A stretch of 64,000 nt of DNA from Gammaproteobacteria bacterium. Its GTDB lineage: Bacteria > Pseudomonadota > Gammaproteobacteria > SZUA-229. The stretch's first letter is position 1, and each line of letters starts with the position of its first letter. The notes beneath the pieces were generated by a model that ran no database searches, had not been told where the DNA came from, and saw nothing but the letters and a program-made list of their open reading frames with translations. The translations under genes and the position numbers were made by a program. Positions 1-64,000 of the stretch are shown here, in pieces. Location of the stretch: assembly GCA_015488885.1 (NCBI GenBank), contig WFMW01000057.1, positions 1 to 64,000 of the forward strand, in the 5' to 3' direction.

Positions 1-1092
1 GCTGGTGCTATTCTGCTGATTCGCGCTGCACCTTTATTTCCGCACGAAGTACTGCTGGTCATTGGACTTGTTGGTGGTGTCACCACCATCGTTACCGGTC
101 TGATCGCACTGGCCGAACGCGATCTTAAACGTCTGCTGGCTGCATCGACTTCCAGCCAGTACGGACTGATGCTGATCGCTGTGGGTGCCGGCATACCGAT
201 TGCAGCATTGCTGCATCTGATTGCCCATGCCGCCATTAAGAGTTCTTTATTTCTGGGTGCCGGGGTGTTTCAGCACAGCCGTGAAAGTACCGCGTTTAGC
301 GACTTGAAAGGTGCCGGACGTGACCGGCCCCGAATCTTTTTCGGCTTCGCAGTGGCGGCGCTGGCACTGGCAGGCATTCCGCCGTTAAGCGGCTTTTTTT
401 CTAAAGATGCCATTATAGCTGCGGCCCTGGCCTCACCTGACGCCGCTGTACTGGCAAGTACTGCGCTGGCAGGCACACTGTTAACCGGTGCCTATATGGC
501 GCGGGCGCTGCGTATTTTGTGGCACGGCAAAAGCAGTGGAAAGACTATTGCCGGGCTGAACTGGATGGGTGCCGGACTTGCTGGACTGGTGACATTAGCC
601 GTGATTCTGGGCATTGCCTTTCCAACGATCGAAACGGCATTATCCAGCCACCTGGTGGAAGGCGGCCTGGCACGAATACTTGGTCTCAGTGCGGCGCTGA
701 GTGGACTGGCTCTGGGCTGGTTAATCCCGGCAAAGCGTCTATTGGGGCCACTACAACCCTGGGCGCAACGCAGCTTTGCTATTGCCGGAGGTTTTGATAA
801 TTTACTGGTTCGGCCGGCACTGGCTATCGCCAACGCCTGTGAAAAACTCGAACGTCGTCTCTATGCAATGGCATTACAGATCGGACAGATCGCCATCAAC
901 ATCGGGCGCATGGTGCGCTTTAGCGATGAACGCGGCATAGACGGCTTAATATTTTCTATGGTACGAGGCACACTCAATCTTGGTAACCGCGCCCGAAACC
1001 TGCAGAGCGGATTGATTCACCGTGAGCTGGCCATCACGGCGGTTATAACGTGCATATTGTTTTCGATAACATTAATCGTTTTTATTTTATAA
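1..1092 (+). CDS. nuoL: NADH-quinone oxidoreductase subunit L, 3' part
   Basis: The reading frame is open from base 1 to the TAA at 1090-1092, so the N-terminal half is outside the window. The product is the large antiporter-like membrane subunit of respiratory complex I, which couples NADH oxidation to proton pumping. The visible part has the family's DLKRLLAASTSSQ and GIPPLSGFFSKD motifs, a lysine- and histidine-bearing helix (LLHLIAHAAIKS), and then the C-terminal stretch that forms the lateral helix and last membrane segment. nuoM follows after 15 bp and nuoN overlaps nuoM, the usual operon order. An Mrp-type antiporter subunit is the alternative, but the nuoLMN order argues for complex I. 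Confidence 0.93.
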   Translation, partial: AGAILLIRAAPLFPHEVLLVIGLVGGVTTIVTGLIALAERDLKRLLAASTSSQYGLMLIAVGAGIPIAALLHLIAHAAIKSSLFLGAGVFQHSRESTAFSDLKGAGRDRPRIFFGFAVAALALAGIPPLSGFFSKDAIIAAALASPDAAVLASTALAGTLLTGAYMARALRILWHGKSSGKTIAGLNWMGAGLAGLVTLAVILGIAFPTIETALSSHLVEGGLARILGLSAALSGLALGWLIPAKRLLGPLQPWAQRSFAIAGGFDNLLVRPALAIANACEKLERRLYAMALQIGQIAINIGRMVRFSDERGIDGLIFSMVRGTLNLGNRARNLQSGLIHRELAITAVITCILFSITLIVFIL

Positions 1093-1107
1093 ACAGGATA
1101 TTTTCGT

Positions 1108-2577
1108 ATGTTTCCCATTGTATCGACCACCTTGTTTATGCCACTTCTCGGCGCACTGCTAGTAATGGGCTTTCGCAAGGCACCCGCGAAACTGGTCCAT
1201 ACTATCGGTATTTTCACCAGTGGATTCACGTTAATCGGTGCCATCATCATGTGGTCACGGGGCATCAACAGTACCGGCTTTGCCCAGCTTGAGCAGCTTG
1301 AGTGGATGCCCGCTATCGGCGCCGCCTATCGTGTGGGTGTCGATGGTATCAGCCTGCCGCTGGTGCTGCTTAGTGCCCTGTTATTCTTTGTCACCTTTAT
1401 CTATTCAGCAAAAGTCCGTGAACGCCCCCATGCTTATGTGGTGTTGATGTTGTTGCTGGAGACAGCAGCCATCGGCACCTTTACTGCACTGGATGCCATT
1501 TTGTTCTACGTGTTTTTTGAAGTGTCACTGGTCTCCATGTATTTTATGATTGCCGACTGGGGTCATGAAGACCGGCAGCGTGCGGCACTGATGTTTTTTA
1601 TCTACACCCTGCTCGGCAGCCTGCCTTTACTGCTGGCTATTCTGGGGATGTATCTTGGCAGCGACCCTCATACGTTTGATATGCGGGTCTGGATAGAAAA
1701 TCCACCGTTAACAGGAACCGCCGCTATGCTGGCACTGATCGCAATGCTATTTACGTTTGCGGTAAAAACCCCGGTATTCCCTTTCCATACCTGGTTGCCC
1801 GCCGCGCACGTTCAGGCACCAGCCGCAGGCAGTGTGATCCTTGCCGGTGTCATGCTGAAATTTGGCACTTATGGACTGATACGTTTTAGTCTGCAGATGT
1901 TGCCTGAAGCTTTTCGTGAAGTCGGCGTGGTGGTGCTTGTCTTCGGGATTATTTCTGCGCTGTACGGTGCCTTCGCTGCACTGGCGCAGAACGATCTTAA
2001 ACGTCTGGTCGCTTATACCTCGGTTAACCACATGGGCTATATCGTCATCGGTGTCGCCATCGCGGCACTGGCTATCGACCCGGCAATACGTGCCACAGCA
2101 TTAGACGGTTCTGTATTACAGATGATCAGTCACGGCCTGGTGACCGGCGCACTCTTTTTTCTGGTTGGCATGCTACAGGATCGCGCTAAAACACGTGAAA
2201 TGGATCAATTTGGTGGTTTGCTAAAACTGACACCAATATTTGGCTGGTCATTCGTACTGGCTGCGTTTGCCTCACTGGGGCTACCGGGACTGGCGCATTT
2301 CCCTGCCGAATTCCAGATATTCCTGGCGACGCTACAGGTCGAGCCATTCGCTATCATCGTTATCCTCGGTATTGTTGTTACCGCCGGTTTATATCTGAAA
2401 GCCATCAGCCAGATTTTTCTTGGTGAAGCCAATACAAAATGGCAGGGCATGCCTGATCTAACGATGCGAGAACTCATTACTTTAACGCCTCTGCTCGCAT
2501 TGATTATCATCATCGGTATTGCACCCGCCTGGGTGCTTGATGTCATCCACAAAACAACCCTGAACCTTCATCTCTAA
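1108..2577 (+). CDS. nuoM: NADH-quinone oxidoreductase subunit M
   Basis: 489-residue polytopic proton-pumping subunit of complex I. The proton-channel region reads KTPVFPFHTWLPAAHVQAP; many homologues have PDAHVEAP here, so two acidic positions of that loop are neutral, a mild oddity. The conserved helix glutamate lies in FYVFFEVSLVSMYF and the essential lysine is in the VKTPVFP segment. Length is normal. Its stop codon shares one base with the nuoN start (TAATG at 2575-2579), which indicates translational coupling. Confidence is high from motifs and operon order. Confidence 0.95.
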   Translation: MFPIVSTTLFMPLLGALLVMGFRKAPAKLVHTIGIFTSGFTLIGAIIMWSRGINSTGFAQLEQLEWMPAIGAAYRVGVDGISLPLVLLSALLFFVTFIYSAKVRERPHAYVVLMLLLETAAIGTFTALDAILFYVFFEVSLVSMYFMIADWGHEDRQRAALMFFIYTLLGSLPLLLAILGMYLGSDPHTFDMRVWIENPPLTGTAAMLALIAMLFTFAVKTPVFPFHTWLPAAHVQAPAAGSVILAGVMLKFGTYGLIRFSLQMLPEAFREVGVVVLVFGIISALYGAFAALAQNDLKRLVAYTSVNHMGYIVIGVAIAALAIDPAIRATALDGSVLQMISHGLVTGALFFLVGMLQDRAKTREMDQFGGLLKLTPIFGWSFVLAAFASLGLPGLAHFPAEFQIFLATLQVEPFAIIVILGIVVTAGLYLKAISQIFLGEANTKWQGMPDLTMRELITLTPLLALIIIIGIAPAWVLDVIHKTTLNLHL

Positions 2578-3950
2578 TGGAAAAAGATCTTGCTTTTTTG
2601 ATGCCCGAGATCGCCGTGTTACTAACGGCGGTTGCTGCGCTGATCGCAGAAATGCTGCGCAAGCCGCGGATCGCTTTCGCAGCTTCGGTAGCAGGTCTGT
2701 TGATTGCCACCGGCTTAACAATCCCATTGCTGCATGTTGATGTCACAGTATTCAGTGGTACATTTCGTGTAGATATACTAAGCGTCTGGGCAAAGCTCAT
2801 CCTGCTGCCCGCCACTGTATTAGCCGTTTTACTGGTACGTGCTGAACTTGGCGGCAGCGCTAGAGAAGGTACGGCTTATGTTTTAGTCTTGATGGTAACG
2901 CTGGCCTCGTTATTAATGGCTGGTGTTGGTGATACCATGCTGCTGATACTCGCAGTATTACTGTCAGGTCTGGGCTCTTTTGCACTGGTAGCCTATCCGC
3001 GCGATGATGCCGCGACAGAAGCCGCAATGAAATTTTTTGTATTTGCTTCGGTCACCGGTGGCGTGATGATCTTCGGCCTCAGTTACTGGTTCGGTATCAC
3101 CGGTTCAACCTTGCTCAATGAAACCACCCGCCTTGGCAATATGCCCGTGGTGGCCTCTATCGGTCTGTTTGCTGTCATCATCGGGCTGGGTTACAAAGCT
3201 TCACTGGTTCCGTTTCATTTCTGGGCACCCGATGCCTATGAAGGCGCACCCGTTTCGATCGCGGCTTACCTGTCAGTGGTTCCCAAGATTGGAGCAATCT
3301 TTGCCCTGGCTCAGGTGGTACGCGATTTACCCTCTGAGCTGAACTGGTCGTTAGTTATCGCGTTGCTTGCAGTGCTTACCATGACCTATGGTTATCTTGC
3401 CGCACTGGTGCAAAATAATGTGGTGCGATTACTGGCTTATTCATCCATCGCGCAGGCAGGGTATTTTTTGCTGGGTATCGTCGCTATCGGTGCCAGCGCA
3501 CTTGCATTCCAGTCTATCGTTGTATTTGCCGCGGCTTATGCGGCAATGAATTTAGGCGCTTTTGCACTGGTAATGCAAAATGGCCGAACCCTGGATGCTT
3601 TTACCGGCAAAGGGCGCAGCCATCCGGTCACAAGCGTGGCGATGGTCATTTTCTTACTGTCGCTGGCGGGCATTCCACCACTGGCCGGTTTCGTTGGCAA
3701 GTTCCTGCTATTCGGTGCATCCATCGATGCAGGCTTCACCTGGCTGGCGATCATAGCTATCCTGAACAGCGTGTTATCACTAGCGGTCTATCTACGCATT
3801 ATAGTCGCCATGTACAAAAAAGCCGATACCACAGAAACAGCTGAGACGATAACAATACCTTTGTTGTCGAGTCTGGTGTGGTTTATCGCCGCTGCCTTCA
3901 CGCTGGGGATTGGTCTGGCGGCGCAGCTGATACTTAAAGCATTTTTTTAA
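2577..3950 (+). CDS. nuoN: NADH-quinone oxidoreductase subunit N
   Basis: 457-residue membrane subunit, the last gene of the nuo operon. Family signatures are GLGYKASLVPFHFWAPDAYEGAP in the channel region (about residues 200-222, with the conserved lysine) and LAYSSIAQAGYFLLG further on, and FLLSLAGIPPLAGFVGKF near the C-terminus. It is about as long as other NuoN proteins and starts at the ATG overlapping the nuoM stop. The gene ends 29 bp before the end of a convergent gene, and no clear intrinsic terminator is visible in the gap. Confidence 0.95.
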   Translation: MEKDLAFLMPEIAVLLTAVAALIAEMLRKPRIAFAASVAGLLIATGLTIPLLHVDVTVFSGTFRVDILSVWAKLILLPATVLAVLLVRAELGGSAREGTAYVLVLMVTLASLLMAGVGDTMLLILAVLLSGLGSFALVAYPRDDAATEAAMKFFVFASVTGGVMIFGLSYWFGITGSTLLNETTRLGNMPVVASIGLFAVIIGLGYKASLVPFHFWAPDAYEGAPVSIAAYLSVVPKIGAIFALAQVVRDLPSELNWSLVIALLAVLTMTYGYLAALVQNNVVRLLAYSSIAQAGYFLLGIVAIGASALAFQSIVVFAAAYAAMNLGAFALVMQNGRTLDAFTGKGRSHPVTSVAMVIFLLSLAGIPPLAGFVGKFLLFGASIDAGFTWLAIIAILNSVLSLAVYLRIIVAMYKKADTTETAETITIPLLSSLVWFIAAAFTLGIGLAAQLILKAFF

Positions 3951-3979
3951 CAGCCATTGCTTTACTCCTAATGTAACAA

Positions 3980-5284
3980 CTAATACTGAACAATAAACAG
4001 GTACTCATTTAACATATATAGCCCCGTCAGTATCAATACGATGCCACCCAGCATTTCAAAACCACGATGATGCTTGCCAACAATCTGCAGCGATTCAAGC
4101 CAGCCCATACTCCAGGCACCCAGTAGTATTGGAACGCTGCGACCAACGGCAAACGCTAACAACAGACCCGCGCCAAATAGAACAGAACCTATAGCGGCAC
4201 TGGCCGTTAATGTCACCAGTAACGCAGGCGCACAAAATGGACAAATGGCTACGGAGAAAGGAATTGCCAGTAAAAAAGCTCCCCAGTGCCCAGTGACTTT
4301 TTTACCGCGCATAGAAATCCACGGTAAGCTGAGTTTTAACCAGCCAGGCCACATCAAACCTAAAACAATCAATAATGGACCAAGAAATAATCCCCACTGT
4401 CGCCCCATCACCGCTTTGACCCATTCGCCACCCATCGCTGCAGCCATGCCAAGCATAACATGCGTTATGAGTAGACCAACGATAAAGGCACCACCCAGGC
4501 TGAGCGCCTGCTGTTTTTCATGCGCCCGCGTCACATAGGCGAGAACTACAGGAATCGATGCAAATGAAACCGGATTAAAACTGAAGATAAAACCGGCAAC
4601 AAAGGCAATGCCGATGCCTGCAAAACTGGCGTGTTGCAAAGCCCCTTCCAGTGATTGCCTGTTCAGATCGAGTTCAGGATATAACAGGTAAACGGCTGCA
4701 CTGAATAACAATACGGCGGTTAAATAGGGCGTGCCATTTGCAGCCTTGTTGAGAAAATCTTTTCCTGATTCATTTATACCCGTAACAGCAGCAACGAGTA
4801 CAGGGACACTGAAAAGTGTAGCGAACAATAATGCTGAGATTATTGCCAATGTTAAAGAGTTAACCGATACCACCAACACGATTAATATGACCAACAAGGG
4901 CAAGGTACAGGCCGGTACGGTCAAACCAAGCCTGATAGCATCAGGGAATCGAGATGAAAAAGGCAATAAACGAAAGAATTCCAGGTGCGGCACAGGAATA
5001 TAAATCTTGCGTGAAATCAGATACACAGAAGCCATTACCATAAGCACGATACTTGCAGTGATGGAGTTAACTTCGGGCGCACTGGTTAAAACTGTTGCTG
5101 CTACAAACAGTATGATCAACAAGAAAGTTCGTGAAGCCCAGATGAGCGCAATATCCACCATCCGGGTCGGCAAGCCCTTTTGATGTGCACGCACAGCGAA
5201 AAGTGTGTGTGTTGCAATAGTACAGGGTTCAAAAAACGCCAGTGTGCCAAGCATAACAGCAGAAAACAGTAATAATACTTCCAT
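3980..5284 (-). CDS. CcdA/DsbD-like membrane thiol transporter, duplicated domain
   Basis: 434-residue protein with about 11-12 hydrophobic segments arranged as two CcdA-like halves. The first half has the FEPC motif in helix 1 and a PACTLP motif later. The second has SFNPVSF, where the helix-1 cysteine is absent, and CPFCAPA with two cysteines. CcdA/DsbD proteins pass electrons from cytoplasmic thioredoxin across the membrane. The start overlaps the stop of the thioredoxin-like gene by one base, so the two are a coupled redox pair. The promoter region of that gene carries MerR-type operators, pointing to metal or thiol stress. The exact substrate is unknown; a CcdA-family metal-export or scavenging function cannot be excluded. 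Confidence 0.7.
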   Translation of the reverse strand: MEVLLLFSAVMLGTLAFFEPCTIATHTLFAVRAHQKGLPTRMVDIALIWASRTFLLIILFVAATVLTSAPEVNSITASIVLMVMASVYLISRKIYIPVPHLEFFRLLPFSSRFPDAIRLGLTVPACTLPLLVILIVLVVSVNSLTLAIISALLFATLFSVPVLVAAVTGINESGKDFLNKAANGTPYLTAVLLFSAAVYLLYPELDLNRQSLEGALQHASFAGIGIAFVAGFIFSFNPVSFASIPVVLAYVTRAHEKQQALSLGGAFIVGLLITHVMLGMAAAMGGEWVKAVMGRQWGLFLGPLLIVLGLMWPGWLKLSLPWISMRGKKVTGHWGAFLLAIPFSVAICPFCAPALLVTLTASAAIGSVLFGAGLLLAFAVGRSVPILLGAWSMGWLESLQIVGKHHRGFEMLGGIVLILTGLYMLNEYLFIVQY

Positions 5285-5550
5285 CAGCTCAGGCCCTCTA
5301 TACTGTTTTCCAGAGCTTGCAGTAATTGCCTGGCCGAAGGCAAAGCGGTAAACACAAGTTCACCGTTGATGGCGATGGATGGTGTTGATAACACACCTAA
5401 TTCAATTGCATAATCCATCTCCTGCAGGATATTAACTTCACGCCATTCAAATTTTGCACCACCTAAGCGGTCAATAATTGCAACAAGCTCATCCTTGGCT
5501 TTACCACATTTACCGCAACCTGGTGCGGTAAATACTTCTATTTTTGTCAT
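5284..5550 (-). CDS. small thioredoxin/glutaredoxin-like protein (CGKC)
   Basis: 88-residue thioredoxin fold with an early redox motif CGKC at residues 12-15 (APGCGKCGKAK) and the cis-proline segment LSTPSIAING. There is no signal peptide, so it should act in the cytoplasm, probably reducing the CcdA-like partner encoded immediately downstream with a one-base overlap. Size and motif resemble the small redox-active thioredoxin family often linked to arsenic, mercury or permease genes. First gene of the two-gene unit behind the operators at 5602-5681. Confidence 0.75.
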   Translation of the reverse strand: MTKIEVFTAPGCGKCGKAKDELVAIIDRLGGAKFEWREVNILQEMDYAIELGVLSTPSIAINGELVFTALPSARQLLQALENSIEGLS

Positions 5551-5601
5551 AATAATATCTCACTAAATAATCAAAACAATAAGATTCATACCTATTGACA
5601 G

Positions 5602-5619
5602 CCTGGAGTTAGCTCCAAG
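5602..5619. promoter_or_regulatory. second MerR-type operator dyad
   Basis: CCTGGAGTTAGCTCCAAG is a second copy of the dyad at 5664-5681, with the same CCTGGAGTYARCTCYAAG form. It lies 62 bp closer to the thioredoxin-like gene. On the minus strand it is flanked by TTGAAC and GTCAAT 19 bp apart, so it could be a second, weaker promoter or an auxiliary binding site. The rest of 5551-5869 is AT-rich with no gene. Confidence 0.5.
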
Positions 5620-5654
5620 TTCAATAATTTGGATAATTACTCAATTTAATATTC

Positions 5655-5685
5655 AGCTTACGCCCTGGAGTCAACTCTAAGTCAA
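5655..5685 (-). promoter_or_regulatory. MerR-type promoter/operator, proximal to thiol-redox operon
   Basis: Read on the minus strand, a -35 hexamer TTGACT (5680-5685) and a -10 like TAAGCT (5655-5660) are separated by 19 bp. This over-long spacing is characteristic of MerR-family promoters. The spacer holds the imperfect dyad CCTGGAGTCAACTCTAAG on the plus strand (5664-5681), of the GGAG-N4-CTCC type bound by ZntR/CadR-like regulators. No merR gene lies in this window. The assignment is by pattern only. Confidence 0.6.
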
Positions 5686-5869
5686 GAAAAAGATTATACT
5701 ATCCAGGAGTATTTAATAATTTACATTTTTTCCAGGAAAACGCACTGCTAACAGTTTGATTTTTCTATATTCACTTCCCGCTCGTTGCCTGGATGCCCAT
5801 CTGGTACTTGTAATCGTGTTCTGGGCAAAGGATAATTCACCCTTTATTTATTTGCGTTAGTTTATCGTT

Positions 5870-8800
5870 TTGTTAAAACCTGTTCTGCCAGAAAAAAATC
5901 AGTCAACCTGCTGGTCACGCCTGTATGGCAGTGCCCTGGCATTGCAATGTGTTGAAGCATCAAAAGCTTACCGTAACGGGCCACTGGTTATTGTGGTTGA
6001 AGATATCCGTTTCGCGGATAAATTGATCCATGAAATCAGCTTTTATAAACATACGCGGCAAACCATCTATCAGTTACCCGACTGGGAAACCTTGCCGTAT
6101 GATGTATTCTCGCCGCATCAGGACATTATTTCACAACGCTTAAGCACCTTATATCAACTGGATAAACTCAATGCCGGCGATATTCTTGTGGTGCCGGTAA
6201 ATACCTTATTACAACGTTTGTGTCCGCGCAGTTATATCCGTGGCAATGTTTTACAGCTTAAAACCGGCCAGATACTCAAGCTTCAGGCTTTTCGCGCCGA
6301 GCTGGAAGCCAGTGGTTACAGTTTTGTTAATGAAGTAATGGAACATGGTGAATTTGCAATTCGCGGTTCTATTATAGATTTATTCCCTGCTGGCTCTAAA
6401 ACGCCATTTAGAATCGATCTGTTTGATGATGAAATAGAAACGATTCGCTGTTTTGACCCGTCCAATCAACGCTCAGACAATAAAGTTGAAAACATAGCAT
6501 TATTACCGGCACGTGAATTCCCCACCAATGAAACCGCCATTCAGGCCTTTCGCAGCCGTTATCGTGAAACTTTTGCGGGTGATCCACTGGCCAGTATTAT
6601 CTATAACAATGTCAGCGATGGCTTAATGCCGCCGGGTATTGAATATTATCTGCCGCTTTTCTTCGATCAGCTGGAAACCCTGTTTGATTACCTGCCCAAA
6701 AGCAGTCTGTTTATATTACCCGACAATACCGATGAATTTCTGCACCAGTTCGCCGACAATGTACAACAGCGTTATGAACAACGCCGACATGACATAGAAC
6801 GCCCGGTACTTGCCCCTGATACGATATATCAATCGGTGGCACAGGCAGAAGAAACTTTACAGCATTTCAGCCGGGTCATTTTTTCAGTAAAAAAAAACCT
6901 CAATGAGCAATATAACCTTAATGTCAGCCCGCCGCCTGAGCTAACCCTGCGGCCGCAGGCTGAAAACCCGGCGAAAACATTCATTGACTATATTCATCAA
7001 TTTAACGGCCATCTATTACTGGTCGCTGAAACCGCAGGGCGGCGTGAAGTACTAATCGACTTATTGCGCGAACATCAGATATACCCTGCCGCCTGCCCGG
7101 ACTGGGAAACCTTCTATCAAACCAGCCGCCATCAGCCAGCCAGTCGGGTAAGTATCACTGTGGCAGAAATCAGCAGTGGGCTGGTCATCCGTTCAACAGC
7201 ATCCAGTCAATCAGCCGATGATATTGCCGTTATCACCGAAGCACAAATTTATGGTCAGCGTGCTATACAGAAACGCCGACGCATAAAACACGGGCCAGAT
7301 GCCGATGCCATTGTGCAGAATCTGACCGATTTGACCATCGGTGCACCGGTGGTGCATCTTCAACATGGTGTGGGCCGTTATCTGGGGCTGGAAAAACTCA
7401 GTGGTGATGGTTATGACGCTGAGTTTTTACTGCTTGAATATGCCAACCACGATAAACTATATGTTCCGGTCGCCTCGCTGGATCTGATCAGCCGTTATAG
7501 CGGTGCTTCGGCAGAACATGCACCGATACATAAACTGGGCTCCGATCAATGGGCAAAAGCACGTCGCAAGGCTGCTAAACAGGCACGGGATGTCGCCGCT
7601 GAACTGCTTGATATACACGCCCGTCGTGCTGCTATTCAAGGCCGCGCCTATCCCCTTGATGAAAATGAATACCATAGTTTCTGTAATGGCTTTCCATTTG
7701 AGGAAACCCCGGATCAGCAAAAGGCCATCAACGAGGTACTCAGTGACCTGGCCAGTACCCAACCCATGGATCGTGTTGTCTGCGGTGATGTGGGTTTTGG
7801 TAAAACGGAAGTTGCTATGCGTGCCGCCTATGCGGTCACCACCAATAACCGGCAGGTGGCGATATTGGTTCCCACTACCCTGCTGGCACAACAGCATTTC
7901 CAGAACTTTAGTGACCGTTTTGCTGACTGGCCTATCAAGGTTGCCTGCCTGTCACGGTTTAATACCGCAAAACAGCAAAATAATATTCTCGAGCAGATAA
8001 AAAACGGCAAGGTCGATCTGGTTGTCGGCACCCATAAACTTTTGCAGAAAAGTATCCGTTTCAAGGATCTGGGGTTGATTATTGTCGATGAAGAACACCG
8101 CTTCGGTGTCCGTCACAAGGAAATGCTCAAGTCATTACGTGCCGAAGTCGATATCCTTACTCTCACTGCCACGCCTATTCCACGCACCCTGAATATGTCA
8201 CTGGCGGGTATCCGTGATCTTTCCATTATCGCCACCCCACCGCTGCAGCGCCTTGCCATCAACACTTTTGTCAGTCAATGGAATGAGGGGCTGATTAAAG
8301 AAGCCTGCCAGCGTGAACTCAAACGTGGCGGGCAGGTTTACTTTTTACATAATGAAGTCAAAAGTATCGAAAAAATCACGCACGATTTACAACAGCTGCT
8401 ACCTGAAGCTCGCATTGACTTTGCCCATGGGCAGATGCCGGAAAAACAGCTTGAACAGGTGATGCTGGATTTTTATCATCAGCGATTCAATATTCTGGTC
8501 AGCACCACCATTATCGAAAGCGGGATTGATGTGCCTACCGCCAATACGATTATTATTAACCGAGCTGATCGCCTCGGGCTGGCGCAACTACATCAGATTC
8601 GCGGACGGGTTGGACGTTCACATCACCGTGCCTATGCCTATTTGATTACCCCGCCAGAAGCGGTGATGACCGCCGATGCTAAAAAACGTCTGGCTGCCAT
8701 CGAATCGCTGGAAGATCTGGGTGTCGGCTTTACCCTCGCCACCCACGACCTGGAAATTCGTGGTGCCGGTGAACTGCTGGGTGAAAACCAGAGTGGGCAG

Positions 8801-9370
8801 ATTTCTGAAGTGGGTTTCAGTTTATACAGTGAGTTGCTTGAACGTGCCGTCAACGCATTAAAACGCGGTGAGATACCCGACCCGGATAGTGCCTTAAACG
8901 CCGGGCTGGAAATTGACCTGGGTATGCCAGCATTAATTCCTGATGATTACGTGTATGATATTCATCAGCGGTTGATGTTATATAAACGCATTGCCAGCGC
9001 CACGACGATAAAACAACTGGATGAATTAAGCGTCGAATTGATCGACCGTTTTGGTTTATTGCCTGATTATGTCAAAAACCTGTTTAGCGTCACCGAAATG
9101 AAGATGACGGCGATGCAAACCGGTATAGTAAAAATTGAAGCCAGTGAACACGAGATAAAAATACAGTTTAGTGACAACCCCGATATCGATCCGGCAAAAC
9201 TGATTACGCTGATCCAGACGCAGCCTGGCGGTTATCGTTTTAATGGTAGCGACACCCTGCGTGTCCTTGATGTTAAGGACGACATTGCAAAACGTACACA
9301 GCAAATTTATGCCCTTATTAGCCGCTTACGCCCAGATAAGCCCGCTCACATTGATATGCATGCAGCATAA
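5870..9370 (+). CDS. mfd: transcription-repair coupling factor
   Basis: 1166-residue cytoplasmic ATP-dependent translocase that removes stalled RNA polymerase from lesions and recruits UvrA. Domains in order: UvrB-like N-terminal module (about 1-330), RNA-polymerase interaction domain (around 490-570, starting near HLQHGVGRYLG), RecG-like motor with Walker A GDVGFGKTE (about 640) and DEEHRFG (about 739), helicase C domain with QIRGRVGRS, and the C-terminal TRCF domain. The start is TTG: the frame has a TAG at 5858-5860 and no other common start codon between, so TTG is the first possible start. No strong Shine-Dalgarno sequence is visible. Length and motifs are normal. Confidence 0.97.
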   Translation: MLKPVLPEKNQSTCWSRLYGSALALQCVEASKAYRNGPLVIVVEDIRFADKLIHEISFYKHTRQTIYQLPDWETLPYDVFSPHQDIISQRLSTLYQLDKLNAGDILVVPVNTLLQRLCPRSYIRGNVLQLKTGQILKLQAFRAELEASGYSFVNEVMEHGEFAIRGSIIDLFPAGSKTPFRIDLFDDEIETIRCFDPSNQRSDNKVENIALLPAREFPTNETAIQAFRSRYRETFAGDPLASIIYNNVSDGLMPPGIEYYLPLFFDQLETLFDYLPKSSLFILPDNTDEFLHQFADNVQQRYEQRRHDIERPVLAPDTIYQSVAQAEETLQHFSRVIFSVKKNLNEQYNLNVSPPPELTLRPQAENPAKTFIDYIHQFNGHLLLVAETAGRREVLIDLLREHQIYPAACPDWETFYQTSRHQPASRVSITVAEISSGLVIRSTASSQSADDIAVITEAQIYGQRAIQKRRRIKHGPDADAIVQNLTDLTIGAPVVHLQHGVGRYLGLEKLSGDGYDAEFLLLEYANHDKLYVPVASLDLISRYSGASAEHAPIHKLGSDQWAKARRKAAKQARDVAAELLDIHARRAAIQGRAYPLDENEYHSFCNGFPFEETPDQQKAINEVLSDLASTQPMDRVVCGDVGFGKTEVAMRAAYAVTTNNRQVAILVPTTLLAQQHFQNFSDRFADWPIKVACLSRFNTAKQQNNILEQIKNGKVDLVVGTHKLLQKSIRFKDLGLIIVDEEHRFGVRHKEMLKSLRAEVDILTLTATPIPRTLNMSLAGIRDLSIIATPPLQRLAINTFVSQWNEGLIKEACQRELKRGGQVYFLHNEVKSIEKITHDLQQLLPEARIDFAHGQMPEKQLEQVMLDFYHQRFNILVSTTIIESGIDVPTANTIIINRADRLGLAQLHQIRGRVGRSHHRAYAYLITPPEAVMTADAKKRLAAIESLEDLGVGFTLATHDLEIRGAGELLGENQSGQISEVGFSLYSELLERAVNALKRGEIPDPDSALNAGLEIDLGMPALIPDDYVYDIHQRLMLYKRIASATTIKQLDELSVELIDRFGLLPDYVKNLFSVTEMKMTAMQTGIVKIEASEHEIKIQFSDNPDIDPAKLITLIQTQPGGYRFNGSDTLRVLDVKDDIAKRTQQIYALISRLRPDKPAHIDMHAA

Positions 9371-9425
9371 TCATACAATTGCTGTATGATGCGTTTATTA
9401 CTCGATGCCTGAACCCATGCCTGTC

Positions 9426-9510
9426 TGAACAAACCAGCGCATATTTTGAACAAACCAGCATATTCTGAACAAACGATATTATATCTGAACCAACAACATC
9501 TGAGCAAACT
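9426..9510. repeat. degenerate 15-21 bp direct repeats upstream of csiV-like gene
   Basis: The word TGAACAAAC or close variants recur at 9426, 9447, 9466, 9486 and 9501, often followed by CAGC(GC)ATATT. Spacings of 21, 19, 20 and 15 bp are not multiples of three throughout, which argues that this stretch is not translated and that the gene downstream starts internally. Confidence 0.6.
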
Positions 9511-9649
9511 GATACCGATGCCAGCCAATACACGCCTTTCCATACCCACCATTACCGCGCATTTTGTTGCAGACATAAACACCAGACAAAAGCATAGCCG
9601 TCAAAATAATCATGGCGTACAAACGCTTAAGCAAGCCGCTTATAGCGGA

Positions 9650-10573
9650 ATGTTTTACCTTACATTGCTGATATTACTGCTATTCAACCAGCCCTCACTG
9701 GCTGATACACAGCGCTTACCGACAACGCCCCAGTCAGTGACCCAGTCAACAACAGAGGCACAAACCCAAAAATACCATGTAGAAGTTATTGTTTTTGAAG
9801 ATGCCGATGCCACGTATTTACACGCGGAAGACTGGCAGGATGAACCTGGCTTTCAGCAAATTAATCAGCACGATAAAACCCTTCAGGGTCAGGATGACAA
9901 AACCATTCAGACTAATAAAACTATACTGGCGACACCATTGGCAGCACAGGCTATGCCAGCAGATAAAAGTGCTCAGGTGTTTAAGAATACCCCTCCCACA
10001 ATCCTGACCAGTGAAGCAAAACGTATTCGTTATTCAAAACATTATAATCTTTTATTTTATGCTGCCTGGACGCAGGCAGGTCTGGATGCGGAACACGCCG
10101 TTGAGATAAAACTTGCTGACCTGGTTAATCATGCAAAGTTAAAAACAAATAATGCAATAACAGGTTATTTCAAACTGGTATTAGCCCGCTATTTGCATTT
10201 TTATGTCAACCTGGATTACAGCCACCATGAAATGGCTAAGATTGATCATACTGTTAATAATACAGAAACAACTCAAGCATTAATAACTGCTTCAACGCCA
10301 TCCTCTACCACCACGAACAATAAAGATGATTCAGCAAATCAATCACCACTACAGACTATCGCTGTTATTAAACATTATTCCATTATCGCGCACCGACGCA
10401 TGCGCAGTAAGATATTAAATTATATTGATTACCCGCTGGCTGGCATTCTGGTGCAGATAAATCCGATTAAACAGGCTAAACCCATAAAGCCTGAACCAGA
10501 GCAGTCTGAAACCAGCCCGATCCACACTCAAGCTGTAACCAGACCATCAATGATTCCCCACCAAACTCCCTGA
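9650..10573 (+). CDS. CsiV-like secreted/periplasmic protein
   Basis: 307 residues from the chosen ATG. A hydrophobic leader (FYLTLLILLLF ending in LADTQ) gives a clean signal peptide. The frame continues upstream to a TTG at 9446, but that part is built of degenerate repeats and would bury the signal peptide. After a low-complexity Gln/Thr linker come the CsiV-like blocks: YHVEVIVFED, the hydrophobic FYAAWTQ block, YLHFYVNLDY, and HRRMRSKILNYIDYPLAGILV near the end. This family is commonly found beside mfd in other gammaproteobacteria and has been linked to peptidoglycan binding. Middle and tail are rich in Thr/Gln and diverged. Identification is from block order and context. Confidence 0.6.
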   Translation: MFYLTLLILLLFNQPSLADTQRLPTTPQSVTQSTTEAQTQKYHVEVIVFEDADATYLHAEDWQDEPGFQQINQHDKTLQGQDDKTIQTNKTILATPLAAQAMPADKSAQVFKNTPPTILTSEAKRIRYSKHYNLLFYAAWTQAGLDAEHAVEIKLADLVNHAKLKTNNAITGYFKLVLARYLHFYVNLDYSHHEMAKIDHTVNNTETTQALITASTPSSTTTNNKDDSANQSPLQTIAVIKHYSIIAHRRMRSKILNYIDYPLAGILVQINPIKQAKPIKPEPEQSETSPIHTQAVTRPSMIPHQTP

Positions 10574-10642
10574 CCTCTATACCTTTTCCAGACTCCTGGG
10601 TCGTAGAAAATATCTATAGCGTTTTAATGAAGTAGCCGGGTT

Positions 10643-10786
10643 TTAATGTATTGGTAATCGTCTCTCCACCCCGGAACGGCGCCCCAAATTATCATTAAAC
10701 CTGGTTGTTGCCCGTCTATCAGGCATATTACGGCGGTCTTTAACCCGTCGTTCAGGGCCATTATATCTATTATTGTCTGTCCCCAT
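10643..10786 (-). CDS. 47-residue Arg-rich mini-protein
   Basis: A short ORF with a good Shine-Dalgarno (GGGGAAA, 8-9 bp before ATG) on the minus strand. The product is very basic and patterned with paired arginines: PERRVKDRR, MPDRRATTR, GRRSGVERR. Such DRRxxxDRR ladders occur in uncharacterised bacterial small proteins and near PilZ-type modules; I recognise no named family. The remaining intergenic sequence of 10574-10995 shows nothing else I can support. Confidence 0.45.
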   Translation of the reverse strand: MGTDNNRYNGPERRVKDRRNMPDRRATTRFNDNLGRRSGVERRLPIH

Positions 10787-10995
10787 TAGCTTTCCCCAAT
10801 ATGATCTGTCACTTTTATTTACACTTTATTCAGATAAATTCTCTTTTTTATTTAACAAGCACTTTTTATGCCAAAATATGTATTGTAATAAAATTCAATA
10901 ACATGACTATTTCGCAGGTAGAATTTACAGGCAATTTTATGTAAAAGTGTCAATATAATCGACTTTACTATTAGCCCATGCCCAAATCGCTGACT

Positions 10996-12120
10996 TCAGC
11001 TTGAATAGTGTAAAAGATATAACTGTTCAAAAACTGGATCGGTTACCGGTTTAATTTTCTTGCGCATAACAGTTCCAATGGCATCAGAGCGGGAGAAAAT
11101 CGGGTTAAGCAGCTTTACGCTGAGGCTGGCCAGAACCAGCATAGCCCGCAGGTAAGGTTGCATTTCCGGCATTTCTATCAACACAGTCTGAATTGGTTGA
11201 TGATTACTGCAACAACGTATTTCTGCCTGCTGGCTGATGGTGTTTATATCTTCTGCTATACAACAATCCGGTTTAACGCCAGCAAAACAGGCAGCAATCG
11301 CATCCAGTAAAGCAATCACCACATCCTGATTATTCGGTTTGCTCAATGCTTTTATTGCCGTCTGTAAAAAAGCCTGTCCCGCCGGGCTGAATACTTTCAG
11401 TAAATATTGCACATAGCAATTATCGCTGTACTGTTTGTTATGCTGACCAGCAAAGACCTGTTTTACCTGATGATATAAAGGATGAGCATCGACGCTTACA
11501 GGTAAGTTATCTGGGCAGCCATGTAAAAAACCCACATAAAAACTGCGTTTGGTTTGCGCCCTGTTCCACAGGCTCTGCTTTTCTTCTGCGCTAATTAACC
11601 CAGGTTGCAATACCAGCCGCACCGATTCGATCATGGCTTGCTGCTGCTCCTCGAACGGTAGAAATTCCATTAAAAATGCTGCCAGCTGTTTACCGGTTTT
11701 ACCCTCGACGACAGCCTGTCGTTGTAACATACAACGCGCATTTTCTGCGTTTGGCATGGCCCACCAGGCACGCGCTGCAAGCTCATCGGTTAATCCAGGA
11801 GCATGTACAACAGCGACCACGGCTTCAGATTCGCCTAATAACAACATCTGCGCAAGGCTGTCATCTCGCGCCTGTCCCATGCGTGTCCAGCGCTTCAGAA
11901 ACACGGGATAACCACCGGGAGAATCCATAACATGGGTGCTGAACAGCGCTTTGACTTCTCTGATATAGGCTTCGTCCTTGCCGGTCGGATTAAGCGGCAC
12001 CTTTGCTTCACCTTTTTCCGTCAGTGCATAAACAATCATTTTAGATTCATCAATACGCACCGCATAGAGTTGCTGTGCAAGCAGGACATTAAGACGTAAA
12101 TTATCTTCGGTTGAAAGCAT
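10996..12120 (-). CDS. dsrS: sulfur oxidation accessory protein DsrS
   Basis: 374-residue soluble protein with no signal peptide or membrane helix. Conserved blocks LSTEDNLRLNVLLAQ, a GGYPVFLKRWTRMGQA segment, VVHAPGLTDELAARAWWAMP and LPFEEQQQAMIESVRLVLQPGLI agree with my memory of the cytoplasmic DsrS protein. In Allochromatium vinosum DsrS is the last gene of the dsr operon. Here it is detached, about 10 kb upstream of dsrA on the opposite strand, behind moxR and a VWA gene. Its molecular function is not established. The ATG has AGGA seven bases upstream. Confidence 0.75.
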   Translation of the reverse strand: MLSTEDNLRLNVLLAQQLYAVRIDESKMIVYALTEKGEAKVPLNPTGKDEAYIREVKALFSTHVMDSPGGYPVFLKRWTRMGQARDDSLAQMLLLGESEAVVAVVHAPGLTDELAARAWWAMPNAENARCMLQRQAVVEGKTGKQLAAFLMEFLPFEEQQQAMIESVRLVLQPGLISAEEKQSLWNRAQTKRSFYVGFLHGCPDNLPVSVDAHPLYHQVKQVFAGQHNKQYSDNCYVQYLLKVFSPAGQAFLQTAIKALSKPNNQDVVIALLDAIAACFAGVKPDCCIAEDINTISQQAEIRCCSNHQPIQTVLIEMPEMQPYLRAMLVLASLSVKLLNPIFSRSDAIGTVMRKKIKPVTDPVFEQLYLLHYSS

Positions 12121-12141
12121 AAATATTCCTGAAACACAAAG

Positions 12142-12239
12142 GCAGGCTGAGCCTTATTGCAGACCGTCAGCCGCATGGATGCGGATGTCGAGCTTACATG
12201 GACGTATTTACTGCGTGTCTGCAATAAGGCTCAGTCTGC
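12142..12239. repeat. MITE/REP-like inverted-repeat element A
   Basis: Terminal inverted repeats of 23 bp (12142-12164 and 12217-12239) match at 22 of 23 positions and enclose a 52-bp core. The core begins CCGTCAGCCGCAT, contains a nested CCGCAT-GG-ATGCGG hairpin and ends near CGTGTCT. A related core occurs at 60195-60242. It separates the VWA gene from dsrS, both on the minus strand. No coding capacity. Confidence 0.7.
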
Positions 12240-12280
12240 ATTGGTAAGAGTAAGTTATATATCTTATCTTATTTATATCA

Positions 12281-13540
12281 TCAATTTAACTGTACACGAA
12301 CACCAAAAGGTACGCCGGCTTTGCCTTTTACCAGCCAGGTTACCGGGAAGGCCGGTTCAGTTTCGGGAAACAGACCTTCCGCATCGGTAAAATACACCAG
12401 TAGATCCGGTGCCTGATCCTGGTTTTCCACCCACTCAAATACCGGTCTGAAATTCGTGCCACCACCACCGCGTATGGCAATATCAAACTGAAACGTATCC
12501 CAGGCGGCAAAGGTCCACGGACAGCCATAGTTTAATGTTGTATCACAGGTAAGCAGGGTTACACTGGCACGAAGCTGACTTTTAAGTGCGTCAATTTCAG
12601 AGATAAATTCCTGTATTTCGTCTTCACTAATGGAACCACTGGTATCAACAGCCACTACAATACTGGTTTCATTACTGCGCATACCGGGGTAAATAGCCGG
12701 GTCACCGCGACGTGTCGAAGGCCGGGTATAACTGTAGTCTTCGCGTGCGGTAGCTGTCATATATCGTGCCAGCAACATTCGCCAGGGTAATTTTGGCTGC
12801 AACAGATGGTCAACCATGCGCGCCATGTCACCTTCAAGTTTACCGGACTGTAAAGCCTGTTGTGCTGCGCCGGCCAGACGTTGTTCCCATTGCAGGCTCA
12901 ACTCATCTTCTTCCTGTGCTGACAGGCCGGCAGGCTGTGGCATAGCACCGCCCTCACCACCCTCTTCTGTTGTACTGTCCTGCTGCCCCTGCCCCTGTGT
13001 TTTATCGTTAGTCTGGTTTTCCTTTTCCTTGTTGCCGCCGCTGCTATCCTGTGTCGATGGCTGTTGTTTATTATCTGCCTCATCATGCTGCTGGTCATCT
13101 TCCAGCTCACGCTCACCACCGTTGTCATTGTCTTCCAGACAGGGATAGATTTCTTCTGCGGTCATCCCTTCATATTCACGCAGATACATGGCATCCGGGG
13201 TGGGTTTCAGGCCGTCTTTAATCAATAATGGATTGATTGCGTAGTCACAGGCCAGATCCCAGCGCTGCCTGACCCGGTTGCTGCGGCGATGAAAATGCGA
13301 TAAGGCACAGTGCAAAGCTTCATGAGAGAGCGCAAACTGGGTCTGTTCTGTATCCAGCGCATCGATATAATCACGATTGTAATAAAAGGTTTTGCCATCG
13401 CTGAATGTTGTTTCACACCACTTCGGATCGCCCTCCCGCAGAGGTAACCGCAAAACCAGTGCACCCAGAAAGGGTTTATCAAGAATCAGCCTGGTGCGTG
13501 CGGTTGCCAGCTTTTGCTCTACATCAGGATACGTGCTCAT
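12281..13540 (-). CDS. VWA-like domain protein with N-terminal metallopeptidase-like region
   Basis: 419 residues. The N-terminal part carries HEALH at residues 73-77 in a setting like the DUF2201 metallopeptidase-like domain. A middle segment (about 145-230) is extremely acidic and Gln-rich, a likely disordered linker. The C-terminal third is a von Willebrand factor A-like domain with a MIDAS motif DTSGS near residue 298. Partner of the MoxR ATPase encoded 20 bp upstream; such pairs act as chaperone or metal-insertion machines in other systems. Proximity to dsrS suggests a role in assembling sulfur-oxidation proteins, which is inference. No Shine-Dalgarno is evident, so translation may be coupled. 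Confidence 0.8.
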   Translation of the reverse strand: MSTYPDVEQKLATARTRLILDKPFLGALVLRLPLREGDPKWCETTFSDGKTFYYNRDYIDALDTEQTQFALSHEALHCALSHFHRRSNRVRQRWDLACDYAINPLLIKDGLKPTPDAMYLREYEGMTAEEIYPCLEDNDNGGERELEDDQQHDEADNKQQPSTQDSSGGNKEKENQTNDKTQGQGQQDSTTEEGGEGGAMPQPAGLSAQEEDELSLQWEQRLAGAAQQALQSGKLEGDMARMVDHLLQPKLPWRMLLARYMTATAREDYSYTRPSTRRGDPAIYPGMRSNETSIVVAVDTSGSISEDEIQEFISEIDALKSQLRASVTLLTCDTTLNYGCPWTFAAWDTFQFDIAIRGGGGTNFRPVFEWVENQDQAPDLLVYFTDAEGLFPETEPAFPVTWLVKGKAGVPFGVRVQLN

Positions 13541-13560
13541 ACAGGGAAAATACGATGGCT

Positions 13561-14601
13561 TCAGTACAGCATCAAATCAGCAATTTTATCGGCCCATACA
13601 GCGAATTCAGGCACCGCGAAGATATCCTGACCAATGGCACGATGCATATCCGATACCATCATTACACCCATTTCTCGCTGCGGGAAACGATTGGCATAGT
13701 TGAGAATATTACCGTGGATTTTCTGTGCATCAGCGGTTTCTCGGGCACGAATTGCTCGACCAACCAGCGCCGTAGCAACAGCATACTGCAGGTCAATTTC
13801 TCTGGGCGTATCCGTACCCTCACCCCTGACTATGGCATCCAGATCCGGCATTTGATCGAGATTGGCGATAAATGCGGCTAATTCAATGCCTGCTGCTTTA
13901 CCAACACAGGCCTGTAAGGCACCGGAAAATAATTCGGGATGATCTTCAAATTTATGTAATGCACGATGGGCAAATTCCCATGAACGTGGCGAAGGAAAAG
14001 CAACCGGATTTTGTGCAGCATCAAATTCAAATAATAGATCCTGGCGAAAACGCAAAAAAGCAATCACCCGTTCATCAATATGATTGGTATATGCCCAGGC
14101 TACCCAGTCATCGAGATTAATATCCACTTCATAGTGAGAAAATCGGTTAGCCAGTGGCGCAGGCATACTGTAGGTAACGCCACGATCACCCTGACGGTTA
14201 CCGGCCGCAATAATTGCCCAGCCATTGGGGACGTCATAATCACCCAGTTTACGATCAAGAATCAACTGATAGGCGGCTGCCGATACGCTCGGTGGTGCTG
14301 AAGTAATTTCATCCAGAAACAGAATACCCTGGCTGCCATGACGATGCTCATTCGGCAACATGGAGGGTATCGCCCATTCTACTGCATCACCATCGCGAAA
14401 CGGAATACCACGCAAATCACTGGGTTCCATCTGTGACAGACGAATATCAATGAGTGGTGTTTGTTGCCGGGCAGCAACCTGAGCAACCATCTGTGATTTA
14501 CCCACTCCCGGTGGCCCCCAAAGCATCACCGGTGTATGTAAACCTGACCGGGTACTGACAAATTCTTTTTCAACAACGGTTAGCAGATGGGCTGGACGCA
14601 T
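13561..14601 (-). CDS. MoxR-type AAA+ ATPase
   Basis: 346-residue AAA+ ATPase. Walker A GPPGVGKS lies at residues 29-36, Walker B LFLDE near 94-98, and the following S-A-P-P-S-V-S-A-A-A-Y loop is typical of MoxR proteins. Cytoplasmic, with no membrane segment. It is the first gene of the unit moxR-VWA-(element A)-dsrS. The MoxR/VWA pairing is a standard two-component chaperone arrangement, and the target here is unknown. Confidence 0.88.
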   Translation of the reverse strand: MRPAHLLTVVEKEFVSTRSGLHTPVMLWGPPGVGKSQMVAQVAARQQTPLIDIRLSQMEPSDLRGIPFRDGDAVEWAIPSMLPNEHRHGSQGILFLDEITSAPPSVSAAAYQLILDRKLGDYDVPNGWAIIAAGNRQGDRGVTYSMPAPLANRFSHYEVDINLDDWVAWAYTNHIDERVIAFLRFRQDLLFEFDAAQNPVAFPSPRSWEFAHRALHKFEDHPELFSGALQACVGKAAGIELAAFIANLDQMPDLDAIVRGEGTDTPREIDLQYAVATALVGRAIRARETADAQKIHGNILNYANRFPQREMGVMMVSDMHRAIGQDIFAVPEFAVWADKIADLMLY

Positions 14602-14677
14602 AAATTATCGCTCGAATACAGGAAGTAAATTAGATAATGACTATTTAAAAAATTATCTTATAAAAAGTTTACACCCC

Positions 14678-15166
14678 CTACATATCATCAAAACCAGCCA
14701 TTTTATACAGGCGTTTGGCTTCCTCAGGATTTTTTTCCACTCCATTGCCTTGCTGGTACATCATTGCCAGTGTGGTCATGGAACCAACCAGACCCTGTTC
14801 AGCTGCTTTAGTGAACCATTTGACCGCCTGCTCAGAATTTTTTTCTGTGCATTCACCTTCCATATACATAAAACCCAGCCCGTGTTGCGCCACAGCATGA
14901 CCCTGGCTGGCTGCCGAATACATTAATTCAAAGGCTTTATCTGGATTAGCAACATTTCCTAAACCATTTTGATACATAATCGCACAGCGATGCTGACATT
15001 CTGCATCCCCATTATAGGCATAGGGTAATAAAAACTGCATAGCCTGTTTGAAATTTTTAGCTTCAAATGCGGCAATGCCGCTGGTAAAATTAGCATCATC
15101 GTCATTAATTTCAATGGTTTCTGTTGCGGGTAGTTCAGCGCTGAAATTATCTTTATCGTCTGTCAT
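14678..15166 (-). CDS. Sel1-like repeat protein
   Basis: 162-residue protein with an acidic N-terminus and about three Sel1-like repeats of 36 residues (for example AAEQGLVGSMTTLAMMYQQG and AASQGHAVAQHGLGFMYMEG), an alpha-helical protein-interaction fold. There is no signal peptide, so it is probably cytoplasmic. AGGTG lies seven bases before the ATG. It sits 76 bp upstream of moxR on the same strand and may be co-transcribed. Function not known. Confidence 0.8.
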   Translation of the reverse strand: MTDDKDNFSAELPATETIEINDDDANFTSGIAAFEAKNFKQAMQFLLPYAYNGDAECQHRCAIMYQNGLGNVANPDKAFELMYSAASQGHAVAQHGLGFMYMEGECTEKNSEQAVKWFTKAAEQGLVGSMTTLAMMYQQGNGVEKNPEEAKRLYKMAGFDDM

Positions 15167-15443
15167 TGTGGCACCTGGAAAACTGATAATGTTACGGGTT
15201 TAGCCGTAGTTTAACATGCCTGTCTGGAATATCACCGCATAAAACCTGTGCATTAATAGCATTAAAAATCCGCTAAAGTCATACACAAAGCATGTCTTTA
15301 TAACTTTTACACCCCATTCCCTCCCTCTAATGGGATAGTGCCTACACATTCCAAATTCGTTTCCAACTAGGTATAATCTCCGCCACATATCGATATGAAT
15401 CGAAACATAAATTATTAATCCGTGTTAACTAAACGTATCTACG

Positions 15444-15459
15444 CTGATGTTGACATCAG
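15444..15459. promoter_or_regulatory. perfect dyad CTGATGT-TG-ACATCAG
   Basis: A seven-bp perfect inverted repeat with a two-base spacer, 45 bp before the start of the 66-residue gene at 15504. It is a candidate operator. The rest of the 15167-15503 gap shows no supported gene. Confidence 0.4.
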
Positions 15460-15503
15460 AACAATTCTCAACATAACTGATACGCAAAATCCTGGAGAAG
15501 AAT

Positions 15504-15704
15504 ATGAAGATTAATCAAGACTATTACAACACAGTAACCAAAATGGAAGAAGCCGGTGTCGATCCTGAATATATTGTTGGCTGGGAAGGCGGTTATGTGC
15601 TTAACCCACCCCGTGAAGAACAACGTGTAACCGAAGCTTATGAAGCGGGTTATGAAGATGGTAAAGCAAAAAATACCGATAACTTTAGTAGCTGGAAAAA
15701 ATAA
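15504..15704 (+). CDS. 66-residue conserved-looking small protein
   Basis: Small soluble acidic protein with a clear Shine-Dalgarno (CTGGAG) ahead of the ATG and its own intrinsic terminator at 15754-15790, so it looks like a free-standing gene. Notable segments are EEAGVDPEYIVGWEGGYV and TEAYEAGYEDGKA; the last resembles the YEAGYxDG motif of small stress or ribosome-associated proteins, but I cannot assign a family. No cysteine and no membrane helix. Confidence 0.7.
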   Translation: MKINQDYYNTVTKMEEAGVDPEYIVGWEGGYVLNPPREEQRVTEAYEAGYEDGKAKNTDNFSSWKK

Positions 15705-15753
15705 ACCGTTTTATTTGCCTGTTTAAGCACTAACGGTTAAGCCATTATGCATT

Positions 15754-15790
15754 AAAAATGCCGGGGAGAAACAATCTCACCGGCATTTTT
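15754..15790 (+). terminator. intrinsic terminator
   Basis: Stem AAAAATGCCGG / CCGGCATTTTT with a T-run in the 3' arm, 50 bp after the small gene. The 3' arm is part of a tandem duplication (GGCATTTT(T)CTGACAAAA at 15782-15799 and 15800-15816). Confidence 0.85.
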
Positions 15791-15816
15791 CTGACAAAAG
15801 GCATTTTCTGACAAAA
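15782..15816. repeat. tandem duplication of about 17 bp
   Basis: GGCATTTTTCTGACAAAA is followed directly by GGCATTTTCTGACAAAA. It overlaps the terminator's 3' arm. Nothing coding is seen in 15705-15969. Confidence 0.75.
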
Positions 15817-15969
15817 TTTGGCTCAGCAGACTCCTGGCTGAAAAAAACAAATCTCCTAACTTTCTTTGCCAAAAACAGAAAGCTGGAACATATTTTGACA
15901 TCCACGACAACATTAGTCACGGTGTATTGAGGGAATTTACCTGGCCACTGTACTTTCTCGGACAGACGC

Positions 15970-16530
15970 CTAAAGCATACCCCGCAAAATACGTTTCATA
16001 GCTTTCATCGCATCGGGTATTTCTACTTCAATCACCTGGTCTGGCACCCACTTATTGTCCTTTTCGCCCATTACCTCACGCACATGTTCCCCTGCACAGC
16101 GTTTTACCTGAAATCCAGGGTCGAGATCACCATCAAAACTGAAACTGGCATATTCATTCATGCGCTTATTGATTACGTTGATAAATGCATCGCGGTAATC
16201 CGCGTTTTTATCAGTTGAAACGTCACGCCGATTGTCATGCATGGTTTTTGCCATATTTAATGCCAGACCGGTAATAATCGCCTGGCGTTTCTCAGCACTG
16301 TATTGTTTTGCCGAGATCAGTCGATCAATCACATGGATATAAAACGCCGAAAATTCGGCAATAACATCAAGGCGTTGATTCTGGGTATCAGTCTGGAATC
16401 CTTCATTTTCTATATGCAGTACATTTTCACTGGCCACTTTCCACAGGTTAAACCCCAGTACGCTACCCGTTTCTTCCGCTGTACGAACCCTGTTCTTATC
16501 ATTCCACTTATTTTTTACTCGAAGCTTCAT
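15970..16530 (-). CDS. uncharacterised 186-residue protein
   Basis: Soluble, charged, probably alpha-helical. The ATG at 16530 (MKLRVKNK) is preceded by GAGG at six bases and is preferred over a TTG four codons upstream. Recognisable blocks are FYIHVIDRLISAKQYSAEKR and ITGLALNMAKTMHDNRRD in the middle and VEIPDAMKAMKRILRG at the C-terminus. I do not recognise a named family. It lies in the string of small genes upstream of dsr and is divergent from the 16622 gene. Confidence 0.7.
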   Translation of the reverse strand: MKLRVKNKWNDKNRVRTAEETGSVLGFNLWKVASENVLHIENEGFQTDTQNQRLDVIAEFSAFYIHVIDRLISAKQYSAEKRQAIITGLALNMAKTMHDNRRDVSTDKNADYRDAFINVINKRMNEYASFSFDGDLDPGFQVKRCAGEHVREVMGEKDNKWVPDQVIEVEIPDAMKAMKRILRGML

Positions 16531-16621
16531 CTCATACCTCAAAACCTTACAATTTTTGTTGTAGCCGACGACATAATATACTGATAAGGTAATGTTTTCA
16601 CCATAAAGATACGAAGGTTTT

Positions 16622-17689
16622 ATGCATACAGACCTTGACCAGCTTATTTCTACCGTACAGCATAATTGCCATATTTCTGATGCGAAATATGCAGGTAATT
16701 ATACTATGTGTATTTACCTGTTGAAAATGCGTGAATATTATCGTTGGGAAACGGCTAACGGATTCAGTGACCAGCTGTTACCTGAAAATATTGGTGCATG
16801 GATCAGTCAGCGTGAGGCCTTATGGGAAGAACTGGAAGATCAGTGCTATCAGTCCCTGTCGATCGCTAATGCCTGCCTGGATCCATTTCAGTCAGATGAC
16901 ATTAACCGGGTACTGGCCCCTCAGCAGCTTATCTACAGCGCCGGTTATGGTATCAAGGCCAAACCCCACTTTTTTATTGCTCAGCTTGAACAGCAGCAAC
17001 AATATAATCATTACAACATCTATATTGCCGGTAAGGAATATGCCCGTGATCTAACTTCACCACCGGCAATGAGTCATAATAAAACCATCTATATACGTCG
17101 AGAGTCTTTCAAACGTATGCTCTGGGAACGCATTGAAGAATGGCGCTGGCACAAACCGCAAAATGCATTAGCCAGAACAATAAACTGTTACGCTTTTGAG
17201 GACGACATTGACCTGGCATTAAACAATATGACCGATAACGAATTACAGGCTGCAATATTACATGAAATTGGTGAAATACAGGCAGGTGAAACCCTGCACG
17301 GCTGGCAGGATATGATGCAGGCGATTATTTTTACTCAGGCTGAAATTATGGCACGTGCCGTACGTGATCATTTTGCCGACACACTGCACACCTTACCTGC
17401 ATTGTTAAAGAATACTGAAAAGCACCCCGATCAACATGCATCCATACACTTTTATTTTGCCAATCTGACCGCAATGCGCAAACAGCTGTTCCCTTCTTTA
17501 ATACAGGCCTATCAACAATGGTTGCAAAATAATGATATGACGGTGATCCAGAAAACTGTCAAACATGCAAGATTGCACTGGCAGAAACTGGCAGAGGATA
17601 TACTGGCTATCTACCAGCAACAGGCTGATCAGCCGGGCAGGCAGATTGCTGACGAGATTGAAAAACGGGTAAATAACAGCCATCTTTAA
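16622..17689 (+). CDS. Sfum_1244-like conserved protein
   Basis: 355-residue cytoplasmic protein. The N-terminal block NCHISDAKYAGNYTMCIYLL followed by KMREYYRWE, and the LHEIGEIQAGE motif around residue 215, match the conserved protein family named after Sfum_1244 in sulfur- and sulfate-metabolising bacteria. Function is not known. The HExGE arrangement could bind a metal, but this is inference. The gene starts directly after a short AT-rich gap and runs toward the oxygenase gene at 17788. Confidence 0.6.
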   Translation: MHTDLDQLISTVQHNCHISDAKYAGNYTMCIYLLKMREYYRWETANGFSDQLLPENIGAWISQREALWEELEDQCYQSLSIANACLDPFQSDDINRVLAPQQLIYSAGYGIKAKPHFFIAQLEQQQQYNHYNIYIAGKEYARDLTSPPAMSHNKTIYIRRESFKRMLWERIEEWRWHKPQNALARTINCYAFEDDIDLALNNMTDNELQAAILHEIGEIQAGETLHGWQDMMQAIIFTQAEIMARAVRDHFADTLHTLPALLKNTEKHPDQHASIHFYFANLTAMRKQLFPSLIQAYQQWLQNNDMTVIQKTVKHARLHWQKLAEDILAIYQQQADQPGRQIADEIEKRVNNSHL

Positions 17690-17787
17690 ATACCTGTATA
17701 GCCTCGTTGTTTTGACTTACCTCAACGCAACCGCAACACTGTTATCATAAAATGATACCTGAAATAACCACAGGAGATTTCTCCCCC

Positions 17788-18378
17788 ATGCACACACCAT
17801 TAAAAACTATTCATGAAGTTAAACCAGATACCTTTATCTTCGAAAAAAAACAGGCTTTACCGCTGGATATATGCAGTGAAATAATTCGTCGTTTTGAAGA
17901 GGATACCGATAACCAGTACCCCGGTCATATCGGACAAACCATTGAAATGGACACTAATATCAAACGTTCAACCGATCTGGTTACCAGCGGTAAGGAAAAC
18001 TGGAAAGATCTGGATAAGGAACTGTTCCGCTCCCTCAGTCATACGTTAATAGAATTTCGTGAAACCTACCCGTTTTTCAAAGGTCCATTCAAAGATAGTG
18101 GTTATGCTATACAACGTACCAATCCCGGAGAATTCTATCACTGGCATATCGATGGTGGCAGTCATGAATTTGCCGAACGCCAGCTGGTTGCTGTCTGGTA
18201 CCTTAATGATGTTGTCGGTCCAGGCGGTGAAACCGAGTTTTCCTATCAGCAGGTAAAAGTAAAACCGGAAGCCGGTAAATTATGTTTATTTCCCTCATTC
18301 TGGACCCATGAACACCGCGGTGTCACCGTGCAACAGGGAGTAAAATATATCGCTACCACATGGATAGTGTTTGCCTGA
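17788..18378 (+). CDS. Fe(II)/2-oxoglutarate-dependent oxygenase
   Basis: 196 residues from the ATG at 17788, which has AGGAG eleven bases upstream; an earlier in-frame ATG at 17752 has none. The double-stranded beta-helix core is visible: YHWHIDGG supplies the H-x-D metal pair, GGETEF and KPEAGKLCLFPSFWTHEHRGV supply the distal histidine, and the ending VKYIATTWIVF is typical of prolyl-4-hydroxylase-like enzymes. Cytoplasmic. The substrate may be a protein side chain. One of three such oxygenases within 5 kb, next to dsr. Confidence 0.8.
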   Translation: MHTPLKTIHEVKPDTFIFEKKQALPLDICSEIIRRFEEDTDNQYPGHIGQTIEMDTNIKRSTDLVTSGKENWKDLDKELFRSLSHTLIEFRETYPFFKGPFKDSGYAIQRTNPGEFYHWHIDGGSHEFAERQLVAVWYLNDVVGPGGETEFSYQQVKVKPEAGKLCLFPSFWTHEHRGVTVQQGVKYIATTWIVFA

Positions 18379-18444
18379 TGACCGTGTATTATCAGGTTAA
18401 TACACTTTTGAATGGAAAGGATAGATACAGTAGAATTTAAATAT

Positions 18445-18801
18445 TCAGAATATTGGGCCTAGCGGCTTTACAGTTTCATGCTCCATAATAATATCGGTTT
18501 CATTCATATCACCGCTTACATCAATATTAATAGACTTAATCCCGGGCATTTTTTTCAGGATATAAGCAGCCATCAACATCATTAATTTTTCATTATCGGT
18601 TTCAATGGCAGTTAAAATCTTATCTCCCACAATCTGGCAGCGTTGTTCTGCTGTCGGGTTTTCCACCCAGTCCCGACTCATTTGCCAGCCTTTGTCCATA
18701 TCTGCATCCAGGTGGGCAAAGAAGTCACTGGCCTCAAGCAATAAATTATCCGGTACCGTAAAGGTACTGCTACGATCATCAACAATAATATTTAAATTCA
18801 T
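18445..18801 (-). CDS. uncharacterised 118-residue protein
   Basis: Soluble acidic protein divergent from the PKHD hydroxylase gene with 59 bp between starts. It begins with a beta-rich stretch (NLNIIVDD, STFTVPDNLLLEASDF), then a helical middle (KGWQMSRDWVENPTAEQR) and a short tail (MEHETVKPLGPIF). No signal peptide; single cysteine. The family is not recognised, but the codon use and length look like a real gene. Confidence 0.6.
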   Translation of the reverse strand: MNLNIIVDDRSSTFTVPDNLLLEASDFFAHLDADMDKGWQMSRDWVENPTAEQRCQIVGDKILTAIETDNEKLMMLMAAYILKKMPGIKSINIDVSGDMNETDIIMEHETVKPLGPIF

Positions 18802-18860
18802 AAATGCAAACTCTGTTAATATACAGCGTTTATTATACTCGAATATGCAAGTGTGAAAAT

Positions 18861-19535
18861 ATGCTTATTACTATCCCTGAAGTTTTAAATAAAGAAGACA
18901 TTAGCGTTATCCTTGAGCTTATGGCCACAGCAAATTTTCGTGAGGGTAGTATTTCGGCGGGTAGTGAAGCCAGGCGGGTAAAACATAACCATGAAATGTT
19001 TATTTCAGAAGTAGAAGTACAACGCTTAAACAATCTGGTTATGGGCAAACTTGTACAAAATCCCGATTATATTGCAGCTGCCTTTGCGGCTCGCATAGCT
19101 ACCCCTTATTACGCAAAATACACAACCGGCATGTATTACGGCAATCATGTTGATGACCCGATAATGGGACCACCCAATCAGCGCTACCGTTCAGACATAT
19201 CCATTACTATTTTTCTGAATGAACCAGATGCCTATGATGGGGGCGAACTGGTTATCCAGACTGATTTTGGTGAGCAAAAAGTAAAACTCCATGCTGGTGA
19301 TGCCGTCCTCTACCCTTCTTCAAGCACTCACCGTGTTGCTGAAGTAACACGTGGCGAACGTCTGGTTGCAGTCACCTGGTTACAGAGCACGATTCGTGAC
19401 CCGGCAAAACGTGAAATTTTATACAAACTCGCCAGGGCACGTGAAAAATTAATTATCACTATGCCCGGCTCGGATGAACTGGAACTGCTTAGCAATAGCT
19501 ATGTCAATTTATTACGCATGTGGACAGAGCTATAA
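18861..19535 (+). CDS. PKHD-type hydroxylase (PiuC/YbiX-like)
   Basis: 224 residues from the ATG at 18861, giving a start (MLITIPEVLN) and length typical of the PKHD family; the frame extends 19 codons upstream without a reason to use them. Motifs: YGNHVDDPIMG (H-x-D), FLNEPDAYDGGEL, LHAGDAVLYPSSSTHRV with the distal histidine, and the C-terminal FWLQS-like region TWLQSTIRD. An Fe(II)/2-oxoglutarate enzyme, often iron-regulated in other bacteria. A strong bidirectional hairpin overlaps its stop codon. Confidence 0.88.
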   Translation: MLITIPEVLNKEDISVILELMATANFREGSISAGSEARRVKHNHEMFISEVEVQRLNNLVMGKLVQNPDYIAAAFAARIATPYYAKYTTGMYYGNHVDDPIMGPPNQRYRSDISITIFLNEPDAYDGGELVIQTDFGEQKVKLHAGDAVLYPSSSTHRVAEVTRGERLVAVTWLQSTIRDPAKREILYKLARAREKLIITMPGSDELELLSNSYVNLLRMWTEL

Positions 19536-19567
19536 AAAAAGCCGCATTAAGCGGCTTTCTTTATAGC
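19529..19567. terminator. bidirectional intrinsic terminator
   Basis: Seventeen-bp arms (one mismatch) around a five-base loop, centred on AAAGCCGC-ATTAA-GCGGCTTT with A- and T-rich outer parts. It serves both the PKHD gene (plus) and the 19594 gene (minus), which converge here. Confidence 0.85.
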
Positions 19568-19593
19568 TTTTTAATCTCGTTTCAGACAGCTGA

Positions 19594-19800
19594 TTAACGC
19601 TCAGAACCTGCTTCTGAGTGAGCCATATCAACAACCTGATTAGCCATATCCTGAAACTTCTGGCGATAACCATCAAGTTCTGACCCTGCTTCCGGTTTAA
19701 AGTAATCTTTTGGATCAACACCATTAGCATGCTCATAAGCTGTAAATTTCTTTTGCATAGCTATCATTTCTTTAATTAATTCTGCTTTCTTAGCACTCAT
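19594..19800 (-). CDS. 68-residue small helical protein
   Basis: The ATG at 19800 has AAGG eight bases upstream. The product is helical and charged (SAKKAELIKEMIAMQKKFTAYEH at the start) and has no cysteine, signal peptide or membrane helix. I recognise no named family. It lies 198 bp downstream of the DsrC-paralogue gene on the same strand and may share its transcript. Confidence 0.6.
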   Translation of the reverse strand: MSAKKAELIKEMIAMQKKFTAYEHANGVDPKDYFKPEAGSELDGYRQKFQDMANQVVDMAHSEAGSER

Positions 19801-19998
19801 ATTTCTCACCTTATATATTTGAACAGACCGTGATTGGCCACTAAATATTTGATTAAATACTATAAATCAGTCAAGCTAAATCCCTGACAATGGTTCAATT
19901 TTATCGTGCAACCACATTTACCCATATATCTATAAAGGGGGAAGCAGAAAATTAAAATCACCTGTACAGAAAAATATGACCATTAAAATAAAATGTGA

Positions 19999-20319
19999 TT
20001 AGTAACCACCTTTACGGGTGCTTTCAGGGCAACCGCCAATTTTAAGTCCCTGCTTTGATGGCATACCGGGAAATAACTCATACATTTCCTTAGATGATAC
20101 CTTGCGCCCCCAGAGTTTCCCCATCGCTTTCATAATATTGCGCTCATTAGGCTCATCACCTGCCAGGGTTTCATCGCGAACATACTTTACTGTATCCCAA
20201 TGCTCCGAGGTGGGTTCAATACCTTCTTCTGCAAATATTTCGGTTGCAATTTCTTCATTCCAGTCATTTGAATTAACCAGATAACCATGTTCTGTTCGTT
20301 CAACTGATTCAAGTGCCAT
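19999..20319 (-). CDS. DsrC/TusE-family paralogue without redox-pair cysteines (RspA-like)
   Basis: 106 residues with the DsrC fold pattern: GYLVNSNDWNEEIA, EHWDTVKYVRDE, and YELFPGMPSKQG ahead of the C-terminal arm. True DsrC carries two arm cysteines, as at 26428 in this window. Here the arm ends GGCPESTRKGGY; the first redox position is leucine and the penultimate position is glycine. The only cysteine (C97) sits at a different place. Such DsrC-family members without the pair are described as RspA-type, proposed regulators. GAAAGGG precedes the ATG by eight bases. It cannot carry a DsrC-type trisulfide. Confidence 0.75.
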   Translation of the reverse strand: MALESVERTEHGYLVNSNDWNEEIATEIFAEEGIEPTSEHWDTVKYVRDETLAGDEPNERNIMKAMGKLWGRKVSSKEMYELFPGMPSKQGLKIGGCPESTRKGGY

Positions 20320-20467
20320 ATCTATACCCTTTCAAAAATAGTTACAATAGAATAAGGTCGCAAATACTAGCTGAATTGATGGGTAGTTTCCAATATTACA
20401 AAATAGATATTTTTTTCTGGAGACTGCTACAGAAGTTTGTCCCTACGCTTCCATGAGGAGTTGACGT

Positions 20468-21154
20468 TTATTTATTATCTGATTCTATAACAGCTTTAAT
20501 GCCTTTATGCGGAAGAAATATACCACAGCCATAGTGGCGTGCTGAACCCAGACCGATTTCCTGTAATAAGACTGATGCGGCCTGATCCAGATCAGCAATC
20601 ATTAAGCTTCTTGTCTCCAGGCTATCACCACCAACCTGTAGGCGATGACTCATGCCACACAACATTTTTTTTGCCGGTATATCGCACTGTTTTAGTTGTT
20701 GAGCCACCCATTGTAAAAAAATCTGTTCATTATAATCGTCAGGCATAACCACATAACGCGCAAATAAAGTGCTAAAAGGCGTTACCGGTTTGACCGACAT
20801 ATCACCCACGCTTAAAGAGTAACCGGCAATGTCGAGTATTTCTCCCGTTAACGATTTTGCATCGTTTATCCGTTTCACTGGTAGTCGTAGCTGCATACGA
20901 GTTCGTCTTGATAATTGTAACAACTCGCCATCGGCAGGACGTTCCCAGCCGTTACCACTGGCCGGGCCATAAATTTGATGAATAGCTACTGCTGATTCAT
21001 CTTTTAACCACGGTAATAATGCATATAATGCCTGAGTTAGCTCATTGGCGTGTGAAGCAGGTAACTGTTTACAATTTACTTTATAGCTTACATCAACGAC
21101 TTTTTCTGATTTTGTTATCGCCTGTTTTGTATTGGCTTCTTCCCAGAACATCAT
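20468..21154 (-). CDS. Cas6/Cmx6-like RAMP endoribonuclease (type I-MYXAN family), stand-alone
   Basis: 228 residues. Blocks VDVSYKVNCKQLPASHANELTQAL, LPWLKDESAVAIHQIYGPASGNGW, LSRRTRMQLRLP, PFSTLFARYVV, and the C-terminal glycine-rich loop GLGSARHYGCGIFLPHKG match the Cas6 type called Cmx6. Cas6 enzymes cut CRISPR precursor RNA at repeat hairpins. There is no repeat array and no other cas gene in this window, so either it processes arrays elsewhere or it has another RNA target. Its start directly abuts the stop of the 63-residue gene upstream (TAGATGATG). Confidence 0.75.
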   Translation of the reverse strand: MMFWEEANTKQAITKSEKVVDVSYKVNCKQLPASHANELTQALYALLPWLKDESAVAIHQIYGPASGNGWERPADGELLQLSRRTRMQLRLPVKRINDAKSLTGEILDIAGYSLSVGDMSVKPVTPFSTLFARYVVMPDDYNEQIFLQWVAQQLKQCDIPAKKMLCGMSHRLQVGGDSLETRSLMIADLDQAASVLLQEIGLGSARHYGCGIFLPHKGIKAVIESDNK

Positions 21155-21346
21155 CTACTCCTGTGCTGAAGTAAATACGGCTTCCAGCCGATCTTCCCAG
21201 TTTGCCGGTGTGTCTGGGAACTGTGGTTTTACATCCATACGAAAAAAAAACTCACCTGCAACCGCACGTTTTTTTAATTCTGTTTCAAGCTCATTAAAAT
21301 GTTGCATATCAGGATTCTGGATCAATACTTCACTTAACCATAACAT
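21155..21346 (-). CDS. 63-residue protein coupled to the Cas6-like gene
   Basis: Small soluble protein (ends PANWEDRLEAVFTSAQE) whose stop touches the start of the Cas6-like gene, implying co-translation. No family recognised. The Asn-Trp-Glu-Asp-Arg-Leu tail suggests a helical interaction segment. It may be a partner of the Cas6-like protein; this is from position only. Confidence 0.6.
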   Translation of the reverse strand: MLWLSEVLIQNPDMQHFNELETELKKRAVAGEFFFRMDVKPQFPDTPANWEDRLEAVFTSAQE

Positions 21347-21414
21347 AATACACCAAACCTCTCATAAAAATATTCTATAATATACATTAAATAACAAGTG
21401 TAACTAATTTATTA

Positions 21415-22296
21415 TTATGTAATTCTATCGTAATATCTTGCACGATACATCAGCCTGACATGGGTATCGGAATCATAAAAAACACTACGATTATGCAGAA
21501 CATTATTACAAATAATACCCTGACCAGACTTTAAAGCTATTTTTACAGAGTGCGAAGTATCATCGAGCAAGACATTGATACGTTTTACCGCTTTTATGGT
21601 AACAGCATCATCACGCCAGATAATATTACGTTTTCTTGCTGAAAATCGCATATGCAAACGTCCACCTGGTTTATGCAGAGAGAATACCGGGCCTGATTGA
21701 GCGGCACGAATCAACCGCCCCGAGTCTTCATTCGCTGGTATCGTCATTGCCTGTGGGTGCATAAGGGCTTTTATATAGGCTGGATTTTCATCACGCAGGT
21801 ACCTATATACCTGTTCATGGTCAAGCAGATGATTTACGCCACCTTCTGCTGCCGCAGAGACACAATGCATAATAATGGCATTAATCTGCCTGTCTGGTTT
21901 ATTATAATAACCGTCTGTATGCCAGCTTAATGCTTTATTTGTGTAGGGAATATATTGATGACCGGGCTGCTGCTGTATAACCTGCAAACTGGTGATTTTA
22001 TCTTCATCTGCGGATAAATTAGCATCCAGATGCTGCAACCCAAGTTGACGACCCAGTGCTGATACCAGTGTTTTAGGCTGCTGAGAAAAACCCCGCAACC
22101 AATAAATAGCCATATTATAACGGCTACATCTCGCCAGTATTGCCTGTTTCTCACTGTTTTTAAGACGAAATGGATCAGCCACCTCAACCAGCAACTGCTC
22201 AATAGATGGATGGCTACAGGTTTCTCTGGATATTTGCCAGCGCTGATAGGCGTTATCATCAGCCAGATTAAAAACATTAACGAACGGGTTACACAT
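21415..22296 (-). CDS. TauD/TfdA-family Fe(II)/2-oxoglutarate oxygenase
   Basis: 293 residues from the ATG at 22296 (MCNPFVNVF), which has GGGAAG eight bases upstream; an ATG 12 codons earlier lacks one. Metal ligands are the H-x-D in LSWHTDGYYN and the distal histidine in CNNVLHNRSVFYD, followed by the 2-oxoglutarate-binding arginine in HVRLMYRARYY. These are typical of the TauD group, which releases sulfite from sulfonates or hydroxylates small molecules. The substrate is not predictable. It lies directly upstream of, and divergent from, dsrA. Confidence 0.8.
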   Translation of the reverse strand: MCNPFVNVFNLADDNAYQRWQISRETCSHPSIEQLLVEVADPFRLKNSEKQAILARCSRYNMAIYWLRGFSQQPKTLVSALGRQLGLQHLDANLSADEDKITSLQVIQQQPGHQYIPYTNKALSWHTDGYYNKPDRQINAIIMHCVSAAAEGGVNHLLDHEQVYRYLRDENPAYIKALMHPQAMTIPANEDSGRLIRAAQSGPVFSLHKPGGRLHMRFSARKRNIIWRDDAVTIKAVKRINVLLDDTSHSVKIALKSGQGIICNNVLHNRSVFYDSDTHVRLMYRARYYDRIT

Positions 22297-22534
22297 CAAT
22301 ATTACTTCCCAGAGAATAGTCATAGGGATCATACTATTTCAAGCTCACCAAAAATACCCCAGGCGCTTGCCGAAAAGGCCTATCCGTATAAAAAAACCGG
22401 CCGACTATCCCTTATTGGATAAATCTTTTTTTACTACCCCTCCCATGCGAAGGGTTTTACAGCTGACGATAGGCACCTAAACTTCCGTCCAGAAATTCAT
22501 AACGTCCTGAAATAAAATATCATCAACAGGATAT

Positions 22535-22586
22535 TGTTAAAAAATTAGATTGGCACTAAAATCGGCAACTTAAATCAGTACCAATC
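22535..22586 (+). promoter_or_regulatory. candidate dsr promoter with inverted repeat
   Basis: TTGTTA (22535-22540) and TAAAAT (22557-22562) are 16 bp apart, a plausible sigma-70 promoter 85 bp before dsrA. GATTGGCAC (22548-22556) in the spacer and GTACCAATC (22578-22586) form an inverted repeat (8 of 9) that would bracket the -10 region and start site, like a repressor or activator operator. The rest of 22333-22647 has nothing else supported. Confidence 0.45.
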
Positions 22587-22647
22587 GCAAACAGGTTTTA
22601 ATTTAAAACCTGCTAACAACAACTAAACGGCAGACAGGAGAAATTCT

Positions 22648-23913
22648 ATGGCCAAGAAGATTTATGAAACCCCCATGCTCGATGAGCTCGAAAGTGGCCC
22701 ATGGCCAAGTTTTATTTCAGGCATCAAAAAACTGCGTGACGATCATCCTGATGAACGTATTCAGGAAGTAACCAGTAGTCTTCTGGGTCAACTGGAACAT
22801 TCTTATGAAACTCGCAAGGGTTACTGGAAAGGTGGTACCGTCTCAGTATTTGGTTATGGTGGTGGTATTATTCCGCGTTTTTCTGAAGTTGGTTCAGCAT
22901 TCCCCGAGTCGAAAGAATTCCATACTATTCGCGTTCAACCACCCGCAGGTAACTACTACACGACATCAATGTTACGTCAACTGGGTGACAGCTGGGAAAA
23001 ATATGGTTCAGGCCTGCAAACATTCCATGGCCAGACTGGTAATATTATGTTTATTGGCACCGACACAGACGGTGTTCAGCATTTCTTTGATGAAGTTAAT
23101 GAATATGGTTTCGATCTGGGTGGTGCTGGTCCCTGTGTTCGTACTGCTATGTCCTGCGTTGGCGCAGCACGCTGTGAGATGTCCTGCACCAATGAACATG
23201 GTATCCATCGCCTGCTGGTGAACAACTTTACCGATGATGTACATCGTCCTGCCCTGCCATACAAGTTCAAATTTAAAGTATCTGGCTGTCCTAACGATTG
23301 CCAGAATGCCATTGAACGTGCAGATATGGCTATTATCGGTACCTGGCGCGATGATATGAAAGTTAATCAGGATGAGGTTAAAAATTACATCAATGCTAAA
23401 GGGGAAAATGGCCGTCAATATTATCTTGACAATGTTGTTTCACGCTGTCCTACCAATTCACTGACATTGAATGATGATAACACCCTGACCGTCGATAACC
23501 ATAACTGTGTACGTTGTATGCATTGCCTGAATGTTATGCCAAAAGCCTTACATCCAGGTGATGATCATGGTGTAACTGTTCTGGTTGGCGGCAAACGCAC
23601 ACTGAAAATTGGTGGTTTGATGGGTACCGTTATTCTTCCGTTCAAGAAAATGGACACGGAAGAAGATTTTGAATCACTGGTAGAACTGGCTGAAGAAATG
23701 ATCGATTTCTGGGCAGAAAATGGTCTTGAACATGAGCGTACCGGTGAAATGATTGAACGCATTGGCCTGGTGAACTACCTGGAAGGTATTGGCGTTGAAG
23801 TTGATCCAAACATGGTCGGCCACCCACGTGAAAGTTCATATGTCCGTATGGATGGCTGGGACGAAGAAGCCGAGAAATGGTTCGAGCGTAAAGCAGAAGC
23901 TGCCAGCGCATAA
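22648..23913 (+). CDS. dsrA: reverse dissimilatory sulfite reductase, alpha subunit
   Basis: 421-residue cytoplasmic subunit of the siroheme enzyme that oxidises DsrC-bound sulfur to sulfite. Siroheme-[4Fe-4S] ligands are in SCVGAARCEMSC (about residues 169-180) and GCPNDCQNA (about 213). The inserted ferredoxin domain has SRCPTN and CVRCMHCLN (about 287). AGGAG precedes the ATG. It heads the dsrABEFHCMKLJOPNR run, the order known from Allochromatium vinosum. The co-encoded dsrL and dsrEFH point to the oxidising direction. A 21-bp hairpin follows in the dsrA-dsrB gap. Confidence 0.98.
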   Translation: MAKKIYETPMLDELESGPWPSFISGIKKLRDDHPDERIQEVTSSLLGQLEHSYETRKGYWKGGTVSVFGYGGGIIPRFSEVGSAFPESKEFHTIRVQPPAGNYYTTSMLRQLGDSWEKYGSGLQTFHGQTGNIMFIGTDTDGVQHFFDEVNEYGFDLGGAGPCVRTAMSCVGAARCEMSCTNEHGIHRLLVNNFTDDVHRPALPYKFKFKVSGCPNDCQNAIERADMAIIGTWRDDMKVNQDEVKNYINAKGENGRQYYLDNVVSRCPTNSLTLNDDNTLTVDNHNCVRCMHCLNVMPKALHPGDDHGVTVLVGGKRTLKIGGLMGTVILPFKKMDTEEDFESLVELAEEMIDFWAENGLEHERTGEMIERIGLVNYLEGIGVEVDPNMVGHPRESSYVRMDGWDEEAEKWFERKAEAASA

Positions 23914-23956
23914 AACCTTACCTGTATTTAACTAGCTGATATTTAAGCTAATGTTA

Positions 23957-23977
23957 ATGGGGAGAATTTCTCCCCAT
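23957..23977. promoter_or_regulatory. dsrA-dsrB intercistronic hairpin
   Basis: Nine-bp perfect stem ATGGGGAGA / TCTCCCCAT with a three-base loop. No T-run follows, so it is more likely an mRNA stability or processing element than a terminator. Confidence 0.6.
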
Positions 23978-24007
23978 AATAAAAATTGACATATTGAGGA
24001 ACCAATA

Positions 24008-25084
24008 ATGAGTAATGATAAACCTCGCTCACCCATAGAATCCGGATGCCCTGATGGCTTCCAGTATATGCATCCTGTCATGCGTAAAAATTACGGCCAG
24101 TGGAAGTTCCATGAACATCCCCAACCCGGTGTATTGCGACATGTTGCAAACAGTGGCGATGAAATCTGGACAGTACGTGTTGGCACACAACGTATATTAG
24201 ATGTTTTTTCACTACGTGAACTATGTGATATTGGTGATGAGTTTGCCGACGGTTATATTCACTTTACTATTCGCAGTAATGTTGAGTATTTAGTCACTGA
24301 TCCAGCAAAAGTTGAACCTTTAATCAAAGCTATTACTGATAAAGGCTATATAGTAGGCGGCACTAAAAACTCTGTAGCAATGATTTCTCATACTCAGGGC
24401 TGGTTACACTGTGACATTCCAGGTACAGACGCATCAGGTGCCGTTAAATCAATGATGGATGAATTAATTGATGAATTCCGCAACTGTAACATGCCTAACC
24501 GCGTTCATATCACTACTTCCTGCTGTCAGATTAACTGTGGTGGCCAGGGTGATATTGCCATCAACATTCAACATACAAAACCACCTAAAATTAACCATGA
24601 TTTAGTTGCTAATATTTGTGAGCGTCCAACCGTTGTCGCGCGTTGTCCGGTTGCAGCTATTCGACCTGCTATGGTCAATGGTAAGCCATCACTGGAAGTT
24701 GATGAGAAAAAATGTATTTGCTGCGGCGCATGTTTCCCTCCCTGCCCGCCTATGCAAATTAATGATGCCGAGCATTCCAAGCTGGCAATCTGGGTGGGTG
24801 GTAATCACTCAAATGCACGTAGCAAACCAACCTTCCAGAAACTGGTTGCTGCCGGTATCCCTAATAATCCACCACGTTGGCCTGAAGCAACTGCAGTAGT
24901 AAAGAATATTCTCCAGGCTTATAAAGAAGACGCACAGGACTGGGAACGTATTAATGACTGGATTGAGCGCATTGGCTGGCCGCGTTTCTTTGAAAAGACT
25001 AACTTGCCCTTCACCAAATATCATATTGATAACTGGCGCGGTTCACGTAATAGTCTGAATGCTTCAACCCATATCAGATTCTAG
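24008..25084 (+). CDS. dsrB: reverse dissimilatory sulfite reductase, beta subunit
   Basis: 358-residue partner of DsrA in the alpha2beta2 enzyme. Contains TSCCQINCGGQG (about residue 170) for the siroheme-iron-sulfur site and a ferredoxin domain with KKCICCGACFPPCPPM (about 236-248). The typical N-terminal block HPVMRKNYGQWKFHEHP is present. Length is normal. GAGGAA lies upstream of the ATG. The pair is cytoplasmic. Confidence 0.98.
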   Translation: MSNDKPRSPIESGCPDGFQYMHPVMRKNYGQWKFHEHPQPGVLRHVANSGDEIWTVRVGTQRILDVFSLRELCDIGDEFADGYIHFTIRSNVEYLVTDPAKVEPLIKAITDKGYIVGGTKNSVAMISHTQGWLHCDIPGTDASGAVKSMMDELIDEFRNCNMPNRVHITTSCCQINCGGQGDIAINIQHTKPPKINHDLVANICERPTVVARCPVAAIRPAMVNGKPSLEVDEKKCICCGACFPPCPPMQINDAEHSKLAIWVGGNHSNARSKPTFQKLVAAGIPNNPPRWPEATAVVKNILQAYKEDAQDWERINDWIERIGWPRFFEKTNLPFTKYHIDNWRGSRNSLNASTHIRF

Positions 25085-25105
25085 GCAGACTAGAGTCCAG
25101 ACAGG

Positions 25106-25141
25106 CACTCATTAACCTGGCAAACGACGGGTTAATGAGTG
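25106..25141. promoter_or_regulatory. dsrB-dsrE intercistronic hairpin
   Basis: Twelve-bp perfect stem CACTCATTAACC / GGTTAATGAGTG with a 12-base loop and no U-tract after it. It lies 40 bp before the dsrE start and is a candidate RNA processing or stabilising element that separates dsrAB from dsrEFHC. Confidence 0.7.
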
Positions 25142-25180
25142 ATATCTGAAAGTTTCTGAATATAAGAAAAGGTAATAATA

Positions 25181-25573
25181 GTGAAATTAAGTATTCAAAT
25201 TAATGAAGGCCCATATCAACACCAGGCCTCAGATACTGCTTATCAGTTTGCCAAAGCTGCTATCGCTGCCGGACATGAAATCTTTCGCATATTTTTCTAC
25301 CATGATGGGGTTAATAATGCGACTCGTCTTGCTGTACCACCACGCGATGACCGTGATGTATCAGCACAGTGGACAGCACTTTCAAAAGAACATGATCTGG
25401 ATCTGGTTGTCTGTATCGCTGCCGCACAACGTCGTGGTGTGATGGACGCAGCCGAAGCCAAACGTCAGGGACTTGATGCCGATAATCTGGCAGAAGGTTT
25501 CCGCATTTCTGGACTGGGTCAACTGATTGAAGCAGGTATTCAATCAGATCGCCTTGTCGTATTTGGCGCTTAG
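25181..25573 (+). CDS. dsrE: sulfurtransferase DsrE
   Basis: 130-residue subunit of the cytoplasmic DsrE2F2H2 sulfur-relay complex. Starts with GTG (AAAGG upstream). The active cysteine is in DLVVCIAAAQRRG (about residue 78), as in A. vinosum DsrE Cys78, which receives persulfide sulfur and passes it to DsrC. The C-terminal LIEAGIQSDRLVVFG is standard. dsrF follows after 14 bp. Confidence 0.96.
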   Translation: MKLSIQINEGPYQHQASDTAYQFAKAAIAAGHEIFRIFFYHDGVNNATRLAVPPRDDRDVSAQWTALSKEHDLDLVVCIAAAQRRGVMDAAEAKRQGLDADNLAEGFRISGLGQLIEAGIQSDRLVVFGA

Positions 25574-25587
25574 GTCGGGAGAAAAAT

Positions 25588-25992
25588 ATGTCAGTAAAAA
25601 AATTCATGTATATTAATCGCAAGCCACCGTATGGTACGGTTTATGCGCTGGAAGCACTGGAGGTTGTATTAATTGGTGCTGCATTTGACCAGGATGTTAG
25701 CCTGGCTTTTATCGGTGACGGAGTTTATGAACTGACCAAAGGCCAGAATACTGATGCCATTGGACAGAAAAACTTCTCCCCTACCTACACGGCGTTAGGT
25801 GATTACGACGTAAAGAAATTATATGTTGAAAAAGAATCACTGGAAGAACGCGGGTTAACATTAGATGATTTACAGCATCTTGTCTGGGAAGACGAAGACG
25901 ATGACTGGGCTGAAAAAGATTCCATTCATCTGGTAAGCCGAGCTGAAATGGCTGATGTTTTAGATGATCAAGATATAATATTAAGCTTCTAG
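25588..25992 (+). CDS. dsrF: sulfur relay subunit DsrF
   Basis: 134-residue TusC-like subunit of DsrEFH. The family start KKFMYINRKPPYGTVYALEALE is followed by DVSLAFIGDGVY. It lacks cysteines, consistent with a structural role next to DsrE and DsrH. dsrH starts nine bp after its stop, so the three genes are tightly coupled. Confidence 0.95.
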   Translation: MSVKKFMYINRKPPYGTVYALEALEVVLIGAAFDQDVSLAFIGDGVYELTKGQNTDAIGQKNFSPTYTALGDYDVKKLYVEKESLEERGLTLDDLQHLVWEDEDDDWAEKDSIHLVSRAEMADVLDDQDIILSF

Positions 25993-26001
25993 GGGATAAA
26001 C

Positions 26002-26304
26002 ATGGCACTCTTACACACGGTAAATAAATCTCCATTTGAATCTAATACATTTAACACATGTCTTGGTCTGGCAAAACAGGGATCAACCATTTTGTTAATA
26101 GAAGATGGTGTTTATGCGGCAACCACTGGTCACAGTGTTGCTGAAAAAATCAAAAATGCCAGTGGCATAACTTTTGCGGTACTTGGTCCTGATCTTCAGG
26201 CTCGGGGACTGGAAAGCAAGCTGGCTGACGATATCAAAGTCATTGATTATGATGGTTTTGTTAATATGGTGGTTGAACATGATTCTGTTCAATCCTGGCT
26301 TTAA
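26002..26304 (+). CDS. dsrH: sulfur relay subunit DsrH
   Basis: 100-residue TusB-like subunit. A single cysteine near residue 20 (FNTCLGLAK) matches the conserved DsrH cysteine, and the HDSVQSW C-terminus is typical. Its start is preceded by GGGGATAA. The gap to dsrC (123 bp) is extremely AT-rich. Confidence 0.95.
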   Translation: MALLHTVNKSPFESNTFNTCLGLAKQGSTILLIEDGVYAATTGHSVAEKIKNASGITFAVLGPDLQARGLESKLADDIKVIDYDGFVNMVVEHDSVQSWL

Positions 26305-26427
26305 ACTATTCGGTTATTTTATATTTTTTAATTATAGAAATATTAATAGATTTATTTAGTTATAGATTTTAACTATATATTTAATTGTAGATATATTTAA
26401 CAATAGGCTCACAAAGAGGAAATCGAC
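26305..26427 (+). promoter_or_regulatory. AT-rich dsrH-dsrC gap, possible separate dsrC promoter
   Basis: Almost entirely A/T for about 95 bp with several TATATTT/TAGATAT motifs, quite unlike the other dsr gaps. It could act as an UP-element-like promoter giving dsrC extra transcription. In A. vinosum a secondary promoter for dsrC has been reported. No unambiguous -35/-10 pair can be fixed by eye. Confidence 0.35.
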
Positions 26428-26763
26428 ATGGCATCAATAGATGTAAATGGTAAACAGATAGAAGTAGATGAAGAAGGTTATTTATCAAATCTTAATGACT
26501 GGGAACCAGCCGTTGCTGAAGTAATGGCAAAAGCTGAAGACACTGAGTTAACCGACGCACATTGGGATATTATCAACTTCTTACGTGAATATTACGAAGA
26601 ATATCAAATTGCACCGGCAGTACGTGTACTGACAAAAGCAGTGGGTAAAAGACTGGGTAAAGATAAGGGTAACAGCAAGTATCTGTATGAACTGTTCCCC
26701 TATGGTCCGGGTAAACAGGCATGTAAATATGCCGGATTACCAAAACCAACGGGTTGCGTTTAA
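26428..26763 (+). CDS. dsrC: sulfur carrier DsrC
   Basis: 111-residue carrier with the two strictly conserved C-terminal-arm cysteines, C99 (GKQACKYAG) and the penultimate C110 (PTGCV), ten residues apart between. They carry sulfur as a persulfide or trisulfide between DsrEFH, DsrAB and DsrK. The GYLSNLNDWEPAVAEVMA block is typical. AGAGG precedes the ATG. A hairpin and downstream AT tract close this segment before dsrM. Confidence 0.97.
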   Translation: MASIDVNGKQIEVDEEGYLSNLNDWEPAVAEVMAKAEDTELTDAHWDIINFLREYYEEYQIAPAVRVLTKAVGKRLGKDKGNSKYLYELFPYGPGKQACKYAGLPKPTGCV

Positions 26764-26792
26764 TCCAGCTGAAATCTTTGTAGAAGTTAAAT

Positions 26793-26823
26793 AAACCGGG
26801 GATATAAACCGTCCCCGGTTTTA
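26793..26823 (+). terminator. hairpin between dsrC and dsrM
   Basis: Stem AAACCGGGGA / TCCCCGGTTT with an eight- to nine-base loop, followed by TAAAAAAA rather than a long T-run. A strong GC stem of this kind would act as a partial terminator or as 3'-end protection. This would make dsrC-proximal messages more abundant than dsrMKLJOP. Confidence 0.65.
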
Positions 26824-26885
26824 AAAAAATCAACCCAAAAATTAACCAATTTTTCGGTTATCGACTTTAGGCGAGAAGGTTACCA

Positions 26886-27644
26886 ATGAATGCTCTTAGT
26901 ATTTTGTACGTCATACTTTTTTATGTGGCAATTATTGTATTAGTCGCAGGCGTCACAAACAAACTATTACAATACAAACGCGTACCTGCTCCTCTGAGAA
27001 TTCCTGTTACGCCGGCACCCATAACAAAAACGGGCGTTATTTATCGTTTTTTCACTGAAATTGTTTTCTTTAACAGCCTGTTCAGGTCAACAAAATGGAC
27101 CTGGATATTTGCCTGGATGTTCCACCTGTCTTTATTACTGGCATTTTTCCGCCACCTGCGTTACGTCATTTCACCGGATTCCTTTATCTGGCCATTAGTT
27201 AATAACGAAGTTATACAGAGTTTTGGTCATTACGCCGGCTTCACCATGTTTATTGGCTTATGCGGCTTATTCGGGCGTCGTATCTTTGTTGATCGTGTCC
27301 GCTATATTTCTTCCCCATCCGATTATTTAATGCTCCTGCTTATTCTTGGCATCGCTTTTTCAGGGCTGATGATGAGTTATGTTGCGCATACAGATATTAT
27401 CGAGCTTAAAGAATTTATTCTTGGTTTATTTTACTTTAGCTGGCATAACCTGCCCGGTGATGCAGTATTACTGACTCATCTGACACTGGTTCTGTTCTTA
27501 ATGATGATATTCCCGATTAGTAAATTATTACACGCACCTGGGCTATTTATGGCGCCAACCCGCTATCAAGTTGATAATCCACGTGAAGTTCGCTACCTCT
27601 CAGAATGGGGTGCTGAACTGGAAGCAGATGGACGTAATAAATAA
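26886..27644 (+). CDS. dsrM: DsrM, heme b membrane subunit of DsrMKJOP
   Basis: 252-residue NarI-like integral membrane protein with about five to six helices. Histidines for heme b lie in WMFHLSLLLAFFRHLRY and SFGHYAGFTMF, and later in FYFSWHNLPG and LLTHLTLV. It passes electrons between the DsrK Fe-S centres and the quinone pool. dsrK follows after 55 bp. Confidence 0.95.
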   Translation: MNALSILYVILFYVAIIVLVAGVTNKLLQYKRVPAPLRIPVTPAPITKTGVIYRFFTEIVFFNSLFRSTKWTWIFAWMFHLSLLLAFFRHLRYVISPDSFIWPLVNNEVIQSFGHYAGFTMFIGLCGLFGRRIFVDRVRYISSPSDYLMLLLILGIAFSGLMMSYVAHTDIIELKEFILGLFYFSWHNLPGDAVLLTHLTLVLFLMMIFPISKLLHAPGLFMAPTRYQVDNPREVRYLSEWGAELEADGRNK

Positions 27645-27699
27645 GCAATCGTCACATCTATATACAAAATAGAACAACATTACGTTGAGATCTTAAATA

Positions 27700-29247
27700 A
27701 TGGCTGATTACGAAATACCAGAAACACGTGAATTTCCAATAATCCCTACGATTATGGAAGGTGCCATGGCACATAGTTCACCTTTTGTTGCAGATGAAGA
27801 ATTCCAGACTGCACTAGGCTTCCCTTACCCGACAGGTAAAGAAAAAGGTGAACTGATCGATGGCTGGAAACAGAAGTTTCTCGATTTATTACAGGACAAA
27901 CTGACTAAATACCGTTCTGTTCAGGTATTTATGGATATCTGCGTAAAATGTGGCGCCTGTACGGATAAATGTCATTATTTTATTGGTACGGGTGACCCTA
28001 AAAATATGCCTGTTGCACGTCAGGATTTACTACGTAAAGTATATCGTCGCTATTTTACTTTTGCGGGCAAATATTTCCCGAAACTGGTTGGTGCCATCGA
28101 TTTAACTGAAGATGTCATCAGAGAGATGTACAGTTATTATCATCAATGTTCAGAATGTCGTCGCTGTGCCGTGTTCTGTCCGTTTGGTATTGATACTGCC
28201 GAAGTCACCATGGCGGCACGTGACCTGCTAGCTCACATTGGTCTGGGACAGAAATATGATAATCAAATTATTGCCAAGGTTCATAGCATAGGTAACAACC
28301 TTGGTTTACCTGGCCCTGCTCTGGCTGATACACTGGAAGGCCTTGAAGAAGAAGTTGAAGAAGACATTAATGTAAAAGTACGCTACCCGCTGGATGAAAA
28401 GGGCGCTGAAATATTACTGGTTGCGCCTTCAGCCGATTTCTTTGTCGAACCACATGTCGATGGTTTAATTGGCTACGGTAAAGTATTCCATGCTGCAGGT
28501 GTAACCTGGACATTGAGTTCTGTCGCATCAGAAGCTGCAAACTTCGGTCTGTTCATTGGCGATTATGCAAATATGCGTAAAATTTCACTTCGGGTTCGTG
28601 ATGCAGCAAAAGAACTCGGTGTAAAACGTATTATATTTGGTGAGTGTGGCCATGCCTGGCGTGTTGCCTATAACCATCTGAACACATTAGCAGGACCATG
28701 GGATTTTCTTGATCCTAACTATCCGGTTCCACAACATATTCTTGAATTTACCAAAGACTGTCTTGATCGTGGGATTTTGAATATTGATAAATCTGAAAAT
28801 GACCACATGACGCTGACATTCCATGATTCGTGCAATATTGCCAGAGCATCTAGAATCGGTGAATTTCCCGGCAGTCAGTTTGTAACACCACGTGAGGTTA
28901 TCAAGGCCGTTTGTAATAATTATCATGATATGGTAGAAGAAACTATTTTTGACCAGACTTTCTGCTGTGGCGGTGGTGGTGGCCTGTTAACGGATGACCT
29001 GATGGAAATTCGTATAAAAGGGGCACAACCTCGTCTCGAAGCATTAAAAAATGTCTCTAAAGATTATGGGGTTACCCATATGGCCGCTATCTGCGCCATC
29101 TGTAAGTCACAGTTTACAAAAATTCTACCTTATTATGGTATGACTATGGATCAGATCGTGAGTGTGCATCAGTTAGTTAGTAATGCCATTATCCTCGAAG
29201 GACAGGGTGAAGAATCTGAGGATAGTGATGACACCGAAGCAGCATAA
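27700..29247 (+). CDS. dsrK: DsrK, HdrD-like Fe-S catalytic subunit
   Basis: 515-residue cytoplasm-facing protein. Two [4Fe-4S] motifs are visible: CVKCGACTDKCHY (about residue 85) and CSECRRCAVFCPFG (about 150). The catalytic cubane region has a CCG motif (FCCGGGGGL) and CAICK near the C-terminus, as in HdrD and DsrK. It interacts with DsrC and donates electrons to DsrM. Length is typical. Confidence 0.96.
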   Translation: MADYEIPETREFPIIPTIMEGAMAHSSPFVADEEFQTALGFPYPTGKEKGELIDGWKQKFLDLLQDKLTKYRSVQVFMDICVKCGACTDKCHYFIGTGDPKNMPVARQDLLRKVYRRYFTFAGKYFPKLVGAIDLTEDVIREMYSYYHQCSECRRCAVFCPFGIDTAEVTMAARDLLAHIGLGQKYDNQIIAKVHSIGNNLGLPGPALADTLEGLEEEVEEDINVKVRYPLDEKGAEILLVAPSADFFVEPHVDGLIGYGKVFHAAGVTWTLSSVASEAANFGLFIGDYANMRKISLRVRDAAKELGVKRIIFGECGHAWRVAYNHLNTLAGPWDFLDPNYPVPQHILEFTKDCLDRGILNIDKSENDHMTLTFHDSCNIARASRIGEFPGSQFVTPREVIKAVCNNYHDMVEETIFDQTFCCGGGGGLLTDDLMEIRIKGAQPRLEALKNVSKDYGVTHMAAICAICKSQFTKILPYYGMTMDQIVSVHQLVSNAIILEGQGEESEDSDDTEAA

Positions 29248-29371
29248 TAATGGCGATACATAAATAACAGGCTTATATTAAAGAATTATATAAGGCGAAT
29301 TAATAACAGTTTTTCCAAGACATTAATCGACACAACTGGATTATCCAGGTGTAAGTAACAGGAGATATGGC

Positions 29372-31345
29372 ATGGCCACTTCCACAGAAGATATGCAAAA
29401 TACAAAATTAACCTTCAGAAGATTTAAAGAAGGTGATCAGAACTGGGGCGGTTTTAACAAAAAAATATTTGAGGCAGATCACTCACATAAATGCCCTACC
29501 TATGTACATCGCACACCACCCTGCCAGGGTAGCTGCCCATCAGGTGAGGATATTCGCGGTTATCTGGATATTATTCGTGGTATTGAAACCCCACCAGAAG
29601 GTGTGAGCATGCAGGAATACGCTTTCCGCCGTTCAACAGACGCCAATCCATTTCCATCAATGATGGGACGAGTATGTCCAGCCCCTTGCCAGACGGGTTG
29701 TAACCGAAATAAAGTCGAAGACTTTGTTGGTATTAATTCTGTTGAGCAATTTATTGGTGATACAGCATTTAAGGAAGGTTTTGGCTTTGATAATAGCGCT
29801 GAAATGACCGGTAAAAAAGTCGCCATTATTGGTGGTGGCCCAGCAGGTATGTCAGCTGCCTATCAATTACGTCGTAAAGGTATTGCTTCAACCATCTTTG
29901 ATAAGCATGATCAACTTGGTGGTATGATGCGTTTTGGCATTCCCGGTTATCGGACACCACGTGACTATCTGGATAATGAATGCCAGCGTATTCTTAATAT
30001 GGGTAATATCGAAACACGGCTGAACACTCAGGTTGGTCGTGATGTCAGTGTGGCAGAACTTGAAAAAGAATTTGATGCCGTTTTATGGGCATTAGGTTGT
30101 TCTACCGGACGTGATTTACCCGTTGAGGGCTGGACTGAAACACCTAACTGTGTATCGGCCATTAAATTTCTTGAGCAGTTTAACAAGGGTGAAATGCAAT
30201 ACACAGGTAAAAAGGTTCTGTGTATAGGTGGTGGTGATACTTCTATTGATGTCGTCTCTGTCTCCCGCCGTATCGGCACAATTTCAGACCTCAATGAAAA
30301 CCCTGAAGACGTTGTCAATGGCAAACTATCACATAAAGATTTTGATACCAGTAAAAGAATTCCATGCGATCAGGTTACCTTAACTGCTTTGTTCAAAAAG
30401 GAAGAGATGACCGCCGCTGAGCATGAAGTTAATGATGCCATTATTGAGGGCGTTAACCTGATGAACGAGGTTATGCCAGTCGAACTTATTCGCGATGCTA
30501 ATGGACGTGCAACGGCAATGAAATTTGTTGATTCAAAATGGGAAAATAATGCCCCCGTTGCAGTTGAAGGCGGTAAAGAATATATCGTTGAAGCAGACAT
30601 CATTGTAGCAGCAATCGGTCAGGCAGGTGATCTTGAAGGTCTTGAAGACTTCAATAATGGTCGCAATCTGATGGATTCTGATAATGTCTATCGGGTTCCG
30701 GGTAAAGACAATCACTTTGTTTGTGGTGATATTGTTCGTCCACATCTGTTAACCACGGCAATTGGTCAGGCATACATTGTTTCAGAAACGATTGAAAATC
30801 ACTTTAAAAATATTGAACTTAAGAAACGACCTAAAGTTGATGTTCATTACTTCAAATTAGAAGCTAAATTACATGAAGCCGGGCTGGATCCTAAACCTTA
30901 TAATTCTGCTGATTATCATGAAGATGATCAACGTGGCACCTGTGCTCAGGACTATGCCATTCATAACTATGAAGATCGCTCTCATAATGAGATCATCTCA
31001 ACAGATAAAATGTTTCTGGGGTATTTTGAGTATACCGAACGTAATCTACGTGATACAGACGTACCCTCTTCTGATATTGTACTTAATCATTTTACCGAAC
31101 GCCAGACCAGTCTTGAAGAAGACAAAGCTGTTGCAGAGGCAAATCGATGCATGAGTTGTGGCATGTGTTTTGAATGTGATAACTGTGTGATCTACTGCCC
31201 ACAGGATGCTATTTTCCGAGTCAAAAAAGACAAACATACTACTGGACGTTACGTTGACACTGACTACAACAAATGTGTTGGCTGCCATATCTGTTCAGAT
31301 GTATGTCCAACAGGTTACATTGATATGGCACTGGGTGAAGGTTAA
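29372..31345 (+). CDS. dsrL: DsrL, NAD(P)H:acceptor Fe-S flavoprotein
   Basis: 657-residue cytoplasmic protein related to the small subunit of glutamate synthase. N-terminal Cys-rich cluster (PPCQGSCPSGED, RVCPAPCQTGCNR), FAD site GGGPAGMSAA near residue 160, a second nucleotide site GGGDTSIDVV near 285, and a C-terminal ferredoxin domain with CMSCGMCFECDNCVIYCP and CVGCHICSDVCPTG. DsrL is a marker of the oxidising Dsr pathway and is thought to take electrons from DsrAB. ACAGGAG precedes the ATG. Confidence 0.96.
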   Translation: MATSTEDMQNTKLTFRRFKEGDQNWGGFNKKIFEADHSHKCPTYVHRTPPCQGSCPSGEDIRGYLDIIRGIETPPEGVSMQEYAFRRSTDANPFPSMMGRVCPAPCQTGCNRNKVEDFVGINSVEQFIGDTAFKEGFGFDNSAEMTGKKVAIIGGGPAGMSAAYQLRRKGIASTIFDKHDQLGGMMRFGIPGYRTPRDYLDNECQRILNMGNIETRLNTQVGRDVSVAELEKEFDAVLWALGCSTGRDLPVEGWTETPNCVSAIKFLEQFNKGEMQYTGKKVLCIGGGDTSIDVVSVSRRIGTISDLNENPEDVVNGKLSHKDFDTSKRIPCDQVTLTALFKKEEMTAAEHEVNDAIIEGVNLMNEVMPVELIRDANGRATAMKFVDSKWENNAPVAVEGGKEYIVEADIIVAAIGQAGDLEGLEDFNNGRNLMDSDNVYRVPGKDNHFVCGDIVRPHLLTTAIGQAYIVSETIENHFKNIELKKRPKVDVHYFKLEAKLHEAGLDPKPYNSADYHEDDQRGTCAQDYAIHNYEDRSHNEIISTDKMFLGYFEYTERNLRDTDVPSSDIVLNHFTERQTSLEEDKAVAEANRCMSCGMCFECDNCVIYCPQDAIFRVKKDKHTTGRYVDTDYNKCVGCHICSDVCPTGYIDMALGEG

Positions 31346-31398
31346 TTTTAAACCTGGCTGGCATCTATATCATGAGCATGAACATTACAGGTAATCTG

Positions 31399-31920
31399 AT
31401 GAAAAGATTGTTACTATTAATCTATGTATTAACCGGTTTATTGCTAGTGTCATCATCTACACTGGCACAAACCCCTACTCCTACGATTAATCTGCCAAAG
31501 GCTAAAAATTTAAAATGCGCTATACCTGGTCCTTTGGCAAATCAGCGCAGGAATCACATGAAATATCTTTTGCATCAACGTGATAAAACCATGCATGAAG
31601 GTATTCGTAATGAACCGGTAAGCCTGGCTAAATGCATTAACTGTCATGTGAAACCTGATGCTCAGGGTAAACTCCCGAAAATTGCGAGCAAACAGCACTT
31701 CTGTCATGGCTGTCATGAATATGCAGCTGTACAGATTGATTGTTTTGAATGCCATGCAGATCGTCCGCAGAAGTATATAAAGCGTAAACAGGCTTTATCC
31801 CTGAAACAAATGCTGCAGCAGCATCTTGCATCCAATGATATTAAAACGCCTGATATTATTAAAACAGGCGATATTATTAAAACACCTGTCAGTAAAAACC
31901 AGCAAGGAGTTAATCAGTAA
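31399..31920 (+). CDS. dsrJ: DsrJ, triheme cytochrome c
   Basis: 173 residues from the ATG at 31399 (ACAGG upstream), where a signal or anchor peptide KRLLLLIYVLTGLLLV begins; an upstream ATG at 31372 has no clear ribosome site. Three CxxCH heme motifs, CINCH, CHGCH and CFECH (about residues 79, 102 and 115), match DsrJ. Periplasmic subunit of DsrMKJOP. The C-terminal tail is a short Asp-Ile-Ile-Lys-Thr repeat encoded by tandem DNA repeats, a local oddity. Its TAA overlaps the dsrO ATG by one base. Confidence 0.94.
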   Translation: MKRLLLLIYVLTGLLLVSSSTLAQTPTPTINLPKAKNLKCAIPGPLANQRRNHMKYLLHQRDKTMHEGIRNEPVSLAKCINCHVKPDAQGKLPKIASKQHFCHGCHEYAAVQIDCFECHADRPQKYIKRKQALSLKQMLQQHLASNDIKTPDIIKTGDIIKTPVSKNQQGVNQ

Positions 31921-32684
31921 TGAAGCAATCTGTCGATAACTCACGACGTGACTTCCTGGCAAAAACGGCAATCGCCGGAACCATCACTATTGCATCAGGT
32001 GTTCTGTTACATCAAACTGCAAATGCAAAAAGTTTAAATGAGACATCAACCAGAAACCCACATACACCGGTTAGCAATATAAACCGCTGGGGCCTGCTAA
32101 TTGATACAAACAAATGTGGCAAGAGTTGTAGCGCCTGTGTTGATGCCTGTAATACAGAAAATGGTCTTGCAGGCAGAACCGGTCCACAGGATACACAATA
32201 TATTCGTAAAGTCACTTTACGCGATAAATCTACCGGACACGAATTATCGCTGCCACTGATGTGCCAGCATTGTGAATCAGCTCCCTGCGTTGATGTCTGT
32301 CCGGTAAATGCCTCTTTTATCCGTGCTGATGGCATTGCATTAGTTGACCGACACCTTTGCATTGGTTGCCGCTATTGCATGATGGCCTGTCCCTATAAAG
32401 CCCGTTCGTTTGTCCATGAAGAACTACACAATCAAAAAACATCTGACCCACGTGGCATTGGCACAGTAGAAGCCTGCAATATGTGTGTTACCCGTGTCGA
32501 TGCTGGCAAAATTCCAGCCTGTGTTGAAGCCTGTAGTGCGGATAACCATAAAGCCATGATGTTTGGTGATCTGAATGATCCTGAAAGTGGTATCTCTGTC
32601 GAATTAAAAAAACATGGTGGCAAACAAATACGTGCTGATCTGGCGCTAAACACAGGCGTTCATTATCAGGGCTTAAATGAATAG
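31920..32684 (+). CDS. dsrO: DsrO, periplasmic Fe-S protein
   Basis: 254-residue protein with a Tat signal (SRRDFLAKTAIAG). It carries four ferredoxin-type clusters: CGKSCSACVDACN, MCQHCESAPCVDVCP, LCIGCRYCMMACP and CNMCVTRVDAGKIPACVEACS. It transfers electrons between DsrJ and DsrP. The start codon shares a base with the dsrJ stop. Length is typical. Confidence 0.95.
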   Translation: MKQSVDNSRRDFLAKTAIAGTITIASGVLLHQTANAKSLNETSTRNPHTPVSNINRWGLLIDTNKCGKSCSACVDACNTENGLAGRTGPQDTQYIRKVTLRDKSTGHELSLPLMCQHCESAPCVDVCPVNASFIRADGIALVDRHLCIGCRYCMMACPYKARSFVHEELHNQKTSDPRGIGTVEACNMCVTRVDAGKIPACVEACSADNHKAMMFGDLNDPESGISVELKKHGGKQIRADLALNTGVHYQGLNE

Positions 32685-32823
32685 CTCTGAATAAACGAAA
32701 TTATTATAAGTAAGTTTTAGCAGTGAATGATACAAAACATCAATCATCTATCGTTATTTATCATGTAAATCCCGGTATGGGTAAGTATCAGGATGATGCG
32801 AAAAAATAAACAAGAGAATTATA

Positions 32824-34035
32824 ATGAGTAAAATAGAATATACTTCTTTACAGGGCAAAAGCCCGGCTTATTTCGTCCTTCTGGGTGTTTTAGGTCTTTT
32901 CACCTTTACAGGTATCCTCGCTGCCTGGTATATGGAACATAACGGTCACCATGTAACCGGTATGACAAACCAGATTGTATGGGGGACGCCACATATATTT
33001 GCTATATTCCTTATTGTTGCAGCATCTGGAGCTTTGAATGTCGCTTCAATCGCATCGGTATTTTCTAAAAAAATATATGAACCGATGGCTCGTCTATCTG
33101 CCTTACTGGCTATTGCTTTACTGGCAGGTGGCCTGGTTGTATTACTGCTCGATCTGGGACGCCCAGATCGTTTGATTGTTGCCATGACCCATTACAATTT
33201 TACTTCTGTTTTTGCCTGGAATATTATTCTCTATAGCGGTTTCTTTACCTTCTGCGGTTTATATTTATGGACAATGATGGATCATAATGTGCATCAATAT
33301 AAAAAATATGCTGGGTTTTCCGCCTTTGTCTGGCGTTTAATTCTCACTACCGGTACAGGTTCTATTTTCGGTTTTCTGGTTGCCCGTTCGGCCTATGAAA
33401 CCGCAATCATGGCACCCATGTTTGTTATTATGTCCTTTTCCTATGGTCTGGCCATTTTTATTCTAGTATTAATGGCTACCTATAAAGCCAGTCAAATGGA
33501 GCTTGGCGATGTCGTCATCCTGCGTTTACGCAATTTATTAGGGGTATTTGTTGCGGCTGTCCTCTATTTTACCTTTGTTTACCATCTAACCAACATTTAT
33601 GATGCAGATCGTCGTGATTTTGAAAGATTTATCCTGCTGGATGGTGGCATATATACAACGGTATTCTGGATTGGAGATATCATAATTGGTGGTCTGATTC
33701 CACTACTACTGATTTATTTACCTTCCATTAAGAAAAATCGAACTGTTCTGGGATGGATCTGCGGAATGATTATACTGGGTGGCCTGTCACAGGTTTATGT
33801 TATTGTGATAGGTGGCCAGGCATTTCCTCTGGAAATATTCCCCGGTTATGACGTAAGTAGTTCATTTTATGACGGAATAGTAAATAGCTATACACCAAGC
33901 CTGCCAGAAATTCTATTAGGAAGCTCTGGTATCGCTATTACGCTTTTAATCGTTGTCTTTATGCTTAAAGTATTACGCTTTATGCCTAACTCTCTGGCCG
34001 ATAACGTTATCGACCCGCATTATTCTGTAAAATAA
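32824..34035 (+). CDS. dsrP: DsrP, NrfD-like membrane subunit
   Basis: 403-residue integral membrane protein with about ten helices, of the NrfD/PsrC type, completing DsrMKJOP and interacting with quinone. The family block LLLDLGRPDR lies near residue 105. It ends with a short cytoplasmic tail. The 237-bp gap downstream holds an unusual 17-bp inverted repeat before dsrN. Confidence 0.94.
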   Translation: MSKIEYTSLQGKSPAYFVLLGVLGLFTFTGILAAWYMEHNGHHVTGMTNQIVWGTPHIFAIFLIVAASGALNVASIASVFSKKIYEPMARLSALLAIALLAGGLVVLLLDLGRPDRLIVAMTHYNFTSVFAWNIILYSGFFTFCGLYLWTMMDHNVHQYKKYAGFSAFVWRLILTTGTGSIFGFLVARSAYETAIMAPMFVIMSFSYGLAIFILVLMATYKASQMELGDVVILRLRNLLGVFVAAVLYFTFVYHLTNIYDADRRDFERFILLDGGIYTTVFWIGDIIIGGLIPLLLIYLPSIKKNRTVLGWICGMIILGGLSQVYVIVIGGQAFPLEIFPGYDVSSSFYDGIVNSYTPSLPEILLGSSGIAITLLIVVFMLKVLRFMPNSLADNVIDPHYSVK

Positions 34036-34051
34036 AAAATTAACGATTGAG

Positions 34052-34157
34052 ACAGATAGCTATAGATAGAATTTAAACAAACAAAACTTAATATCTATAT
34101 GTAAATTTTGGGGTTTATATCTGAATATCTATAGCTAGAATATCTATGGCTATCTGT
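34052..34157. repeat. inverted repeat between dsrP and dsrN
   Basis: ACAGATAGCTATAGATA (34052-34068) and TATCTATGGCTATCTGT (34141-34157) are inverted copies with one mismatch, 72 bp apart, with further TATCTATA words between them. There is no T-run, so it is not a classical terminator. Downstream, CCTTGTATAAATAAT-CCCTGTATAAATAA (34201-34229) is a short direct repeat close to the dsrN start. Confidence 0.6.
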
Positions 34158-34272
34158 ATAATAAATAGTTCTTTCATGATTTGCCTTTCTAGAAATAAAC
34201 CCTTGTATAAATAATCCCTGTATAAATAAACAAGAATCACTCACATGGTCGATTAAGTTATAATTAGCAACC

Positions 34273-35655
34273 ATGTCATCACGTATTTTTATTTCTGCCG
34301 CACATAAATCTTCAGGCAAAACAACAGTTAGTATCGGATTGTGTGCTGCCTTAAAACAACGTGGTCTATGTGTACAGAGTTTTAAAAAAGGCCCGGATTA
34401 TATTGACCCCTACTGGCTCTCACAGGCAACTGATCGAGACTGTTATAATCTTGATTTCTATACCATGGAACAGGATGAGATACTCTCATTGTTGCAGCAA
34501 AAATCCATGGATGCACAAATCAGCCTTATAGAGGGAAATAAAGGCCTCTATGATGGTCTGGATCTTGATGGTAGCAATAGCAATGCTGCCCTGGCTACCC
34601 TGACAAAAACCCCGGTTATTCTAGTTTTAAATGCCAGCGGTATGACCCGGGGTATCGCACCACTTATCCTGGGTTATCAGGCATTTGATAAGAATGTCTG
34701 CATAAAAGGCGTCATTCTCAATAAACTCGGGGGGTCTCGTCATGAAACAAAATTAAGGAATGTTATTGAATATTATACGGATGTACAGGTGGTAGGGGCG
34801 ATACATAATGATGACAACCTTAATATTGAAGAACGTCATCTGGGCCTGATCCCGGGTAATGAAGACCCTTTCTGTACTAAAAAAATTCAGTTACTATCCA
34901 ATGCAATTAATCAACAGGTTAATCTTGAACAGGTTATTCATATTGCCAGTACCAGCCCCGCTCTGCACACCGTAAAAAGAGTTGATTCAGCTCAGCCGAT
35001 TGAAAAGGATATCAGACTGGGCATTATGCGTAGCACTGCCTTTGGTTTTTATTACCCTGATGATATAGAGGCATTACAGGCTGCTGGTGCAAAGATTATT
35101 GAAATAAACCCAGGTATTGATAAAACCCTTCCTGACATTGATGCCCTCTTTATCGGCGGCGGTTTCCCTGAAACACAAATGCAGGAACTGGAAGCGAATA
35201 CCTCAATGCGTCAATCCCTGTACAATGCCATTAATCAGGGGCTACCTGTTTATGCTGAATGCGGAGGATTAATGTATCTTAGTCGTTCTATTCAGTGGAA
35301 TAACCGGAAGCATCAAATGGTCGGCAGTATCGATGCAGATATAATCATGGAAAAACGTCCACAGGGGCGTGGATATGTTCAGCTTGAAGAAACCTCAGAC
35401 AATCCATGGCCACTAGCAGTCAGTAAACACATCTATGCCCATGAATTTCACTATTCTCGTTTTAAAAATCTTGATAAAAATGTAAAATTTGCCTTTCGTG
35501 TTTTGCGGGGAACAGGAATAAATGGTAAATACGACGGTTACCTCTATAAAAACCTGCTAGCCTGTTACACGCATCAACGCACTTCCCGGCATAATCCCTG
35601 GACACGTCGTTTTATAGCATTTGTCAGGCACTATAAACAACAGTCCGGGCAATAA
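34273..35655 (+). CDS. dsrN: DsrN, siroheme/cobyrinate amidase-like glutamine amidotransferase
   Basis: 460-residue enzyme related to cobyrinic acid a,c-diamide synthase (CobB). The N-terminal ATP site has SAAHKSSGKTTVSIGL (residues 9-24), and the C-terminal amidotransferase domain has the nucleophile in YAECGGLMYLS and the histidine region YAHEFHYSR. DsrN is thought to amidate siroheme for DsrAB. Its stop codon falls in a 19-bp tandem repeat (35634-35671). Confidence 0.93.
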   Translation: MSSRIFISAAHKSSGKTTVSIGLCAALKQRGLCVQSFKKGPDYIDPYWLSQATDRDCYNLDFYTMEQDEILSLLQQKSMDAQISLIEGNKGLYDGLDLDGSNSNAALATLTKTPVILVLNASGMTRGIAPLILGYQAFDKNVCIKGVILNKLGGSRHETKLRNVIEYYTDVQVVGAIHNDDNLNIEERHLGLIPGNEDPFCTKKIQLLSNAINQQVNLEQVIHIASTSPALHTVKRVDSAQPIEKDIRLGIMRSTAFGFYYPDDIEALQAAGAKIIEINPGIDKTLPDIDALFIGGGFPETQMQELEANTSMRQSLYNAINQGLPVYAECGGLMYLSRSIQWNNRKHQMVGSIDADIIMEKRPQGRGYVQLEETSDNPWPLAVSKHIYAHEFHYSRFKNLDKNVKFAFRVLRGTGINGKYDGYLYKNLLACYTHQRTSRHNPWTRRFIAFVRHYKQQSGQ

Positions 35656-35684
35656 ACAACAGTCCAGGCAAATATAAACAACAG
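35634..35684. repeat. 19-bp tandem repeat spanning dsrN stop
   Basis: TAAACAACAGTCCRGGCAA occurs at 35634-35652 and 35653-35671, with a partial third copy at 35675-35684 whose end runs into the AGGAG in front of dsrR. The TAA beginning copy 2 is the dsrN stop. Confidence 0.75.
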
Positions 35685-35701
35685 GAGAACAGTTAAAGCC
35701 C

Positions 35702-36010
35702 ATGATTACCATTACACCCGCTGCCGCCGAACAAATCAGAAAATCAGCCCAGCAGAATAAAACCCAGGGCATGGCATTACGTATTGCTGCCACTCGTAAT
35801 CAGGATAACAGTATCCATTATGGTATGGGTTTTGATGATGCCAAAGAAAACGATACCGTTATTTCTTCTACACAAATAAAAGTTATTGTCTCAGCAGACA
35901 GTGCTGAACTGCTTAAAAATACCGTCGTAGATTTTGTAGAGCTTGAGCCCGATAAATTCGAGTTTATTTTTATGAATCCAAATGATCCTGATTATAAACA
36001 ACCCGAATAA
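35702..36010 (+). CDS. dsrR: DsrR, cysteine-free A-type (IscA-like) protein
   Basis: 102-residue IscA-fold protein (ITITPAAAEQIRKSAQQ start, SADSAELLKNTVVDFVELEPDKFEF middle). It contains no cysteine at all, the hallmark that separates DsrR from Fe-S carriers. In A. vinosum it is needed post-transcriptionally for dsr expression. Last gene of the contiguous dsr run here. AGGAG lies 14 bases before the ATG, somewhat far. Confidence 0.93.
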   Translation: MITITPAAAEQIRKSAQQNKTQGMALRIAATRNQDNSIHYGMGFDDAKENDTVISSTQIKVIVSADSAELLKNTVVDFVELEPDKFEFIFMNPNDPDYKQPE

Positions 36011-36074
36011 ACCACCAAAAATGCCATAAAAACTCATGAATAATCATGGCTTACTCGGTTAAACCCACACTCCT

Positions 36075-37235
36075 ATGAAAGAAAACACAACATTCCAGTG
36101 GAGCATATCTTCTCTGAAATTGCTGTATCAGGTAATGAGCATCCTGAATTCAGCTGACAGTGACCGACAGGTTTTACATGACTTTCTGTATTTAATTAAA
36201 CAGCATTTTCATAGTAAAGCAGCCTCTATCCAGCTCATAACCAATGAAGGCTTAATGAATCTGGTCGCCTATGACGGTATCAGTGAATCACAGGCCAACA
36301 CCATTCAACATATACCCATTGATGGACATTTATTCAGTTTTGAAACCGATGTTATTGATGAGATCCAGATTTATGATGGTGAACTTGATTTTGATGGCCA
36401 CAAAGCCATTCAAATATGTATTCCTGTGCGCTATAAAATACGTACCCTGGGTGTTATCAACCTTTTCAGCATGGAAAAAGTCGAAATTACTGAAGAGCTT
36501 GCCTATTTACTCCTTTCTATTGGTGCCCATCTGGGTGAATCACTTAAAAAACACCAGCTTCAGGTCAGCGCAAAACAATTATTGATTCAGGAAGAACGTA
36601 ACACTATTGCCAATGAACTACATGATTCGCTTGCGCAAACACTTGCCTCAATACGTTTCCAGGTGCGTATTCTGGATCAGACATTACAGTCAGTGGGTGA
36701 TTATATGGCCATTCAAACCATTGAACAGATCGAGCACGGGCTTGAGGAAGCCACCACTGACCTGCGTGAACTCATTGCCCATTGCCGGGTTTCCATTGAG
36801 GAACAGGGGTTAATACCAGCTATTAAGCGTGTTGTTAATAAATTCAAACACGAAACTGGCATCCATATCCTGTTACAATGTGAAATTAATAATATTGAAT
36901 TACCCACCAATATGGAATTAAATGCTTATCGAATTGTTCAGGAATCGCTGGCCAATATAAAGAAACATGCCAATGCCAATATTGTTAGAGTATTAATAAC
37001 CACAGATGGTGACAATATACATATCCTGATAGAAAATGATGGTAACGGGTTTGATCAAAGTAAAATCCACAGTGAAGCAGGCAAACATCTTGGTTTAAGT
37101 ATTATGAAGGAACGCGCACGACATCTTGGTGGTGAGCTTAAAATTGAAAGTGAAATTGATGAAGGTACCCGCATTGAGCTAACTTTCAGGCACAACAATC
37201 AGACTGACAAAATAAAACAAATAAACATTATTTAA
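36075..37235 (+). CDS. soluble NarX/LiaS-type sensor histidine kinase with GAF domain
   Basis: 386-residue cytoplasmic kinase; no membrane helix. An N-terminal GAF-like sensor (about 25-160) is followed by a HisKA_3 phosphorylation helix ERNTIANELHDSLAQTLAS (histidine near residue 182) and a HATPase domain with AYRIVQESLANIKKHA, ENDGNGF and GLSIMKERARHLGG. It starts 64 bp after dsrR on the same strand, with the response regulator 15 bp downstream, so it is a good candidate for redox or sulfur control of dsr. The signal is unknown. Confidence 0.88.
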   Translation: MKENTTFQWSISSLKLLYQVMSILNSADSDRQVLHDFLYLIKQHFHSKAASIQLITNEGLMNLVAYDGISESQANTIQHIPIDGHLFSFETDVIDEIQIYDGELDFDGHKAIQICIPVRYKIRTLGVINLFSMEKVEITEELAYLLLSIGAHLGESLKKHQLQVSAKQLLIQEERNTIANELHDSLAQTLASIRFQVRILDQTLQSVGDYMAIQTIEQIEHGLEEATTDLRELIAHCRVSIEEQGLIPAIKRVVNKFKHETGIHILLQCEINNIELPTNMELNAYRIVQESLANIKKHANANIVRVLITTDGDNIHILIENDGNGFDQSKIHSEAGKHLGLSIMKERARHLGGELKIESEIDEGTRIELTFRHNNQTDKIKQINII

Positions 37236-37250
37236 AATGAGCCTTCTATT

Positions 37251-37913
37251 ATGCGTGTAATTATTATCGATGACCATGCCCTGTTCCGTGATGGCCTGAA
37301 AGGACTACTGGAACAAAGAAATATTACTGTGGCTGGTGTCGCTGCGGATGGCCATGAAGGTATCGAGCTGGCACAAAACATTCTGCCCGATATTATTTTA
37401 CTGGATCTGCGTATGCCACACATGAGCGGACTTGATACCTTACCTTTATTGCGTCAGCAACATCCGACTATTCCTGTTGTTATGTTAACTACCAGCAATG
37501 ATGAAAGTGATTTAATTAAAGCACTAAGAACCGGTGCTCAGGGTTACCTGTTGAAAGACATGGAACCGGATGAACTAGTAGGTGCGCTACGAGACATAGA
37601 AAATGGTAAAAATGTGGTTGCGGCTGATTTAACCGATGCACTTGCGCGTATGGTACAGGGCGAAACAACCGTCGATGATAATGCCGGGCCTTTTACTGAG
37701 CTAACCCCACGTGAAACTGAGATTTTATGCCTGTTAGCAGAAGGCCAGAGTAATAAACTGATTGCCAGAAATCTGGGGATCTCTGATGGAACAGTTAAAT
37801 TACATGTCAAAGCTATTCTGAGGAAACTTAATATTCATTCACGCGTTGAAGCAGCAGTAATGGCTGTCGAACATGGCTTGCGCAACCGGGAGAAAGAGAA
37901 TAAAACCCTATGA
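37251..37913 (+). CDS. NarL/FixJ-type response regulator
   Basis: 220 residues: a receiver domain with IIIDDHALFRDGL, phosphoacceptor D52 (LLDLRMP) and lysine near 102 (YLLKDM), then a LuxR-type helix-turn-helix (LTPRETEILCLLAEGQSNKLIARNLG, TVKLHVKAILRKL). Cognate of the upstream kinase. Its stop overlaps the rhodanese start by four bases (ATGA), so the three genes form one unit. Target promoters are unknown; dsrA is the natural candidate. Confidence 0.92.
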   Translation: MRVIIIDDHALFRDGLKGLLEQRNITVAGVAADGHEGIELAQNILPDIILLDLRMPHMSGLDTLPLLRQQHPTIPVVMLTTSNDESDLIKALRTGAQGYLLKDMEPDELVGALRDIENGKNVVAADLTDALARMVQGETTVDDNAGPFTELTPRETEILCLLAEGQSNKLIARNLGISDGTVKLHVKAILRKLNIHSRVEAAVMAVEHGLRNREKENKTL

Positions 37914-38392
37914 AAACATTTAAACAGATTGTCGCAGAAGCCAGTAAAACGATTAACGAACTGATGCCCTGGGATGTTGATGAACGCATCAAAAAAAACC
38001 CGGCATTGATGATAATTGATATACGTGAAGAATGTGAATTTGCCCAATTTCATATTAACAATTCAATGCTGGTGCCACGAGGCATCCTGGAAAGCGCCTG
38101 TGAAGCGGAATACGAAGATGCTGTTCCCGACCTGGTTAATGGTCGTGAAAAAGAAATTATTGTGGTCTGTCGATCGGGTCAACGCAGTGTCTTAAGCACA
38201 CAGATGTTGCAAGTGATGGGGTTTAAAGATATTGCATCAATGAAAACCGGCCTACGTGGATGGAATGATTACGAACTCCCTCTCTACGATCTGGAGCAGA
38301 AACAACTGGATCCAGATGATGTTGAAGAACTGCTTAAGGCCGGTTTCTGTTCATCACTGATGCACCCGGATCGGCGTACTATCCTGGCATAG
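37910..38392 (+). CDS. rhodanese-like sulfurtransferase
   Basis: 160 residues with one rhodanese domain: IIDIREECEFAQFHI, the MLVPRG loop, and the catalytic VVCRSGQRS with cysteine near residue 87. A C-terminal extension (residues 125-160) carries another cysteine in KAGFCSS. Cytoplasmic. Translation is coupled to the response regulator. Rhodaneses feed persulfide sulfur to the TusA-DsrE relay in sulfur oxidisers, so this may connect signalling and sulfur transfer. Confidence 0.85.
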   Translation: MKTFKQIVAEASKTINELMPWDVDERIKKNPALMIIDIREECEFAQFHINNSMLVPRGILESACEAEYEDAVPDLVNGREKEIIVVCRSGQRSVLSTQMLQVMGFKDIASMKTGLRGWNDYELPLYDLEQKQLDPDDVEELLKAGFCSSLMHPDRRTILA

Positions 38393-38450
38393 GTTAACCA
38401 ACAACCCAGCATGCAAACCAGTCATGCCAATCAATCATGTTGTACCCCTG

Positions 38451-38780
38451 TTATTCGGTCTTTTTCCGGTAATGTTTACGATCCTTGCGTCGCCTGCCCG
38501 CCTGCTGCGTGATAACACCCTGTACCGGCTCAATGCCAGAAATTTCCAGCGTATCGTATAAATCATTCAATGGCTGAAGATAATATTTATTTTCAACAAT
38601 CCGTAACTGTCTGAATATATATTCTTTGTTGACTTCTGCCATCACATAACAACCGTCATAAACCATCCCTTCCGGGTCAATAATAATAATTGCCCCATCA
38701 GCAAATTCCGGCAACATACTATCGCCTAAAACACGCAAAGCAAACGGCTCTTTTGCCGAACAACCGGAACCTGTATCCAT
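38451..38780 (-). CDS. S24-like (LexA/UmuD C-terminal type) protein without HTH
   Basis: 109 residues consisting only of the LexA-type peptidase fold. The serine is kept in VLGDSMLPEF (S21). Aligning MAEVNKEYIFRQLRIVENK with the LexA segment puts arginine (R57) where the catalytic lysine should be. The N-terminal DNA-binding domain is missing, and the C-terminus is a basic tail RRRKDRKHYRKK. It is therefore probably not a self-cleaving repressor. Divergent from the FKBP gene. Confidence 0.65.
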   Translation of the reverse strand: MDTGSGCSAKEPFALRVLGDSMLPEFADGAIIIIDPEGMVYDGCYVMAEVNKEYIFRQLRIVENKYYLQPLNDLYDTLEISGIEPVQGVITQQAGRRRKDRKHYRKKTE

Positions 38781-38903
38781 CTCACACCATCAAACGCGAA
38801 TAAAACTCATATTATACACCTTTGTGCATTATGTAAAATTAATCAGGTTAGCCCGTAGCGAAATAAAGGTGTAAAATAAGTGCGAATTTTTGGTGTTATA
38901 AAT

Positions 38904-39383
38904 ATGTCCGAGATTATTAGTAAAAACAAACACGTTAGCCTCACCTATTCAGTCATTGATGAAGATGGTGAAATTATCGAACGCATTGATCTTCCTGTTC
39001 AATATATTCAGGGGAAACAAAGCCAGCTGATCGAAAAAATAGAAGCTGCACTGGAGGGCCACAAAGAGGGTGATATCATTGATGTCGAACTCAGCCCTGA
39101 GGAAGGTTTTGGTCCGCATCTGCCCGAACTTACTTTTACCGATGATATTAATAATGTCCCTGCTGAATTCCACTCGATTGGTGCTGAGGTTGAATTTCAG
39201 AATGATCAGGGTGAAACAAAAATATTTCGTGTAAGCAAAATAGCAGACGGTAAACTTACCGTTGATGGTAACCACCCTTTTGCCGGTAAAAAAATCACCT
39301 ATAACATTACTGTAACAGGTGTTCGTCCTGCCACGGTAGATGAAATGGCAAATGGTGTACAGAACATGCCACAGCTACATTAA
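38904..39383 (+). CDS. FKBP/SlyD-like peptidyl-prolyl isomerase
   Basis: 159 residues from the ATG at 38904 (MSEIISKNKHVSLTY), the usual SlyD-type start; a GTG eight codons upstream with AAAGG in front is an alternative. It has the FKBP flap pattern (EAALEGHKEGDIIDVELSPEEGFG, then an insert-in-flap chaperone domain, DGNHPFAGK, then the last strand). It lacks the His-rich metal tail of E. coli SlyD. Cytoplasmic folding helper. Confidence 0.8.
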   Translation: MSEIISKNKHVSLTYSVIDEDGEIIERIDLPVQYIQGKQSQLIEKIEAALEGHKEGDIIDVELSPEEGFGPHLPELTFTDDINNVPAEFHSIGAEVEFQNDQGETKIFRVSKIADGKLTVDGNHPFAGKKITYNITVTGVRPATVDEMANGVQNMPQLH

Positions 39384-39407
39384 CCAGAATACGATAATAT
39401 AAACACA

Positions 39408-39764
39408 ATGACACCATCAACCATACCTGATATTACCGATGCTGAACACTGGATGGTAAGCACCACTATCGCGGAACGCTGGTCTAATAAAAAAATTGAC
39501 ATTGAAATGGCTGATGTTGAAATTAGAATGCATCCTGATGACCGGGTACTCAGCTTATGCCCTGCACTGTACTGGCAGGTTGATAATACCAGCTTTGTCA
39601 TTGTAAAAACTGGCGAGCGTAACTACCGATGTCAGTTTTATTATCGTGGCTATCAGCAGTATGGCACAGGCAAAACAGAATTTGATGATATTGCTGACTG
39701 TATCACTACACTGTTACAGGTTCATTCCGATAAAGAAACCGAACTTTCAATGGAACAGCATTAA
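39408..39764 (+). CDS. uncharacterised 118-residue protein
   Basis: Soluble acidic protein 24 bp after the FKBP gene. Contains EIRMHPDDRVLSLCPALYWQ and NYRCQFYYRGYQQYGTGK, two cysteines, no signal peptide. The family is not recognised. Length and codon use are normal for the region, and it sits in a run of plus-strand genes leading to pfp. Confidence 0.6.
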   Translation: MTPSTIPDITDAEHWMVSTTIAERWSNKKIDIEMADVEIRMHPDDRVLSLCPALYWQVDNTSFVIVKTGERNYRCQFYYRGYQQYGTGKTEFDDIADCITTLLQVHSDKETELSMEQH

Positions 39765-39818
39765 CTTTAATATTCTGTAATAATTTTCAAATAATAATTT
39801 AAACTTTCGAGGTTAAGT

Positions 39819-41081
39819 ATGAGCAAAAAAATGAATGCCTTTTATGCACAATCCGGTGGTGTAACAGCAGTAATTAATGCATCAGCCTGTGGTGTAATAG
39901 AAACCGCGCGTAAACACAAGGATAAGATTGGTAAAGTATATGCCGGCAACAATGGTATTATCGGTGCTTTATCGGAAGAACTGATCGATACCAATAAAGA
40001 GACCAAAACAACTATTGCTGGCCTGCGTAACACGCCATCAGGTGCATTTGGTTCCTGCCGCTTTAAATTAAAAAGTCTGGAGGATAATAGAGCTGAATAT
40101 GAACGTTTAATCGAAGTTTTTAAAGCACATAATATTGGTTACTTTTTCTATAATGGTGGCGGTGATTCCGCTGATACCTGCCTTAAAGTTTCCCAGATTG
40201 GTAAAAAAATGGGTTATCCCATAACAGCTGTACACGTTCCCAAAACTGTTGATAATGATTTACCTATTACTGATAACTGCCCCGGTTTTGGTTCCGTTGC
40301 AAAATATATCGCCATTTCTACCATGGAAGCCAGCTTCGATGTCGCCTCAATGTGCAAAACATCGACCAAAGTGTTTGTTCTTGAAGTGATGGGGCGCCAT
40401 GCTGGCTGGATTGCAGCAGCCGGTGCAATGGCCTCAACTGCTGACCATGAAATCCCCATCGTTATTTTATTTCCTGAAGTAAAATTTGATCAGGCTAAAT
40501 TCCTCGCTCTGGTTGATGAGAAAGTGAAAAAATTTGGTTATTGCTCGGTGGTTGTATCCGAAGGTGTGGCATGGCCTGATGGTAAATTTCTGGCAGAAAC
40601 TGGTCTCAAAGATGCATTCGGTCACAGTCAACTAGGTGGCGCTGCACCTGTTGTCGCTGGCATGGTGCAAGAAAAACTTGGCTATAAATACCACTGGGCA
40701 GTCGCTGACTACCTGCAGCGAGCGGCTCGTCACATTGCATCAAAATCGGATGTGGATCAGGCTTACGCAACCGGAAAAGCCGCCGTTGAATATGCAATTA
40801 AAGGTCACAATTCTGTTATGCCAGCCATTAAGCGCACCAGCAATAAACCCTATCGCTGGAAAATTGAAATGGCACCACTGAAAAAAGTGGCTAACGTTGA
40901 AAAAATGATGCCGAAGAGTTTTATTTCTAAAGATGGTTTTAACGTTACCAGAAAATGTCGCGAATATCTGGAACCTTTAATCAAAGGTGAAGATTATCCA
41001 GCCTATAAAAATGGGCTGCCAAAATATGTAACACTGAAAAAAGTCATGGCAGATAAAAAATGTGAGCCTTTTGAAATTTAA
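39819..41081 (+). CDS. pfp: PPi-dependent 6-phosphofructokinase
   Basis: 420 residues. The phosphoryl-donor loop is GGGDSADT instead of the ATP-enzyme GGDGS, and the active-site motif is PKTVDNDLP, where lysine after proline is the signature of PPi use. It interconverts fructose 6-phosphate plus PPi with fructose 1,6-bisphosphate plus phosphate reversibly. In autotrophic sulfur oxidisers the enzyme is thought to run in the bisphosphatase direction and recover PPi from the Calvin cycle. Located with adk, hppA and sat, all of which handle the same pools. Confidence 0.9.
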   Translation: MSKKMNAFYAQSGGVTAVINASACGVIETARKHKDKIGKVYAGNNGIIGALSEELIDTNKETKTTIAGLRNTPSGAFGSCRFKLKSLEDNRAEYERLIEVFKAHNIGYFFYNGGGDSADTCLKVSQIGKKMGYPITAVHVPKTVDNDLPITDNCPGFGSVAKYIAISTMEASFDVASMCKTSTKVFVLEVMGRHAGWIAAAGAMASTADHEIPIVILFPEVKFDQAKFLALVDEKVKKFGYCSVVVSEGVAWPDGKFLAETGLKDAFGHSQLGGAAPVVAGMVQEKLGYKYHWAVADYLQRAARHIASKSDVDQAYATGKAAVEYAIKGHNSVMPAIKRTSNKPYRWKIEMAPLKKVANVEKMMPKSFISKDGFNVTRKCREYLEPLIKGEDYPAYKNGLPKYVTLKKVMADKKCEPFEI

Positions 41082-41099
41082 CCTGAGTTGATTTAGATC

Positions 41100-41306
41100 A
41101 TGACTTTAGACAAGGCTCATGAGTTAATATCCATGCACGCAGGTTTAGGCAGCGGTTACAACCGTAACGCTGCCCGCATGGTTTTAGGTGAAGTAATGCG
41201 AGATCACGGCCAGGAGGCCGTAGACAGGCTTATTATTGAATTTAATCTTGAACAGCAATGGGGAATAAAACCTGGCACCTTCTTTGAAAGTGCTTTCAAA
41301 AGCTAA
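41100..41306 (+). CDS. 68-residue small protein
   Basis: Starts 18 bp after pfp, no strong Shine-Dalgarno, so probably coupled. Helical, with LDKAHELISMHAGLGSGYNRNAAR and ending in WGIKPGTFFESAFKS. No family recognised. Its position between pfp and adk suggests an accessory to this unit. Confidence 0.6.
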   Translation: MTLDKAHELISMHAGLGSGYNRNAARMVLGEVMRDHGQEAVDRLIIEFNLEQQWGIKPGTFFESAFKS

Positions 41307-41421
41307 ATTCATTAACTGGCGTTATATCAGGAACCTGACAAATCAACTCAGCTGTCAGTAACACCTTAATTCAGTATATCAACATATTGTTGTAACTGAA
41401 TGTTTCTTTTAACAAATATAA

Positions 41422-42087
<666 letters not shown>

Positions 42088-42187
42088 GCAAAAAGATTCA
42101 CTGCAAACGATTAACCGGCTACGGTTAACTATCCATTAAAATTAAAACAACCAGTTTAATAACACTCTCATATCAGGAGAACCAAAA

Positions 42188-44206
42188 ATGTCTATTGCAA
42201 TACTAATTGCTATTGCCTGTGCCATATTCGGCATCGGCTTTGGCGTCTTATCTATTTTTAGCGTACTGTCAAAACCTATGGGTAATGACGAAATGGTACA
42301 TATACAACAGGCTATTCAGGAAGGTGGTTCTGCCTACCTGAAGCGTCAATACACCGCCATTGGCATTGTTGGTATCATCGTCTACTTTATTATTATGTTC
42401 GCGCTGAATACCACAACAGCCATGGGTTTTGCTATCGGTGCCATTTTCTCCGGTGCAGCTGGTTTTATCGGGATGCATATCTCGGTACGATCCAACTCTC
42501 GAACCGCTGAAGCCGCACGTGGCGGCATCGCACCAGCATTAGAAATTGCATTCAGAGGTGGATCCATTACTGGTATGCTGGTCGTTGGCCTGGCTCTGCT
42601 TGGGGTTGCAGGTTACTATGCCATTCTTATGTCTATGGGCTTTGAAATGGAGAAAGCATTACATGCCATGGTTGGTCTGGCATTTGGTGGTTCACTCATT
42701 TCCATCTTTGCACGTTTAGGTGGCGGTATTTTTACCAAAGGTGCGGATGTTGGCGCTGATATTGTCGGTAAAGTCGAAGCAGGTATTCCAGAAGATGATC
42801 CACGTAACCCGGCTGTTATTGCTGATAATGTCGGTGATAATGTCGGTGACTGCGCGGGAATGGCTGCCGACCTGTTTGAAACTTATGCGGTTACCATGGT
42901 GGCAACCATGTTATTAGGCAGTCTGGTGCTTAAAAATGCGGGTGAACTAGCAGTGACTTACCCATTAATTCTTGGCGCTATTTCTATCATCAGCTCAGTT
43001 ATCGGTACTTTCTTTGTTAAAACATCCGATGGCGGCAAGATCATGAATGCACTCTATAAGGGAACACTGGTATCAGCTTTATTATCAGCCATTGCATTCT
43101 ATTTTGTCACAACAAAAATGATGTCTGGTATTGAAGGCTATTCTGCCATGTCGCTGTTCTATTGTTCACTTATTGGCCTGGCATTAACCATGGCTATGAT
43201 TGTCATTACAGAATATTATACAGCCACCGAATTTTCCCCTGTACGTCAAATTGCACAGGCATCCACCACCGGTGACGGTACCAATGTTATTGCCGGTCTG
43301 GGGATATCAATGAAAGCAACAGCAGCTCCGGTACTGGCTATTTGTTTGGCGATCTGGGGAGCTTATGCGCTAGCCGGTTTATACGGTATTGCCATTTCGG
43401 CAACGGCCATGTTGTCCATGACCGGTATTATTGTTGCACTCGACGCCTATGGCCCGATTACAGATAATGCTGGTGGTATTGCTGAAATGGCAGAACTTCC
43501 TGATGATGTCCGTAATACCACCGATGCACTTGACGCAGTGGGTAATACAACAAAGGCCGTCACCAAAGGTTATGCAATTGGTTCTGCTGGTCTGGCAACA
43601 CTGGTTTTATTTGCCGACTTCACACATTCACTTAATACCGCAGGGAAATCGGTGACTTTTGATTTATCTAATCACATGGTAATTATTGGACTGTTTATCG
43701 GTGGTTTAGTCCCCTACCTGTTCGGTGCAAAAGCAATGGAAGCCGTTGGACGCGCAGCCGGCGGCATTGTTAATGAAGTACGTCGTCAGTTTAAGGAAAT
43801 GCCTGGTATTATGGATAAAACACAGAAACCAGACTATTCCAAAGCGGTTGATATGTTAACGCGTGCAGCAATTAAAGAAATGATTCTACCTTCATTATTG
43901 CCGATTATCGTACCAATTATTGTTGGTTTAACGCTGGGTTCACAGGCACTTGGTGGTGTTTTAATCGGCAGCATTGTAACCGGACTGTTTCTTGCTATCT
44001 CAATGACTACAGGTGGCGGTGCCTGGGATAATGCTAAAAAATATATTGAAGATGGTAATCTCGGCGGCAAAGGTTCAGATACCCATAAAGCAGCTATTAC
44101 GGGTGACACCGTTGGTGATCCGTATAAAGACACTGCAGGCCCGGCAATTAACCCGTTGATTAAAATCATCAATATTGTTGCCATGCTTATGGTGCCACTG
44201 TTATAG
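42188..44206 (+). CDS. hppA: H+-translocating pyrophosphatase
   Basis: 672-residue membrane pump with about 15-16 helices. The PPi site is [21 protein letters not shown], followed by [18 protein letters not shown]. The segment [17 protein letters not shown] has lysine after GNTT, the marker of K+-independent proton pumps (K+-dependent enzymes have alanine). It either uses PPi to pump protons or makes PPi from the gradient. Ends with a strong terminator at 44280-44314. Confidence 0.96.
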
Positions 44207-44279
44207 ACACCCGTGTTGTAAAATACAGTCACAGCGAGTTGTCTATTCATTAACAGATAAAAAATCTGCTGATGTATTT

Positions 44280-44314
44280 AAAAAGGCCATAATGAGATTC
44301 ATTATGGCCTTTTT
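44280..44314 (+). terminator. intrinsic terminator after hppA
   Basis: Stem AAAAAGGCCATAATG / CATTATGGCCTTTTT with a five-base loop and T-run, 74 bp after the hppA stop. Confidence 0.9.
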
Positions 44315-44464
44315 AATGATCGATATTTTTATATGATTCCTCGATTCAAGTAATAACCGTATAAGCGGCCAACTGATTAATCTAAACTTGACGCTAATCA
44401 ACGTATTTTTTTCAGGATATAAGTTAAAATACAGATATAACTACTAAATAAGAGAGAAGATAGT

Positions 44465-44701
44465 ATGCCTGTTTCCCACCATCCATTAGCCGAAGAGTTT
44501 GCTGAATATAAAAAAACCTTCCATGAATTAAAACTAAATAACTCTCATTTCCGTCGTTTAGCCAATGAATATGAAGGTCTGGATAAATCCATCTTTCGTG
44601 CTGAACAGGGTATTGAGGTCGTTAATGATGATTATCTGGAGACTATTAAAAAAGAACGAGTACATCTTAAAGATCAGATATACACAATGCTAAAAAGCTA
44701 A
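44465..44701 (+). CDS. YdcH/DUF465-family protein
   Basis: 78 residues, all-helical. HHPLAEEFAEYKKTFHELKL, FRRLANEYEGLDKSIFRAE and LKKERVHLKDQIYTMLK-like segments match the DUF465 pattern of YdcH. AGAGAGAAG lies upstream of the ATG. Function unknown. It is 49 bp upstream of the DksA-like gene. Confidence 0.8.
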   Translation: MPVSHHPLAEEFAEYKKTFHELKLNNSHFRRLANEYEGLDKSIFRAEQGIEVVNDDYLETIKKERVHLKDQIYTMLKS

Positions 44702-44750
44702 CCTTCCAAGATTTCACCCAAACCTATCCAAATAAATAAAAACCATCACC

Positions 44751-45098
44751 ATGCTAAACAATATTGAACAAATACGTCAACAACTGATAGCGCAACGCGC
44801 CGAACTCAGTAAACGTATTAAGGCAATTAACAAGGACATACATCATCAATCTACACCTGTAGAAAAAGATTTTGCCGAACAGGTTACCCAACGTGAAAAC
44901 GATGAAGTTCTGTCAGCACTTGATGATGAAGCAAGACAAACCATTCAGCTTATTGATGCAGCACTTGAACGCATCAAATCTAATGAATACGGGCTCTGTC
45001 AGTTTTGTGGTGAACCCATTGCTAAAGAAAGACTCACTGCTTTACCTTTTGCCACAACCTGTATTCGTTGCGCTGAAAAACTCGCATCAGCCGATTGA
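44751..45098 (+). CDS. TraR/DksA-type zinc-finger protein
   Basis: 115 residues: an N-terminal coiled-coil (RQQLIAQRAELSKRIKAINKD) and a C-terminal four-cysteine finger CQFCGEPIAKERL...CIRCAEK. Such proteins act in the RNA polymerase secondary channel. It is shorter than DksA and lacks the DxxDxA coiled-coil tip in obvious form, so a general DksA/TraR label is used. Followed by a terminator at 45191-45226. Confidence 0.82.
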   Translation: MLNNIEQIRQQLIAQRAELSKRIKAINKDIHHQSTPVEKDFAEQVTQRENDEVLSALDDEARQTIQLIDAALERIKSNEYGLCQFCGEPIAKERLTALPFATTCIRCAEKLASAD

Positions 45099-45190
45099 TA
45101 ACCACAGATAATATACACTCTGCAATAAGCTAATACCTCTCCCTGTTAGTTGATGTTCAAGGCGCCTGGAAGCTAACCCGGGCGGATTAA

Positions 45191-45226
45191 AAAAGGCCGA
45201 TTGAGAAAAATCTCAATCGGCCTTTT
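45191..45226. terminator. intrinsic terminator
   Basis: Stem AAAAGGCCGATTGAGA / TCTCAATCGGCCTTTT with a four-base loop. A-rich and T-rich flanks on both sides allow it to serve the convergent sulfur-globule gene as well. Confidence 0.88.
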
Positions 45227-45286
45227 AATTTACTCAGCTACTTTAGCCATATCTGGCTAAAGAAACTGAGTAACTAAGCAGTAATA

Positions 45287-45724
45287 TTATTTAGCTGCTG
45301 GTGCTGCAGGCGCTGCTGGTGCAGCAGGTGCAGGTGCACCATAAGGACGAGGACCATAATACGGACGTGGGCCATAGTAAGGACGGTTGTAATAGCCATT
45401 GTTACCATTCCAGCCGTTATTACCAGAATAGTTACCATTGTAACCATTGTAGCCATTACCATTACCATAGTATGAATTATAACCATTACCATGCGCTCGA
45501 CCATGAGCTTTACCACTCATACCAAAGTTAAAACTGCCATTAGCATCGCCAGAACCGTCACCTGAGCCATCACCATAGCCGTTACCGTTACCATTGCCAT
45601 AACCGTTACCATAACCATTACCGTTATTGTTCCAGTTACCGTTATTACCATTATTCCACCATGCATTTGCAGAGGTGGAAACCGCAAGAATTGCTGCAGC
45701 TGCTACAATTTTTAATATTTTCAT
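45287..45724 (-). CDS. sulfur globule envelope protein (Sgp-like)
   Basis: 145 residues with a Sec signal peptide (residues 1-21, ending SANA). The mature chain starts WWNNGNNGN and is dominated by Gly, Asn and Tyr repeats (GYGNGYGNGNGNGYG), with a central FNFGMSGKAHGRAHG block, then PYYGPRPYYGPRPYG and an Ala-Pro tail. This composition and tail match the structural proteins coating periplasmic sulfur globules (SgpA/SgpB type in A. vinosum). The rich repeats make homology inference depend on composition and context. Divergent from sat. Confidence 0.72.
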   Translation of the reverse strand: MKILKIVAAAAILAVSTSANAWWNNGNNGNWNNNGNGYGNGYGNGNGNGYGDGSGDGSGDANGSFNFGMSGKAHGRAHGNGYNSYYGNGNGYNGYNGNYSGNNGWNGNNGYYNRPYYGPRPYYGPRPYGAPAPAAPAAPAAPAAK

Positions 45725-45857
45725 GTTTGTTCTCTTTCATGTAGTTAAAAATCACCACATGACATAATAAATCTTGTGGCGTAGGCAAACATTAAGCTAA
45801 ATCATCACTTTAGTCAATCCTGTTTCTCTGGTGAATTTCTATAGAATTCTATTTAGT

Positions 45858-45869
45858 TGATAATTATCA
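45858..45869. promoter_or_regulatory. perfect palindrome TGATAATTATCA in sgp-sat divergent region
   Basis: A 12-bp perfect dyad 134 bp upstream of the sgp-like start and 180 bp from sat. It resembles half of a Fur box without the central base, but no clear 19-mer is present. A smaller hairpin ACCCG-N10-CGGGT lies at 45966-45985 near sat. Nothing else is seen in 45725-46037. Confidence 0.3.
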
Positions 45870-46037
45870 TACTTTTACGTATTCAATGTTTACCGCCATT
45901 TTCGCCACTACTGACACAAAAATATATCACCACTACGAAACCAGCCCTTTTTGTTGTACAATGCAACCCGATTTTTAATACGGGTACAACCATAATGTCT
46001 GAAAACACAGGCATAACCCTACTTCAGGAGACTTTTA

Positions 46038-47231
46038 ATGATTAAACCACATGGTTCTGATGAACTGAATCCGTTATTTGTTTATGATACAGCTGAAAAT
46101 GAAAAGCTACAAACTGAGGCAGAAAGCCTGAAATCTATTCTGGTCAGTTCTGCTACAGCGGCTAATGCTGTTATGCTTGGTGGCGGCTATTTTAATCCGC
46201 TAACCGGTTATATGAATAAAGCCGATGCACTGTCCGTGGCCAGGGACATGAAAATGACATCCGGCCTGTTCTGGCCAACACCGGTTTTAAATTTGCTTCA
46301 TGATGCACAAGGCATCAAAGCCGGTGACCGTATTGCACTGAAAGACCCCAATGTAGACGGCAACCCTGTACTGGCGGTTATGGATGTCGAAGCCGTTGAA
46401 ACATTTACTGACGATGAAATGGCCATGATGACCGAAGAAGTCTACCGCCCGCATAAAGATGAGGCGCACCCTGGCGTTGAAGCCTTTAACGCACAAGGCA
46501 AAGTATGTCTGTCCGGCCCCATTCAGGTATTGAACTTTTCCTATTTCCAGAGTGAATTCCCTGATACCTTCCGTACTGCTGTTGAAATTCGCAATGAAAT
46601 TGCCGAACGCGGCTGGAATAAAGTTGTTGCTTTTCAGACCCGTAACCCGATGCACCTTGCTCATGAAGAACTTTGTCATATGGCCATGGATCGTTTAGGT
46701 GCTGATGGCCTGGTGATTCATATGCTGCTGGGTAAACTAAAAAAAGGTGATATCCCTGCCCCGGTTCGTGATGCTGCAATTCGTAAAATGGTTGAACTCT
46801 ACTTCCCTGAAAATAGCGCCATGGTTACTGGTTATGGTTTTGACATGCTCTATGCCGGCCCACGTGAAGCGGTATTACACGCTACCTTCCGCCAGAATAT
46901 GGGGGCAACCCACTTTATTATTGGTCGTGACCATGCTGGTGTCGGCGATCACTACGGTGCTTTTGATGCACAAACCATTTTTGATGAAAAAGTCCCCAAA
47001 GGCGCTCTGCAAATTGAAATATTTAAGGCAGACCACACCGCTTACTCCAAAAAGCTGCATAAAGTCGTTATGATGTGTGAAGCTCCCGACCATGAAAAAG
47101 AAGACTTTATCTTGTTATCGGGTACCAAAGTACGTGAAATGCTTGCGAATGGTGAAGCGCCACCCAAAGAATTTTCACGTCCTGAAGTCGCTAAAATTCT
47201 GATTGATTACTACCAAGGTTTAAATAAGTAA
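46038..47231 (+). CDS. sat: ATP sulfurylase (dissimilatory type)
   Basis: 397 residues, homo-oligomeric ATP sulfurylase. Motifs QTRNPMHLAHE (about residue 198) and GRDHAGVGDHYG (about 295) form the nucleotide site. In sulfur oxidisers it works as APS + PPi to ATP + sulfate, the substrate-level phosphorylation step. There is no C-terminal APS-kinase domain. CAGGAG precedes the ATG. It sits between the PPi genes and aprBA, joining the two halves of the pathway. Confidence 0.96.
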   Translation: MIKPHGSDELNPLFVYDTAENEKLQTEAESLKSILVSSATAANAVMLGGGYFNPLTGYMNKADALSVARDMKMTSGLFWPTPVLNLLHDAQGIKAGDRIALKDPNVDGNPVLAVMDVEAVETFTDDEMAMMTEEVYRPHKDEAHPGVEAFNAQGKVCLSGPIQVLNFSYFQSEFPDTFRTAVEIRNEIAERGWNKVVAFQTRNPMHLAHEELCHMAMDRLGADGLVIHMLLGKLKKGDIPAPVRDAAIRKMVELYFPENSAMVTGYGFDMLYAGPREAVLHATFRQNMGATHFIIGRDHAGVGDHYGAFDAQTIFDEKVPKGALQIEIFKADHTAYSKKLHKVVMMCEAPDHEKEDFILLSGTKVREMLANGEAPPKEFSRPEVAKILIDYYQGLNK

Positions 47232-47294
47232 AATTAGAAAACAGTCTGAGATTATGTGATTTTCCCAGATTCCTGTTCCCAGGCAGGAATCTGG

Positions 47295-47963
47295 TTATCT
47301 CGGCACAGGAACGAATGCCACTTCATCGCCATGTTCGATCAGCGTATAAGGTTCGGCAAACTGCTTATTTACCGTTACCTGCAGACGATCGTTGGCAAAT
47401 GCCTGTTCCCAGCGTGATCCACGTTTTCGCATCCATGCAAGCAATGTTTCGACATTGGTCACTGATTCTGGAATAGCCACTGCTTCCTCATCCTTACCGG
47501 CAATTTTTGCCAGTTCGATAAAATACACCAGATTTATCATAACCTGCCCGGTGGCATCCGTTTCACGGCCATCACCACGGCTTAAACCGTATTTATGCAG
47601 ATTCTTCAGGTATTCCCCCCATCTGGTTTCATACTGCTTACCCAGCTCATACAAAGTTTCCCAGGAATAAATACCGCTATCATGCCCATCGTCAAAGATA
47701 ATTCTTAACGCATAATTACCCTGTGGTTCAATGGACGAAATATTGACCCGTTGTTTACCGGCAACCGGTTTATCCATCACTTTAACTTCAGCAGCTGTAG
47801 AAAAAACACGTAGATATTCACAGGGGTATTGAAAACTAAAGCCATCTGCAGAGGCGTCATCTGCAAAAGCAATTTCCAGCAATCTGGATTTCTGGTGTAA
47901 ATTTATTTTTGTTGGTACATGCGTGGCAACAGAAGCATGCCCGTTATTTTCGGAAAAAGCCAT
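47295..47963 (-). CDS. DUF971 (GBBH-like N-terminal) plus ThiS/MoaD-like fusion protein
   Basis: 222 residues. Residues about 18-125 match the gamma-butyrobetaine-hydroxylase-like N-terminal fold (LEIAFADD, FSFQYPCEYLRVFS, NYALRIIFDDGHDSGIYSWETLYELG). Residues about 140-222 look like a ubiquitin-like MoaD/ThiS fold (INLVYFIELAKIAGKDEE, then LQVTVNKQF, LIEHGDEVAFVPVPR). The chain stops at VPVPR, so the Gly-Gly tail needed for sulfur-carrier activation is missing. The fusion sits between sat and aprBA on the opposite strand. Function unknown. Confidence 0.7.
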   Translation of the reverse strand: MAFSENNGHASVATHVPTKINLHQKSRLLEIAFADDASADGFSFQYPCEYLRVFSTAAEVKVMDKPVAGKQRVNISSIEPQGNYALRIIFDDGHDSGIYSWETLYELGKQYETRWGEYLKNLHKYGLSRGDGRETDATGQVMINLVYFIELAKIAGKDEEAVAIPESVTNVETLLAWMRKRGSRWEQAFANDRLQVTVNKQFAEPYTLIEHGDEVAFVPVPR

Positions 47964-48037
47964 AACAGTAATAAATATTCATGGTTATCAATCTAGCTAT
48001 TTTACCCGTAAAAACAGGGCAGTACACGATTTTTCTA

Positions 48038-48056
48038 AAAGAGAATGATTCTCTTT
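48038..48056. promoter_or_regulatory. candidate Fur box
   Basis: AAAGAGAATGATTCTCTTT is a perfect 9-1-9 palindrome containing GAGAAT-G-ATTCTC, the known variant form of a Fur box. It is 75 bp upstream of the DUF971 gene and 447 bp upstream of aprB. The rest of 47964-48502 holds a TCACA-N5-TGTGA dyad near 48426 and GCAATTGCAATTGC at 48459-48472 but no gene. Confidence 0.5.
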
Positions 48057-48502
48057 AAATTTAATCATAAAGAACTTGATAAGTTATTGTTTCTTAAAGC
48101 CATAAACGAACGCACTATACGATAAATAAAATTTATTGCAACCATAATATTATTGTTTGGTGTTTTTTATAATGAAGCGTATTCTTCATCGCGATAAATA
48201 CTAAGTTTAATTGCTTTTAGTGTGGGTTCAGGCATACAATACGTGCCCGCCTAAAGACATTAAATGAAGCATTAATTTAGTAGTCACCTCAGTTTGTTCA
48301 TAAATTATTATGTTTTTACTGAAGGCAGGCAACACAGCCTTTATTATGGCATGTGAAACCATTTTCGAATCTCGACATTTTTTTAAACCATGCCGAGTGA
48401 AGGAAAAACAGGTAGTTACCAGAAGTCACATAAGCTGTGATTTAAGGTGAATCTACTGCAATTGCAATTGCATAACACTTACAACTCCAGGAGTTAATAA
48501 TA

Positions 48503-48970
48503 ATGCCTACTTTTGTACGTACAGAAAAGTGTGATGGATGTAAAGGCCAGGATCGTACAGCCTGCATGTATATCTGCCCACATGATCTGATGAAACTTGA
48601 TAAAGATGGTTCTGACACCGGTCACGCCATGAAATCATACAACCAGGAGCCTGAGCAGTGCTGGGAATGTTATTCCTGCGTTAAAATCTGCCCTCAGAAC
48701 GCCATTGAAGTTCGCCACTATGCCGACATCGTTCCACTAGGTGGTTCAGTACAACCGCTACGTGGTACAGATTCTATTATGTGGACCATTAAGTTCCGTA
48801 ATGGCAATATGAAACGCTTCAAATTTCCTATTCGCACCACCGCTGAAGGTTCTATTGACCCTTATGCTGGTAAACCTGAAGCTGATATGTCGAAAATCGA
48901 AGAACCCGGTTTCTTCTGTCAGGAAAACGGTTACCGCGCAGGCGATCCCAGCGAATTAATCTGTAAGTAA
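48503..48970 (+). CDS. aprB: adenylylsulfate reductase, beta subunit
   Basis: 155-residue ferredoxin-type subunit with two [4Fe-4S] clusters: CDGCKGQDRTACMYICP (about residues 10-26) and CWECYSCVKICP (about 52-63). The rest is the typical AprB tail wrapping around AprA. CAGGAG precedes the ATG. It carries electrons from the AprA flavin to a membrane partner. Neither aprM nor qmo genes are in this window, so that partner is encoded elsewhere. Confidence 0.97.
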   Translation: MPTFVRTEKCDGCKGQDRTACMYICPHDLMKLDKDGSDTGHAMKSYNQEPEQCWECYSCVKICPQNAIEVRHYADIVPLGGSVQPLRGTDSIMWTIKFRNGNMKRFKFPIRTTAEGSIDPYAGKPEADMSKIEEPGFFCQENGYRAGDPSELICK

Positions 48971-49069
48971 ATTCATATAAATCATCGGATATTAATATAT
49001 TTGTACATTAACTAACGTGCAATATTATCCTTAAATCGTAATTATTCATAAACATATAGAGGCTTAAAA

Positions 49070-51052
49070 ATGGCTGAATTTGGAAATCCAGATGTCATCG
49101 AAGAAACAGTAGATATACTGTTCATCGGTGGTGGAATGGCCTGTTGTGGTGCTGCATTTGAAGTTATGCAGTGGGCAAAAGGCACAGATCTTAAAATTAA
49201 ACTTGTCGATAAAGCAGCAATGGATCGCTCTGGTGCGGTTGCACAGGGTTTATCTGCTATTAACACATACATCGGTAATGACCTTGACCCTGCGGACTAT
49301 GCGCGCATGGTTTCAAACGATCTTATGGGTATCACTCGTGATGACCTGGCTTATGACGTTGGTCGCCATGTGGATGAGTCTGTCCACCTGTTTGAAGAAT
49401 GGGGATTACCCATCTGGAAAACAGACGAAAATGGTGAGCGTTTTGACGGTTCAAAAGGCATGACCCCATTAAAGGATGGTGGTAAACCTGTACGTTCCGG
49501 TAAATGGCAAATCATGATCAACGGTGAATCCTACAAGTGGATCGTTGCCGAAGCCGCTAAAAAAGCGTTGGGTGTAGAAAGTATTCAGGAACGTGTTTTT
49601 ATCGTTAAACTGGTTAATGATAAGAATGATCCTTCCCGTATTGCCGGTGCTGTTGGCTTCTCCACACGTGAAGACAAAATTTATGTCTACACTGCAAAGG
49701 CCATCCTGCTTGCAGCCGGTGGCTGTGTCAATATCTTCCGTCCACGTGCTGTGGGTGAAGGTCAGGGACGCGCCTGGTATCCTGTATGGAACGCCGGTTC
49801 GACCTACTCAATGGCAGCAGAAGCTGGCGCTGAGATGACACTGATGGAAAACCGCTTTGTACCGACCCGTTTTAAAGACGGTTATGGCCCTGTTGGTGCC
49901 TGGTTCCTGCTCTTTAAAGCCAAAGCCACCAATGCGTTTGGTGAAGCTTACATGGTCAAAAACAAAGCCATGCTGGATGACTATCCTCCCTATGGCCATG
50001 CTGCCGTGCCTTCATCCTGTCTACGTAACCACTTAATGCTGAAAGAGATGCGTGACGGTAACGGCCCTATCTGGATGGATACTGTCAGTGCACTGGCTGC
50101 ATTGCGTGAAACATTATCACCACGTGAAGTAAAACACCTTGAAGCTGAAGCCTGGGAAGACTTCCTTGATATGTGTATTGGCCAATGTGGTATCTGGGTT
50201 GGTGAAAACATTGAACCAGAGAAGAAAAACTCTGAATTAATGCCAACTGAACCCTACCTGTTAGGTTCACACTCTGGCTGTTGTGGTATCTGGGTATCCG
50301 GTCCAACTGATGTTGGTGCGCCGACTGATGAAAGCCTGGGCGAAGGTATTCCTTCACACCTGCCATCTGGCTGGAACTGGGGCTACCGTGGTATGACTAC
50401 GGTAAACGGCCTATTCACTGCGGGTGATGGTGTCGGTGCTTCCGGTCATAAGTTCTCCTCAGGTTCACACGCCGAAGGTCGTATGGCTGCTAAAGCGATG
50501 GTTAAGTACTGCCTGGATAATGCAGACTTTACACCTGAGCTGGATACCTCTGTGGATCAACTGGTAGCTGATATTTACCAACCGGTTAAAACTTATCTTG
50601 AGTTTAAGGACTACACCACAGCCATTGACGTTAACCCTAACTATATCACCCCTAAAATGCTGCAATTCCGTTTGCAGAAAATTATGGATGAGTATGTTGC
50701 GGGTACTTCAACTTACTACACAACCAATGCAGAAATGCTGCGTGTTGCTGGTGAGAAGATCGATATGCTGAAAGAAGATGCAGCTAAAATGCGTGCCAAA
50801 GACCTTCACGAATTACTTCGTGCATGGGAAAACTATCATCGCATTATCACTGCTGAAGCTCACATGAAACACATTGAGTTCCGTCAGGAGTCACGTTACC
50901 CCGGGTTCTACTACCGTGCTGACAAAAACTTCGTTGATGAAGAAAACTGGAAGTGTTTTGTAAACTCAATCTATGACAAAAACACCAAACAATGGACATG
51001 CTTCAAGCGTGGCCATACTGATCTGGTAGACAAGTCTAAACTGTTCAAATAA
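49070..51052 (+). CDS. aprA: adenylylsulfate reductase, alpha subunit
   Basis: 660-residue flavoprotein that joins sulfite and AMP to APS in the oxidative direction. FAD-binding region FIGGGMACCGAAFE at residues 17-30, catalytic and substrate segments RSGAVAQGLSAINTYIG and LGSHSGCCGIWVSGP, and a C-terminal LLRAWENYHRI helix, all as in AprA. Cytoplasmic heterodimer with AprB. Starts 99 bp after aprB. A strong terminator follows at 51074-51107. Confidence 0.97.
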   Translation: MAEFGNPDVIEETVDILFIGGGMACCGAAFEVMQWAKGTDLKIKLVDKAAMDRSGAVAQGLSAINTYIGNDLDPADYARMVSNDLMGITRDDLAYDVGRHVDESVHLFEEWGLPIWKTDENGERFDGSKGMTPLKDGGKPVRSGKWQIMINGESYKWIVAEAAKKALGVESIQERVFIVKLVNDKNDPSRIAGAVGFSTREDKIYVYTAKAILLAAGGCVNIFRPRAVGEGQGRAWYPVWNAGSTYSMAAEAGAEMTLMENRFVPTRFKDGYGPVGAWFLLFKAKATNAFGEAYMVKNKAMLDDYPPYGHAAVPSSCLRNHLMLKEMRDGNGPIWMDTVSALAALRETLSPREVKHLEAEAWEDFLDMCIGQCGIWVGENIEPEKKNSELMPTEPYLLGSHSGCCGIWVSGPTDVGAPTDESLGEGIPSHLPSGWNWGYRGMTTVNGLFTAGDGVGASGHKFSSGSHAEGRMAAKAMVKYCLDNADFTPELDTSVDQLVADIYQPVKTYLEFKDYTTAIDVNPNYITPKMLQFRLQKIMDEYVAGTSTYYTTNAEMLRVAGEKIDMLKEDAAKMRAKDLHELLRAWENYHRIITAEAHMKHIEFRQESRYPGFYYRADKNFVDEENWKCFVNSIYDKNTKQWTCFKRGHTDLVDKSKLFK

Positions 51053-51073
51053 TTTTTGAACGATTGAGTCAGG

Positions 51074-51107
51074 AAATCCGGGCATCCTTTGGATGCCCGG
51101 ATTTTTT
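51074..51107 (+). terminator. intrinsic terminator after aprA
   Basis: Stem AAATCCGGGCATCC / GGATGCCCGGATTT with a three-base loop and six or more T, 21 bp after the aprA stop. Confidence 0.93.
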
Positions 51108-51195
51108 CATTTATAACGTTCTTTACAAATGAATGGCGAATGTTAGTTATTTTCATTTGTCATCTATTTACTAACTCGAACCTGAAAATATTATT

Positions 51196-52113
51196 ATGAC
51201 TGATAACAAAAAGCCCGAATTTGATCTGCCTGCTTCAAGCCCGGTTGAACCCATACGCCTGGAACTTGAAGATAAACTGAAATTCCGCTGTCACCGAGAT
51301 GTATCCTGCTGGAACCGTTGCTGTTCACAGGCCGATGTTACCCTTACACCATATGATATTATTCGCCTGAAAAACCATCTGGACATGGATTCCACTGATT
51401 TTCTAAAAGCACATACGGTTCCCTTTGAACTTGATGCTCATAGCGTGCCAGGGCTCAAACTGCGTACTAACAATGAAGGTGCCTGTCTGTTTATGCAACA
51501 GGAAGGCTGCTCCGTCTATAATAATCGACCTACTGCCTGTCGCTATTATCCCTCTGGCCTACTGGCGATGAAATCAGTTAGCGAAACGTCTGATGAACGT
51601 CATTTCCTGTTAATTAAGGAAGACCATTGCAAAGGACACGAAGAAGATCAGTACCAGACTATTGCAGAATACCGTCAACAACAGGGCGTTGAAGAATACG
51701 ATGATTTAAACCATGAATGGTATCAAATTATATTAAAGAAAAAATCCACTGGCCCTGCTATCGGCAAACCCTCTGAAATGAGCCTGCAGATGTTTTTTAT
51801 GGCCAGTTATGACGTTGACCGCTTCCGTCGATTTGTAATGAGTGATGCATTTGTGAAAATGTATGACCTTACCGATGAAGAATACGCAAAACTTGAAAAT
51901 GATGATCTGGCATTAATGCAGTTTGGCTTCAAATTAATGAAGCAGGTATTTTTTGGTGAGCGCTCGATTAAAGAACGTGAAGGCGCCTGGGAAGAACGCA
52001 TCAAAGAGCGCAAAGAAATTCTCGAATTTCGCAAACAGGCAGAAATCGCTGAACATCAACATAAACAGGAAGCGGCGCGTAAGGCGGCACTGGAGAGTAA
52101 TGATGACAAATAA
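51196..52113 (+). CDS. YkgJ-family cysteine-cluster protein
   Basis: 305 residues. The cluster FRCHRDVSCWNRCCSQADVTL near residue 30 and EGCSVYNNRPTACRYYP near 105 give the CxnCxxxCC / C-C pattern of the YkgJ family, thought to bind zinc or an Fe-S cluster. The C-terminal 70 residues are a highly charged coiled coil (KERKEILEFRKQAEIAEHQ). Cytoplasmic. Lies downstream of the aprA terminator with its own start; the functional link to Apr is by position. Confidence 0.8.
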   Translation: MTDNKKPEFDLPASSPVEPIRLELEDKLKFRCHRDVSCWNRCCSQADVTLTPYDIIRLKNHLDMDSTDFLKAHTVPFELDAHSVPGLKLRTNNEGACLFMQQEGCSVYNNRPTACRYYPSGLLAMKSVSETSDERHFLLIKEDHCKGHEEDQYQTIAEYRQQQGVEEYDDLNHEWYQIILKKKSTGPAIGKPSEMSLQMFFMASYDVDRFRRFVMSDAFVKMYDLTDEEYAKLENDDLALMQFGFKLMKQVFFGERSIKEREGAWEERIKERKEILEFRKQAEIAEHQHKQEAARKAALESNDDK

Positions 52114-52151
52114 TCGCTGTCAACGCCCTCTGATCTCTTAATAATTAATGT

Positions 52152-52664
52152 ATGAATAATAAACCACTAACCGTGGGCATACTTTCTGATTCTCATGGTT
52201 TTCTACAACCAGAAATCAGGGGAATTGTAAATGACTGTGACTATATCGTTCATGCAGGTGATATATCCAGTACTGAAGTGCTAGACCAGTTACAGGCCAG
52301 AAAAAAACTTGTTGCAGTTGCTGGTAATAATGATTACCCGGCATTATGGAAAAAACAGGATGCCGCAATCGTTACCAGTTTACCTGAAGTAGCCAGCCTG
52401 ACACTACCGGGCGGGCAGCTTGTTGTGGAACATGGGCACCGTTTTGGCAATCATCCCGACCATCAGCAGTTACGTCATCAATACCCGACAGCACGAATGA
52501 TTGTTTATGGGCACACCCATCACCGGGTCATTGATCAGAGTGATGAACCCTGGGTGGTTAATCCTGGAGCCTCAGGGAAAACTCGCACCCATGGCGGTTT
52601 TTCCTGTCTGGTTCTTCATGCCAGTGAGGAGGAATGGATTATTGAAACTTTCGCACAACCCTGA
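52152..52664 (+). CDS. YfcE-type metallophosphoesterase
   Basis: 170 residues with the calcineurin-like motifs in order: GILSDSHG (D, H), VHAGDIS, VAGNND, EHGHRFG and VYGHTHHRV, ending NPGASGKTR. Two-metal phosphodiesterase of the MJ0936/YfcE family, cytoplasmic. It follows the YkgJ gene by 38 bp and is probably co-transcribed. Confidence 0.9.
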   Translation: MNNKPLTVGILSDSHGFLQPEIRGIVNDCDYIVHAGDISSTEVLDQLQARKKLVAVAGNNDYPALWKKQDAAIVTSLPEVASLTLPGGQLVVEHGHRFGNHPDHQQLRHQYPTARMIVYGHTHHRVIDQSDEPWVVNPGASGKTRTHGGFSCLVLHASEEEWIIETFAQP

Positions 52665-52735
52665 CGCAACGACGATGCACTTCCAGTGCATCGTTTTAAC
52701 TATGCGAACTGAGAGCAATAAAAACCCAGGCTATT

Positions 52736-53506
52736 TTATACCTTTATATAAACCCAGCCCTTATCTATCAGCTCGGGAATAATATCCCTGGCGGTTTTTG
52801 CTGTATTTACCTCAGGCAGCATTACGATATCGTGACCTTCTCTTTTCCTTGCTTTGGCAATCGAACGCGCACAGGCATAAAAATGAATATCTTTATTCTC
52901 CCTGATTATTTTTTCAATACGACTGCTATAGGGTGAAACATCTTTACGCAGTAAGTTAATACCTGCTTTATTGGCCACAATATCAATACTTAATGGCGTA
53001 CCGGCAACACGGTAACTGCGTATCAGCTGTTCGGTTTCATCCATGGCTTTTTTAAGCGTCAACACCCCGCCTGAGGCAACATGTATAACGATTTTTCTGG
53101 CATTATGAATAGTGGGGACATTATTAGCAAAATATTGAAAAATCTCACTTGAAGTAGCAATACCTGATTGCTGGACACCAGAACCATGCCCAAACCAGCC
53201 GATTAATGCCCCAAAAATCAGAATAATTGAGGCGGCAATCGCCGAAGATACCCTTTTCCATAATAGGGAACGGTTAAAACGGCGATCCACACGTGAACGT
53301 GGTACATCACTGTATGCATAACCAATCAACTCCTGCACGGCTTTTAGCTGACATACCCGCTCCCGTAGTCCTTTATCATCTAGAAGCCTTTGACGGATTT
53401 CATCCATTTCAGTTTTATCAAGCTGCTCATCAATAAACAGATTTAATGTCTCTTCAGAAACAGCCTTGTTATTATCAACTTCACCATTATCCGTTTGCTT
53501 GTTCAT
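52736..53506 (-). CDS. transmembrane anti-sigma factor with periplasmic DsrE-like domain
   Basis: 256 residues. The cytoplasmic part (1-80) is acidic and helical (ETLNLFIDEQLDKTEMDEIRQRL), like anti-sigma domains. One membrane helix covers about 86-106 (SAIAASIILIFGALIGWFG). The rest (about 136-256) is a DsrE-fold domain: KIVIHVASGG, LSIDIVANKAGINLLRKD, IHFYACARSIAKARKREGH with C212, and IIPELIDKGWVYIKV. The DsrE domain should face the periplasm. The start overlaps the ECF sigma stop (TAATG). The pairing and topology make it an envelope sensor; the sensed molecule is not known, and a reactive sulfur species is the natural guess. Confidence 0.8.
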   Translation of the reverse strand: MNKQTDNGEVDNNKAVSEETLNLFIDEQLDKTEMDEIRQRLLDDKGLRERVCQLKAVQELIGYAYSDVPRSRVDRRFNRSLLWKRVSSAIAASIILIFGALIGWFGHGSGVQQSGIATSSEIFQYFANNVPTIHNARKIVIHVASGGVLTLKKAMDETEQLIRSYRVAGTPLSIDIVANKAGINLLRKDVSPYSSRIEKIIRENKDIHFYACARSIAKARKREGHDIVMLPEVNTAKTARDIIPELIDKGWVYIKV

Positions 53507-54054
53507 TATTTCACTCTCCGTAACTTAAACTCAGATATATCATTAGCACCAAATTCAAGCAGCTGGTTTTTAAGTTTCTTTCTTGCCCTGAACAGACGGC
53601 TCATTATTGTACCAATGGGGACATTCACAATCTCAGCAATTTCTGCATAACTGAAGCCTGCAAAATCTGCCAGGGTTACGACTTCACGTAATGGCAAGGG
53701 TAGCTGCTCGACAGCGTTCCTCACACGTTTAATAATGGCTGCCTGCTGATAAATTTCGACATGTTCAGGTTGCTCCTGATCATGAGTTTCAATATATTCA
53801 ACATGCCTGCCTTTAACACGTAAATAATCCTGCCAGCAATTATACAATATTCGGTACAGCCAGGTATCAAGTGTCGCAACATCACGCAAACTTGCGGCGT
53901 TCTTAATTGCCTTCATTATGGTTTCCTGCACCAGATCATCAGACAGTGAAGCATCATGTGACCACGAATACGCAATCCGGTATAGCTTGTGGCGTCGTTC
54001 AGCAAATTCTGTTTTTAAGCCATAGGCCGCCAGGGCATTTTTTATTACTTTCAT
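53506..54054 (-). CDS. ECF-type RNA polymerase sigma factor
   Basis: 182 residues from the ATG at 54054, which has GGAG five bases upstream; a GTG six codons earlier is less likely. Region 2 is SDDLVQETIMKAIKN and LDTWLYRILYNCWQDY; region 4 is LPLPLREVVTLADFAGFSYAEIAEIVNVPIGTIMSRLFRARKKL. There are no regions 1 or 3, as in ECF sigma factors. Translationally coupled to its anti-sigma factor. A GGAAT-N16-CGTC promoter lies 27 bp upstream of the start, implying autoregulation. Confidence 0.93.
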   Translation of the reverse strand: MKVIKNALAAYGLKTEFAERRHKLYRIAYSWSHDASLSDDLVQETIMKAIKNAASLRDVATLDTWLYRILYNCWQDYLRVKGRHVEYIETHDQEQPEHVEIYQQAAIIKRVRNAVEQLPLPLREVVTLADFAGFSYAEIAEIVNVPIGTIMSRLFRARKKLKNQLLEFGANDISEFKLRRVK

Positions 54055-54081
54055 AGAGTCTCCAGATAACACAATATTAAA

Positions 54082-54106
54082 GACGAAATAACAGCATAAT
54101 TATTCC
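54082..54106 (-). promoter_or_regulatory. ECF-type promoter of the sigma gene
   Basis: On the minus strand GGAAT (54102-54106), 16 bp, CGTC (54082-54085), followed by TTT. This is the classic ECF promoter architecture, with the -10 element 27 bp before the sigma start. The same hexamer/tetramer pair with the same 16-bp spacing occurs divergently at 54390-54414. Confidence 0.7.
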
Positions 54107-54389
54107 TTTTTTTATATTTTAATAGCCAGGCAATAATATAACGCGCTTTATCTTGCGCCTTAATATAAAAATACCATCATAAGATACCCACCCTTCCCGG
54201 TTGTTTTCCTTATACAGATAATATCAGCTTCCCCTGTCTTTCCCTTTAAAAACAAATAATTTGTGAATAATTACGTGGCAGTCATATCAAATGGAATATT
54301 CCCAGGATAAACGTCTTTTTTGAATACTGTTTTTAAGTGTAATTCACTCCAGCTAACGGATCAAGCATCAATAAAAACAAATTAACCAT

Positions 54390-54414
54390 GGAATAAAAAG
54401 CCATACTATTCGTC
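54390..54414 (+). promoter_or_regulatory. ECF-type promoter of the divergent DsrE/porin operon
   Basis: GGAAT (54390-54394), 16 bp, CGTC (54411-54414), then TCT. It is identical in key elements and spacing to the promoter of the sigma gene (both read GGAATAA at the -35). A nearby GGAATATTCC / CGTC pair at 54293-54315 has a 14-bp spacer and is less convincing. Confidence 0.7.
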
Positions 54415-54469
54415 TCTGGTATTAGAAAATCAAAAATACAAATCTTCAGAATTACGGAGGAAAATTAAA

Positions 54470-54484
54470 ATGAAAGCATATTGA
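54470..54484 (+). other. minimal leader ORF (Met-Lys-Ala-Tyr) with strong ribosome site
   Basis: GGAGGA (54456-54461) sits nine bases before ATG-AAA-GCA-TAT-TGA. Downstream of the TGA the same frame stays open for a further 25 codons with a short hydrophobic run. It could be a leader peptide in the 230-base 5' region between the ECF promoter and the DsrE-like gene, or the remains of a gene ended by a nonsense codon. The rest of 54055-54652 is promoter and repeat sequence. Confidence 0.4.
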
Positions 54485-54560
54485 ATTGTGTTTTATAAAC
54501 TGAATAAGCATTTGACCGCGATTATGATCATGACAATGAATAATTTATTCAAAACCATTT

Positions 54561-54638
54561 AATAATCTCAATCAATAATATCAATCAATAATATCAATCA
54601 ATAATATCAATCAATAATATCAATCAATAATTATCGAT
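54561..54638. repeat. 13-bp tandem repeat (AATAATATCAATC)
   Basis: Four perfect units at 54574-54625, with a degenerate unit on each side (54561-54573 and 54626-54638). The array ends three bases before the GAGGAG of the DsrE-like gene, inside its presumed 5' untranslated region. Unit number could vary by slippage. Confidence 0.9.
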
Positions 54639-54652
54639 AAGAGGAGAAATAT

Positions 54653-55093
54653 ATGAAAAAGATAACAATGCTACTTGTGTTTCTATTAGCCATACCCTTT
54701 AGTTACCAGGTACAGGCATCCGTAGAAAGCAAGCCTTTTGCAGAACACAGAATTGTCCTTCAGATCAGTGACCCCAACCCGTTTAAACAAACGCTGGTAT
54801 TGAATGTCGCGTCCAATCTTCTTAAATATTATGGTTCGGATAAAGTCGATGTTGAAATTGTCGCTTTTGGCCCGGGCTTGCGTTTACTGTTCAAGGGTAA
54901 TGCCAATCGGAAGCGAATCAGCAGCCTGAACTCAGAAGGAATACGATTTTCGGCATGTAAAAACACCATTGCAGCCATGACCAGAAAACTTGGTCACAAG
55001 CCAGATCTGAATACCCATGCTGTACCTGTCTCAGCGGGTGTAGTGCGTATTATCAATCTGATTAGCAAAGGCTACGTGCTGATAAAACCCTGA
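54653..55093 (+). CDS. secreted DsrE-like protein, paralogue of the anti-sigma sensor domain
   Basis: 146 residues with a Sec signal peptide (about 1-22, ending VQA). The mature domain has the DsrE-like pattern HRIVLQISD, VDVEIVAFGPGLRLLF, IRFSACKNTIAAMTRKLGH with the single cysteine C102, and VVRIINLISKGYVLIKP. The F-x-A-C-x3-I-A...RK...GH block and the K-G-(Y/W)-V-x-I-K ending also occur in the anti-sigma factor; the cysteine-to-GH distance is 13 in both. Periplasmic. GAGGAG precedes the ATG. It is the first gene of the divergent, probably sigma-controlled unit. Confidence 0.82.
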   Translation: MKKITMLLVFLLAIPFSYQVQASVESKPFAEHRIVLQISDPNPFKQTLVLNVASNLLKYYGSDKVDVEIVAFGPGLRLLFKGNANRKRISSLNSEGIRFSACKNTIAAMTRKLGHKPDLNTHAVPVSAGVVRIINLISKGYVLIKP

Positions 55094-55140
55094 ATCCTTT
55101 TCTATAACAAAATAATTCCAACTAACCACCAATATCGGGA

Positions 55141-56544
55141 ATGAAAATTATGAATATATTAAAAAACACATTATGTACTATTATTATTGGCAGTAGTGTC
55201 CTGATGACTGAGCAAGCCTGTGCCGTCAACTGGTTAATGGTTCAGGGTACTGAAGTAGCCGGAACCGCACCTCGCGCCAGACTCTGGGGTTTCCTGCAAC
55301 CACAGTATCAGCATAATCAGAACAATAAACTTGCCGCAGGACCTTTTAAAGGTAAGGATGCCGCCTTTAATATGGTTGGCCCCAACCTTGAAAGCAATTC
55401 ACAGTTTCAGTTACGTCGAGCTCGTATTGGTGTTCGCGGTACGGGGTTTCCATTAAACGACAAGATCAACTACTTTTTCCTGGCAGAATTTGGTAGAAAC
55501 GGTATTACTGAAAACAGTTCTGCGGTTGCACTGACTGATGCCAGCGTAACCTTTAATTACATTAAAGGCGCACGTGTTCGTGTTGGTCAGTTTAAAACAC
55601 CGATGAGCGAAGAAGTTTATCAGGGTATTGCCCTGTTCGACTGGATTAACTTTACCGGCTACGCCAACCAGCAATTACTGGAACGTTCATTCAAAACTGA
55701 TGGTCTGACTCCATGTAAGACACAAGGCAGTAACCAGGCCTATATTGCTAATTGCCAATACGGTAATAAATGGACAGCTTTTGGTGCCGCTCGCGATACC
55801 GGCATTCAGGTTTTCGATACATTTGTTTTCGATAGTATGAAAGACTGGGAATTCAGTTATTCTGCCATGCTTGGCAACGGTAATGGACTCAACCAGGGTG
55901 ATAATAATAACAATAAGGACTATTATCTCTACTTATCGATTGAGCAGGTCTATGATGGCAAACGTGCGCGCCGTAACGGCTGGAAAACCTTTGTCTGGTA
56001 TAACAAGGGAAAACGTAAACTTCTCGATAGCAAAAGTCTGAATACTGGTACATCTGTTAAAAAAGAATACGACCGTACACGTTACGGCATCGGTACGACT
56101 TATCGCAAGGGGAAAATTCGTGCCGCAGCAGAATATAATAAAGCCAGTGGTATGATTTTTAATGGCACCACCGGCGGCGCCACACCGGGCACAATGAACG
56201 CACAGGGTCTTGTATCACAGTTTAATGTATTACCCAATGAAAAAGCGGATGGCTGGTATCTTGACTTTGGCTATAATGTAACACCGGAAATTCAGCTGGC
56301 AGCACGATTTGATCGTTATGATCGAGCTACTGCAGACAGCAGACATTTAAATGCCAACGGCAAAGGTGATAAACGTCGTTTTGACACATGGACTGTCGAA
56401 GCACAATATTTCTTTGACAAGAAAACCCGTGCAACCGTTAACTATCAATTCCGTGATGCCAAAGCCTATCACAATGCAACAGCAGAAAAAATACTCGCTG
56501 ACATGGGTGATATTCTATCCTTCCAGGTAACCACGATATTTTAG
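55141..56544 (+). CDS. outer-membrane porin of the phosphate-selective (OprO/OprP) type
   Basis: 467 residues with a signal peptide (about 1-28) and beta-barrel-like alternation up to a terminal phenylalanine (QVTTIF), as expected for BAM substrates. FQLRRARIGVRGTGFP and ARVRVGQFKTPMSEE are the family's recurrent blocks. Likely forms an anion channel in the outer membrane. Located 47 bp after the DsrE-like gene, so co-expression under the sigma factor is expected. The solute is unknown; sulfur oxyanions are a guess. Confidence 0.8.
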   Translation: MKIMNILKNTLCTIIIGSSVLMTEQACAVNWLMVQGTEVAGTAPRARLWGFLQPQYQHNQNNKLAAGPFKGKDAAFNMVGPNLESNSQFQLRRARIGVRGTGFPLNDKINYFFLAEFGRNGITENSSAVALTDASVTFNYIKGARVRVGQFKTPMSEEVYQGIALFDWINFTGYANQQLLERSFKTDGLTPCKTQGSNQAYIANCQYGNKWTAFGAARDTGIQVFDTFVFDSMKDWEFSYSAMLGNGNGLNQGDNNNNKDYYLYLSIEQVYDGKRARRNGWKTFVWYNKGKRKLLDSKSLNTGTSVKKEYDRTRYGIGTTYRKGKIRAAAEYNKASGMIFNGTTGGATPGTMNAQGLVSQFNVLPNEKADGWYLDFGYNVTPEIQLAARFDRYDRATADSRHLNANGKGDKRRFDTWTVEAQYFFDKKTRATVNYQFRDAKAYHNATAEKILADMGDILSFQVTTIF

Positions 56545-56637
56545 TGAGCTTAGGGAACATCTGAACAAGACAGGTTGTTGTAACAAAACGAAGATAAGGA
56601 TAATTTTGTATTATTAATATTGAGCGATGGTTAATAC

Positions 56638-56686
56638 AGGAACCCCTGATTAGTCTATTATACTAAGAAACCCGTCAGGGGTTCCT
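56638..56686 (+). terminator. long-loop hairpin between porin and DUF302 genes
   Basis: Twelve-bp perfect stem AGGAACCCCTGA / TCAGGGGTTCCT with a 25-base loop, followed by TAACCTTAAA rather than a T-run. It may be a weak terminator or an mRNA end stabiliser. It is 20 bp before the DUF302 start. Confidence 0.5.
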
Positions 56687-56706
56687 TAACCTTAAAGGCA
56701 TTATTT

Positions 56707-57183
56707 ATGATAACAAATACAATAAAAAAGTTATTGACAGCCGGTTACCTGCTTATTGCCCTGTTTGCTTATCCATCCGTTTCCAGTGCACATCCAGATG
56801 GTTTGATTCGATTGAAAAGCCACCACAGTGTTAGCGTTACTATTGATCGATTGCAGACAGCTTTACAGGCACGCGGGATGACCATCTTCAAACGTATCAA
56901 TCATGCTGCTGGCGGCAAAAAAGCTGGTATTTATATTCGACCGACACAACTGCTGATATTTGGCAACCCAAAAATCGGTACTAAACTAATGCAATGCAGT
57001 CAGCAAGCCGCTATTGATCTACCACAGAAAGCGCTGGCCTATAAAGATAAATCTGGACAGGTCTGGCTGATTTACAATGATCCTTTTTATATGGCAGACA
57101 GACATCATATCAAGGGTTGCAAAAAAGTTATTAAAAAATTCAGTCACGCACTGGCACATTTCACAAAAACAGCTGTAGAATAA
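56707..57183 (+). CDS. secreted DUF302-family protein
   Basis: 158 residues with a signal peptide (about 1-28, ending SSAHP). The DUF302 core is visible: SVTIDRLQTALQARGMTIFKRINHAAGGKKAG, RPTQLLIFGNPKIGTKLMQCSQQAAIDLPQKALAYKD and a terminal tail. Two cysteines (MQCSQ and KGCKK). Periplasmic. DUF302 proteins recur in sulfur and heavy-metal gene sets but have no settled function. Probably a member of the same stress unit. Confidence 0.82.
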   Translation: MITNTIKKLLTAGYLLIALFAYPSVSSAHPDGLIRLKSHHSVSVTIDRLQTALQARGMTIFKRINHAAGGKKAGIYIRPTQLLIFGNPKIGTKLMQCSQQAAIDLPQKALAYKDKSGQVWLIYNDPFYMADRHHIKGCKKVIKKFSHALAHFTKTAVE

Positions 57184-57211
57184 TTTTTCAAATAACACGC
57201 ATAGAAATATA

Positions 57212-57243
57212 TTTATCAACAGCAAAATTTATCAACAGCAAAT
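57212..57243. repeat. tandem 14-15-bp repeat before TlpA-like gene
   Basis: ATTTATCAACAGCAAA occurs twice in succession (from about 57212 and 57227). A local duplication just before the start of the thioredoxin-like gene. Confidence 0.7.
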
Positions 57244-57255
57244 AAAAATTTTATT

Positions 57256-57837
57256 ATGTTAAAACAAAAAATTATAACAGCTAAAATCAGGCACTATTTT
57301 CAGCTAATGATTTTTATTGCATCTTTAATAACTTTACCTGCACAAAGTTATGCCCTGAATAAAGTCGAAATGTATGACACCCTCAACCACAAACATCAAC
57401 TTTCTGAATATATCGGTAAGGGGAAATGGGTAGTATTGAATATATGGGCAACACGCTGCCCACCCTGCCGTGAGGAAATACCGGAACTGGTTTTCTTTAA
57501 TGACGCACATAAAGACAGCGATGCCATTGTTGTTGGTATTGCTATCGATTTTCCCAGTTATGGTTATGCCAATGAAAAGGAAGTGAAGGCGTTCATGAAA
57601 GGTAACTTCGTTAAATATCCGGTATTATTAAGTGATGCCATGATCACTCAGGATCTTGGACTAGGCAGACTAAGCGGTTTACCCACGACTTTTATGTTTA
57701 CACCTGAAGGTAAAGTTGCAGGCATGCAGGTTGGTGGTATTACAAAAGAAATACTGGAAACCTTTATCAGGCAATACAATAAAGAACATCCAGGGAAAAA
57801 TAATCACAGTAAAGCTCACAGTAAGGCAGATAGATAA
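57256..57837 (+). CDS. TlpA/ResA-like thiol-disulfide oxidoreductase
   Basis: 193 residues with an N-terminal signal or anchor (about 15-33) and a thioredoxin fold. The redox motif CPPC is at residues 68-71 (ATRCPPCREE) and the cis-proline loop is GLPTTFMFT. Note ATRCPPC instead of the usual ATWCPPC. Periplasm-facing. It could keep the cysteines of the DsrE-like proteins reduced. The C-terminus is a short Lys/His/Ser-rich tail. Position within the sigma-linked block supports a shared role. Confidence 0.85.
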   Translation: MLKQKIITAKIRHYFQLMIFIASLITLPAQSYALNKVEMYDTLNHKHQLSEYIGKGKWVVLNIWATRCPPCREEIPELVFFNDAHKDSDAIVVGIAIDFPSYGYANEKEVKAFMKGNFVKYPVLLSDAMITQDLGLGRLSGLPTTFMFTPEGKVAGMQVGGITKEILETFIRQYNKEHPGKNNHSKAHSKADR

Positions 57838-57930
57838 GTCAAAGGAAGGCAGTGCAGTACTTCACTCAGCTGAGTTTTGGTATTATACTGATTGCTGATT
57901 CATACAGAAATCTGGTAAGGAGAAAATATT

Positions 57931-58335
57931 GTGAAGAATATCGTTTGGGACAATGCATTAAGTGTCGAAGTCGATGAAATAGATGAAGACCATCGTAAAC
58001 TCGTCGATCTATATAATATTCTCAGTCACAGTGTAACAGAAGGTGATAGCGATAAGTATATTGAAGCCGTGCTGGAAGAGCTGATAAGCTGCACCATCTG
58101 GCACTTTAAACACGAAGAACGTCTGATGCTGTTATATAAATACAACGATATTATGGAGCACAAAGCAGAACATGAGGAATTAATCAATAGTGTCAAAGCA
58201 TTGCAACAGAAATTTTATAAAGAGAATAAACAGCTAAGTAATGAAGATATCGACTATCTGGATACCTGGTTAACCGAGCATATCCTTGGCCATGATATGA
58301 AACTGGGATTTTATCTTATAAATGTCATGCGCTAG
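57931..58335 (+). CDS. bacteriohemerythrin
   Basis: 134-residue four-helix di-iron protein. All ligands are present: H21, H58, E62, H77, H81, H117 and D122. GTG start with AAGGAG upstream. Cytoplasmic single-domain hemerythrin that binds oxygen or senses it. Separated by 93 bp from the TlpA gene; co-regulation is uncertain. Confidence 0.92.
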   Translation: MKNIVWDNALSVEVDEIDEDHRKLVDLYNILSHSVTEGDSDKYIEAVLEELISCTIWHFKHEERLMLLYKYNDIMEHKAEHEELINSVKALQQKFYKENKQLSNEDIDYLDTWLTEHILGHDMKLGFYLINVMR

Positions 58336-58451
58336 CTTCGTAAGCCCGCATAGGTGTAAAGGTCTCTTACAGCCATTTCCGTGCTATGATTATAAATGAT
58401 AGAATTAATGACGATATATACAAGTTTAATCAACGCTGACAGGTAAATATT

Positions 58452-58832
58452 ATGTCTCAACCTCAGTTTAAAACCCAGCTAACCGATGAAATAAAAATCT
58501 CTGACGAAGCAGTAAAACAGTTACTTGCGCTGACTGAAAATGAAGATAGCGTTAATGGTGTGCGAATTTTTGTTTCCGGTGGCGGCTGCGGCGGCATGTC
58601 TTATGGCATGACCTTTGTTGACCAACCCACACCCTATGACACCACACTGGAAAAAGACGGCCTGAAAGTACACGTTGACGCAGTGGCTCTAGGCTTTCTT
58701 GAAGGCGTAGAAATTGACTATCAAACTGAAGGTGCTAACGCCAGTTTTGTTTTTAAAAATGTCTTTGCCAACACCGGTGGCGGTGGAACCTGTGGTGGTT
58801 GTGGGGGTGCAGCTGGCGGTGGTTGCGGCTAA
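58452..58832 (+). CDS. A-type (HesB/IscA-like) Fe-S protein with Gly-Cys tail
   Basis: 126 residues. The first ligand is C46 in SGGGCGGMSYG. The usual C-terminal CGCG is replaced by an extended glycine-rich tail GGGTCGGCGGAAGGGCG with C114, C117 and C125. Length is at the upper end for the family because of the tail. It may carry or insert Fe-S clusters, of which this pathway needs many. GACAGG precedes the ATG. Confidence 0.8.
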   Translation: MSQPQFKTQLTDEIKISDEAVKQLLALTENEDSVNGVRIFVSGGGCGGMSYGMTFVDQPTPYDTTLEKDGLKVHVDAVALGFLEGVEIDYQTEGANASFVFKNVFANTGGGGTCGGCGGAAGGGCG

Positions 58833-58913
58833 CAGATAATAAATAATATAAAATAAACCGCTTCACCCAATATTTACGGACAGGTTCTCAGGAGCCTGTC
58901 CGCCTACATTCCT

Positions 58914-60167
58914 ATGCCTGTTTCCACTAAGCCCTCCCCTCCCCACCTGCTTCTCATCGCCCATCCTAACAGTTACCGGATAGCCCCGTATATCAAAGCG
59001 GCCAACAGGATGGGGGTTAATGTTACCGTCGCATCAGAAGGTAAACACTCACTTATTTCAGAAATTGCCAGTGGTCTGCATATTACTTTTGACCAGCCCC
59101 GACAAACCGTGGCAACCATTCTTCAGGCACATAAACAAACCCCCTTTAGCGGTATACTGGGCAGTGATGACCATACTGTGGAACTTGCCGCCATGGTCGC
59201 AGAGCTGCTGCAACTGCCACATAATTCACCGCGTGCCGCTTTTTGTTCACAACGTAAGGATATCGCCCGCGCCGAGCTGGCTTTATCCGCCTGCCCGGTA
59301 CCGTTACACTGTTTGATAGATTTGCAACAGCCATTGCAAAAACAGATGGCAGGTCTGCCCTGGCCCTGTGTCATAAAACCACTGAATATGTCTGCCAGCA
59401 GAGGGGTGATAAGAGCCGATAATGAAGCGGCTTTTATGGCTGCCTGTCAGCGAATTAAACCGATTATTCAGGAAAATCAGCATGACTTTACCCGCCATCA
59501 TGTGCTTGTTGAAGAATATATCGATGGTGTGGAAATTGCCTTTGAAGGTTATTTGCATAATGCTCAACTTCACCCGATCACTATTTTTGACAAGCCCGAA
59601 CCTCTGATCGGACCATTTTTTGAAGAAACCATTTATGTTACCCCTTCCCGACTGGAGGCTGATCTGCAGGCAAAAATCCTGCAGCGTGTACAACAGGCCT
59701 GCGATGCTTACGGGCTAACTACCGGCGCGGTACATGCTGAATGCCGGATTGATGAACGCGATATCTGGATACTGGAAGTTGCTTCACGTACCATCGGCGG
59801 TGACTGCGCCAGAATGCTGGATAATAAAAATTTCAGCATTGAGGAACTGGCTATTTCACTGGCTATAGATGCCCCAATCAAGGCAGAACTGCCCGATCAG
59901 GCAAGAGGGGTGATGATGATACCAATAAAAGAAAAAGGCCTGTTAAAACGTGTTGAAGGTCTGCTGGCAGCCAGAGATGTTCCGCATATTGATCAGGTGG
60001 AAATGATTATTCCGCCCGGTCATGAAATGATTCCACTGCCGGAAGGTAACCAGTATTCGGGCTATATCTTTGCCAGCGGGCAAACTCCCGAACAGGTAAC
60101 AGCAGCCATTAAGCAGGCCTATGCAAAGTTAAAGTTTGTGACTGCGCCGGTTTTTAATATTGTATGA
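58914..60167 (+). CDS. ATP-grasp domain ligase
   Basis: 417 residues. Blocks WPCVIKPLNMSASRGVIRADN, VLVEEYIDGVEIAFEGYLH, AVHAECRIDERDIWILEVASRTIGGDC are the ATP-grasp lysine, hinge and metal-binding segments, like those of carbamoyl-phosphate-synthase- or PurT-like ligases. It probably joins a carboxylate to an amine or thiol. The substrate is not predictable. The next plus-strand sequence is element B, which begins two bases after its stop. Confidence 0.8.
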   Translation: MPVSTKPSPPHLLLIAHPNSYRIAPYIKAANRMGVNVTVASEGKHSLISEIASGLHITFDQPRQTVATILQAHKQTPFSGILGSDDHTVELAAMVAELLQLPHNSPRAAFCSQRKDIARAELALSACPVPLHCLIDLQQPLQKQMAGLPWPCVIKPLNMSASRGVIRADNEAAFMAACQRIKPIIQENQHDFTRHHVLVEEYIDGVEIAFEGYLHNAQLHPITIFDKPEPLIGPFFEETIYVTPSRLEADLQAKILQRVQQACDAYGLTTGAVHAECRIDERDIWILEVASRTIGGDCARMLDNKNFSIEELAISLAIDAPIKAELPDQARGVMMIPIKEKGLLKRVEGLLAARDVPHIDQVEMIIPPGHEMIPLPEGNQYSGYIFASGQTPEQVTAAIKQAYAKLKFVTAPVFNIV

Positions 60168-60169
60168 TG

Positions 60170-60260
60170 ACGGGTTATACAGGTATTGGTGAAGTCCGTC
60201 AGCTGCATAAATACGGATGCAGCGTGTATTGACAGCGTGTCTGGGACACATATAACCCGT
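60170..60260. repeat. MITE/REP-like inverted-repeat element B
   Basis: ACGGGTTATA (60170-60179) and TATAACCCGT (60251-60260) are perfect inverted ends. The core starts CCGTCAGCTGCAT, has a GCTGCAT / ATGCAGC hairpin and ends CGTGTCT. This is related to element A (12142-12239) in the shared CCGTCAGCYGCAT and CGTGTCT motifs but has different ends. It lies between convergent genes and could also act as a terminator. Confidence 0.6.
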
Positions 60261-60288
60261 GTCAATATCAAGAGATTTCTTCATTTAC

Positions 60289-60777
60289 TTAATTAAATAG
60301 TAATCCCGCTTGCAAACAGGCCATACTTACCAGACCGGCCAGCACATCATCGAGCATAATACCCAGACCACCCGGAATATTTTTATCCAGCCATGAAATG
60401 GGCCAGGGTTTGAGTGCATCAAAAAACCGGAACAGGATAAAACCCGCCAGCATCCATAGCCAGCCCGCAGGTGCGAAGAACATGGTTATTAGAAAACCAC
60501 CTACCTCATCATAGACAATGGCCGGATGGTCATGAACCTGTAACTGCTTTGCTGCATAACCACAGATCCACGGCCCGGTTAATAATACGCATAGGGTAAC
60601 GATGACATATATTTCAACAGAAAAATGTTGCAGAAAATAAACCAGTGGAACCGTTAACAGGGTTCCAGCCGTGCCCGGCGCAAAAGGAGACAGGCCTGAC
60701 CCGGCACCTAAAGCAAGAAAAACCACGGGGTCTTTTAAGGCTGAAGGTGAAATTTTTTTTTCAATTTTATTTTTCAT
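60289..60777 (-). CDS. pgpA: phosphatidylglycerophosphatase A
   Basis: 162-residue membrane enzyme that dephosphorylates phosphatidylglycerophosphate. GLSPFAPGTAGT and PAIVYDEVGGFLITM are the family's active-site blocks, followed by RFFDALKPWPISWLDK and the GLGIMLDDVLAG segment. Normal length, with about four membrane helices. It follows thiL on the minus strand by five bases, the usual nusB-thiL-pgpA order. Confidence 0.95.
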   Translation of the reverse strand: MKNKIEKKISPSALKDPVVFLALGAGSGLSPFAPGTAGTLLTVPLVYFLQHFSVEIYVIVTLCVLLTGPWICGYAAKQLQVHDHPAIVYDEVGGFLITMFFAPAGWLWMLAGFILFRFFDALKPWPISWLDKNIPGGLGIMLDDVLAGLVSMACLQAGLLFN

Positions 60778-60782
60778 CTATT

Positions 60783-61784
60783 TTATTTACTGACATGCTG
60801 ATTAAAATGCTGATAACCCAGCATTGTATAATTAACCGGTTTATTGTGTTTATCAACACAGATCAGGGATTTTTCTTCAGTAATTTCACCAATACAGCTT
60901 ACTGGTAATGAAAGTGTGTCAGCCAGTTTTTCAACGGCAGCAACTTTATCCGCTGCAACGGTAAAACACAATTCATAATCATCACCATGGCTTAAAACCA
61001 TTGACCAGTCAGTTTGATGCTGACAGTAATGGTCACAATAATAAGCGGCGGCTGTTGATATCGGGATAGCCGCTTGCTGTATGATAGCACCACAATGGCT
61101 GGCCTCCAGAAGATGGCCGAGATCGGCCAGTAAACCGTCAGAAATATCAATCGCGCAATCACAGTAATTAACCAGCGCTAAAGCAAACCGGTTGCGTGCC
61201 TGCGGGCGGTTAAGTTTATGCACGCAATCGGCCAGTGCCGGATCATCAAGATTTTCGGTTACACAACGCAGGCCGATAGCCGCATCACCCAGAGTTCCGG
61301 TAACAAAAATTCGATCACCCGGTCTGGCCTGATTACGTCGCATAGCCTTAGCCTTATTCAGTAAACCCATGGCCTGCATCGTAATGCTTAGCGGGCCGCG
61401 GGTCGTATCACCGCCGATTAAACTGATATCATTTTCAGCAAGTGTCTGTTTAAGCTGCGCCGAAAATTCACTTAACCATGGATGCTTGATTTCAGGTAAG
61501 GTTAACGACAGACACAGCCATGCCGGTTCTGCCCCCATTGCAGCAAGGTCGCTCAAATTAACCATCAGTGCTTTAAAGGCAATATCCGCCGCACAGGTTT
61601 GTACCGGAAAATGGATACCCGAAACCAGTGTGTCAGTGGTAACCGCTATGGCTGAACAGGAATCCGGGTGATGCTGACCGGCATCAACAATCGCACAGTC
61701 ATCACCGGCAGGTAAAATAACATCTCGGCGTTGATCTAAAAATGTAAAATATTTTTTTATAATATCGAATTCTGAACTATTCAT
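60783..61784 (-). CDS. thiL: thiamine-monophosphate kinase
   Basis: 333 residues of the PurM-like ATP-binding family. PAGDDCAIVD, TTDTLVSGIHF, SLIGGDTTRGP and the CAIDISDGLLADL segment hold the metal and substrate residues; HGDDYELCFT is near the C-terminus. It makes thiamine diphosphate from thiamine monophosphate. Starts three bases after nusB. Confidence 0.95.
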   Translation of the reverse strand: MNSSEFDIIKKYFTFLDQRRDVILPAGDDCAIVDAGQHHPDSCSAIAVTTDTLVSGIHFPVQTCAADIAFKALMVNLSDLAAMGAEPAWLCLSLTLPEIKHPWLSEFSAQLKQTLAENDISLIGGDTTRGPLSITMQAMGLLNKAKAMRRNQARPGDRIFVTGTLGDAAIGLRCVTENLDDPALADCVHKLNRPQARNRFALALVNYCDCAIDISDGLLADLGHLLEASHCGAIIQQAAIPISTAAAYYCDHYCQHQTDWSMVLSHGDDYELCFTVAADKVAAVEKLADTLSLPVSCIGEITEEKSLICVDKHNKPVNYTMLGYQHFNQHVSK

Positions 61785-61787
61785 ACG

Positions 61788-62243
61788 TCAGCTTCGATTC
61801 ATCTCTGATGGACGATTTTCTATAGCGAGTTTATCGAGCACTGCATTGACAAAGGTATGGCTGTTTTCAGCACAGAACTTTTTGGTTATATTGACCGCCT
61901 CATTCAATATAACACGACCGGGTATATCGGGACGGTTAAGTATTTCATAGGCAGCAAGACGTAGAATAGCCCGTTCTACAGGATCAACCGATGCCATTAA
62001 ACGACGCATGTGTTTTTCCAGTTGTGCATCCAGTCCCGTTACGCTGGTGGCCACACCACTCACCAGTTCAGCAAAAAAATCGGCATCTACCTTGCCGGGA
62101 TCAAGCTTGCCGGCATCAAAAAACTGTTGTTTGATATCATGGATATTATCACCCGTCATCTGCCACTGATAAATTGCCTGCATTGCCAGACGACGTGCTT
62201 TGCCTCGCTCACGCGCCAGGCTGGTGGTTTTTTTTTGCAGCAT
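61788..62243 (-). CDS. nusB: transcription antitermination factor NusB
   Basis: 151 residues, all-helical. RRLAMQAIYQWQMTG, VDPVERAILRLAAYEIL and the VILNEAVNITKKF block are standard NusB. It binds boxA RNA with NusE during rRNA transcription. Follows ribH by 38 bp and precedes thiL, the common gammaproteobacterial order. Confidence 0.95.
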   Translation of the reverse strand: MLQKKTTSLARERGKARRLAMQAIYQWQMTGDNIHDIKQQFFDAGKLDPGKVDADFFAELVSGVATSVTGLDAQLEKHMRRLMASVDPVERAILRLAAYEILNRPDIPGRVILNEAVNITKKFCAENSHTFVNAVLDKLAIENRPSEMNRS

Positions 62244-62281
62244 ATCAGTGTATACAACCGGTTTTATCGCGTCGGCGTGAT

Positions 62282-62758
62282 TCAGGCATTTAGCATTTGA
62301 AAAAGATTGCTCATTTCTATTGCTGCTGCGGCTGCATCGGCACCTTTATTACCGGCTTTCGTCCCCGCACGTTCAATACTTTGCTCAATGGAGTCTGTGG
62401 TGATAATGCCATTAATAACCGGTAAATTATGATCCAGTGCAATGGCTGACAAACCTTTTGCTGATTCACCGGCAACAATATCAAAATGGGGTGTTGCGCC
62501 GCGAATAACCGCACCTAAGGCAATAATGGCATTATACTGTCCGGTTTGCGCCAGAGCCTGTATGGTAACCGGTAATTCAAAAGCACCAGGCACCTTGACC
62601 ACGGTCACCTGAGTTTCATCAACACCGCTGCGTCGAAAGGTATCCATTGCGCCAGCCAGTAAACTTTCAACGATAAAACCATTGAACCGTGCAACAACTA
62701 TTGCAAAACGACCGGATGAATACTGTAAACCACCTTCAATCAAGTTATATTTAGTCAT
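62282..62758 (-). CDS. ribH: 6,7-dimethyl-8-ribityllumazine synthase
   Basis: 158 residues forming the lumazine synthase shell. The [25 protein letters not shown] and [30 protein letters not shown] segments are diagnostic. It makes the riboflavin precursor, alongside ribBA. The sequence between ribBA and ribH is filled by element C. Confidence 0.96.
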
Positions 62759-62809
62759 GTTTTTTCTCTTTATTCACGTTCAAATAAGTATTTTTTAACA
62801 GCAAGGCTA

Positions 62810-62976
62810 ATTAGTTACCAAGCACAAACAGGCATCTACTGCGACTGCTTCCGGCACATAATCTTCTGGTCACAAGATAGAATTATCTGGAATAACCAAA
62901 CGCCCCTATTTTGTGACCAAAATCTCATGCACCGGAATCATCCTCATAACGATGCTGTTTGTGCTTGGTAACTAAT
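62810..62976. repeat. 167-bp long palindromic element C between ribBA and ribH
   Basis: The outer arms (62810-62831 and 62955-62976) are 22-bp perfect inverted copies, beginning ATTAGTTACCAAGCAC. Inside them a second inverted region (about TTCCGG...TGGTCACAA near 62849-62875, and TTGTGACCAAAA...CCGGAA near 62911-62937) matches at most positions. The whole can fold into one long hairpin. The right end overlaps the ribBA stop codon by one base. No coding capacity. Confidence 0.75.
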
Positions 62977-64000
62977 CATTGCACAGAACCTTCATCTGTA
63001 GATTCACCGGAAATATAACCAACGACTTCAAGACCAAATCCGCCCAGACCATGAATGACTTTTGGTGCGGTCATCAGCTGCATTTTTCTTACCCCGACGT
63101 CCAGTAATATTTGCGCGCCAACGCCGTCGGTACGTAATTTTTTTACCACTTTTGGCTGTATGCATGGTTCGTTATTTTGCTGTGCCATCCACTGCAATAC
63201 CATGGCATCTTCATCTGTCCCACTCAGCAAAACCAGTACCCCCTGCTTTGAGGCCGAAATTTGCTTCATTGCATTGGCTAACGGCCATGAATTTGTTGCC
63301 AGTGATCCCATTGAATCAGCCAGTATATTTTTCATGTGTACACGCACCAGCACCGGTTCAGTTGAATCAATGACAGCCGTTTCATTTTCAGTATGAACAA
63401 GTGCATAATGGATACTGGCATCCATGGTATTACGAAAAGCAAACAGTTTAAAGTTGCCGTAAATAGATGGAAAATTACATTCAGAAAGACGTTCTACGGT
63501 TTTCTCATGTTTAATTCGATAGCCGATTAGATCATCAATAGTACCTATTTTTAACTCGTGCTGTTTTGCAAACAGTTCCAGATCGGAGCGTCTGGCCATG
63601 GTACCGTCTTCATTCAAAATTTCTACAATCATCGCACTGGGTTCAAGCCCCGCCAGGCGTACTAGATCACAACCGGCTTCAGTATGCCCGGCACGACTCA
63701 GTACACCGCCAGGTTGTGCCATCAGGGGAAAGATATGCCCTGGTTGCACAATATCAGCTGGCACAGCATTGTCCTTTACAGCTGCCTGAATGGTCACGGC
63801 ACGATCAGCAGCAGAAATGCCGGTTGTTACCCCGTTCGCAGCTTCAATGGACAGGGTGAAGTTAGTGCTTTCTATTAAATTCGTGCCTGATACCATTAAT
63901 GGCAGATTCAACTGCTGGCAGCGTTCCTGAGTCAGCGTCAGACAGATTAAGCCACGACCATAGCGCGCCATAAAGTTAACATCATCAGCATTGACCGCCG
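62976..64000 (-). CDS. ribBA: bifunctional-type RibBA, N-terminus cut off by window end
   Basis: The frame runs off the right edge, so the start is outside. The N-terminal part visible is DHBP synthase (FMARYGRGLICLTLT, PGHIFPLMAQPGGVLSRAGHTEAGCDL, MIVEILNEDGTMARRSDLELFA). The C-terminal GTP cyclohydrolase II-like part reads VRVHMKNILADSMGSLATNSW where active enzymes have zinc cysteines, so cyclohydrolase activity is probably lost, as in other proteobacterial RibBX proteins. A separate ribA is then expected elsewhere. Confidence 0.93.
   Translation of the reverse strand, partial: AVNADDVNFMARYGRGLICLTLTQERCQQLNLPLMVSGTNLIESTNFTLSIEAANGVTTGISAADRAVTIQAAVKDNAVPADIVQPGHIFPLMAQPGGVLSRAGHTEAGCDLVRLAGLEPSAMIVEILNEDGTMARRSDLELFAKQHELKIGTIDDLIGYRIKHEKTVERLSECNFPSIYGNFKLFAFRNTMDASIHYALVHTENETAVIDSTEPVLVRVHMKNILADSMGSLATNSWPLANAMKQISASKQGVLVLLSGTDEDAMVLQWMAQQNNEPCIQPKVVKKLRTDGVGAQILLDVGVRKMQLMTAPKVIHGLGGFGLEVVGYISGESTDEGSVQ

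Follow-up and report, generated by a model that had tools for sequence, protein, structure and literature searches.

Among described systems, the RpoE/RseA and AlgU/MucA pairs resemble the locus reported here in having overlapping sigma and anti-sigma genes, a single transmembrane (TM) helix with the N-terminus inside, a cytoplasmic helical sigma-binding part (predicted in our case) and an autoregulated ECF promoter (in our case predicted from a motif); RseP, too, is encoded in the genome. They differ from it in the periplasmic part: here a DsrE-fold domain and its invariant Cys take the place of their known sensor regions. This domain has the fold and the sulfur-binding Cys position of DsrE/TusD and MTH1491-type carriers (PF02635; PMC3397948, PMC4175335), but it is periplasmic, shares one polypeptide with an anti-sigma domain and a TM helix, and comes without DsrF/DsrH.

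ECF factors have been connected with sulfur oxidation before. In Sinorhizobium (S. meliloti), the ECF26 factors RpoE1 and RpoE4 control periplasmic sulfite oxidation (SorT) and are induced by thiosulfate or taurine metabolism (PMC3511301). ECF control of periplasmic sulfur oxidation is also what we predict here; however, the target in that alphaproteobacterial system is sulfite dehydrogenase rather than soxB, and a DsrE domain is not described there. The ECF factors sigma-2 and sigma-7 of A. butzleri alter sox expression (PMC3445524), but have broad respiratory regulons, with neither a sensor nor a DsrE domain reported. The sulfane-sulfur repressors SoxR and sHdrR regulate sox and SoxT-type transporter genes, SoxR via cysteine sulfuration (PMC10451225); these are cytoplasmic ArsR-type proteins with two cysteines, in contrast to the ECF sigma factor and one-Cys periplasmic domain considered here. 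The same 2023 study of SoxR stated that thiosulfate sensing is little known, suggested that little regulation may suffice for dedicated chemolithotrophs, and described as a mystery how sulfur from Sox enters the cytoplasm (PMC10451225). In the open literature that we searched (the main ECF classification lay outside its scope), no description was found of a DsrE anti-sigma factor, a periplasmic DsrE or an ECF factor together with soxB. This agrees with an initial reading of the DNA from its letters alone (hereafter, the sequence-only reading), which knew of no system of this kind. The frame of an ECF factor and a one-helix anti-sigma factor is classical; the use of a DsrE fold as its sensor appears undescribed in that literature, and the clade may belong to an unnamed ECF group.

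An overlapping sigma and anti-sigma gene pair

The window, i.e. the whole stretch of gammaproteobacterial DNA that was analysed (64,000 nucleotides), contains a sulfur-oxidation island (22648-51052) with dsrA, dsrB, dsrE, dsrF, dsrM, dsrO, sat and aprA, which ends shortly before the ECF module. A search of the genome for soxC found none; the Sox system thus appears truncated, and sulfane sulfur would be expected to go to the cytoplasmic rDsr pathway. The ECF sigma factor gene (53506..54054, minus strand; 182 aa; Sigma70_r2, r4_2 and TIGR02937) encodes, according to the domain search, sigma-70 region 2 at residues 21-83 (E 7e-13) and region 4 (r4_2) at residues 110-161 (E 1e-17). With these two regions alone, and neither region 3 nor a further domain, the protein is by its region content an ECF sigma factor (sigma-70 family group 4). 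An SD-like TGGAGA precedes its ATG at 54054. The gene is joined to that of the anti-sigma factor by the overlap TAATG, and both this overlap and the coordinates of the pair (52736-54054, minus strand) proved to be exactly as first read. An ECF gene was likewise expected beside homologues of the anti-sigma gene elsewhere, and it adjoins them in 54 of 58 loci; the other four comprise one contig end and three over-long ORF calls of the anti-sigma gene.

The anti-sigma factor gene (52736..53506, minus strand; 256 aa), characterised by AlphaFold2 (AF2) modelling, Foldseek and profile searches, encodes at its N-terminus a cytoplasmic helical domain (residues 17-66; 53309..53458, minus strand) with three helices in the model, at residues 18-25, 31-43 and 45-66. 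The NCBIfam anti-sigma model matches 15 of 49 homologues and zf-HC2/RseA_N a few, and the helical domain gives a weak profile match (E 0.3) to the N-terminal domains of RseA/MucA. A TM helix with its N-terminus inside follows (residues 86-104; 53195..53251, minus strand), placed by a hydropathy of 2.12, peaking from residue 86, and by a charge bias of six K/R before it and none after. More K/R are present on the N-terminal side of this helix in 45 of the 49 homologues, and a second TM helix was found in none of the 49. Having its N-terminal helices beside an ECF gene, the protein appears, from sequence and model, to fit the membrane anti-sigma factors with a class I domain. The AF2 helices, hydropathy and charge bias thus bear out the cytoplasmic helical part and single membrane helix of the sequence-only reading, and the topology places the DsrE-like domain in the periplasm and not in the cytoplasm.

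A sulfur-carrier fold at the periplasmic end

The AF2 model, built with 49 sequences, has a mean pLDDT of 85, which exceeds 90 across most of the C-terminal alpha/beta domain (residues 135-256; 52739..53104, minus strand). The best Foldseek match of this domain was 1L1S/MTH1491 (E 3e-7, TM score 0.89 by target length), with lower matches to 2PD2/ST0148, E. coli YchN and DsrEFH subunits; against PDB sequences, the profile of the anti-sigma family again retrieved 1L1S (E 3e-19). The Pfam DsrE model (PF02635) gave no match to the window protein at E<=1 and matched 11 of the 49 homologues at E<=0.01. Since Foldseek and the profile agree, and Pfam misses the window protein but reaches these 11, we regard the domain as at best a divergent member of the DsrE family, lying below the curated Pfam cut-off in the window protein. 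The DsrE fold claimed from the letters alone was thus recovered by both structure and profile comparison.

In the model, Cys212 (codon 52871..52873, minus strand) comes right after the core strand 207-211, at the start of the next helix, and aligns with the MTH1491 Cys; this is where the family has its sulfur-binding Cys. Every homologue aligned has it (49 of 49 and 58 of 58, at identities of 22-50%), and it is the sole Cys of the periplasmic part, so that the lone, well-placed cysteine pointed out earlier does occupy the active position of the family. The other Cys of the protein, Cys52, is cytoplasmic and lost in many homologues. In Allochromatium (A. vinosum) DsrE, Cys78 carries sulfur (PMC3397948), and in Metallosphaera (M. 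cuprina) DsrE3A takes up thiosulfonate from tetrathionate (PMC4175335); DsrEFH was without direct reaction toward thiosulfate or GSSH (PMC3397948). By analogy with these carriers, Cys212 would be loaded with sulfur, and a direct sensing of sulfane sulfur or of a thiosulfonate by this residue is likely. A cytoplasmic heterohexamer of the DsrEFH/TusBCD type does not fit the domain, which the topology places in the periplasm and which has no adjoining DsrF/DsrH partner genes; the true dsrEF genes are elsewhere in the window (25181-25992). It should be noted that a DsrE fold outside the cytoplasm, which had been taken as unusual in itself, is not so, secreted DsrE proteins being common in Proteobacteria; it is the use of the fold as an anti-sigma sensor that remains without a description found.

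A conserved divergon with a shared predicted promoter

Divergent from the ECF operon is a gene for a secreted DsrE-family protein (54653..55093, plus strand; 146 aa, signal peptide, invariant Cys102; profile against 1L1S, E 7e-11). It is followed by an outer-membrane porin gene of the Porin_O_P type (55141..56544, plus strand; PF07396 in 12 of 14 homologues, best E 7e-16) and by two probable operon members, encoding a secreted DUF302 protein (56707..57183, plus strand; PF03625, E 5e-19), with a homologue in 12 related loci, and a ResA/TlpA-like periplasmic thioredoxin (57256..57837, plus strand; PF00578), whose orthologue lies inside the divergon in nine close relatives. Part of an NCBIfam model named for the fluoride transporter CrcB is also matched by the DUF302 protein, which looks like a DUF302 segment within that model and not like a crcB gene. 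In close relatives, the gap between the two arms holds the ResA/TlpA-like thioredoxin and a second secreted DsrE. In the window, a nearly perfect 13-bp tandem repeat of 5.5 copies (54561-54631; AATAATATCAATC) sits in the long leader that runs from the ECF-type promoter to secreted dsrE, where close relatives have these genes.

The anti-sigma profile had too little conserved stretch for scanning, and the secreted DsrE profile was therefore used as bait against 84,980 species genomes, from which the 80 best loci were retained. The ECF/anti-sigma-DsrE pair stands divergently beside secreted dsrE in 65 of these 80 loci, a count that is independent of the anti-sigma sequence, yet comes from a profile built from ECF-linked copies; several of the other loci end too early. 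In 51 loci, secreted dsrE is directly followed by the porin gene. Starting from the anti-sigma homologues, secreted dsrE is near 38 of 58 in the short stretches examined. The pair and the facing secreted DsrE and porin genes are a conserved divergon, which extends beyond the sigma/anti-sigma pair alone. The sequence-only reading had overlooked these facing genes, as well as the shared promoter motif and the predicted regulon described below.

Motif discovery by spaced-word counting in the divergent intergenic regions returned GGAATA-N16-CGTC and close variants of it; up to 30 loci contain such a word, while in shuffled sequences the best word reached 5. In the form GGAATAA-N14/15-C[G/A]TCT with at most one mismatch, the motif precedes the ECF gene in 59 loci and secreted dsrE in 53, the window included in both. 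Both arms of the window divergon carry it as GGAATAA-N14-CGTCT, at 54081..54106 (minus strand) before the sigma/anti-sigma operon and at 54390..54415 (plus strand) toward secreted dsrE, where 0.00 are expected from shuffles. Motifs at both arms are the usual sign of an autoregulated ECF factor with a neighbouring target, and we treat the two sites as predicted promoters. A further site in the window (32985-33010, minus strand) is antisense within a gene and was taken as chance. No RNA element was found with Rfam at 52500-58000.

Predicted targets in sulfur oxidation

The 2.63-Mb genome as a whole holds four exact copies of the motif and none of the reversed-pattern control. Along with the ECF operon and secreted dsrE, the sites precede soxB (TIGR04486, 711 bits; motif 111 nt upstream) and a Sulf_transp gene of the YeeE/TsuA type (PF04143; 48 nt upstream). 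Across 41 genomes of the family the exact motif was in no excess (34 sites against 36 reversed controls), so the motif count alone was rejected as evidence, and it is the position of the sites, not their number, that argues for targets. We searched with a weight matrix (score of at least 13) for which the divergon promoters, apart from those of the window, served as the training set; p-values from loci that had in part been selected for the motif were dropped in favour of the expectation from a clean background. Such sites precede soxB in 14 of 30 relatives and Sulf_transp genes in 5 of 30, with about 0.15 expected in each case. GAATA and CGTC are invariant in the soxB sites, an invariance partly built in, as the sites were chosen by score; their spacer and flanks hold 0.33 bits per column, which equals the background and argues that they are not merely recent copies. 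The soxB motif follows the anti-sigma clade, being present in 10 of 12 relatives with close homologues and 4 of 18 others (Fisher p 0.002), and it is missing in many relatives with more distant ones.

In other relatives the motif also stands before a soxX gene (TIGR04485 over cut-off) and before genes for carbonic anhydrase and a ModA/CysP-like solute-binding protein. The latter, found under the motif or beside the module in five loci (L164, L169, L176, L138:7455-8411 and L077:6904-7860), is likely a further member of the regulon. In the metagenome-assembled genome L138, the module has a sox operon on one side (soxXYZA-B; soxX and soxB called by homology, soxYZA by eye) and yeeE with a tusA-like gene on the other. 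One run (L138:2468-13922) comprises soxX-YZA-B, secreted DsrE, the ModA/CysP-like protein, the divergon, porin, thioredoxin, yeeE and the tusA-like gene, a second secreted DsrE following soxB. Repeats of about 80 bp with motif-like words precede soxX in L138, and the perfect-looking site found there belongs to this local repeat (copies at 2468, 2548 and 2628) and was not counted. At L160/L174 (G009:C218), a gene for a SoxB-like metallophosphoesterase takes the place of secreted dsrE as the divergent neighbour of the ECF gene, with motifs on both sides. Two loci (L152 and L153) have a secreted protein of 463-465 aa under exact motif sites, for which, in L152, no Pfam or NCBIfam match was obtained. 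Judged from the predicted promoters, the system very probably controls thiosulfate oxidation by a truncated Sox pathway.

Occurrence in Gammaproteobacteria

Homologues of the anti-sigma factor with 44-50% identity over most of their length were found in 15 relatives of the same family, and further ones at 25-37%. Within the class, the anti-sigma query had matches in 82 of 369 genomes sampled, some of which are DsrE-only proteins. Full-length anti-sigma/DsrE fusions, sought across the phylum, were found in Gammaproteobacteria only; outside this class we saw secreted DsrE without ECF in the stretches examined, or anti-sigma factors without DsrE. In three such loci from outside the class (L264, L267 and L271), soxB and secreted dsrE share a strand, secreted dsrE lying just 3' of soxB, and the stretch shows no ECF gene. 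In some genomes (G240, G116 and G168) the anti-sigma-DsrE query has three or four matches each, most of them full-length, which suggests paralogues of the sensor that differ in signal or target. A contig labelled Phycisphaerales (L119; MAG SpSt-1214) carries the whole module and is probably a mis-binned gammaproteobacterial contig.

Discussion

We propose a trans-envelope switch for sulfur oxidation, made up of the architecture described above, sulfur uptake by Cys212, release of the sigma factor and a regulon with soxB and yeeE; taken as a whole, we consider this probable on balance. The architecture, the topology, the invariant Cys, the conserved divergon, the shared promoter and the motif at soxB and yeeE can be read from the sequences; sigma binding, sulfur uptake by Cys212, proteolysis and the direction of the response are what we infer in addition. 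When the signal is absent, the anti-sigma helical domain would tether the ECF factor to the inner membrane. Oxidation of thiosulfate or sulfide would raise periplasmic sulfane sulfur (polysulfide, persulfide, or thiosulfonate from tetrathionate), and Cys212 would take up a sulfur group, either directly or from secreted DsrE. The changed DsrE domain would then lead to release of the sigma factor, most simply by site-1 cleavage followed by RseP, which is present in the genome. The freed factor would transcribe its own operon, the secreted DsrE-porin(-DUF302-thioredoxin) genes, soxB and the YeeE/TsuA-type transporter gene, and the outcome would be more periplasmic cleavage of thiosulfate and more import of sulfur to the cytoplasmic rDsr pathway. 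An argument against this switch is that a lone periplasmic Cys cannot form an internal disulfide, and the route by which the signal is transmitted is not obvious. The fuller proposal, i.e. a sulfur-carrier domain acting as the periplasmic sensor of an anti-sigma factor, loaded by a secreted paralogue and closing a feedback loop with Sox and sulfur import in gammaproteobacteria, is put forward tentatively, at somewhat under an even chance.

The strict divergent linkage is best accommodated by another explanation, in which the DsrE domain of the anti-sigma factor docks with secreted DsrE rather than reading a small molecule; the free or unloaded secreted protein would hold the anti-sigma factor off or on, and sulfur loading would break or make the complex. 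RseB caps RseA in an analogous manner, and DsrE-family proteins assemble as oligomers. The sensor domain and the secreted protein have a fold family in common, their genes are neighbours in 65 of the 80 loci, and both arms have the same promoter motif. However, secreted dsrE is missing from the short stretch for a third of the anti-sigma homologues (38 of 58 have it), and docking alone leaves the exceptionless retention of the sensor's own Cys unexplained, so that we rate it as unlikely, though the most plausible of the alternatives. Less probable still is a general sensor of envelope thiols or oxidants, in which stress from HOCl, peroxide or disulfides would oxidise Cys212 or draw it into an intermolecular disulfide, the sulfur genes being incidental: a single exposed Cys and the nearby ResA/TlpA-like thioredoxin gene would suit it, and Cys-based redox anti-sigma factors exist (RsrA, of the cytoplasmic zinc type; PMC4960319), but the predicted targets serve sulfur oxidation and transport, not oxidant defence, and the domain has the fold of a sulfur carrier. 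That the domain serves as a structural plug or has another ligand, its Cys being kept solely for folding, would fit the drift of the window protein below the Pfam DsrE threshold, but is very improbable given a Cys212 that is invariant at 22-50% identity while the cytoplasmic Cys52 is often lost.

Under the proposed sulfur-responsive switch, secreted DsrE, the porin, the YeeE/TsuA transporter and the thioredoxin become co-regulated candidate parts of periplasmic sulfur handling. The host is of the type with rDsr, Apr, Sat and SoxB, without SoxC found, and how such truncated-Sox oxidisers sense reduced sulfur is poorly known; the module offers a specific envelope sensor for it. As predicted from its sequence, this switch probably monitors the state of sulfur in the envelope and switches on the oxidation of thiosulfate accordingly.
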